From assembly GCA_016938135.1 (NCBI GenBank), contig JAFGVD010000021.1, forward strand, positions 1 to 33,579: a stretch of DNA of 33,579 bases. Direction: 5' to 3'. Origin of the DNA: Coriobacteriia bacterium (GTDB lineage Bacteria > Actinomycetota > Coriobacteriia > Anaerosomatales > Anaerosomataceae). Positions 1 to 33,579 of the stretch are shown in pieces. A program made the translations under genes and the position numbers. The notes beneath the pieces were generated by a model that made no database searches, had not been told where the DNA came from, and saw nothing but the letters and a program-made list of their open reading frames with translations. Position 1 is the first letter of the stretch, and every line of letters starts with the position of its first letter.

Positions 1-61
1 GCCCTTGTACCAGCTACCCATCAAGGTCTCCCTCGACGTGTTACCACTACATTATACGATA

Positions 62-85
62 GGGGCCGCCCCGGAGGACGGCCCC
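62..85 (-). terminator. Possible hairpin terminator of the small minus-strand gene pair
   Basis: GGGGCCG at 62-68 pairs perfectly with CGGCCCC at 79-85, giving a 7-bp GC-only stem with a 10-nt loop. It lies about 28 nt past the stop codon of the minus-strand gene ending at 114. On that strand it is not followed by a run of T, so a classical intrinsic terminator is not proven. Confidence 0.3.
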
Positions 86-113
86 AAAACCTGCCGATCT
101 GCGAGTGTTTCGA

Positions 114-257
114 CTAGGCGCGTGGGTGTAGCCTGTCGCGCTCGGCGTCGTAGAGCTCAGCCGCACGCATTCCGAAAGCCTCGGTCTCCGGCTCGAGCCC
201 CTCGAGCTCAGCGATCCGGCATGCGAGGGCAAGCGCGGTATCGTACTCCTCGATCAT
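114..257 (-). CDS. Small hypothetical protein of the integrated element
   Basis: Function not recognised. The frame is a short, charged, probably helical protein of 47 residues if it starts at the ATG at 257 (MIEEYDTALALACRIAE...), ending with a Glu/Arg/Asp-rich tail. A longer form of 87 residues could begin at the ATG at 377, but that would overlap the upstream gene by about 88 nt and its extra N-terminus is Gly/Asp-rich and unlike a real start. An AAGGAG lies at 285-290, right after the upstream stop codon. It is 27 nt from the ATG at 257, so neither start is well supported. The pair 526-290 and 257-114 is probably cotranscribed. No transmembrane segment or known motif is seen. It may be accessory cargo of the element. 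Confidence 0.4.
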   Translation of the reverse strand: MIEEYDTALALACRIAELEGLEPETEAFGMRAAELYDAERDRLHPRA

Positions 258-289
258 CTGTCGACTGATCTTCTGGTAGCTGCTCTCCT

Positions 290-526
290 TTATGACGCTG
301 CTCCCTGGTTCGTCATCGTCGGCTGGTACGTTCTCGCGGCCTCCATCGCCGCCCAAAGCCTCGGGTCTTCCTTGCACCGTGCGTCCATGAACGCTTCATG
401 CAGTTCATCGGCGATCATCCCGACAAGACGATCATGCTGCTCTGTCTTCACGGTTGCGATCGCCGCGTCCCGCTCCGCTCCGGGCTTCATCCCTGCCCTG
501 TTCGCTGCCTCGTGATAGATGCTCAT
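290..526 (-). CDS. Small hypothetical protein of the integrated element
   Basis: Function not recognised. The product is 78 residues (MSIYHEAANRAGMKPGAERD...), soluble, rich in Ala, Glu, Met and Arg, and likely all-helical. The start at 526 is preferred over an upstream in-frame ATG at 598 because AAGGAGAGG lies just upstream of it on the minus strand. Its stop (TAA at 290-292) abuts an AAGGAG that may serve the following gene, suggesting a two-gene unit. It lies inside the stretch bounded by the tRNA-end attachment site, so it is probably cargo or a small regulator of an integrated element. A good ribosome site and a sensible amino-acid composition favour a real gene, but there is no homology evidence here. 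Confidence 0.5.
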   Translation of the reverse strand: MSIYHEAANRAGMKPGAERDAAIATVKTEQHDRLVGMIADELHEAFMDARCKEDPRLWAAMEAARTYQPTMTNQGAAS

Positions 527-779
527 GTCGCGCCTCTCCTTCTTCTCGTCGTTCGATCCTCTGCTAGTACCACTCATCACGCGCTGTGGGTGCCGCAATC
601 ACACGGCGGAGCGCGCGACGGGAACACTACGGGAACGTTATTCGGTAGAAACGTCACGAAACGCATTGATACCGTTTGTGACTGCAAAGGACGCAAACAT
701 ATACCATGACCTGCGCAAACGGCGCGCTTATGGTACTGTTTGAGACACGCTGAAACTCCCCAAGAATGGCCCCTACAAG
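527..779. other. Gene-poor stretch beside the attachment site, rich in short repeats
   Basis: No convincing gene is seen between the minus-strand pair and the tRNA fragment. The stretch contains a direct repeat ACGGGAAC at 618-625 and 629-636 (11-bp period), an inverted pair CCGTTTG (672-678) and CAAACGG (716-722), and GCAAA at 684, 693 and 715. Clusters of short direct and inverted repeats next to an attachment site are typical of integrase or excisionase arm sites. That reading is inference. Confidence 0.35.
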
Positions 780-804
780 AGTTCGATCCCCCTTGGCTCC
801 ACCA
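780..804 (+). repeat. tRNA 3'-end fragment, probable attR/attL core (tRNA-Ala-like or tmRNA)
   Basis: The sequence reads as a T-loop (GTTCGATC at 781-788), a T-stem 3' strand (CCCCT, 789-793), an acceptor 3' strand (TGGCTCC, 794-800), discriminator A (801) and an encoded CCA (802-804). The bases before it (AAGAG) do not form the matching T-stem AGGGG, and no GGAGCCA or GGGGCCR acceptor partner lies at tRNA distance upstream. It is therefore a fragment and not a gene. A T at position 70 implies a G3-U70 pair, the identity element shared by tRNA-Ala and tmRNA, and GTTCGATCC is common in tRNA-Ala. The duplicated core is about 24 bp. The intact copy should lie at the other end of the element, outside the window. 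Confidence 0.6.
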
Positions 805-816
805 AATGACTTCGAA

Positions 817-844
817 AGCCCGTCGGGGATCCGGCGGGCTTTTT
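817..844 (+). terminator. Rho-independent terminator of the original tRNA gene
   Basis: AGCCCGTCGG (817-826) pairs with CCGGCGGGCT (831-840), forming ten pairs with one G-U and a GGAT tetraloop. It runs into TTTTT at 840-844. It sits 12 nt past the tRNA CCA end, as a tRNA terminator would. It supports the view that the right side is the ancestral chromosome and the tRNA body was moved away by integration. Confidence 0.8.
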
Positions 845-960
845 CGTGCTCCGCCCCCGCGTTCGGGCCATAGGCAACCGTTCGCTTTCATACGCGGTGT
901 GGCGCGGCTGAGGTCTGGTACGGTTCTTGTGTCGACCGCGGCGGCGGGATGGGAGGATGC

Positions 961-1965
961 ATGTCCGGGACGCTCAGAACAGGGTTAGGGGCGGTCTCTC
1001 GCGGAGTCGCGCTGTTCTTCGGGTGCTTTTCGCTGGCCAATGCGGTCGGGGCCTTGCTTGGCTCCAGTGCCGAGAATATCTGGTGGATCGACATGGGCTT
1101 TTTCCCGGGTTGGCTTACTGTGCCGCTCGGAGTGGTCATTGCGGCGCTGCTGGTGGCCTACGCGGTACTGCCGGTCATGCGACGCGTCCGCCGTTGGATG
1201 ACGTGTGGAGGAGCTCTCCTTCTTGCAGGTGGGGGCCTGGTGAACTCTCTGGGCTTCTGGCGTGCCTGGGATGCGGGTACGATCGACCCGCTGACGCCCG
1301 TGCCGTTCTCTGCGGTGCTCTTTGTCGTGTTCGTCCTGCTCGCTCTAGGTATGAGCCGGCGCGTAAGAACCGCCGACTCGGGCCGTTCACGGCTGGGGGC
1401 GCTCGTGGTCGCCCTGGTGCTTGCGCTCGCGTTCCCGCTCGCGCAGGTGTTGTTCTTCGGCACCACCGACTATCGTCGTCCCGCAGAGGCTGTCGTGGTG
1501 CTTGGCGCGAAGGCGTGGCCCGACGGGAGGCTCTCTACGTCGCTGGAAGACAGGGTCCAAACCGCAGTGGAGCTCTATCAGCAGGGGACCGTCAGCATTC
1601 TGGTGATGTCGGGTGCGACCGGCGCCGAGGGGATCGACGAGTCTGTTGCCATGCGGGACCGTGCGGTGCAGCTGGGCGTTCCCGCCGAGGCGATCGTGCT
1701 CGATCACGACGGGGTCAACACGGATTCGACCGTAGCCAACACGACGCAGATCTTCCGGCAGCGAAACATCGAGAGTGTGCTTGTTGTGAGTCAATTCTAC
1801 CATCTGCCGCGCATCAAAATGGCCTATCGGGCCGCCGGAGTGAACGTTTTGACCGTGCCTGCGGCGTCCAGCCTTCCTATCCCGGGTACCCCGGTGTTCG
1901 TCTTGCGTGAGGTCCCGGGATTCTGGGTCTACTGGGCGCGCGGACTCGCTCGTGGGGTAGTATGA
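961..1965 (+). CDS. SanA/YdcF-type (DUF218) membrane protein
   Basis: The protein has 334 residues. The N-terminal half holds about five hydrophobic segments (roughly residues 14-34, 54-72, 84-100, 116-131 and 145-166). The C-terminal half is a DUF218 domain from about residue 174: VVVLGAKAWPDGRLS, an LEDRV..A..LY helix, VMSGATGAEG, GVPAEAIVLD and SQFYHLPRIKMAYRAAG, with the usual Asp, Ser-Gly and His-x-x-R positions present. Family members (SanA, ElyC, YdcF) act at the envelope, with roles in barrier function or lipid-carrier metabolism, but the chemistry is unsettled. The ATG at 961 is preferred over the one at 949 because GGGAGG lies at 951-956, although the spacing is short. It is followed 78 nt later by leuS. 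The function beyond the family is unknown. Confidence 0.85.
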   Translation: MSGTLRTGLGAVSRGVALFFGCFSLANAVGALLGSSAENIWWIDMGFFPGWLTVPLGVVIAALLVAYAVLPVMRRVRRWMTCGGALLLAGGGLVNSLGFWRAWDAGTIDPLTPVPFSAVLFVVFVLLALGMSRRVRTADSGRSRLGALVVALVLALAFPLAQVLFFGTTDYRRPAEAVVVLGAKAWPDGRLSTSLEDRVQTAVELYQQGTVSILVMSGATGAEGIDESVAMRDRAVQLGVPAEAIVLDHDGVNTDSTVANTTQIFRQRNIESVLVVSQFYHLPRIKMAYRAAGVNVLTVPAASSLPIPGTPVFVLREVPGFWVYWARGLARGVV

Positions 1966-2043
1966 GTCGCTCGCGCGGTTTCGGAGGAGTCTCTCCTCGG
2001 CTATCATGCGTAGAGTCAGTTCCCGGCATGCATGGAGGCCGTT

Positions 2044-4575
2044 GTGGCACGTTCGTACGAACCGCATGACATAGAAGTTAAGTGGCAGTCGGTCTGGGAT
2101 GCCGAGGGACTCTATAAAGTCTCCGAAGACCCAGCCAGGCCCAAGAAGTATGTGCTCGAGATGTTTCCCTATCCTTCCGGGGACATCCACATGGGTCATG
2201 TGCGCAACTATTCGATCGGTGACGTGATCGCGCGTTACTGGACGATGCGCGGCACCAATGTGCTGCATCCCATCGGCTGGGACTCTTTTGGCTTGCCTGC
2301 AGAGAACGCCGCTATCAAGAGCGACTCGCACCCAGCCACCTGGACGTACGCCAATATCGAGAAGCAGGCGGCATCGTTTCGCCGCATGGGCTTCAGCTAC
2401 GACTGGGACCGCCGCCTGGCCAGCAGCGATGAGGAGTACTACCGCTGGGGCCAGTGGATATTCATCAAGTTCTGGGAGCGCGGGCTGGTGGAACGCAAGA
2501 GCTCACCGGTCAACTGGTGTCCCTCGTGCATGACCGTTCTGGCCAACGAACAGGTCATCGGAGACGGAGTGTGCTGGCGCTGCAAGAGCGTGGTCCAGAA
2601 GCGCGAGCTGGAGCAGTGGTACTTCAAGATCACCGAATATGCCCAGGAGTTGCTGGACGATCTGGACGAGCTTCCGGGCTGGCCGGAGCGCGTCAAAGCG
2701 ATGCAGGCCAACTGGATCGGGCGCAGCGAAGGCGCCGAGGTCGACTTCAAGCTCTGTGACGCCTCAGGTGAGCCTACCGACGAGACCATCACCGTCTTCA
2801 CCACGCGTCCCGATACGTTGTTCGGCTGCTCGTTCTTCCTGTTGGCACCGGAGCATCCGCTGGTCGCCAGACTGGTGGAGGGCACCGAGTACGCCCCGAG
2901 CGTCAACGAGGTCGTGGCGGGAGCCGCCAAAGAGACCGCGATCGACCGCTCGTCTACCGACAAAGAGAAGAACGGCGCCTTCATCGGCCGCTGTGTGGTC
3001 AATCCCGTCAATGGCGAGAAAGTGCCCGTCTGGGTGGCTGACTACGTGCTCATGGAGTACGGCACAGGCGCGGTCATGGCGGTACCCTGCGGTGACCAGC
3101 GTGACTTCGAGTTCGCCCGCAAGTACGGTCTGCCCATCCCGCCGGTCGTGGTGCCGGCCGACGATCCCCTCTACGAGCAGTTGAAAGACCAGACCGAGCG
3201 CGTCGTGACCGATGTCGATTGGGACGTCGCGCACGCCGATGAGGGCATCATGGTGCAGTCCGGTCAGTTCACGGGCACGCCGACGGGCAAGCACGGCGAG
3301 GGCGTCACAAAGGTGATCGCATGGCTGGAGGAGCGCGGCCAGGGCCACGCATCCATCAACTTCCGTTTGCGCGACTGGCTCATTTCCCGGCAGCGCTACT
3401 GGGGCAACCCGATACCTGCCATCCACTGCCCGTCATGCGGCCTGGTGCCGGTTCCTGAGGCCGACCTGCCCGTTGTCTTGCCTGCAGATGTAGACGTGAC
3501 CAAGGGCGAGACGCTTGCGGACCATCCTGAGTTCTACGAGACCACCTGTCCTGCATGCGGGGGAGCCGCCCGTCGGGAGACCGACACGATGGACACGTTC
3601 ACGTGTTCCAGCTGGTACTACCTGCGCTACTGTGACGCACGCAATGACGCGGCGATATGGGACAAGGACAAGGCAGACTACTGGATGCCGGTGGATCAGT
3701 ACATCGGCGGTATCGAACACGCCATCTTGCACCTGCTTTACTCGCGCTTCTTCACCAAGGTGTTCCGCGACATGGACCTGGTGGACTTCGCCGAGCCATT
3801 TACCAACCTGCTCACCCAGGGGATGGTCAAGCTCGACGGCGCCACGATGAGCAAGTCGCGCGGCAACGTCGTGGCGCCCGAGGACATGATCGCTCGCTAC
3901 GGTGCGGACGCTTTGCGTGCCTACATCCTGTTCATGGCGCCACCGGACAAAGACCTCGAGTGGAGCCAGGACGGTCTGGACGGCATGTACCGCTTCCTGG
4001 GACGGGTATGGCGCTACGTCACAGAGGTGGCCGAGGAGCCCGTGTCCGACTCGCCTGCAACCGATGCCGAGCCGGCCAAGGTGCTTCGTCGTGAACGACA
4101 TCGTGTCGTGGGCAAGGTCGAAGACGACATCGAGCGCTTCCAGTTCAACACGGCTCTTTCGGCCATGATGGAGCTGCTCAACGCTGCCACCGACTATCGA
4201 CGGACCGTGCCCGAAGAGAACCGCGACGTCTCGCTTGAGCGGGAGGTCGCAACCACGCTCGTGCTGCTGCTGGCGCCGTATGTGCCGCACATGGCCGAGG
4301 AACTGTGGCGCGAGGTCCTGGGTGTTCAGACCTCTGTGCATCGGGCCGAGTGGCCCGTGTGGGATCCAATGGCAGCTGCGGCCGATGAGGTGGAGATGGC
4401 GGTGCAGGTGAACGGTAAGGTCCGCGCGCGCCTTGTGGTTGATGCGGGCGCATCGGAAGATACCGTGCGTGAACTGGCGCTTGCCCTTCCCAAGGTCGCC
4501 GAGCATACCGAGGGTCTTACGGTTCGAAAGGTGCTCGTGGTTCCCCGCAAGCTCGTTAGTATCGTGGCCAACTGA
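2044..4575 (+). CDS. leuS: Leucyl-tRNA synthetase
   Basis: LeuRS, a class Ia enzyme, charges tRNA-Leu with leucine in the cytoplasm. The product is 843 residues, the usual bacterial size. The HIGH motif appears as HMGH (residues 49-52) after FPYPSGDI, and KMSKS as TMSKS (601-605). A Cys4 zinc knuckle (CPSC...CWRC) is followed by the CP1 editing domain with TTRPDTLFG and YGTGAVMAVP. A second pair of knuckles (CPSCG, CPACGG) precedes the catalytic core's second half, and a C-terminal anticodon-binding and LeuRS tail (VQVNGKVRARL) closes it. GTG at 2044 is chosen because GGAGG (2034-2038) sits 5 nt before it; the ATG at 2032 would swallow that site. A weak promoter (TTTCGG, 17 nt, TATCAT at 2002-2007) may precede it. 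There is no T-box in the 78-nt leader. Confidence 0.97.
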   Translation: MARSYEPHDIEVKWQSVWDAEGLYKVSEDPARPKKYVLEMFPYPSGDIHMGHVRNYSIGDVIARYWTMRGTNVLHPIGWDSFGLPAENAAIKSDSHPATWTYANIEKQAASFRRMGFSYDWDRRLASSDEEYYRWGQWIFIKFWERGLVERKSSPVNWCPSCMTVLANEQVIGDGVCWRCKSVVQKRELEQWYFKITEYAQELLDDLDELPGWPERVKAMQANWIGRSEGAEVDFKLCDASGEPTDETITVFTTRPDTLFGCSFFLLAPEHPLVARLVEGTEYAPSVNEVVAGAAKETAIDRSSTDKEKNGAFIGRCVVNPVNGEKVPVWVADYVLMEYGTGAVMAVPCGDQRDFEFARKYGLPIPPVVVPADDPLYEQLKDQTERVVTDVDWDVAHADEGIMVQSGQFTGTPTGKHGEGVTKVIAWLEERGQGHASINFRLRDWLISRQRYWGNPIPAIHCPSCGLVPVPEADLPVVLPADVDVTKGETLADHPEFYETTCPACGGAARRETDTMDTFTCSSWYYLRYCDARNDAAIWDKDKADYWMPVDQYIGGIEHAILHLLYSRFFTKVFRDMDLVDFAEPFTNLLTQGMVKLDGATMSKSRGNVVAPEDMIARYGADALRAYILFMAPPDKDLEWSQDGLDGMYRFLGRVWRYVTEVAEEPVSDSPATDAEPAKVLRRERHRVVGKVEDDIERFQFNTALSAMMELLNAATDYRRTVPEENRDVSLEREVATTLVLLLAPYVPHMAEELWREVLGVQTSVHRAEWPVWDPMAAAADEVEMAVQVNGKVRARLVVDAGASEDTVRELALALPKVAEHTEGLTVRKVLVVPRKLVSIVAN

Positions 4576-4640
4576 AAGCCTTTGGTATGAGAGTGATAAG
4601 CGGGCGGTAAACACCGCGCGCTAGATTCGATGCCTGACCC

Positions 4641-4672
4641 GGCGCCCCCTCCGTCTCGACGAAGGGGGCGCC
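4641..4672 (+). promoter_or_regulatory. Perfect 10-bp hairpin in the leuS-comEA gap, overlapping the likely comEA ribosome site
   Basis: GGCGCCCCCT (4641-4650) pairs without mismatch with AGGGGGCGCC (4663-4672) around a 12-nt loop. It ends 6 nt before the comEA ATG. The only purine-rich ribosome-site candidate for comEA (AAGGGGG, 4662-4668) lies in the 3' arm. No T-run follows, so it is either a leuS terminator without a U-tract or a translation-blocking hairpin for comEA. Both readings are inference. Confidence 0.5.
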
Positions 4673-4678
4673 GTATCT

Positions 4679-5338
4679 ATGCAGGCACAACAGAGGCTGG
4701 AAGATCTGCTCGCACGTGCCGGTCTGACAGGGGCGAAGGCGACGGCGGTCAAAGCGGCCTTTGTGCTGGTCGCTGTGGCTATTGGATTCGCTCTGTTGCA
4801 AGGGACCCGTGCTCCCGCAATCGAGTTCGCCTCGGATGACGCTGAGAGCGAGTCTGCTCCCCATTCTGTCGCTACCACTGCCGCTGCCAGCGTGGGCGTG
4901 GTCGTGCATGTTGCGGGTGCCGTTCGGACTCCGGGCGTCTACGAGCTTGCAACGGGTGCGCGTGTCGATGATGCCATCCGCGCTGCGGGAGGGACGCTTG
5001 GAAGCAGTTCGACCGACGCTCTCAATCTTGCACGGATCCTCCAGGACGGGGAGCAGGTGTATGTGCCTACTCAAGACGAGGTGGAGGAGGGCAAGACCGC
5101 TGCCCCGGGACTGACGGGGAGCGATGCATCGGTTTCGGGCAGCGGTCTCGTGAATCTCAATACCGCCACCGAAGCCGAGCTTGATGCCCTTCCGGGCGTC
5201 GGGCCTTCCACCGCGCAGAAGATCGTCGCGGACCGTGACGCGAACGGGCCTTTCGGCACGGTCGATGACCTTCAGAGGGTAAGCGGCATTGGCGTGAAGA
5301 AGCTGGAATCGCTGCGGGACCTGGTGACTGTTCAATGA
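4679..5338 (+). CDS. comEA: Competence protein ComEA (DNA receptor), SLBB + helix-hairpin-helix
   Basis: ComEA binds incoming double-stranded DNA at the outer face of the membrane and hands it to the ComEC channel. The protein has 219 residues. It shows a short cytoplasmic head, one membrane anchor (about residues 24-41), a Ser/Ala-rich linker, an SLBB domain (about 72-130; VVVHVAGAVRTPGVYEL) and a C-terminal pair of helix-hairpin-helix motifs (about 157-216; NLNTATEAELDALPGVG and VSGIGVKKLESL) that bind DNA backbone. The ATG at 4679 is the only sensible start, yet it lacks a free Shine-Dalgarno; the nearest candidate is buried in the hairpin just upstream. It overlaps comEC by 4 nt (ATGA). 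comEB, which separates the two genes in Bacillus, is absent. Confidence 0.93.
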   Translation: MQAQQRLEDLLARAGLTGAKATAVKAAFVLVAVAIGFALLQGTRAPAIEFASDDAESESAPHSVATTAAASVGVVVHVAGAVRTPGVYELATGARVDDAIRAAGGTLGSSSTDALNLARILQDGEQVYVPTQDEVEEGKTAAPGLTGSDASVSGSGLVNLNTATEAELDALPGVGPSTAQKIVADRDANGPFGTVDDLQRVSGIGVKKLESLRDLVTVQ

Positions 5339-7719
5339 GCGACGGGGCAAGCCGTTGTAGCAGGCCCACGATACCTCCGGTGGCCTGGCTCGCGACATGT
5401 GCGTGGTTAGGCGCCCTGTCAGGTGAGTCGCTGTGGTGGTTGTGGCGTTCTGACGTACCCGTCGCTTGTCTGTGCGCTGTAGTCATTATCGTCTGCCTAA
5501 CAGCGATCTGCGTGCGCGTGCGAAGAACGAGATGGAGCGCTCCGGTACAGCTTGCCCTGGCAGGCCTGCTCTTGGGAGCCTCGCTGTCCGGCATCCAGGT
5601 TCTGCGGGTCTGCGCATCAAGCACCACCCTGGCGGATGCCGGGGCCCGGGAGTGGAGCGGCAGGGTCGTCGCTGATCCCCGGGAAGGTGCGTACGGCTCG
5701 CGCGTGACCCTGCGACTGAGCGGTGAGCCCTGTCCTGGAGTGCTGGTTTCCATCGGTTGGCCGTCCGGTTCAAAGGAGCCCGAGGTCGGGATGCTCGTCA
5801 AGGTTCGAGCCATCCTCGAGCCGTCGCTGGATGATGAGCGTTTCGGTCGCAACAACGTCCGTAACGGGATCCTCGGTTCAGGTTCGGCGTGGTCTACACA
5901 GATCGCGGGGTGGCCGGGCGGAGTCGCCGGTGCCCTGTGGCGGTGGCGGGCGGAAGCGAGCACGTATCTGGGCCGCAGCACGGACTCTGGCGCAGCCCTG
6001 TTGCGTGGAATCGCGCTGGGCGACAGGCGTGCGCTGGCTGGCAGTGCGGTTGAGGAGGACTTCCGGATACTGGGGCTGTCTCATGTGCTGGCGGTGTCCG
6101 GTATGCACCTTGGACTGGTGTGCGCGCTTGTGTTGGGTCTGGCGCGCCTGGTAAGGGCCCCCAAGAAGGTCGGGCTTCTCGTCTCGGTATCGGTAGGTAT
6201 CGGATTCGTCCTGGTGACAGGAGTCCCCACCTCTGCCGTGCGCGCTCTGCTGATGGTGACTGCGGGTGCTGTAGCCGAGACGATCGGGGTGCGTCGTGAC
6301 GGCCTTGCCAGTCTGTCGGCCGCAGTGCTCGCTCTCATCGTCACGTCTCCGTGGGGTGTCTTCTCCATCGGTCTTCAGCTTTCGGTGCTGGCTGTTGTAG
6401 GGTTGCTGTTGTTCGGTCGTTGGGCAACAGCCTGGGCGGAAGCATGCAGTGGTCCGTGGTCGCGTCGGGGCGCGGAGTTGATGTCGCTCACATGCGTGGC
6501 CCAGGCCGTCACCGCCCCGGTCACGATTCCAGCCTTTCAGATGTTCTCTGTCCTGGCGCCCATCGCTAATGCCGTGGTCCTTCCATGTCTGCCGCTTGCG
6601 TTGTGCAGCGGAATGGTGGGCCTTATCCTGCGCAGCGCCGTGGGTGGATGGGCGGGAGCTCCGCTTATCGCTCTCGCGCAAGGGGTCCTCTCGGCCATCG
6701 TATGGGTGGTCGCACGTCTGGCGTCGCTACCGGGGGCGGCTGTGATGTCGGGCGGCAGCAGCGCGGCAGCCGGGCTGATCGCAGCCATCGGTGTGGCCGT
6801 CGCCTGGACTGTGTGGCCGCTACCGCGTTCGCAGCGCCACTCGCGACGTTCGGCTCTCATCGTGGTGCTCATCCTGATCGTGGTTGCCGTGGGCCTGCCT
6901 ACCGGTGGAGGTGCAAGCATCGTGGTATGTGATGTGGGGCAAGGCGATGCGATCTTGGTACAGGACGGCGGGCAGACGCTGCTGGTGGACACCGGCGCTG
7001 ATGGGACGTCTCTTCGCGAAGCCCTGGCCCGGGCGGGAGTGCGACGTATTGACGCAATCGTGCTCACCCATGCACATGACGACCACACAGGGGGGCTGGC
7101 CGGGCTCATCGGTGTGGCGCAAGTTGGCTGGGTGGGCGTGCCCTGCGCGATGGACGAAGGGGCGAGAGCTGACATCGAGCAGACTGTGGAGAGGCTCACG
7201 CCGCGTGGGGCGGTGGCGACAAGGTCACTGCAGGCGGGGGACAGGTTCACTGTGGGGCAGTGCGTGGTGGAGGTCTTGTGGCCGGACGCTGCCGCGCCTC
7301 TGCCTGAGAACACCAACGACACGAGCGTGGTACTGGCGCTCCACCGCGGATCGTTTGACGCTGTCCTCACGGGTGATGCGGAAGGCGAGGTCCAAGACGC
7401 GCTGGACGAGACGGGTGCGCTCGAAGACGTCGAGGTGCTTAAAGTCCCGCATCATGGAAGCGTCAACGGTCTGAATGAGCGAGGTCTCAGCGCGTGGAGT
7501 CCTGAAGTCGCGGTGATCAGTGTGGGCGAGGGCAACCGCTTCGGTCACCCGTGCGAGGAGACGTTGGAGCTTCTCGACCAGCTTGGGGTCAGGGCGTATC
7601 GGACCGATCAATCAGGCGATGTCACCATCAAGATCGGCTCCCAGGGATTCCGCGTACTGACGCAGCGCATATGCGAGAATAGAAGCCTAGCGGGTGCAGG
7701 CGTCAGGGCACCGCCGTGA
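5335..7719 (+). CDS. comEC: ComEC/Rec2 DNA-uptake channel
   Basis: ComEC is the inner-membrane channel through which one DNA strand enters during natural transformation. The protein has 794 residues, the full length of the three-domain form. Hydrophobic segments at the N-terminus lead into a soluble DUF4131/OB-like region, then the polytopic Competence domain (from about residue 205; LGLSHVLAVSGMHLGLV, GVPTSAVRALLM, WGVFSIGLQLSVLAVVGL). The C-terminal domain is a metallo-beta-lactamase-like fold with VCDVGQGDAILV, TLLVDTGADG, the metal motif HAHDDHTGG and KVPHHGS, thought to degrade the non-transported strand. It starts inside the comEA stop (ATGA), so translation is likely coupled. It ends 19 nt before holA. 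No pilus genes are in the window, so competence is possible but not shown. Confidence 0.95.
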   Translation: MSDGASRCSRPTIPPVAWLATCAWLGALSGESLWWLWRSDVPVACLCAVVIIVCLTAICVRVRRTRWSAPVQLALAGLLLGASLSGIQVLRVCASSTTLADAGAREWSGRVVADPREGAYGSRVTLRLSGEPCPGVLVSIGWPSGSKEPEVGMLVKVRAILEPSLDDERFGRNNVRNGILGSGSAWSTQIAGWPGGVAGALWRWRAEASTYLGRSTDSGAALLRGIALGDRRALAGSAVEEDFRILGLSHVLAVSGMHLGLVCALVLGLARLVRAPKKVGLLVSVSVGIGFVLVTGVPTSAVRALLMVTAGAVAETIGVRRDGLASLSAAVLALIVTSPWGVFSIGLQLSVLAVVGLLLFGRWATAWAEACSGPWSRRGAELMSLTCVAQAVTAPVTIPAFQMFSVLAPIANAVVLPCLPLALCSGMVGLILRSAVGGWAGAPLIALAQGVLSAIVWVVARLASLPGAAVMSGGSSAAAGLIAAIGVAVAWTVWPLPRSQRHSRRSALIVVLILIVVAVGLPTGGGASIVVCDVGQGDAILVQDGGQTLLVDTGADGTSLREALARAGVRRIDAIVLTHAHDDHTGGLAGLIGVAQVGWVGVPCAMDEGARADIEQTVERLTPRGAVATRSLQAGDRFTVGQCVVEVLWPDAAAPLPENTNDTSVVLALHRGSFDAVLTGDAEGEVQDALDETGALEDVEVLKVPHHGSVNGLNERGLSAWSPEVAVISVGEGNRFGHPCEETLELLDQLGVRAYRTDQSGDVTIKIGSQGFRVLTQRICENRSLAGAGVRAPP

Positions 7720-7738
7720 CCGACGATCCGGAGTGAGT

Positions 7739-8713
7739 GTGGCAGACACAGGACTTACAAAACTCAAGCCCGTCTACCTGATCTGGGGCAAAGAGGAGCT
7801 GTTGCTGGCTCAGGCCGTGCAGCGCCTCCGTGAGCGCGTGGCCGAGGTCGCAGACCTCGATTTCAACTTCGACCAGTTCGATGCGGAGAGCAGCGATGCC
7901 AGCAGCGTGATCTCGGCTGCCAACACACTGCCGTTCGCTTCGGATCGGCGTCTGGTGGTCTTGAGGAATGTCGACAAGATGAATGCGGCCGCTCAGGCTG
8001 AGCTTGCCGCGTACGCCACGGATCCCGCGCCTACCGCGTGCCTCGTCCTTGTGGCCTCCAGCATCTCGCGCAACGGGAAGCTGTTCAAGGCAGTGGATGC
8101 CCTGGGAGGCGCGGCGGAGTACCGTGCTCCTCGCAAGAACGACTATCCGTCGTGGGTCATGTCGCACTTCACCTCGAAGGGTCGTCAGCTCTCGCCGGAT
8201 GCCGCCGAGTCGCTCGTCCGTGCGGTAGGTCGTGACTTGCGCAAGATCGATATCGAGGCCGAGAAGATCATCGCGTTTGCGGGAGACAAGGCCCGTATCG
8301 AGCGCGAAGACGTTGAAGCGGTCGTCTCCCAGACAGCCCCCACCAGTGTCTTCGAGTTTTTGGATGCGCTGGGTGCCCGTGACTGCGGCGCCGCCCTGCG
8401 GCTGCTGGCTGATCTTGTCGACGGCGGCGAGTCCGTGATGGGCGTACACGCAATGGCTGTTCGCCACGTACGCATGCTGCTCAGCGTGAAGGCGCTGCTG
8501 GATAGGGATGTCTCTGAACGCGAGATGGCTTCGCAGGTGCGTGCCGCGGATTGGCAGGTGCGCAACTATGCGCGGCAGGCCCGTCGTTTTGAGGAGGCCG
8601 ATCTTGTTTCGGCCTTGCGAGCAGCGGCAGAGACCGAATCTCAGATGAAGACGGGCGGACAAGACCCGCGTCTGGCTCTTGAGCGTTGGGTGATCGAGGT
8701 GTGCGCGAAGTAG
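7739..8713 (+). CDS. holA: DNA polymerase III, delta subunit
   Basis: The delta subunit of the clamp loader opens the beta clamp and loads it on primed DNA. The product is 324 residues, normal for the family. The N-terminus carries the typical LKPVYLIWGKEELLLAQAV, followed by the AAA+-like core (FDAESSDASSVISAANTLPFASDRRLVVLRNVDK) and the C-terminal collar domain (RVLRRHVRM-like AMAVRHVRMLLSVKALL... near residues 237-253, and QDPRLALERWVIEVC at the end). GTG at 7739 is chosen since GGAG (7730-7733) lies 5 nt before it; the longer ATG at 7694 would reach back into comEC. comEC-holA is the standard bacterial order. The gene ends ahead of a strong convergent terminator. Confidence 0.95.
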   Translation: MADTGLTKLKPVYLIWGKEELLLAQAVQRLRERVAEVADLDFNFDQFDAESSDASSVISAANTLPFASDRRLVVLRNVDKMNAAAQAELAAYATDPAPTACLVLVASSISRNGKLFKAVDALGGAAEYRAPRKNDYPSWVMSHFTSKGRQLSPDAAESLVRAVGRDLRKIDIEAEKIIAFAGDKARIEREDVEAVVSQTAPTSVFEFLDALGARDCGAALRLLADLVDGGESVMGVHAMAVRHVRMLLSVKALLDRDVSEREMASQVRAADWQVRNYARQARRFEEADLVSALRAAAETESQMKTGGQDPRLALERWVIEVCAK

Positions 8714-8750
8714 CATCGCGCCCGTTCGGTGATGATCGTCCCCGGAACAC

Positions 8751-8781
8751 AAGAAGACCGCGGGATTCCCGCGGTCTTCTT
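8751..8781. terminator. Bidirectional terminator between convergent holA and rpsT
   Basis: AAGAAGACCGCGGG (8751-8764) and CCCGCGGTCTTCTT (8768-8781) form a perfect 14-bp stem with a 3-nt loop (ATT). The A/T-rich ends give U-rich tails in both directions. It is placed 38 nt after the holA stop and 26 nt after the rpsT stop on the opposite strand, so it can serve both. Confidence 0.9.
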
Positions 8782-8806
8782 CACGTGATACGCAGTGTGT
8801 TAGCGA

Positions 8807-9070
8807 CTACTCCATGTCCGCAACGCGGTTCATGACGCCCGACTTGCGGTTGGCCGCCTGGTTCTCGTGAATGACGCCCTTGCTTGCTGCCTTGTCCAAA
8901 GCACGGCTCGCGGTGCGAGCTGCCTCGAGGGCGGCGTCCTTGTCGCCGGCAGTGACAGCGGCGTCAACGCGCTTGATCGCCGTCTTCAGACCGGACTTGA
9001 CTGCTTTGTTGCGCTCCTGAGCCTTGGCGTTGGTCAGGATGCGCTTCTTCTGGCTCTTGATGTTGGCCAC
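8807..9070 (-). CDS. rpsT: 30S ribosomal protein bS20
   Basis: bS20 is a small primary binder of 16S rRNA needed for 30S assembly. The product is 87 residues, highly basic, with the family N-terminus [18 protein letters not shown] and the internal stretch [15 protein letters not shown], then the conserved end [20 protein letters not shown]. The start codon is GTG (9070-9068), with GGAAGGAA about 10 nt upstream. It is the only core gene on the minus strand, facing holA and diverging from lepA, an arrangement like that in many Gram-positive genomes where rpsT lies between holA and lepA. A good promoter lies about 65 nt upstream of the start. bS20 genes are often autoregulated; no such element is evident. 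Confidence 0.97.
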
Positions 9071-9133
9071 AGTGTTTCGTTCCTTCCGAAATCAGGTGGT
9101 GCCCGTCGCAGTGGGGTGCGGACGAACCCGAGT

Positions 9134-9162
9134 AGGATAGCACGCAGTATCTTCAGTAGCAA
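9134..9162 (-). promoter_or_regulatory. Sigma-70-type promoter of rpsT
   Basis: On the minus strand TTGCTA (9162-9157) and TATCCT (9139-9134) are separated by exactly 17 nt. The -10 is preceded by TGC, giving an extended -10. Transcription would begin near 9127, leaving a leader of about 57 nt before the GTG start of rpsT. Confidence 0.6.
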
Positions 9163-9227
9163 CGCATCACTTGCCACCGGTCGCGCAAGACCGCGCTTGT
9201 CGCTTCATTTCCCTCGGCACCGATGCC

Positions 9228-9236
9228 TGATACACT
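9228..9236 (+). promoter_or_regulatory. Extended -10 element just upstream of lepA (possible leaderless mRNA)
   Basis: TGATACACT fits the extended -10 form TGnTAnnnT. No good -35 is seen 16-18 nt upstream. A start about 7 nt past the -10 falls near 9243, only about 3 nt before the lepA ATG at 9246. There is no Shine-Dalgarno before lepA, which fits a leaderless or near-leaderless transcript. Confidence 0.45.
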
Positions 9237-9245
9237 ACCCGTCTG

Positions 9246-11048
9246 ATGACGAACCCCGAATACATACGCAACTTCTCCATCATCGCGCACATCGATCACG
9301 GCAAATCAACACTTGCCGATCGTGTGTTGCAGATGACGCATACCATCGCGGACCGCGACATGATGGAGCAGGTCCTCGACTCCATGGACATCGAGCGGGA
9401 GCGTGGTATCACCATCAAAGCTCAGGCCGTCCGCGTCATGTATGACGCCGATGACGGCCACACGTATCAGCTCAACCTCATCGACACGCCGGGGCACGTG
9501 GACTTCACCTACGAAGTCTCGCGTTCGCTGGCGGCGTGCGAGGGCGTGATGCTTGTCGTCGACGCGGCGCAGGGCGTGGAAGCACAGACGGTCGCAAACG
9601 CCCTCATGGCGATGAACGCCGACCTTGAGATCATCCCGATCATCAATAAGATAGACCTGCCCGCGGCCGATCCTGAGCGCGTTCGTCACGAGATCGAAGA
9701 GGCACTGGCTGTTCCTGCCGATGAGGCCGTGCTGACCAGCGGGAAGAGCGGGATCGGAGTCAAAGACGCCCTTGAGGCGGTCGTTGCGCGAGTGCCGGCT
9801 CCCGTGGGAGATCCCGATGCCCCGACCAAGGCACTTATCTTCGACTCGTATTTCGATGCGTACCGCGGCGTGGTCGCACTCGTTCGTGTCATCGACGGGT
9901 CCATCTCCAAGGGGATGAAGATCCGCATGATGGCCAGCAAGACCGTGACCGACGTCGAAGAAGTAGGCGTCCGCCGTCCGGCCAACGTGCCGGTCGACCA
10001 GCTCGGCGTAGGAGAGGTCGGCTATCTCATCACGGGGTTGAAAGACCCCTCGCTGGTCAAGGTCGGCGACACCGTGACCTTGGCCAAAGACGGCGCTGCA
10101 GAACCGCTGCCCGGTTACCGCGAAGTGAAGCCTATGGTCTACACGGGGTTGTTTCCTATCGATGGCGACCAGTACCCGGACCTTCGCGACGCTTTAGACA
10201 AGTTGCAGCTCAACGACCCCGCGCTGCTCTATGAACCCGAGAGCAGTCACGCGCTCGGCTTCGGCTTCCGCGTGGGCTTTCTGGGGCTGCTGCACATGGA
10301 GGTCGTCAAAGAGCGGCTCGAGCGCGAGTTCGACCTTGACCTGCTCGCCACAGCCCCCAGCGTGGAGTATCACGCCTACAAGACCAACGGCGAGATGCTG
10401 GCGTTGCACTCGCCGCAGGACCTGCCTGATCCGGGCATGATCGAGCACATCGAGGAGCCGTACCTCAAGGCCACCGTCCTGGTGCCGCCGGAGTTCGTCG
10501 GTGCTGTCATGGAGCTTGCCGAGGGACACCGCGCCACGTTCAAAGACATGCAGTACCTTTCGGCCACCACGGTAGATATGCACTACGAGATACCGCTCTC
10601 AGAGCTGATCATGGACTACTTCGACCAGCTCAAGAGCCGTACGAAGGGCTACGCGAGCCTGGACTACGAATACATCGGCTACAAGACCAGCGAACTCGTG
10701 AAGCTGGACGTTCTGCTAGCCGGCAAGCCGGTGGATGCGTTGAGCTTCATCGTGCACAAGGACAAAGCGTATGCCCGGGGCAAGATGCTGACCGAGAAGC
10801 TGCGTGCCATCATCCCCCGGCAGATGTTCGAGGTGCCGATCCAGGCGGCTATCGGCGGCCGGATCATCGCCCGCGAGACGGTGAAGGCCAAGCGCAAAGA
10901 CGTCCTGGCAAAGTGCTACGGCGGCGATATCACGCGCAAGCGCAAGCTTCTGGAGAAGCAGAAGAAGGGCAAGAAGCGCATGAAGAACGTGGGTAACATC
11001 GAGGTTCCCCAGGAGGCCTTCATGGCTATCCTGAAAGTCGATGACTAG
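9246..11048 (+). CDS. lepA: Elongation factor 4 (LepA), back-translocating GTPase
   Basis: EF4/LepA is a ribosome-associated GTPase that acts on stalled or misassembled ribosomes. The product is 600 residues, the full family length. G1 is AHIDHGKST (residues 14-22), the switch region contains the characteristic [11 protein letters not shown]3 is DTPGHVDF and G4 is NKIDLP. EF-G-like domains II, III and V follow ([36 protein letters not shown]), and the basic LepA C-terminal domain ends in [17 protein letters not shown]...[10 protein letters not shown]. The ATG at 9246 directly follows an extended -10 and has no visible ribosome site. It overlaps hemW by 8 nt (ATGACTAG), as in the usual lepA-hemW pair. 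Confidence 0.97.
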
Positions 11049-12240
11049 CCCCACCACAGCGCTCTACGTGCACGTCCCGTTCTGCGTGGCCAAGTGCGCG
11101 TACTGTGATTTCGCCTCGCGCACGCCCAGAGTACCGTCTGAGCTTTCCTCGTACGTGAATGCTGCACTGACCGAGACGACCGCATGGAGCGATCGCGGAG
11201 TCTTGGGCGATGTCAGCACCCTGTACTTCGGCGGCGGGACTCCTACTCTGCTGGGCGACGGGCTTGTCTCGCTGCTTGCGGGGATCCTCGAGCGGTGCGG
11301 CCTTCGTGCTGATGCCGAGATCACCGTTGAGACAAACCCCGAGACCACGACGCCGGAGATAGTCTCGGCGCTTCGTGATGCGGGGGTCACCCGTATGAGC
11401 CTGGGCGTTCAGTCCTTTGACGACGACGTGCTGCAGACACTGGGGAGACGTCACGACGCCGCAACCGCCCAAAGTGTCGCCCGGCTTCTGGCGGGCAGCG
11501 GTATGAGCGCCGCTCTCGATCTTATCTGCGGCGTTCCCGGCCAGTCCATGGAGTCGTGGGATGCATCGCTGCGACGCGCGATCGATACCGGCGCGGGTCA
11601 TGTGAGCGTCTACCCGCTCTCGGTCGAGGAGGGAACACCGCTGTGCGGCTCGGTGGATGCCGGGTGCGTTCCGGAGCCCGATCCTGACCTGGCGGCCGAC
11701 ATGATGCTGCATGCCGCAAAGGTTCTCTCGGCGGCGGGGATGGTCCGCTACGAGACCGCCAGCCACGCGCGTCCCGGCCAGGAGAGCCGCCATAACACCG
11801 CCTACTGGACCGGCGTGCCCTACATCGGCATCGGTCCGGGTGCGCACAGCATGCTCCCGGCCGGTGAGTTCGACCGGATCGCACGGGCCGAAGGCTGGTA
11901 CGACCACCCGTGGAACCTGGTGCCGGGCACGAGCGAAGCCGCACGGGTGCGCTTCTCGGTGGCCGAGAAGATAGAGGACTACCTGGCCGCGTCCCTGCGT
12001 CCTCCCTTGGTAGCGGTTATTTTGACCGCCTCGGAGGTCGCCGCAGAGGACGTCATGCTCGGCCTGCGGATGGTGGAGGGTGTGGATGTCGCTCTCGTCG
12101 ATAACGCCGGGCTCACCGGCGTGCTCGCGGAGCTGCAGGCCGACGGCCTCGTCGAGCGTGCAGGGGAGCGTTGGCGCACCACGGAGCGCGGTTGGCTGCT
12201 GGGCAACGAGGTGTTCGGGCGCGTGCTGGAAGCCGGGTAG
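11041..12240 (+). CDS. hemW: Radical SAM heme chaperone HemW (HemN-like)
   Basis: HemW binds heme and delivers it to respiratory proteins; older annotations call it oxygen-independent coproporphyrinogen III oxidase. The product is 399 residues. The radical SAM cluster motif is [12 protein letters not shown] (Cys 15, 19 and 22), the HemW form without the extra Cys found in true HemN. It also has [10 protein letters not shown], the SAM-contact stretch [42 protein letters not shown] and the HemN C-terminal domain with [10 protein letters not shown], then a winged-helix-like tail. It is translationally coupled to lepA. It is probably the end of a lepA-hemW unit, since a new promoter and operator start right after it. 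Confidence 0.93.
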
Positions 12241-12244
12241 AGGT

Positions 12245-12274
12245 TTGACACCCTCCTGACCCGCGTCCTACCAT
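12245..12274 (+). promoter_or_regulatory. Sigma-70-type promoter of hrcA-dnaJ
   Basis: TTGACA (12245-12250) is a perfect -35 and TACCAT (12269-12274) the -10, with an 18-nt spacer. The predicted start near 12281 falls in the CIRCE operator, so HrcA bound there would block initiation. It starts 5 nt after the hemW stop. Confidence 0.7.
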
Positions 12275-12277
12275 CAA

Positions 12278-12304
12278 TCAGCACTCACAGGCCTAGAGTG
12301 CTAA
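12278..12304 (+). promoter_or_regulatory. CIRCE operator (HrcA binding site)
   Basis: TCAGCACTC, nine spacer bases, then GAGTGCTAA: this matches the CIRCE consensus TTAGCACTC-N9-GAGTGCTAA with one mismatch in the left arm. It lies between the -10 and the hrcA start. HrcA is known to repress its own operon through this element until heat stress titrates GroEL, so the operon is very likely autoregulated in that way. Confidence 0.93.
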
Positions 12305-12314
12305 CGGAGTGATC

Positions 12315-13337
12315 ATGGCAGCAGAGCTCAACCCCAGACGGCGCAGTGTTCTCACCGCGCTCGTCGAGGAGTACATAAGAAGCGTGCAACCGGTGGGCAG
12401 CAAGGCGCTCGTCGATCGATACAGCCTGGGCTGTTCGCCTGCGACGGTGCGCAACGAGCTTGCGGCGCTCGAGGACACGGGATACCTCTATCAGCCGCAC
12501 GTCTCGGCGGGTCGTATCCCCACCGACAGCGGCTATCGGGCGTTTGTGGACGACATCTCGGAGGGCAATGCGCTCAGCGCCGAGGAGATCGACGCCGTCC
12601 ACACCCGCTATGAGCACCTCGAACGTGAGGTCACCGAGGTCATGCGCGAGACATCGCTGGTGCTCTCGGCGCTCACGAGCTACGTCGCCGTGGTGGCCGC
12701 GCCTACGCTGCGCCGTGCGCGTATCCGTCGCTTGAGCGTGGTGCCCATGACCGTCGGGCGTGCGCTCGTCGTCGTGGTGACGGACTCCGGCCAGGTGGCC
12801 AATCGCGCCGTGGACTTCGGACGTGACGTGAGCACTGCGACGCTCACCGAGGTGGAGAGCCGGCTCAACGGCGTCCTGGACGGACTGGTGGGCGATGACG
12901 TCTCCCGGCTTCGCGAAAGCGCCGCCGAGGAGACCGGAGTGGGCGCTGGCGTTACGGTACGGGTGCTTGACGAGGTCATCGACTGCATGGGAGAGGCGGA
13001 CAACGACCGCGTTCTCACCGGTGGTGTCTCGGCGCTGCTCATGCAGCCCGAGTTCTCCGATCCGGGCACGGTTCGACCGTTGCTCGGGCTGCTTGAAGAC
13101 GGGCTGTCGATGCTTCGCATGCTCTCCGACGTCATGCTCACGCGTGATGTCTTGGTGCGTATCGGACATGAGAATCGCGTTGACGCGCTTGAGCGCGTCA
13201 GCTTTGTCGCCGGACGTTACGGCGACGGTGACGGTGGCGGTATTGTCGGCGTCATAGGACCCACCCGTATGGACTATCCGCGGGCCGTGGCGAGCGTTCG
13301 CACGGTGGCGGACACGTTGTCTGAAATCCTCGGCTGA
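12315..13337 (+). CDS. hrcA: Heat-inducible transcription repressor HrcA
   Basis: HrcA is the repressor of the CIRCE regulon; GroEL keeps it in its active form. The product is 340 residues. The N-terminal winged helix is typical ([32 protein letters not shown], then [35 protein letters not shown]). It is followed by the HrcA effector domain with its GAF-like core and the C-terminal [23 protein letters not shown] and [17 protein letters not shown], which are family hallmarks. The ATG at 12315 has GGAG (12306-12309) 5 nt upstream; a GTG at 12309 would overlap that site. It carries a CIRCE site in its own leader and is followed 23 nt later by dnaJ, with neither grpE nor dnaK between. Confidence 0.97.
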
Positions 13338-13360
13338 CCGAGGGACAAGGAGATCTGACT

Positions 13361-14476
13361 GTGGCTGCAGCTTCCAAAGACTATTACGCCGTTCTCGGAG
13401 TAGAGCGCGGCGCTTCTGCCGATGAGATCAAGAAGGCGTTCAGACGCAAGGCGCGCGAGACGCACCCTGACGTTGCCAAAGGCGACGGTGCCGAGGAGGC
13501 CTTCAAGGAGATCAACGAGGCGTACGAGGTCCTCTCGGACGCGCAGAAGCGCAGCAACTACGACCAGTACGGGACGGCCGACCCGCGTATGGGTGGCTTT
13601 GGCGGCGCTGACCCCGGTGACTTCTTCGGCGGCTTTGAGGACATCTTCTCGGTGTTCATGGGCGGCAGTCCGGGTGGTGGCTCACGCCAGGTCCGGACCG
13701 AGGGCCGGGACATGCGTGCGCAGCTCACAGTCACTCTGCAAGAGGCCGCTTCCGGCGTGACGCGGGAGATCTCGCTGACCCGCGACGCTCCTTGCAAGGC
13801 GTGCGACGCCACCGGTGCTGCCCCCGGCGGCACCTCTAAGCCGTGTATCGCGTGCGCGGGTACCGGGCAGAAGCGGACTCAGCGCCGCACTATCCTGGGC
13901 GTGATGGAGACCGCAGTGCCGTGCGACCGTTGTGGCGCGACCGGTACGGTCGTGGACCCGCCATGTCCCGAGTGCGCAGGTAGCGGACGCGCCCGTGACA
14001 CCGAGCGCGTGAGCGTCGAGGTGCCCGCAGGCATCGCCGACGGCATGGGCGTGCGCGTCCCGGGCATGGGCGAGGCCGGTCTTCGCGGCGCGGCTTCAGG
14101 TGACCTGATCGTCACCGTACGCATCGAGCAGCACGAGTTCCTGCATCGCGAGGGCGATGACCTGCACCTGATGCTCACCATCGATATCGCGCAGGCCTCA
14201 CTGGGAGCCACCATCGAAGTGGAAGGGCTCTTCGAGCCGGTTGAGGTGGCCTTCGGCGGCGGCGTGCAGACGGGTGACACCGTCAAGATCAAGAACGCCG
14301 GCATGCCACGCCTGCGGGGCGGCAACGGTGATCTCATCGCGCACCTCAAGGTGGGCGTCCCCAGAAAGCTCAATAAGCGTCAGCGCGAGCTTCTCACCGA
14401 GCTGGCCGAGACGTTCGGCACCAAAGTCGCGGAACCCACGCCGCTGCGTAAGATCAAAGACTGGCTGACCGGCTGA
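13361..14476 (+). CDS. dnaJ: Chaperone DnaJ (Hsp40, type I)
   Basis: DnaJ stimulates the ATPase of DnaK and delivers unfolded clients. The product is 371 residues. The J domain has the required HPD (residues 35-37) in [10 protein letters not shown], then a short Gly/Phe region with [19 protein letters not shown]. Four zinc motifs follow: CKACDATG (145), CIACAGTG (162), CDRCGATG (188) and CPECAGSG (202). The C-terminal client-binding barrels and dimerisation region are intact. GTG at 13361 is preceded by AAGGAG at 8-nt spacing. Here it follows hrcA directly, the actinobacterial dnaJ2 arrangement, so a second DnaJ next to dnaK-grpE elsewhere is likely. It overlaps rsmE by 1 nt and should be under CIRCE control. 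Confidence 0.96.
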
Positions 14477-15234
14477 TGTCAGCGCATCGCTTCTTTGTGA
14501 CCGGTCCGGTGTCTGATTCCGGTGTCTTGCCGTTGACGACAGGCGACGTGCATCACCTGCGTGATGTCCTTCGGCTCTCCCCGGAGGAAGAGGTCGTCGT
14601 CGTGGATCCGGACGGGCACGCCTCGCTTGTGCGTCTCACCTTGGTGGGGGACCTCGTCGAGGCGGATGTGCTCTCAGCTGTTCCAGCTCCCGCGCTGCCG
14701 CGGGTGACGCTGGTCCAGGGGCTGTGCAAGGGCGAGAAGATGGACCTCATCGTCAGGCAGGCCACCGAGCTTGGCATCGAGCGGGTCGTCCCCCTGGAGA
14801 CGTCTCGCGTGGTCGTCCGGCTGGACGAACGCAAGCGTGAGGCGCGGCTCCAGCGCTGGCAGCGTATCGCCGCCGAGGCCGCCAAGCAGTCAGGCCAGGT
14901 GCGGGTTCCGCAGGTCGTGCCCGTCACGCGGATCGCGGAGCTTGCGCATGTCCTCGAGTCGGTCGACCACGTCCTGGTGTGCTGGGAAGAGACCGCGGGA
15001 GCGGGCATCGGAGCGGTTCTCGCATCGCGCGGCGCCACCTCGGAAGACAGCGTCGCCGTCGTCGTGGGGCCGGAAGGTGGTCTCTCGGCGGAAGAGGTCG
15101 ACGCGATCACGGCGTCGGGTGCGGTCCCGGTCTCGCTGGGTGAAACCATCTTGCGTACAGAGACGGCCGGCACCGTCGCTTCGGCCATCGCGCTCTACGA
15201 GCTGGGCGGCCTTGGAGGCACACGGCGTGGCTGA
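14476..15234 (+). CDS. rsmE: 16S rRNA m3U1498 methyltransferase RsmE
   Basis: RsmE methylates N3 of U1498 in 16S rRNA using SAM, late in 30S assembly. The product is 252 residues. An N-terminal PUA-like domain (HRFFVTGPV, GDVHHLRDVLRL) precedes the SPOUT methyltransferase domain. That domain carries LVQGLCKGEKMDLIVRQATELGIERVVPLET, RWQRIAAEAAKQSGQVRVP, the glycine loop VVVGPEGGLSAEEV and the knot-forming SLGETILRTETAGTVASAIAL, all family signatures. The ATG shares its A with the dnaJ stop codon (1-nt overlap) and the 3' end overlaps mtaB by 8 nt, so it is expressed with both. rsmE after dnaJ is a widely conserved order. Confidence 0.95.
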   Translation: MSAHRFFVTGPVSDSGVLPLTTGDVHHLRDVLRLSPEEEVVVVDPDGHASLVRLTLVGDLVEADVLSAVPAPALPRVTLVQGLCKGEKMDLIVRQATELGIERVVPLETSRVVVRLDERKREARLQRWQRIAAEAAKQSGQVRVPQVVPVTRIAELAHVLESVDHVLVCWEETAGAGIGAVLASRGATSEDSVAVVVGPEGGLSAEEVDAITASGAVPVSLGETILRTETAGTVASAIALYELGGLGGTRRG

Positions 15235-16474
15235 TCTCTCCGTCGCCATGCGAACGCTGGGCTGCAAGGTCAACCGCGTCGAGGCCGAGAAGATCGCTGC
15301 GCGGTTGCTGGGCACGGGCGTGGCCATCGTTGACGAGGACGAGGCCGCCGTCGTTGTGGTAACGACGTGCACCGTCACGGGCGAGGCCGACCATAAGGCG
15401 CGCAAGGCCGTGCGCCATGCGTTAGGTCTCCCGCAGAGCCCCGTGGTGGTCGTGACCGGCTGCCTGGCTTCGGTCGATCCGGACGGACTGGCCGCCCTGG
15501 GCGAGCGCGTCATCGTGGAGCCGGACAAAGACCTTGTACCTGCCCGCGTCGCCGCGGTTCTGGGGACGCGGATCTGCCCGGCGGGCGTCGTGCCGCGTAT
15601 CGGCGAGGCGTTCCGCACACGCGCGGTGGTCAAGGTCGAGGACGGCTGCGACGCGTTTTGCGCCTACTGCATCATCCCGTATGCACGCGGGGTCCCGCGT
15701 TCCGTGCCTGTGGCTGACGTGGAAGCCGAGGTGCGCTCGCTCGTGGACGCGGGGGTCGCGGAGGCCGTCTTGACGGGCATCAACATCGGTCGCTACAGCG
15801 ATGCGGGTCTCGATCTTTCGGGACTCCTTGAGCGGCTTGCAACCACCGGCCTTTCCCGCATGCGCATTTCCAGCATCGAGCCCGGCGACGTGGACGAGCG
15901 CTTCTTGCAAGTCGCCGCCTCGATCCCGGCGTTTTGCGCGCATCTGCACATTCCGCTCCAGGCCGGCTGTGATGCGACTCTGGCGGCTATGGGACGCACC
16001 TACGACACGGCTGGTTTTGCGGCCGTCGTGCAGCGTGCGCGTGAGGCGCTGCCCGGACTGGCGATCACCACCGACGTCATGACCGGCTTTCCCGGCGAGA
16101 CGGACGAGCACTTCGAGCAGACGCTTGCGTTCGTTGAAGCGTGCGGTTTCTCTCGGCTGCACGTGTTCCGCTATTCGCCGCGTGCAGGCACGCCCGCTGC
16201 CGGGATGAGCCATCAGGTCCCTGCGGCGGTGAAGGCCGATCGTGCGCGACGGCTGCGCGAGCTTGACGGGCGACTGAGGGCGCGATTCGCGCAGGCGTCT
16301 TTGGGCGAAGAGGTGGAGGTCCTCATCGAGCGTGTCAACGACGACGGATCTGCCGAGGGGACCACGCGCGAATACCTGCACGTGGTCATCACCGGAGCGG
16401 ATCTGGCCGAAGGGGATGTGGTGATGGTGTGGATTACAGGCGCTGAGCAGGGAAGAATGACCGCTGCGTGGTAG
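15227..16474 (+). CDS. mtaB: tRNA t6A37 methylthiotransferase (MtaB family)
   Basis: MtaB adds a methylthio group to t6A37 in ANN-decoding tRNAs using two 4Fe-4S clusters and SAM. The product is 415 residues. The N-terminal MTTase domain has the three cluster cysteines (C13 in TLGCKVNRVEAEK, C48 in TTCTVTGEAD, C79 in TGCLAS). The radical SAM motif is CDAFCAYC (141, 145, 148), followed by LTGINIG and LHIPLQAGCDATL. A TRAM-like tail ends the protein. The GTG at 15227 has GGAGG 8 nt upstream, while the open frame continues far upstream inside rsmE as a shadow. The spelling of the N-terminus and the rsmE-mtaB order favour MtaB over MiaB or RimO, although the subfamily is inferred. Confidence 0.92.
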   Translation: MADLSVAMRTLGCKVNRVEAEKIAARLLGTGVAIVDEDEAAVVVVTTCTVTGEADHKARKAVRHALGLPQSPVVVVTGCLASVDPDGLAALGERVIVEPDKDLVPARVAAVLGTRICPAGVVPRIGEAFRTRAVVKVEDGCDAFCAYCIIPYARGVPRSVPVADVEAEVRSLVDAGVAEAVLTGINIGRYSDAGLDLSGLLERLATTGLSRMRISSIEPGDVDERFLQVAASIPAFCAHLHIPLQAGCDATLAAMGRTYDTAGFAAVVQRAREALPGLAITTDVMTGFPGETDEHFEQTLAFVEACGFSRLHVFRYSPRAGTPAAGMSHQVPAAVKADRARRLRELDGRLRARFAQASLGEEVEVLIERVNDDGSAEGTTREYLHVVITGADLAEGDVVMVWITGAEQGRMTAAW

Positions 16475-16571
16475 AATGTCGATTGAGCGGACCGGCCTTG
16501 GAATGGTGCGGTCCGTGAGGCGTTGCCCCTGGTAGGGTAGTCACCGTCACTAGATGAGAGGTGCGCGTATC

Positions 16572-17546
16572 GTGCTGAACACCACCCAGGTTCGCCTGGT
16601 AGTGCCATGTGATCTTGAAATGGTCGATCTTCTCGGCCAAGGGGACCATCTTCTGAAACTCATCGAGGACCAGTTCGAATCGGACATATCGGTCCGTGGC
16701 AACGAGGTCTCTATCACCGGCGAGAGCGGCGAGGCCCAGGGCGTCTCGGCGCTGCTCGCGGAGCTCATCGCGCTTGTCCAGAAGGGTGAACGGCTCACGC
16801 CCGACAGCGTGGACCGCGCCATCGAGATGCTCAAGCGCGGCGAATGCAGTCCCTCCAGTGTTTTCTCCGACGTGTTGGTGGCGCATCGCGGCAAGACCAT
16901 CCGTCCCAAGACCGCCGGGCAGAAGCATTATGTCGATGCCATTCGCAGGAACACCGTCACGTTCGGCATCGGCCCGGCCGGCACGGGCAAGACCTACCTC
17001 GCCATGGCCATGGCGGTCGACTCGCTCAAGAAGAAAGAGGTCGGCCGGATCATCCTCACAAGGCCCGCCGTCGAGGCAGGGGAGAGGCTGGGCTTTTTGC
17101 CCGGTTCCCTTTCCGAGAAGGTCGACCCGTACCTGCGTCCGCTCTACGACGCGCTGTTCGACATGATGGACATCGAGAAGTCCCAGGCGCTCACCGAGAG
17201 GGGAGTCATCGAGGTGGCGCCGTTGGCGTTCATGCGCGGCCGGACGCTCAACGACAGCTTCGTCATCCTTGACGAGGCCCAGAACACCTCACCCGAGCAG
17301 ATGAAGATGTTTCTGACCCGCCTTGGATTTGGCAGCAAGGTGGTCATCACCGGGGACATCACCCAGGTGGACCTGGCCGGAGGCAAGTCAGGGCTCAAAG
17401 AGGTCCGTGCCATCCTCGATGGCGTCAAGGACGTCGAGTTCGTCGAGCTGAACTCCAGAGACGTGGTCCGTCACCGGCTGGTGCAGCGGATCGTGACCGC
17501 CTACGGCGAGTACGAGGAGAAGAAAGCACAGGCTTCAGATGACTAG
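16572..17546 (+). CDS. phoH: PhoH-like ATPase
   Basis: PhoH-family P-loop ATPases, located next to ybeY in most bacteria, are linked to RNA metabolism and ribosome maturation. The exact role is unproven. The protein has about 324 residues: a KH-like N-terminal part (VRGNEVSITGESGEAQGV), then the ATPase domain with GPAGTGKT (134-141), LTRPAVEAGERLGFLPGSLSEKVDPYLRPLYDAL and Walker B VILDEAQN, then sensor ITGDITQVDL. The GTG at 16572 (GAGAGG about 10 nt upstream) is preferred to the ATG at 16554, which has no ribosome site; this is uncertain. The 97-nt gap after mtaB holds a 7-bp hairpin (16488-16494 with 16509-16515). It overlaps pgpH by 8 nt. Confidence 0.93.
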   Translation: MLNTTQVRLVVPCDLEMVDLLGQGDHLLKLIEDQFESDISVRGNEVSITGESGEAQGVSALLAELIALVQKGERLTPDSVDRAIEMLKRGECSPSSVFSDVLVAHRGKTIRPKTAGQKHYVDAIRRNTVTFGIGPAGTGKTYLAMAMAVDSLKKKEVGRIILTRPAVEAGERLGFLPGSLSEKVDPYLRPLYDALFDMMDIEKSQALTERGVIEVAPLAFMRGRTLNDSFVILDEAQNTSPEQMKMFLTRLGFGSKVVITGDITQVDLAGGKSGLKEVRAILDGVKDVEFVELNSRDVVRHRLVQRIVTAYGEYEEKKAQASDD

Positions 17547-19632
17547 CGTGTTCGAGCGCATTAAGGAGAGATGGCCCGCAAGCGGGCCGCTTTCCACAGT
17601 GAACGGGCAGCGCGTGATTCTTGGCATCCTGGTCATGCTGCTGGCCGCTGTTCCGCTGGCCGTCCGCACCGTGCCTATCGGTCTTGAAGAGGGCGCTCCT
17701 GCTCCCCGTACGTACCGCGCCACGCGTGCGATCCAGTACGTGGACCAGGAGGCGACCGAAGCCCTCCGACAGGTGGCCTCCGACGCCGTCAGCCCGGTCT
17801 ATGCTTTCGACGCGCAGGCCCAGTCCGACGCACGCCGCAGCGTCGTGGAGTTCTTCTCCTCGGCGGTCTCGGTCAAGACCTCCTTCTCCGAGGACACCAC
17901 CAGCCAGGTGGACTTCATGCTCGAGCGCTACGGGAGCGAAGTGGATACCGAGACGATCGAAGCGGTCGTCGCGCTGGAAGTAGAGTCCATCGAGGTCGCC
18001 GAGCGAAACACCGAGGCGCTTGTGGCCGGCATCTTGTCGGCGCGTATCCTCGAGGGCGACTTGGGTGATGCACGCAACCAACTCGCGCAGAGTGCGGAGC
18101 TCATCCCGCTTTCGCTGGCCGAGCGCTACGTGGTCATCGCCGCAGGCAGCACGTTTTTGGAGCCTACTCTGGTGGTGGATGAAGCAGCCACTGCTCGCGC
18201 GCGCCAGGAGGCCTCAGACAGGGTCTCCTCGGTGGTCATTCTCAAACAAGAAGGCGAGAACATCGTTGAGAAGGGTGACATCGTCACTCAGCGGGACATA
18301 GACATGGTCCGAAGTCTTGGTGGTCTGGAACAGGGCGTGGATATGCAGTCCACCCTGGCCGCTATCGGGCTGATGTGGCTGCTGATCACCGCTATCGGTG
18401 GCTACCTGCAGCGTTTCGAGCACCCTGTGTGGCTGCGCTTCCGTGACCTGCTCATCATGGCGGTCCTGCTGCTGGGGATGATGTACCTTACCCGTGGAAC
18501 GGCTCTGCTTGCGCCTGAAGTCTCGCCGTACGTCATGCCGGTACCGTTGGCGGCGATCCTGGCGACCCTGCTCGTGAGTCCTGTTGCGGGCATCCTGATG
18601 ACCCTGCTGACCACCGTCGCGGGGCTGCTTCTGGGCTTTTCCGGCGGAGTGCAGGTTGTCGCGACCCTGCTTGCAAGCGCTGCAGCGGTAGTGATCATGG
18701 CCAATATCAGCCAGCGCAGTCACTTGTTCTATGCGGGTGCGGCGGTTATCGCCCTGGTGGGCATGGTGGCGTTCGGCGCATCGCTTGCCTCGGGCAATAC
18801 TCTGCGCACATCGCTTCTGGGCGGCGCTTATGGCGGTGTCGGTGGTCTCGTTACCGCCATCCTCACTCTTGGTCTGCTGCCGTTCTTCGAGTACATCTTC
18901 GGTGTCACCACTGACATCCGGCTTCTGGAGCTGGGCAGTCCCAGCCATCCGCTGCTCCGTCGCCTCATGACGGAAGCTCCCGGCACCTACAGCCATTCAG
19001 TGATGACAGGGAACCTGGCCGAATCCGCCGCTGAGGCGATCGGTGCCAATCCTGTGCTGGCGCGAGTGGGGGCGTACTTCCATGATGTGGGCAAGATCCG
19101 TCGCCCGGGGTTCTTCGTCGAGAACCAGGCCGGCGGAGAGAACCCGCACGACACCACATCGCCCACTCTTTCGGCGCTCATCATCACCGCACACGTCCGG
19201 GACGGGATCGACCTGGCCAAAGAGTACAAGCTGCCAAAAGAGATCGTGGACATCATCCGTCAGCACCACGGGACGTCGATGGTGACCTACTTCTATAACA
19301 AGGCTGCCAGCAACGGAGCCACGGTGCTCGACTCGGACTTCCGGTACTCGGGCGAGCGTCCGTCAACGCCGGAGGCGGCCCTGATCATGCTCGCGGACAG
19401 CGTCGAAGCGGCGGTACGTACCGTCAAGAAGGCGACGCCGCCCAAGATTGAAGAGGCGGTGCGCAAGGTGGTCGCCGCCAAGATGGAGGATCACCAGCTT
19501 GATGATGCGGACCTGACCCTTGCTGATATCGAGCGGATCGTGCAGGTCTATGCGCGGATGCTCGCCAGTATCTACCATCCCCGTATCGAGTATCCGGAAG
19601 CAGAACTCAGGAAGGAGCAGCATGCAAGTTAG
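17539..19632 (+). CDS. pgpH: 7TM-HD phosphohydrolase, c-di-AMP phosphodiesterase PgpH type
   Basis: PgpH-type enzymes (YqfF in Bacillus) cleave cyclic di-AMP at the membrane. The product is 697 residues, the full family length. There is one N-terminal membrane segment (about 27-45), an external 7TMR-HDED domain rich in Glu/Asp (about 50-265), seven hydrophobic segments (about 272-460) and a cytosolic HD domain. Metal ligands are visible at H486 (TYSHSVMTGNL), H515-D516 (AYFHDVGKIRRP), ENPHD, LIITAHVRDG and QHHGTSMV. The gene overlaps phoH by 8 nt (ATGACTAG) and ybeY by 11 nt, giving the conserved phoH-pgpH-ybeY trio. No diadenylate cyclase is in the window, so the substrate is assigned from the family. 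Confidence 0.93.
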   Translation: MTSVFERIKERWPASGPLSTVNGQRVILGILVMLLAAVPLAVRTVPIGLEEGAPAPRTYRATRAIQYVDQEATEALRQVASDAVSPVYAFDAQAQSDARRSVVEFFSSAVSVKTSFSEDTTSQVDFMLERYGSEVDTETIEAVVALEVESIEVAERNTEALVAGILSARILEGDLGDARNQLAQSAELIPLSLAERYVVIAAGSTFLEPTLVVDEAATARARQEASDRVSSVVILKQEGENIVEKGDIVTQRDIDMVRSLGGLEQGVDMQSTLAAIGLMWLLITAIGGYLQRFEHPVWLRFRDLLIMAVLLLGMMYLTRGTALLAPEVSPYVMPVPLAAILATLLVSPVAGILMTLLTTVAGLLLGFSGGVQVVATLLASAAAVVIMANISQRSHLFYAGAAVIALVGMVAFGASLASGNTLRTSLLGGAYGGVGGLVTAILTLGLLPFFEYIFGVTTDIRLLELGSPSHPLLRRLMTEAPGTYSHSVMTGNLAESAAEAIGANPVLARVGAYFHDVGKIRRPGFFVENQAGGENPHDTTSPTLSALIITAHVRDGIDLAKEYKLPKEIVDIIRQHHGTSMVTYFYNKAASNGATVLDSDFRYSGERPSTPEAALIMLADSVEAAVRTVKKATPPKIEEAVRKVVAAKMEDHQLDDADLTLADIERIVQVYARMLASIYHPRIEYPEAELRKEQHAS

Positions 19633-20065
19633 CGTCAGCAGTCATCGTGAGCCTGAACCGCTGAGCCTGGACGCATTCGAGCGTCTCGGGCTGTTCGTGT
19701 TGCGCCTGGAGGACGCGCCCGAAGAAGCCGAGCTCTCTGTCGCGCTCGTGGACGTTGAGGAGATGGCACACCTTAATGAGCAGTATCGAGGCATCCAGGG
19801 CCCCACAGATGTTCTCTCGTTCGGGTGCGACGATCCGTGTCCTACAGGAGGCGATGAGCCCATCTTGCTGGGCGACGTGATCATCTCGCCTGACGTGGCC
19901 ATCAAGCAGGCGGCCGAGCTGGGGACGACCATCGAGGCCGAGCTGAACCTGTTGCTTGTGCATGGTTGTCTGCACCTGCTTGGCTACGACCACGAGAGCG
20001 ACGAGGACGCGGCTGTCATGCAATCTCGTGAGCAGGTCGTGCTCGACGCATACGCGGCGGAGTAG
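19622..20065 (+). CDS. ybeY: Endoribonuclease YbeY (rRNA maturation factor)
   Basis: YbeY is a zinc-dependent single-strand endoribonuclease required for 16S rRNA 3' maturation and 70S quality control. The product is 147 residues. The metal site HGCLHLLGYDH provides H114, H118 and H124 in the family pattern HxxxHxxGxDH. The upstream core has VDVEEMAHLNEQYRGIQGPTDVLSF and ILLGDVIIS, both diagnostic. The ATG at 19622 follows AAGGAG (19612-19617) closely and lies inside the end of pgpH. The same frame is open further upstream, but that part is a shadow of pgpH. It sits next to phoH and shortly before era, its known functional partner in 16S maturation. Confidence 0.96.
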   Translation: MQVSVSSHREPEPLSLDAFERLGLFVLRLEDAPEEAELSVALVDVEEMAHLNEQYRGIQGPTDVLSFGCDDPCPTGGDEPILLGDVIISPDVAIKQAAELGTTIEAELNLLLVHGCLHLLGYDHESDEDAAVMQSREQVVLDAYAAE

Positions 20066-20070
20066 TCATC

Positions 20071-20775
20071 ATGCGCAGCAGATCGCTGCTTTGGAGCTTC
20101 AACTACGCCATTGAGGGCATCGCCTACGCATTGCGCACCCAGCGCAATATGCGCATCCATGTGGCCAGCGCCATCGTGGTCCTCATCGCCTCGCTGTTCT
20201 TGCGTATCGAGCGGGCCGAGTTCCTCGCGGTCGTGTTCGCCATCGCGTTCGTCCTGGTCACCGAGCTGGTCAACACAGCCGTTGAGGCCACCGTCGACAT
20301 CGTCACGGACTCTTTCCTGCCGCTGGCAAAGGTGGCAAAAGACGTCGCTGCGGGGGCTGTGTTCGTCTCGGCGATCACCGCGCTGATCGTCGGCTACATC
20401 GTGTTCTTCTCGCGTCTGACGCACGTGACCGACATCCTCCTGATCCGTGTGCAGCAGACGCCGCTTCATGTGACCGTGGTGGCGCTCGCCGTCACGGCGC
20501 TTGCGGTGTTGATCATGAAGGCGTTTCGCCGAGAAGGCGGCACGTGGGTGCGCGGGGGCTGGCCTTCGGGCCACACCGCATTGGCCAGCGCCGGAGCGGC
20601 CGCGATCACGTACATAACCGGTAATCCCGCTGCCGCGGTGATCAGCCTGTCGGTGGCGGCGCTGGTGGCTCAGAGCCGTGTGGAGTCGGAAGCGCATACA
20701 GTGCCGCAGGTGGTGTGGGGTGCGGCCACCGGGCTGCTCATCACCACCGTGATCTTTCAGCTATTCTGGTTCTAG
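20071..20775 (+). CDS. Diacylglycerol/undecaprenol kinase fused to a PAP2-like phosphatase domain
   Basis: The first half (residues 1-120) is a DgkA-type small integral kinase: SFNYAIEGIAYALRTQRNMRIH, the acidic membrane motif VTELVNTAVEATVD (63-76) and LAKVAKDVAAGAV. In Gram-positive relatives this domain phosphorylates undecaprenol. The second half (about 130-234) carries PAP2-type motifs: PSGH (165-168) and SRVESEAHTVPQVVWG (S202, R203, H209), with membrane helices between. The usual first motif KxxxxxxRP is degenerate (only K150 and R153/R154 nearby). The two halves could phosphorylate the lipid carrier and remove phosphate from its pyrophosphate form. Similar two-domain proteins are known from Firmicutes, to my recollection. 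GGAG (20059-20062) gives an 8-nt spacing to the ATG, 5 nt after ybeY. Confidence 0.88.
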   Translation: MRSRSLLWSFNYAIEGIAYALRTQRNMRIHVASAIVVLIASLFLRIERAEFLAVVFAIAFVLVTELVNTAVEATVDIVTDSFLPLAKVAKDVAAGAVFVSAITALIVGYIVFFSRLTHVTDILLIRVQQTPLHVTVVALAVTALAVLIMKAFRREGGTWVRGGWPSGHTALASAGAAAITYITGNPAAAVISLSVAALVAQSRVESEAHTVPQVVWGAATGLLITTVIFQLFWF

Positions 20776-20805
20776 ACACTCAAGAAAGGTGACCTGAGGT
20801 CCCAG

Positions 20806-22092
20806 ATGATGACCATCACTCTCGGTATAGAGCTCGTCTTGTTCGTCCTTCTCGTTGCGGCCACAGCGGTCATGTCGGCCGCTGACGGGGCCGTCGCGTT
20901 GATGACCCGCAGCCGCACCCGGCGTCTGTTGGAGGCCGACCGCAGTGGTGCGGAAGCGGTGGATAGCCTCACCGAGCGGCCCAGTCGCCTTGCCGGCGCG
21001 CTTGCCGTCCTGCGGGTGCTCACCTATGCCATCGCCGCGCTGACCGTCGTGGAGTTCTTCTCGTCTTCTGCCGAGACGGTCGTCTTCCTTGTCAGGTTTG
21101 CGGGCGCGGTGGTTGGCGTTGCGATCGCGTTCGTGTTGGGCGAGACGCTTCCGCGCGCGCTTGCGGTCCACAACCCCGAGCGCGTGGCTCTGGCCTCGGG
21201 CGGTGCGGCGCTGAAGTTCACTGCCGCCCTCTACCCGGTGGCGCGGGCTTTCTCGGCGGGATGGTTGTGGCTTGTGGGCCTCGTGGCCGAGGAGCGCGTG
21301 GTCGACGTCTGGATCACCGAAGACGAGTACCGCAACGCGTCGGTCACCGACGATGAGGAGTCCGCGCGTGAGGAGGCCGAGGAGGCCTTCATCGACGCCG
21401 TGGCTGATTTCACGTCCAAGATCGTGCGCGAGGTCATGGTGCCGCGCCCGGACATGGAGTGCCTTGAGGACACCTGCACCGTCGCCGAGGCCATCGAGGC
21501 CATCGAGCGCAGCGGCTACTCACGGCTGCCGGTCTACCACGAGTCGGTGGACGATATCTTGGGTGTTCTGTACGCGAAAGACCTGCTGGTCTGCATGGGT
21601 CGCGGGGAGTGCGATCCGGCTATCACCGCGCTGGCGCGGGAGGCGTACTTCGTACCCGAGACCAAGCCTATCGAGGAGCTCCTCGTTGAGATGCGCTCCC
21701 GCACCCATATCGCTGTCGTAGCTGACGAGTATGGTGGTACCGCAGGACTGGTGACCATCGAGGACCTGCTTGAGGAGATCGTCGGCGAGATATTCGACGA
21801 GTACGACCGAGCGGAGCCGTTCATGGTGTCTTTGGGCACGGACAGCTACCGCGTGGACGGTCGTATGCCCATCGATGACCTCAATGAGGCGTTCGGCACG
21901 GACATAGACATAGAGGCCGACAGTGTGGGTGGCCTGTTCATCGAGCTTGCGGGCCATATCCCCGATGCCGGTGAGCAGATCGTTGTTGAAGGACTGCGCT
22001 TGACAGTGGACGATGTCGAGAACAACAGGATCCGGCGCATGATCGTCGAGCCGGCCGTGAACGTGACAGACGAGGAGAACCAAGATGCCTGA
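20806..22092 (+). CDS. CNNM/CorC-HlyC family membrane protein with CBS domains
   Basis: Members of this family are membrane proteins with a cytosolic CBS pair, linked to Mg2+ or Co2+ transport; the older name 'hemolysin' is misleading. The protein has 428 residues. The DUF21/CNNM membrane part (about 1-160) contains VMSAADGAVALMTRSRTRRL and FVLGETLPRALAVHNPERVAL. Two CBS domains follow (about 205-330; EVMVPRPDMECLED, YSRLPVYHESVDDILGVLYAKDLL, HIAVVADEYGGTAGLVTIEDLLEEIVGEI). A CorC/HlyC domain (about 345-420; YRVDGRMPIDDLNEAFG) closes it. GAGG (20796-20799) supports the ATG at 20806. It overlaps cdd by 8 nt. In many genomes a gene of this type lies between ybeY and era, as here. Confidence 0.93.
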   Translation: MMTITLGIELVLFVLLVAATAVMSAADGAVALMTRSRTRRLLEADRSGAEAVDSLTERPSRLAGALAVLRVLTYAIAALTVVEFFSSSAETVVFLVRFAGAVVGVAIAFVLGETLPRALAVHNPERVALASGGAALKFTAALYPVARAFSAGWLWLVGLVAEERVVDVWITEDEYRNASVTDDEESAREEAEEAFIDAVADFTSKIVREVMVPRPDMECLEDTCTVAEAIEAIERSGYSRLPVYHESVDDILGVLYAKDLLVCMGRGECDPAITALAREAYFVPETKPIEELLVEMRSRTHIAVVADEYGGTAGLVTIEDLLEEIVGEIFDEYDRAEPFMVSLGTDSYRVDGRMPIDDLNEAFGTDIDIEADSVGGLFIELAGHIPDAGEQIVVEGLRLTVDDVENNRIRRMIVEPAVNVTDEENQDA

Positions 22093-22510
22093 GATCACCC
22101 AAGCCGACCTCGCACTGCTCGCGTTCGCACGCGAGGTGAAGAGCAAGGCATATGCGCCGTACTCGGATTTCAGAGTCGGTGCGGCAGTGTTCGCCGGTGG
22201 CGAGATATTCCAGGGTGTCAACGTTGAGAACGCCGCGTATGGTTCCGGTATCTGCGCCGAGCGTGCCGCGGCCATGGCCGCTGTGACTGCCGGGTTCACC
22301 GACTTCGACGCTATCGCCGTGGTAGGGGATTCCGAGTCGCCCACGGTGCCGTGCGGCGCCTGTCGTCAGTTCCTGGCCGAGTTCAATCCCGATCTGCGCG
22401 TGATCATGGGCGGTCGCACTGACGCAGTCATGGTGATGACGCTGGAGGAACTGCTGCCCGAGGCTTTCGTGCGCGGCTATCTCGACCAGGACGATGGCGG
22501 TGATGAGTAG
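22085..22510 (+). CDS. cdd: Cytidine deaminase
   Basis: The enzyme deaminates cytidine and deoxycytidine to uridine and deoxyuridine in pyrimidine salvage, using zinc. The product is 141 residues, the homotetrameric short form. The site is complete: YAPYSDFRVGAA and GVNVENAAYG for substrate binding, CAE (C57, catalytic E59) and PCGAC (C90, C93) as zinc ligands. It starts inside the preceding CBS gene (8-nt overlap) and its stop overlaps the era GTG by 1 nt. deoC, two genes on, uses the deoxyribose phosphate produced downstream in the same salvage path, so the pair may be a small metabolic module set among RNA-maturation genes. Confidence 0.96.
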   Translation: MPEITQADLALLAFAREVKSKAYAPYSDFRVGAAVFAGGEIFQGVNVENAAYGSGICAERAAAMAAVTAGFTDFDAIAVVGDSESPTVPCGACRQFLAEFNPDLRVIMGGRTDAVMVMTLEELLPEAFVRGYLDQDDGGDE

Positions 22511-23424
22511 TGGGTTCCAGTTCCTACGCGGAGGTCCTCAGTGGGTTTGTCGCGCTTGTCGGTCGGCCTAACGCCGGCAAGTCTACGCTCACAAACGCCC
22601 TGGTGGGCGCAAAGGTCGCCATCACGTCGGATACGCCCCAGACCACCCGGCATCGCTTGCGTGCTGTTCTGGACCTGGATGATGCGCAGATAGTCATCGT
22701 GGACACTCCGGGGATGCATAAGCCGCAAGACGCCCTTGGCGAGGAGCTCAATCGCTCCAGCCTGTTGGCTCTTTCCGACGTCGACGTGGCATGCCTGGTG
22801 ATCGATGCCTCTGTCAAAGTGGGGAAGGGCGATAAGTGGGTGGCGCATCGTGTCCTGGAGAGCAGCGCCAAAAAGGTGCTGGTGCTCACCAAGGCGGACC
22901 TGGTCTCACAAGAGGACATGGTCGAGCGGCTGCAGTTCGCCCGTAGTCTGGGAACGTTCGATGACGAAGTGGTCCTCTCGGCGGTTGATGGATTCAATCT
23001 TGGCGGTTTCGTTGAGACCGTGAAGCGCTATCTGCCCATGGGTCCGCGTTACTTCCCACGCGATATGCCTACAGATCAGCCGCTGGGCGTGATGTTGGCC
23101 GAGTTCATACGCGAGAAGGTCCTGCGCAACACCCGCGACGAAGTCCCGCACGCGATAGGCGTGGAGATCGAGGATCTTGCCGTCAGCCCGGATGGTGAGC
23201 ACACCAACGTGCAGGCGTACATCTACGTGGAACGTGAGTCACAAAAGGGCATCATCATCGGCAAGGGTGGCGAGATGATCCGCAAGATAGGTACCGAGGC
23301 CCGGGGGGACCTTGAGAGATTGCTTGGCACCAAGGTGTATCTGGATCTGCGCGTGAAGGTCAAGAAGGACTGGCGTCGGGATGCTTCGCAGATCCGGCGC
23401 TTCGGGTATGGGGAGGGGCTCTAG
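22510..23424 (+). CDS. era: GTPase Era (16S rRNA-binding)
   Basis: Era is a GTPase with a KH domain that binds the 3' end of 16S rRNA and monitors 30S assembly. The product is 304 residues. G1 is GRPNAGKS (18-25), G2 region DTPQTTRHR, G3 DTPG (64-67) and G4 TKAD (126-129). The KH domain at the C-terminus includes YVERESQKGIIIGKGGEMIRKIG and ends VKVKKDWRRDASQIRRFGY. The start is the GTG at 22510, which shares its G with the cdd stop TAG; only a weak GATGAG-like purine stretch precedes it. YbeY, encoded four genes upstream, acts with Era on the same rRNA end. Confidence 0.97.
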   Translation: MGSSSYAEVLSGFVALVGRPNAGKSTLTNALVGAKVAITSDTPQTTRHRLRAVLDLDDAQIVIVDTPGMHKPQDALGEELNRSSLLALSDVDVACLVIDASVKVGKGDKWVAHRVLESSAKKVLVLTKADLVSQEDMVERLQFARSLGTFDDEVVLSAVDGFNLGGFVETVKRYLPMGPRYFPRDMPTDQPLGVMLAEFIREKVLRNTRDEVPHAIGVEIEDLAVSPDGEHTNVQAYIYVERESQKGIIIGKGGEMIRKIGTEARGDLERLLGTKVYLDLRVKVKKDWRRDASQIRRFGYGEGL

Positions 23425-23426
23425 AT

Positions 23427-24113
23427 ATGACGATAGATCGCGTGTCTTTGGCATCCACTATCGACCAGACGCTGCTGAAACCCACGGTGGGTTACAAGGA
23501 AGCTGCCGGTTGGATGGATCGCAACGCCGATCAAGGCTTTGCTACGTTGTGTGTCTCACCGTTTCTCGTGCCGCTCGCATCGCAGAAGCTGGCCGGTTCC
23601 GTAACCCGGCTGTGCTCGGTGTGCGCGTTCCCGCTTGGATACAGCAACACGGAGTCCAAGGCAGAAGAGGCCGCGCATCTGGTCCAGATGGGCTGCCACG
23701 AGGTGGATATGGTGCTCAACATCGGCGCTGTGCTCGAGGCCGAGTTCGACTTCGTCGCTGATGACATCGCGGCCGTATGCACGGCGGTCTTCGACGAGTC
23801 TGATGGCGATTCGATCGTCAAAGTCATCCTGGAGACCGGCTACCTGAGCCCCGATCAGATAAGCAGGGCCAGTAGCCTGGCCATTGCCGCAGGCGCGCAC
23901 TTCGTGAAGACCTCCACCGGGTTTGGTCCCCGGGGGGCGTCTGTGGAGGACGTGGAAATCATGCGCAAGGCCGTGGGGCCGAAGGCCGGCATCAAGGCTG
24001 CTGGCGGTATCCGCGACCTGTCCACGGCGCTTGCGATGCTGGATGCCGGAGCGACGCGTCTTGGCACCTCTTCGGGAATCGAGCTTCTAGACGCACTCGA
24101 CGCCCGCGCATAG
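23427..24113 (+). CDS. deoC: Deoxyribose-phosphate aldolase
   Basis: DeoC splits 2-deoxyribose 5-phosphate into glyceraldehyde 3-phosphate and acetaldehyde, feeding deoxynucleoside carbon into glycolysis. The product is 228 residues. The Schiff-base lysine is K161 in FVKTSTGFGPRG. D94 (EVDMVLNIGA) and K190 (IKAAGGIRD) complete the catalytic set. The N-terminus has the family's IDQTLLKP. It starts 2 nt after the era stop and ends 15 nt before recO. recO follows in the same reading frame after the TAG and five codons. deoC is not part of the standard era-recO pairing, so it looks like an insertion into the cluster. With cdd it supports a salvage role. Confidence 0.96.
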   Translation: MTIDRVSLASTIDQTLLKPTVGYKEAAGWMDRNADQGFATLCVSPFLVPLASQKLAGSVTRLCSVCAFPLGYSNTESKAEEAAHLVQMGCHEVDMVLNIGAVLEAEFDFVADDIAAVCTAVFDESDGDSIVKVILETGYLSPDQISRASSLAIAAGAHFVKTSTGFGPRGASVEDVEIMRKAVGPKAGIKAAGGIRDLSTALAMLDAGATRLGTSSGIELLDALDARA

Positions 24114-24128
24114 CGGTCATCGCCGCCT

Positions 24129-24887
24129 ATGTCGGCCATATATCGCGTACAGGCACTCTCGCTGAAGAAGACCAAGCTCGGCGAGTCCGATCTCATCGTC
24201 ACGTTCCTCGCCGAGGACGGCTGTCAGGTGCGTGCCGTTGCCAAGGGCGCTCGCAAGACGAAGTCCCGGTTCGGCTCCCGGGTGGAGCCGTTCACGGTCG
24301 TGGACCTCATGCTCGCCCGTGGTCGCTCGCTCGATATCGTGACAGAGGCCCAGTGTGTGGCCACCCACGATGCGCTGCGCGGCGACCTTGACCGCATGTC
24401 AGCGGCGTCGGTGGTCGTGGACTTCCTCGATAAGATATCGGTTGAATGCCAGACAGAAGAGCGCCTGTTCGCTCTGTCTACCACCACACTGGATGTCATG
24501 GAACTCGCGGAAGTCGAAGACCTCCGCGCACTGGTGGTCGCGTTTCTCGTGAAAGGCATGGCCATGCACGGATACCGTCCGCAGCTGACCTCCTGCGCGG
24601 GATGCGCCGCTTCCATCCGCAATGGCGACTTCACGCTCTTCTCGATGTCCAGCGGCGGGGTGGTGTGCGCCGATTGTGCGGGCGCCGATACCAGCACCGT
24701 GCGTGTCTCGGCCGATGTCCCGGATGTATTGAATGCTCTGCTCGGTGCTCGGATGGCGGACGTGGGCGCGCTTGGAATCCCGGACAGGTTGTTGCGCGAT
24801 TCGCTGACCCTGCTGCGCACGTTCATCTCCTATCACGTGCCTATGCGCATGAAGGCGCTGGACATGTACGGCGGCGGAGTCCTCTAG
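24129..24887 (+). CDS. recO: DNA repair protein RecO
   Basis: RecO works with RecF and RecR to load RecA on SSB-coated gaps and to anneal strands. The product is 252 residues. An N-terminal OB fold ([39 protein letters not shown]) is followed by the helical domain. A zinc finger follows with C156, C159, C180 and C183 (SCAGCAA...VCADCAG). The end, [20 protein letters not shown], resembles other RecO proteins. No good Shine-Dalgarno precedes the ATG at 24129 (upstream bases are TCATCGCCGCCT). Coupling from deoC, whose stop lies 15 nt before, may matter. It ends the packed run that began at phoH; a 140-nt gap to glyQ follows. Confidence 0.94.
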
Positions 24888-25027
24888 TCGCTCGGGCGCA
24901 GGGTGTTCGCCATGCCTGGTCAGGTGTTGGCACCTCCTGTAAGCAACCTGGTGTAAGATATCCAGACGTTCCGCAGGCGCCGTCTGCGGGCATAAAGACC
25001 GTATCATCATGCAGGGAGACTTCACGT
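24888..25027 (+). promoter_or_regulatory. recO-glyQ leader region with a hairpin; no T-box
   Basis: The 140-nt gap contains a possible -10 (TAAGAT, 24954-24959) with no well-spaced -35 (TTGGCA at 24927-24932 is 21 nt away). A hairpin follows (CCGCAG / CTGCGG, roughly 24971-24989). A ribosome site AGGGAG ends 9 nt before the glyQ ATG. The conserved T-box sequence AGGGTGG-ACCGCG is absent, so glycine-tRNA control by a T-box is not supported. Confidence 0.35.
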
Positions 25028-25894
25028 ATGAAGCCGTTCGCATTCCAAGACATCATCCTGACGCTCCAGCGCTACTGGGCCGATCAGGGCTGCGTCATCC
25101 TCCAGCCGTACGACACGGAGGTAGGGGCCGGTACGTTCCACCCGGCCACCACGTTGCGCACCCTCGACCCTAACCCGTGGCGTACCGCGTATGTGCAGCC
25201 TAGCCGTCGTCCCACGGACGGACGTTATGGCGAGAACCCTAACAGGCTGCAGCACTACTACCAGTTCCAGGTCATCTTGCAGCCCAGTCCTGACGACGTG
25301 CTGGACCTGTACTTCGGCAGCCTTCGCGCTATCGGCATCGATCCGGCCGAGCACGATATCAGGCTGGTGGAGGATGACTGGGAGAGCCCCACGCTGGGCG
25401 CATGGGGCCTGGGCTGGGAAGTCTGGCTCAACGGCATGGAAGTCACCCAGTTCACCTACTTCCAGCAGGTGGGCGGCATCGAATGCAAGCCGGTCCCGGC
25501 GGAGATAACGTATGGCCTGGAGCGTCTGGCCATGTACATCCAGGGCGTCAACAGCGTTTACGACCTCACCTGGGTCGAAGGCTACACCTACGGCGACGTC
25601 TTTCTGGAGAACGAGCGCCAGTACTCCAAGCACAACTTCGAGCTGGCCGACATCGATATGCTGTACCGCCTCTTCGACACGTATGAGGCTGAGTGCAAGC
25701 AGCTGCTGGAGGGCGGCGTGATCTTGCCTGCGTACGACTACGTTCTCAAGTGTAGCCATGCGTTCAATCTGCTTGACGCACGCGGCGCCATCGCCGTGAC
25801 AGAGCGCGTCAGCTTCATCGGCCGTGTCCGTGACCTGTCAAAGGCATGTGCCGAGGCCTACGCGCAGATGACGAGGGGTGGTGATGCTCAATGA
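25028..25894 (+). CDS. glyQ: Glycyl-tRNA synthetase, alpha subunit
   Basis: This is the catalytic subunit of the alpha2-beta2 form of GlyRS, which charges tRNA-Gly. The product is 288 residues. Signature stretches are [70 protein letters not shown], and the class II motif 3 region [17 protein letters not shown]. The ATG at 25028 has AGGGAG at 9-nt spacing; the open frame runs upstream through recO in another register and is not coding there. It overlaps glyS by 4 nt (ATGA). Many actinobacteria use the single-chain GlyRS instead, so the two-subunit type is a taxonomic hint. Confidence 0.97.
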
Positions 25895-27963
25895 GCCGCG
25901 ACCTGCTGTTCGAGATAGGCGTCGAGGAGATCCCCTCCGGTCCACTTTACAAGGCCATCGCCCAGATCAAGACGGTTGCAGCCAAGGCGCTTGATGATGC
26001 GCGTCTTGGATACGAGGAGATCTTCGTATACGGCGCTCCGCGTCGGCTTGCGCTTGTTGTGACCGGCCTTGATGAGCGTCAGGAAGACGTCACGCTCAAG
26101 GCGAAGGGTCCCGCCGCGGCAGCAGCGTATGACGACCATGGAGCCCCGACACGGGCGGCCGAAGGGTTCGCGCGCGGCAAGGGCATAGCCGTCACCGACC
26201 TGGTCATAGAAGACACCCCCGGCGGAAGCTATGTGTTCGCCGTCGTCGATCGTCCCGGTCAGCCCGCCATCGATGTCCTGCCGGATCTGCTCTCGGGTCT
26301 TGTGACGTCGCTGGACTGGCCCAAGTCCATGTGCTGGGGTTCAGGCAGCGCACGTTTCATCAGGCCGGTCCGCTGGCTTGTGGCGCTCTTTGGCCAGGAC
26401 GTCGTCCCTGTCACCCACGCCGGCCTCACCGCCGGTCGCACCAGCGTAGGGCATCGCTTCTTGTCAGGACCGGTGGAGATTCCCTCGGCGGGTCAGTATC
26501 TGGACGCCATGCGGGGTGCCATGGTGGTGGCCGATCAGGAGGAGCGCGCCCATATCATCCGCACCGCTATCGACTCGGCCGCCGCCTCCAGAGGTGGTAC
26601 GGCCGTTGTGCCCGAGAAGACGTTCGCCGAGGTGGTCAACCTCGTGGAGTGGCCCACCATCGGCGTCGGTCACTTCGATGACGAGTTCCTCTCCGTCCCG
26701 CGCGAGGTCGTCGAGGAGGCCATGGAGTCGCACCAGCGCTATTTTCCGGTGCAGGGTCCTGACGGCGCACTCACGGCCGATTTCATCGTGGTGCACAACG
26801 GCTCACCGGAGCGCACCGAGGCCATCATCGCTGGTCACGAGCGCGTGATTCGCGCGCGCCTTGCCGATGCGGCCTTCTTCTACCGAGAGGACCTTGCGCA
26901 GCCGCTGGAGACCTACGTCGCCAGGCTTGGCTCTATCGTCTTCCAGGAGAAGCTGGGTTCGCTGGGCGCCAAGATCGAGCGCATCGAAGCGCTCGTGCGC
27001 GCGCTGACCGTGCAGGTGGATGCGGGCGCGGATACCGAGGCGTACGCTATTCGTGCGGCCCATCTGGCCAAGGCCGACCTCGTGAGCCATGCGGTCATCG
27101 AGTTTACATCGTTGCAGGGCGTCATGGGTTACCACTACGCCATCGCCGCAGGTGAAGATCCCATGGTCGCCGAGGCCGTCGTAGACCACTACCGCCCGCG
27201 TTTTGCCGGCGATGTCTTGCCGCGTTCGCTTGCAGGCAAGCTGGTCTCGGTGGCTGACAAGCTCGACACGATCGCTGGCATCTTCGGTATCGGTCAGGCG
27301 CCTACCGGTTCGGCGGATCCCTACGCGTTGCGTCGCAGCGCTATCGGGATCATCGCTATGGTGCTTGACGGCGGTCTACGCCTTTCGCTTGACGATGCCA
27401 TCGCCGCAGCGCTTAGGGGCTATGCGGACACGTTGCAGACCCTTGATGTCCAGGCGACCGGTTCGGCCATCAAGGAGTTCTTCACCGGACGGCTGGATGG
27501 CGTGTTGCGTGATCGCGGTCACGCGTACGACACCGTGCAGGCCGTTCTAGCTGTCTCGGCGGATGACCCGGCTGACGCGCTGGCACGATGCGAGGCGCTC
27601 ACCGCGCTGCGCGCCGCCAGCGACGACATGGCGGACCTCTCCGTGGCCTTCACACGGGCGAAAAACCTCGCCAAGCCCCAGCTGGGCATCGATGTGGACG
27701 TGACGCTCATGGGTGTTGAAGAAGCCCGGCTGGCCGACGCGCTCACGGAAGCCGAGCAGTCCTCGGCACAGGCGCTGGCAGACGGCGACTACATGACAGC
27801 CCTGGGTGTGCTTGCGCGCCTTCGTGGTCCTATCGACGCCTTTTTCGATGCGGTCCTGGTCATGGACCCGGATGAGACGCTGCGAGACAACCGTCTGCGG
27901 CTGCTCAACCGTTTCGTGGCGCTGTTCATCGCGTTCGCGGACTTCAGCGCGCTTGCGGGATAG
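25891..27963 (+). CDS. glyS: Glycyl-tRNA synthetase, beta subunit
   Basis: The beta subunit binds tRNA-Gly and is needed for activity of the alpha subunit. The product is 690 residues, normal for the family. The N-terminus [20 protein letters not shown] is diagnostic. It also has [12 protein letters not shown], the long central stretch [23 protein letters not shown] and [17 protein letters not shown], an HD-like region ([23 protein letters not shown]...[40 protein letters not shown], quoted in parts), and a C-terminal DALR-like anticodon domain ending [16 protein letters not shown]. It starts inside the glyQ stop. ppsR follows after 9 nt, the Firmicutes order glyQ-glyS-ppsR. Confidence 0.96.
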
Positions 27964-27972
27964 GGGAGAGCC

Positions 27973-28809
27973 ATGCCGGTCTCCTCGGGTAAGAACAGAG
28001 GTCGCAAGATAGGGGAAGAGCGCATCATCCTGATCGTCTCGGACGGTATCGGCGAGACGGCGCATCAGGTGACCAAGGCCGCCCTGGGCCAGTTTGAGCC
28101 GGGTACGTTCCGTGTGGTCAGGCTCCCCAAGATGATGACCAAACAGCAGCTTGCCGAGGCGGTGAAGGACGGGTGCGCCGAGGGGTGCATCTTCCTCTAC
28201 ACGCTGGCCAATCCCGACATGCGTGCCGAGATGGAGCAGCTGGTCGCTGCGTGCGATGCGCCGGCCGTGGATATCTTGGGACCTGTGATCGACACGCTCT
28301 CCGCATCGGCGGGCATGGTGCCGTTGGGCGTTGCCGGTACCATGCGCCAGATCGACCGCAGCTATTTCGAGCGCATCGGCGCCATGGAGTTCGCGGTGAG
28401 CCATGACGACGGTCGGGGCGCGGAGACGTTGGATGAGGCCGACATCGTCCTCATCGGCGTGTCGCGCACATCCAAGACGCCACTGTCCATGTATCTTGCG
28501 TCCCGTGGATACTCTGTGGCCAACATCCCGCTGGTGCCGGGCACCGATCCCCCCGAGGAGCTCTTCTCGGTGGAGCCGCGTCGCGTGTTCGGTCTGGTGA
28601 TCGAGACAGACACGCTCACTGAGATACGCGTGAAGCGCATGGGTGAGCTGGGCGCTTACACCCGCCGCTATGCTGAGCCGGACGCCGTGGAGCGGGAGCT
28701 TGAGTGGGCGCGCACCATCATGCGGCGCATCGGCTGCGTGGTCATCAAGACCGGCGGGCGCGCCATAGAGGAGTCCGCGCAGGAGATCTTGCGCTACTAC
28801 AATTCGTAG
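27973..28809 (+). CDS. ppsR: PPDK regulatory protein: bifunctional kinase/pyrophosphorylase (DUF299)
   Basis: The protein inactivates pyruvate phosphate dikinase (or PEP synthase) by ADP-dependent phosphorylation of a threonine next to the catalytic His, and restores it by Pi-dependent dephosphorylation. The product is 278 residues. It has ILIVSDGIGETAHQV near the N-terminus, the P-loop GVSRTSKTP (162-170) in VLIGVSRTSKTPLSMYLA, and the conserved NIPLVPG, VFGLVI and IEESAQEIL. GGGGAG lies just before the ATG. The target is clearly PPDK and not PEP synthase, since ppdK is the next gene and carries the expected Thr-Ser-His site (T464-S465-H466). ppdK begins after a 148-nt structured gap, so the two may be regulated separately. 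Confidence 0.95.
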   Translation: MPVSSGKNRGRKIGEERIILIVSDGIGETAHQVTKAALGQFEPGTFRVVRLPKMMTKQQLAEAVKDGCAEGCIFLYTLANPDMRAEMEQLVAACDAPAVDILGPVIDTLSASAGMVPLGVAGTMRQIDRSYFERIGAMEFAVSHDDGRGAETLDEADIVLIGVSRTSKTPLSMYLASRGYSVANIPLVPGTDPPEELFSVEPRRVFGLVIETDTLTEIRVKRMGELGAYTRRYAEPDAVERELEWARTIMRRIGCVVIKTGGRAIEESAQEILRYYNS

Positions 28810-28865
28810 TCATCCAAGCTCCGGCTACCTCGTGAAGCAATCATGCGATACGATAGCCCATGACT

Positions 28866-28923
28866 CAGGCGATCCTTGTGGGGTTACCGCTTGCGCTAAG
28901 TGTCGCAGCGATGGGATCGCCTG
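28866..28923 (+). promoter_or_regulatory. Structured leader upstream of ppdK
   Basis: CAGGCGATCC (28866-28875) and GGATCGCCTG (28914-28923) are perfect inverted repeats of 10 bp enclosing 38 nt. Inside them TGCG and CGCA can form a smaller inner stem. The structure ends 34 nt before the ppdK GTG and leaves the ribosome site (GAGGGAG, 28944-28950) free. A possible -10 (TACGAT, 28849-28854) lies upstream, so the element would be near the 5' end of the mRNA. It may be an RNA control element or a DNA operator. No known riboswitch was recognised. Confidence 0.45.
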
Positions 28924-28957
28924 TCCTTGTCAGCGACCTGAGTGAGGGAGTAAGCAA

Positions 28958-31645
28958 GTGTCCGACGTCAAGCGTGTTTATGCGTTCAGCGAGGGCGACG
29001 CTTCGATGAAGTTCGTCCTTGGGGGGAAAGGTGCCAACCTTGCCGAGATGACCAGATTGGGTCTTCCGGTACCTCCCGGCTTCACTATCACCTGCCAGGC
29101 GTGCGTTGAGTACTCGCAGGCGGGTAGCCGCTTCCCGGAGGGGTTGGATGCAGAGATCGACCGCCACGTGGAACAGCTCGAGGCTGCCATGGGCAAGCGT
29201 CTGGGAGACTCGGACGATGCGTTGCTCGTATCGGTGCGCTCCGGTGCACCGTTCTCTATGCCGGGCATGATGGATACCATCCTGAACCTGGGCCTGAATG
29301 ACGTTTCCGTGCAAGGTGTCATCGCGCAGACCGAGAACCCGCGTTTCGCGTGGGACAGCTACCGCCGCTTCATCCAGATGTTCTCCAAGGTGGTACTCAA
29401 CGTAGAGGGCGATCTTTTCGAGAACGCCATCAGTGCGATGAAGCAGTCGCGTGACGTCCGCAACGACACTGACCTCACCGCGGCCGACCTGGAAAGCCTC
29501 GTGGGGCAGTTTAAAGAGATCGTGACCGAGCATGTCTCGGCAGATGAGTTCCCTGAGCTTGTGGTGGATGGCCAGGTGGCCTTCCCGCAAGACGTCGCCG
29601 TGCAGCTGCGTCTGTCCATCGAGGCGGTCTTTAAGTCCTGGATGAACAAGCGCGCCATCGATTACCGGCGTCTCTACAAGATCGACGACAACCTGGGCAC
29701 CGCGGTCAACGTGCAGACGATGGTCTTCGGCAACAAGGGCGAGACCTCCGGCACCGGCGTGGCGTTCACGCGCAACCCGGCCGACGGCACCAACGAGTAC
29801 TACGGTGACTTCCTCACCAACGCACAGGGCGAAGACGTCGTGGCGGGTATTCGCAACACGCAGCCCATCGTCGAGCTGCTGGACGTGCTGCCCGAGGCCG
29901 GGGCCGAGCTGTGGAAGGTATTCGAGACGCTTGAGAACCACTATCGCGACATGTGCGATATCGAGTTCACCATCGAGCAGGGCAAGCTGTGGATGCTGCA
30001 GACCCGTGTGGGCAAGCGTACCGCGCGCGCCGCGCTGAAGATCGCTGTGGACATGGTCGAAGAAGGCCTCATCACACGTGAAGAGGCTGTCTTGCGGATC
30101 GACCCCGACCAGCTCGACCAGCTTCTCCACCCCATGTTCGACGCCAGCGTGACCTATGACGTGCTCACCAAGGGTCTCAATGCCAGCCCTGGTGCCGCTG
30201 TCGGCGAGGTCGTGTTCACCGCCGAGGATGCCGAGAGGCTCAACAACGAGGGCCACAAGGTTATCCTCGTCCGCTGGGAGACCACTCCTGACGACCTGCA
30301 TGGTATGGTCGCCGCTCAGGGCATCCTCACTAGTCACGGTGGCAAGACCAGCCATGCGGCTGTAGTGGCCCGTGGCATGGGCACGCCGTGCGTATGCGGC
30401 GCCGAGGCCCTCAAGATCGACGCGAAGAACAAGGTAGTGCGTGTTGCCGGAGTGGAGATCCACGAGGGCGACATGCTTTCCATCAACGGCACCACCGGTG
30501 ACGTCGTCTTGGGCGAGGTCGCACTGGTAGAGCCCAAGCCTTCCGGTGAGTTCGCCACCATCCTCGGCTGGGCAGACGAGTTCCGTGACATGGGTGTCCG
30601 CGCCAATGCGGACACACCCGATGACGCCATCCGCAGCCGCGAGCTTGGCGCGGAGGGTATCGGCCTGTGCCGTACCGAGCACATGTTCCTCGGTGACCGT
30701 AAGCAGATCGTCCAGGACATGATCCTGGCCGAGGACGACGAGACCCGCGAGGCGTCTTTGGCGCAGCTGCTCTCGGTACAGCGCGAGGACTTCATCGGCA
30801 TGTTCAAGGCCATGGATGGGCTGCCGGTGACGGTGCGCCTGCTCGATCCGCCGCTGCATGAGTTCCTCGATGATCCCCGCGAGCTTGAGGTGGAGATCAC
30901 CAAGGCCGAGTGCGAGGGCAAAGACATGACCGAGGAGCGTAAGCTTCTCGCGCAGATCGATGGCATGACCGAGGCGAACCCGATGCTGGGTCTGCGTGGC
31001 TGCCGTCTAGGCATCATGTTCCCCGAGATCTACGCCATGCAGGTGCGCGCTATCACCGAGGCAGCGTGCATGCTGAGGAAGGACGGCGGCGACCCGCGTC
31101 CCGAGATCATGATCCCGCTGGTGAGCGTCGTCGCGGAGCTGGAGACGCTCCGTGCCGAGAGTGAGAAGATCGTCGGCCAGGTCATGGCCGACCAGGACTG
31201 CAGTTTCGAGATGCTCATCGGCACGATGATCGAGCTGCCGCGCGCAGCCGTGACCGCCGACGAGATCGCCAAAGCGGCCGACTTCTTCTCCTTTGGCACC
31301 AACGACCTCACGCAGACAACCTTCGGATTCTCTCGCGATGACGTCGAGGGCAAGTTCGTGCCTCGGTATCTCGCACGCAAGATCTTGCCGCGCAACCCGT
31401 TCGAGACCATTGATACGGGCGTTGCCAAGCTGGTCGAGATGGGTTGCGAACTGGGACGCTCCACGAACCCCAAGATCAAGCTGGGTGTCTGTGGCGAGCA
31501 CGGCGGTGACCCGGAGAGCGTGAAGATGTTCTACAAGATCGGGCTGACCTACGTGAGCTGCTCGCCGTTCCGCGTGCCTCTGGCACGTCTGGCTGCGGCG
31601 CAGGCAACGCTGGCCGAGAAGGCCACGGTCTCTGACAACAGATAA
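28958..31645 (+). CDS. ppdK: Pyruvate, phosphate dikinase
   Basis: PPDK interconverts pyruvate, ATP and Pi with PEP, AMP and PPi. In anaerobes it often runs toward ATP formation in PPi-linked glycolysis. The product is 895 residues. The N-terminal ATP-grasp part starts LGGKGANLAEMTRLGLPVPPGF and includes SVRSGAPFSMPGMMDTILNLG. The phosphohistidine domain has SHGGKTSHAAVVARGMGTPC with T464, S465 and H466. The C-terminal TIM barrel carries LGLRGCRLGIMFPEIY, FSFGTNDLTQTTFGFSRDD and LGVCGEHGGDPESVKMF. The GTG start has GAGGGAG at 7-nt spacing. T464 is the position where PPDK is switched off by its regulatory protein, encoded just upstream. A strong hairpin ends the gene. Confidence 0.98.
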   Translation: MSDVKRVYAFSEGDASMKFVLGGKGANLAEMTRLGLPVPPGFTITCQACVEYSQAGSRFPEGLDAEIDRHVEQLEAAMGKRLGDSDDALLVSVRSGAPFSMPGMMDTILNLGLNDVSVQGVIAQTENPRFAWDSYRRFIQMFSKVVLNVEGDLFENAISAMKQSRDVRNDTDLTAADLESLVGQFKEIVTEHVSADEFPELVVDGQVAFPQDVAVQLRLSIEAVFKSWMNKRAIDYRRLYKIDDNLGTAVNVQTMVFGNKGETSGTGVAFTRNPADGTNEYYGDFLTNAQGEDVVAGIRNTQPIVELLDVLPEAGAELWKVFETLENHYRDMCDIEFTIEQGKLWMLQTRVGKRTARAALKIAVDMVEEGLITREEAVLRIDPDQLDQLLHPMFDASVTYDVLTKGLNASPGAAVGEVVFTAEDAERLNNEGHKVILVRWETTPDDLHGMVAAQGILTSHGGKTSHAAVVARGMGTPCVCGAEALKIDAKNKVVRVAGVEIHEGDMLSINGTTGDVVLGEVALVEPKPSGEFATILGWADEFRDMGVRANADTPDDAIRSRELGAEGIGLCRTEHMFLGDRKQIVQDMILAEDDETREASLAQLLSVQREDFIGMFKAMDGLPVTVRLLDPPLHEFLDDPRELEVEITKAECEGKDMTEERKLLAQIDGMTEANPMLGLRGCRLGIMFPEIYAMQVRAITEAACMLRKDGGDPRPEIMIPLVSVVAELETLRAESEKIVGQVMADQDCSFEMLIGTMIELPRAAVTADEIAKAADFFSFGTNDLTQTTFGFSRDDVEGKFVPRYLARKILPRNPFETIDTGVAKLVEMGCELGRSTNPKIKLGVCGEHGGDPESVKMFYKIGLTYVSCSPFRVPLARLAAAQATLAEKATVSDNR

Positions 31646-31651
31646 GCGGAT

Positions 31652-31679
31652 AGCCCCGCCCGTTAGCGCGGGCGGGGCT
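31652..31679 (+). terminator. Hairpin terminator after ppdK
   Basis: AGCCCCGCCCG (31652-31662) pairs perfectly with CGGGCGGGGCT (31669-31679) around a 6-nt loop (TTAGCG), 6 nt after the ppdK stop. The 11-bp GC-rich stem is strong, but GCCTCTGC follows and not a U-run. It is a terminator of the U-poor kind often seen in actinobacteria. Confidence 0.75.
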
Positions 31680-31702
31680 GCCTCTGCAACGCAGGGGGTT
31701 GG

Positions 31703-32059
31703 ATGGCGCACAGGACAAAGCTGTATCAGCAGGCAAGATCGCCCTTGATCCAGGGGCGGTCCAGGGTGCATCGCCCGCTGTGGCAGTTTGTTGTCTCGGG
31801 TGCGTTGGCGTCATTCGCTCTCTGGATCGGGATGCTGGCGGCAGACGTATCCGCCAGGTTGGATCTGTTGATACGTGATGAGTCGTTCGAACTCATCGAC
31901 CTTGTGCCTGCTCCCGCGCTCTCACTGCTGATTGGTGCGTTGTTCGGCGCGTATCTGGGTGCGGGCCTGGCCAGGCAGATGGGCTGGCACAGAGGTTTCA
32001 AGTCGGCATTCGCAGTGGCTCTTGTCGTCGACCTGGCTGTGTATTTCATCGTCTTGTAG
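31703..32059 (+). CDS. Small hypothetical membrane protein
   Basis: Family not recognised. The product is 118 residues with a basic N-terminus (HRTKLYQQARSPLIQGRSRVHR) and three hydrophobic segments (about 28-47, 66-87 and 98-118), the last running to the C-terminus. The middle helix is Gly/Ala-rich (LLIGALFGAYLGAGLARQMG), a pattern common in small membrane packing proteins. A short acidic loop (IRDESFELID) lies between helices 1 and 2. AGGGGG sits before the ATG. The gene lies alone between the ppdK terminator and dgt (67-nt gap), so context gives little clue. Codon use looks like that of its neighbours. Confidence 0.7.
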   Translation: MAHRTKLYQQARSPLIQGRSRVHRPLWQFVVSGALASFALWIGMLAADVSARLDLLIRDESFELIDLVPAPALSLLIGALFGAYLGAGLARQMGWHRGFKSAFAVALVVDLAVYFIVL

Positions 32060-32126
32060 TCGCGTGGCGGTTCGCATAGTCGCTTTTTTGAGTTGTCATT
32101 AGCGGCACGGTGGTAGGGGGCACGGC

Positions 32127-33218
32127 GTGGAGATCATGACTCGCGAGGAGTATGAGGCCGAAGAGCACCGGCTGCTCTCGCCCCGGGCGGCTTTCTCCGA
32201 TGCATCTCGTGGCCGCGAGCGACCGATGGAGCCGGATCCTTTGCGCAGCGAGTTCCAGCGCGATCGGGACCGAATCATCCACTGCAAGGCGTTTCGGCGT
32301 CTATCCCACAAGACCCAGGTGTTTCTGGCGCCGGAGGGCGATCACTATCGTACCCGCTTGACCCATACGCTTGAGGTTGCCCAGATTGCGCGTTCTATCG
32401 CACGTGCGCTGCGTCTCAATGAGGACCTTACCGAGGCTGTAGCGCTGGGGCACGACTTGGGGCATACGCCCTTCGGACACATCGGCGAAGACGCCCTCAA
32501 CGACTGCCTAGCGCAAGTACGCGACGATTACCCCAGCGCGCGGTACCCGTTCCGCCACAATCTTCAGTCTTTGCGCCTTGTGGAGGAGCTGGAGTATGAC
32601 GGCAAAGGACTCAACCTCACCTGGGAGGTGCGCGACGGGATTCATCACCACACAGGATCCGGGCGCGCGTCTACGCTTGAGGGCCAGATCGTCGCTATCG
32701 CCGATCGCATCGCGTATGTGAACCACGACATCGACGATGCGATTCGTGGGGGAGTGCTCACAGAGGCCGATCTGCCGCTTGCCCCCACTGACGTGCTGGG
32801 TCACGCCCACGGCGCGCGCATCACTACGATGGTGCAGGACATGGTATCCAGCTCGCTCGATTCCGAGACGATCCGCATGAGTGAGGCCGTCTGGAAGGCG
32901 ATGATGGACCTCCGCTCGTTCCTTTTTGCCCACGTGTATCTGAGCGAATCGGCCAAGGCCGAGGAGCCCAAGGCGTATCGGATCGTCCAGACCCTGTTCT
33001 GGCACTTCCTTGAGCATCCCGAGGATATGTACTCCGAAGCCGGCAACGCGGCTCCCGCCCAGGCTGCACCCGCCCAGGCTGTACCCGCACGAGCCACGCT
33101 ACTCCCTGACGAAGCCGACCTTCCTGATCGCGTTACGGACTACATCGCCGGAATGACCGACCGCTTCGCCATCCGCACCTACGAGAAGCTCTTCTTGCCG
33201 AAGAGCTGGATGGTGTAA
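32127..33218 (+). CDS. dgt: Deoxyguanosinetriphosphate triphosphohydrolase-like HD protein
   Basis: dGTPases cleave dNTPs to the deoxynucleoside and tripolyphosphate, tuning dNTP pools. The product is 363 residues. Motifs are DPLRSEFQRDRDRIIHCKAFRRLSHKTQVF (quoted from residues 37-66 in part: RRLSHKTQVF), RTRLTHTLEVAQIARSIAR with H80, ALGHDLGHTPFGHIGE with H109-D110, H113 and H118, and NHDIDDAIRGG carrying the last metal Asp. The GTG at 32127 has AGGGGG 6 nt upstream. Near the C-terminus a 15-bp duplication encodes an Ala/Pro-rich insert. In Firmicutes-like clusters dgt precedes dnaG-rpoD; here the following DNA is a repeat array. Confidence 0.93.
   Translation: MEIMTREEYEAEEHRLLSPRAAFSDASRGRERPMEPDPLRSEFQRDRDRIIHCKAFRRLSHKTQVFLAPEGDHYRTRLTHTLEVAQIARSIARALRLNEDLTEAVALGHDLGHTPFGHIGEDALNDCLAQVRDDYPSARYPFRHNLQSLRLVEELEYDGKGLNLTWEVRDGIHHHTGSGRASTLEGQIVAIADRIAYVNHDIDDAIRGGVLTEADLPLAPTDVLGHAHGARITTMVQDMVSSSLDSETIRMSEAVWKAMMDLRSFLFAHVYLSESAKAEEPKAYRIVQTLFWHFLEHPEDMYSEAGNAAPAQAAPAQAVPARATLLPDEADLPDRVTDYIAGMTDRFAIRTYEKLFLPKSWMV
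33054..33083 (+). repeat. 15-bp tandem duplication inside dgt
   Basis: CCCGCCCAGGCTGCA (33054-33068) is followed directly by CCCGCCCAGGCTGTA (33069-33083), differing at one base, and by a partial third copy starting CCCGCAC. In frame it encodes APAQA, APAQA and VPARA, an Ala/Pro spacer near the C-terminus of the dGTPase. The unit is a multiple of three, so copy number could vary without a frameshift. Confidence 0.8.
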
Positions 33219-33309
33219 GTCGTAGGTCGGATTCTGATGCGATCCCGGAAAGTCCGCGGTGATACAGTCATTGCCCGAGGGCCGGTTACCGTATCCCCAT
33301 TAGTGCTTC

Positions 33310-33465
33310 ATTGATGATGGTCAATCGAGACACCTGATCATCGATGGCACTCGATGGCCGTATCGATGAGGGTCGATCGAGATGCCCACCGATTGATTGC
33401 GGTCAATGGGCTCAGTGATGAGCATCGCTCGGCGCACCTGCTCATCGATGCGTGTCAATCAAGAC
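33310..33465. repeat. Array of six palindromic 16-mers in three 52-bp units
   Basis: Six copies of the form ATYGA-N6-TCRAT start at 33310, 33340, 33362, 33392, 33414 and 33444, so the steps are 30, 22, 30, 22 and 30. Four copies are perfect 5-bp inverted repeats (ATTGA/TCAAT twice, ATCGA/TCGAT twice), so arm changes occur in pairs. Copy five (AGTGA/TCGCT) has one G-T style pair and copy six (ATCGA/TCAAT) one mismatch. The odd copies share a following CGAGA-like tail. The 52-bp period is close to five helical turns. Confidence 0.85.
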
Positions 33466-33531
33466 GCAAGGTGGGCCCCCTCCCTTACAAGGTCAGGATC
33501 TACCTGTTGGAACAAGCGGACTTGAAGATGA

Positions 33532-33579
33532 GCACGGGGTGAAAGGGTGCACGGGGGTGAAATGGTGCACGGGGTGAAA
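33532..33579. repeat. Short tandem repeat at the right edge of the window
   Basis: GCACGGGGTGAAAGGGT (33532-33548), GCACGGGGGTGAAATGGT (33549-33566) and GCACGGGGTGAAA (33567-33579, cut by the window end) are near-identical head-to-tail copies of 17-18 bp. They could be a minisatellite or the repeated inner end of an insertion sequence such as an IS21-like element; the window stops before this can be told. Confidence 0.75.

Follow-up and report, generated by a model that had tools for sequence, protein, structure and literature searches.

A phased six-dyad array beside dgt as a probable autoregulatory operator region of an ArsR-like gene in Coriobacteriia

The window, meaning the whole stretch of 33,579 nucleotides that was analysed, is contig C46 of a Coriobacteriia genome of 2.13 Mb in 49 contigs (G000). 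Towards its end, the dGTP triphosphohydrolase gene dgt is followed by six dyads of the form ATYGA-N6-TCRAT and by a tandem repeat at the contig end. The features are listed below, with window coordinates unless another contig or locus is named.

32127-33218, plus strand: dgt, dGTP triphosphohydrolase (NF002327, E 1.4e-143), upstream neighbour of the array
33310-33459, plus strand: whole array, putative operator region of an arsR-like gene that starts just past the window end
33310-33325, no strand: dyad 1, ATTGA-TGATGG-TCAAT, exact, 30 bp to dyad 2
33340-33355, no strand: dyad 2, ATCGA-TGGCAC-TCGAT, exact, 22 bp to dyad 3
33362-33377, no strand: dyad 3, ATCGA-TGAGGG-TCGAT, exact, 30 bp to dyad 4
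33392-33407, no strand: dyad 4, ATTGA-TTGCGG-TCAAT, exact, 22 bp to dyad 5
33414-33429, no strand: dyad 5, degenerate, AGTGA-TGAGCA-TCGCT, two mismatches
33444-33459, no strand: dyad 6, ATCGA-TGCGTG-TCAAT, exact pattern, arms unmatched at base 3
33532-33579, plus strand: 17-18 bp tandem repeat at the contig end, with 26 bp (100%) common to the end of contig C11
G000:C11:88684-88965, minus strand: arsR-like gene, 93 aa, HTH_5 domain
G001 locus L034: array 3592-3667, arsR 3753-4025, hppA 4211; order same as in G000

The C-terminal part of dgt carries a 15-bp in-frame repeat at 33054-33088, encoding an Ala-Pro-Ala-Gln-rich insert.

A sequence-only reading of this stretch had described six 16-mers at alternating steps of 30 and 22 bp. 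The spacing is exact along 33310-33459 (30/22/30/22/30 bp), while the claim that all six copies match had to be corrected, as five of the six dyads match ATYGAN6TCRAT exactly and dyad 5 (AGTGATGAGCATCGCT) carries two mismatches. The motif is neither equally frequent nor unspaced across the genome. Pattern searches of the 2.13 Mb found eight exact dyads, of which five belong to the array, and exact dyad pairs with a gap of 0-30 bp occur only there. In 20,000 Markov-1 simulations of the 361-bp tail, no simulated sequence contained a pair at 22 or 30 bp or more than one dyad. Neither a sigma-70 promoter nor a terminator was found in 33000-33579.

The proposal that the two arms change together did not survive a permutation test. 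The third base is the same in both arms in 4 of 8 dyads from the two arrays of G000, which is the level expected by chance (p 0.76). In G001, a Coriobacteriia metagenome-assembled genome and the sole other genome of the genus returned by the searches (contig JAUSOQ010000049.1), this base is almost always C in both arms (p 1.0). The third arm base is a degenerate position (Y) and not a covarying pair. The evidence for dyad symmetry comes from the four remaining arm bases and from the comparison across genomes. These results also bear on a chain of RNA hairpins, be it a small RNA or part of the arsR leader, which the sequence-only reading had considered a poorer fit. A folding z of -2.3 speaks for such a structure, but the arms are only 5 bp long and AU-rich, their changes are not compensatory and no Rfam family matches. 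Moreover, the pairing in the best fold is between different arms, which any palindromic DNA would show. The hairpin chain was rejected and is regarded as extremely unlikely.

The assembly breaks between the array and the arsR-like gene, inside the tandem repeat at 33532-33579. The terminal 26 bases of the window are found a second time at the end of contig C11. Read outward from this end, C11 carries a 93-aa ORF of the ArsR family preceded by a Shine-Dalgarno-like GGGAGG, followed by hppA, dnaG, two rpoD-type genes, tRNA-Asn and tRNA-Met. Counting the 26-bp overlap once, the ATG of arsR lies about 12 bp beyond position 33579 and about 131 bp from the array. The array and arsR are thus on separate contigs in G000, and their join is based on the 26-bp repeat and on synteny. 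In G001, a single contig carries dgt, an acyltransferase-like fragment, three dyads with steps of 30/30, arsR and hppA, and its ArsR-like protein is 52-56% identical to that of G000. Since the arsR gene of C11 adjoins the 26-bp repeat and G001 has the same order on one contig, the array can be assigned to the region upstream of arsR. The expectation that dnaG and rpoD follow dgt was nearly right, with arsR and hppA placed between dgt and dnaG, and two rpoD-type genes after it. The tandem of these two sigma factor genes 3' of dnaG is shared by both species of the genus (L035 2005-4409). Intergenic tandem repeats of 8-18 bp adjoin several dyad arrays (window 33532-33579, L034 3330-3487 and L066 2256-2311).

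The protein encoded next to the array matches the Pfam domain HTH_5 with E-values of 1.6e-9 in G000 and 1.4e-12 in G001, and its nearest solved relatives are SmtB and CzrA. It scores 52.4 bits against NF033788 (metalloregulator ArsR/SmtB), below the cut-off of 55, with the SdpR autorepressor model second, and it reaches the cut-off of no equivalog. Judged by these matches, the product belongs to the ArsR family, and membership in a metal-sensing group is predicted at most. When aligned to arsenic-type ArsR proteins of other loci, the CxC position is SxC in the G000 protein and GxC in that of G001; the G030 protein has no cysteine at this place, both being absent. Sensing of arsenite or other metals via the CxC site is unlikely because this site is incomplete. 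The recognition-helix region, SQGT[VM]SYH, matches the SQPTVSHH type of other dyad-linked ArsR proteins. No arsenic resistance genes were found near the array, where the downstream genes are hppA, dnaG and rpoD. An arsenic regulon was rejected on the grounds of the incomplete CxC and the absence of arsenic genes from the operon. In the assembly of G011, the arsR frame appears shifted near its start (L275 8621-8760).

The dgt locus was read in 46 genomes besides G000, and dgt and hppA adjoin in most of the order. An ArsR-like gene lies 3' of dgt in seven genomes from four genera and two families (G000, G001, G008, G011, G023, G026 and G030). Dyads stand in front of this gene in all seven, those of G030 and of genus g8 having been found with a wider pattern that was picked after viewing these dyads. 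Among the 34 genomes that have dgt and hppA with no ArsR gene between them, none has a dyad in the dgt-hppA interval. The single dyad of G032 is located inside dgt and falls outside this interval count. Fisher's test of gene against dyads gives about 4e-8 (the reciprocal of the number of possible choices of 7 from 41), a value uncorrected for relatedness.

The arrangement of the dyads is also conserved. G011 has six dyads with steps of 31/22/97/22/31, and G030 has six with steps of 31/22/339/22/31 and weaker arms (TTCGA, TTTCA, CTCGA). The outer steps are therefore kept in other genera and do not drift, while the middle interval, 30 bp between dyads 3 and 4 in the window, is 97 and 339 bp, respectively. 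Since only the middle step changes and the four outer ones are kept, the unit is a three-dyad group that is present twice. The earlier description as three tandem units of 52 bp was rejected for this reason, and two groups of three dyads are the better description. In genus g8, each group consists of one 16-mer dyad and a longer dyad (ATYGACAC-N5-GTGTCGAT-like), and the 16-mer dyads are 165-190 bp apart. The 22-bp step is not obligatory, because the array at arsR in G001 has steps of 30/30.

A scan of 84,980 genomes for the exact dyad-N14-dyad pattern found at least 80 loci. Of the 80 listed, 15 are 10-bp tandem repeats of the ATCGATTGCT type, which were set aside as unrelated to the dyad array. 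At 27 of the 65 non-tandem loci among the matches listed, the dyads overlap or abut an ArsR gene. The ArsR-linked loci listed span Actinomycetota, Cyanobacteria, Spirochaetes, Bacilli and others, and the genes beside them are arsenic genes, namely ArsP, ACR3-type SBF, a low-molecular-weight phosphatase (ArsC), MIP, a methyltransferase and ArsA. In an independent sample, 77 of 396 Actinomycetota genomes contained a dyad pair with a gap of 0-30 bp, versus one for a reversed control pattern. An ArsR domain lies within about 300 bp of the dyads at 29 of 30 fetched Actinomycetota loci, and within 200 bp at 26, where random positions at the same 30 loci would give 6.6. In all 29 linked loci the dyads are upstream of the ArsR gene. 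Thus, although the sequence-only reading recognised no described family, the dyad recurs at ArsR genes, and ATYGA-N6-TCRAT is, to judge from these positions, a predicted ArsR-type operator across Actinomycetota and other phyla. The exact phasing is not general for such operators, since the steps at the fetched loci are mostly 30-38 bp. Some AT-rich contigs of metagenome-assembled genomes (L096 and L167; 19-20% GC) contain many ATTGA-N6-TCAAT dyads that are unlinked to ArsR genes.

The array is very probably the autoregulatory operator region of a winged-helix dimer of the ArsR/SmtB family, encoded by a gene that begins about 130 bp downstream and is followed by hppA. Like ArsR/SmtB operators, it consists of 5-N6-5 dyads in which about one turn separates the half-sites, it lies upstream of an ArsR-family gene (across the contig join, and on a single contig in G001), and its dyad sequence is the same as at independent ArsR genes. 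The earlier suggestion of an operator array bound cooperatively by a dimer is well supported by the adjoining gene, by the co-occurrence at the dgt locus and by the 29 of 30 loci, and a family can now be named, with binding itself as the expected property. Whether hppA is included is less clear. A promoter-like element (TTGTTGCC, then TAGAAT or a variant) is kept in front of hppA whether arsR is there or not, and where arsR is present it is located downstream of that gene; hppA may thus be independent of the array. Control of hppA by the array is a possible, candidate role.

ArsR operators usually consist of one or two dyads. Those of arsenic operons in Actinomycetota and other phyla share the ATYGA-N6-TCRAT dyad directly upstream of the ArsR gene, but they usually have two dyads at a 30-38 bp step, whereas the array has six with steps of 22 and 30 bp. 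Unlike the regulators of these operons, the ArsR-like protein of the array has no CxC, and its gene is adjoined by hppA and dnaG instead of arsenic genes. The SmtB, CzrA and SdpR groups have the HTH_5 domain in common with it, but it lacks a complete metal site. In Synechocystis, the ArsR core is given as ATCAA(N)6TTGAT in two 17-bp direct repeats, a consensus that also appears in PMC9137774. This promoter resembles the array in its tandem 5-N6-5 dyads at an ArsR-controlled promoter and differs in having two copies only, with arms of the opposite polarity (ATCAA/TTGAT versus ATTGA/TCAAT). The array therefore does not match this consensus, one of several in the family, in its arms (ATYGA/TCRAT), but has the same geometry. 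Rv2034 of M. tuberculosis is an ArsR-like autorepressor that also acts on other promoters (PMC3338718). Like the proposed regulator of the array, it represses its own gene, but its site is one palindrome (CCGTAAGT, 4-bp spacer) and not an array of six dyads. A six-dyad ArsR array was not found in the open-access literature searched.

Further copies of the array must be considered for its interpretation. Counting the one at arsR, there are two arrays in G000 and six in G001. The second pair of G000 lies between the divergent tRNA-Asn and tRNA-Met genes, and G001 has a pair at the same place. In G001, glyQ, ppdK and a galE/wecB cluster each have an array upstream as well, and a further one lies between convergent MqsA-like and GNAT genes. 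Such copies at tRNA, ppdK and glyQ promoters, together with the regular phasing and the proximity of dnaG and rpoD, could point to sites of another dimeric protein acting in nucleoid organisation, partition or replication. However, no Rep- or ParAB-type gene is among the neighbours read, the arrays are few and local, and the link to ArsR genes is strong. The iteron-like or nucleoid-organising site suggested earlier is thus very improbable.

The blocks of G001 contigs C19 and C20 are near-identical (L067 237-304 and L068 1785-1852) and adjoin MqsA, GNAT/Phd and AbiE genes. They stand where a polysaccharide cluster ends, and of the MqsA-like genes beside them one seems to be a truncated remnant. 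In G011, three-dyad blocks, one of them double, lie 50-220 bp upstream of sugar transferase, AbiEi, MqsA and related toxin-antitoxin genes. A region of its contig C8 (L302 29234-40281) contains near-identical blocks with common flanks between toxin-antitoxin units (AbiEi/AbiEii, MqsA and Fic). The blocks at 34020, 38201, 38982 and 40213 lie between AbiEi/AbiEii and MqsA units, and this order, like the near-identity of the G001 blocks, is reminiscent of recombination or cassette sites such as attC between integron cassettes. Against this, inspection of the G011 blocks showed no attC-type core, the blocks also stand at the distances from gene starts given above, and the sites at arsR, tRNA and ppdK genes are not cassettes. 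We give this explanation a very small chance.

Several copies in G001 and G011 have common 5' flanks and form near-identical blocks, and short tandem repeats are abundant in the intergenic regions of these genomes. Both observations would suit a repeat of the REP, BIME or MITE-like type that is dispersed over intergenic regions by copying, has no protein partner of its own and lies near arsR by chance. Nevertheless, across the order blocks occur at the dgt locus only where arsR is present, arms and steps are kept although the spacers vary, and the same dyads accompany ArsR genes in unrelated phyla. A dispersed repeat is therefore improbable, if somewhat less so than the two preceding explanations. 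The blocks may still have spread by copying, as they share flanks.

Given the operator reading, the extra blocks at toxin-antitoxin and polysaccharide genes in two relatives hint at a wider regulon. It is conceivable, though on balance doubtful, that the ArsR-like protein without a metal site is a multi-target regulator in the order, repressing itself via the six-dyad array and controlling toxin-antitoxin and surface-polysaccharide genes through three-dyad blocks (31/22 or 30/22), similar to a silencer of variable islands.

As for the mechanism at the array, we infer that one dimer would bind directly to each ATYGA-N6-TCRAT dyad, with half-sites 11 bp, or about one helical turn, apart. Because the 22- and 30-bp steps correspond to about 2.1 and 2.9 turns, neighbouring dimers would sit on roughly one face of the helix, so that several could bind next to each other. 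These dimers would cooperate in repressing the promoter of the regulator's own gene and would be released from the DNA by a signal.

If this is true, the assembly of small winged-helix dimers on one face of DNA could be studied in a simple system, a conserved six-dyad array with fixed steps of 30/31 and 22 bp and a variable middle gap. It would also be a case of an ArsR protein put to use without a metal site. The blocks beside toxin-antitoxin and polysaccharide genes suggest that its regulon may be wider, which is testable.
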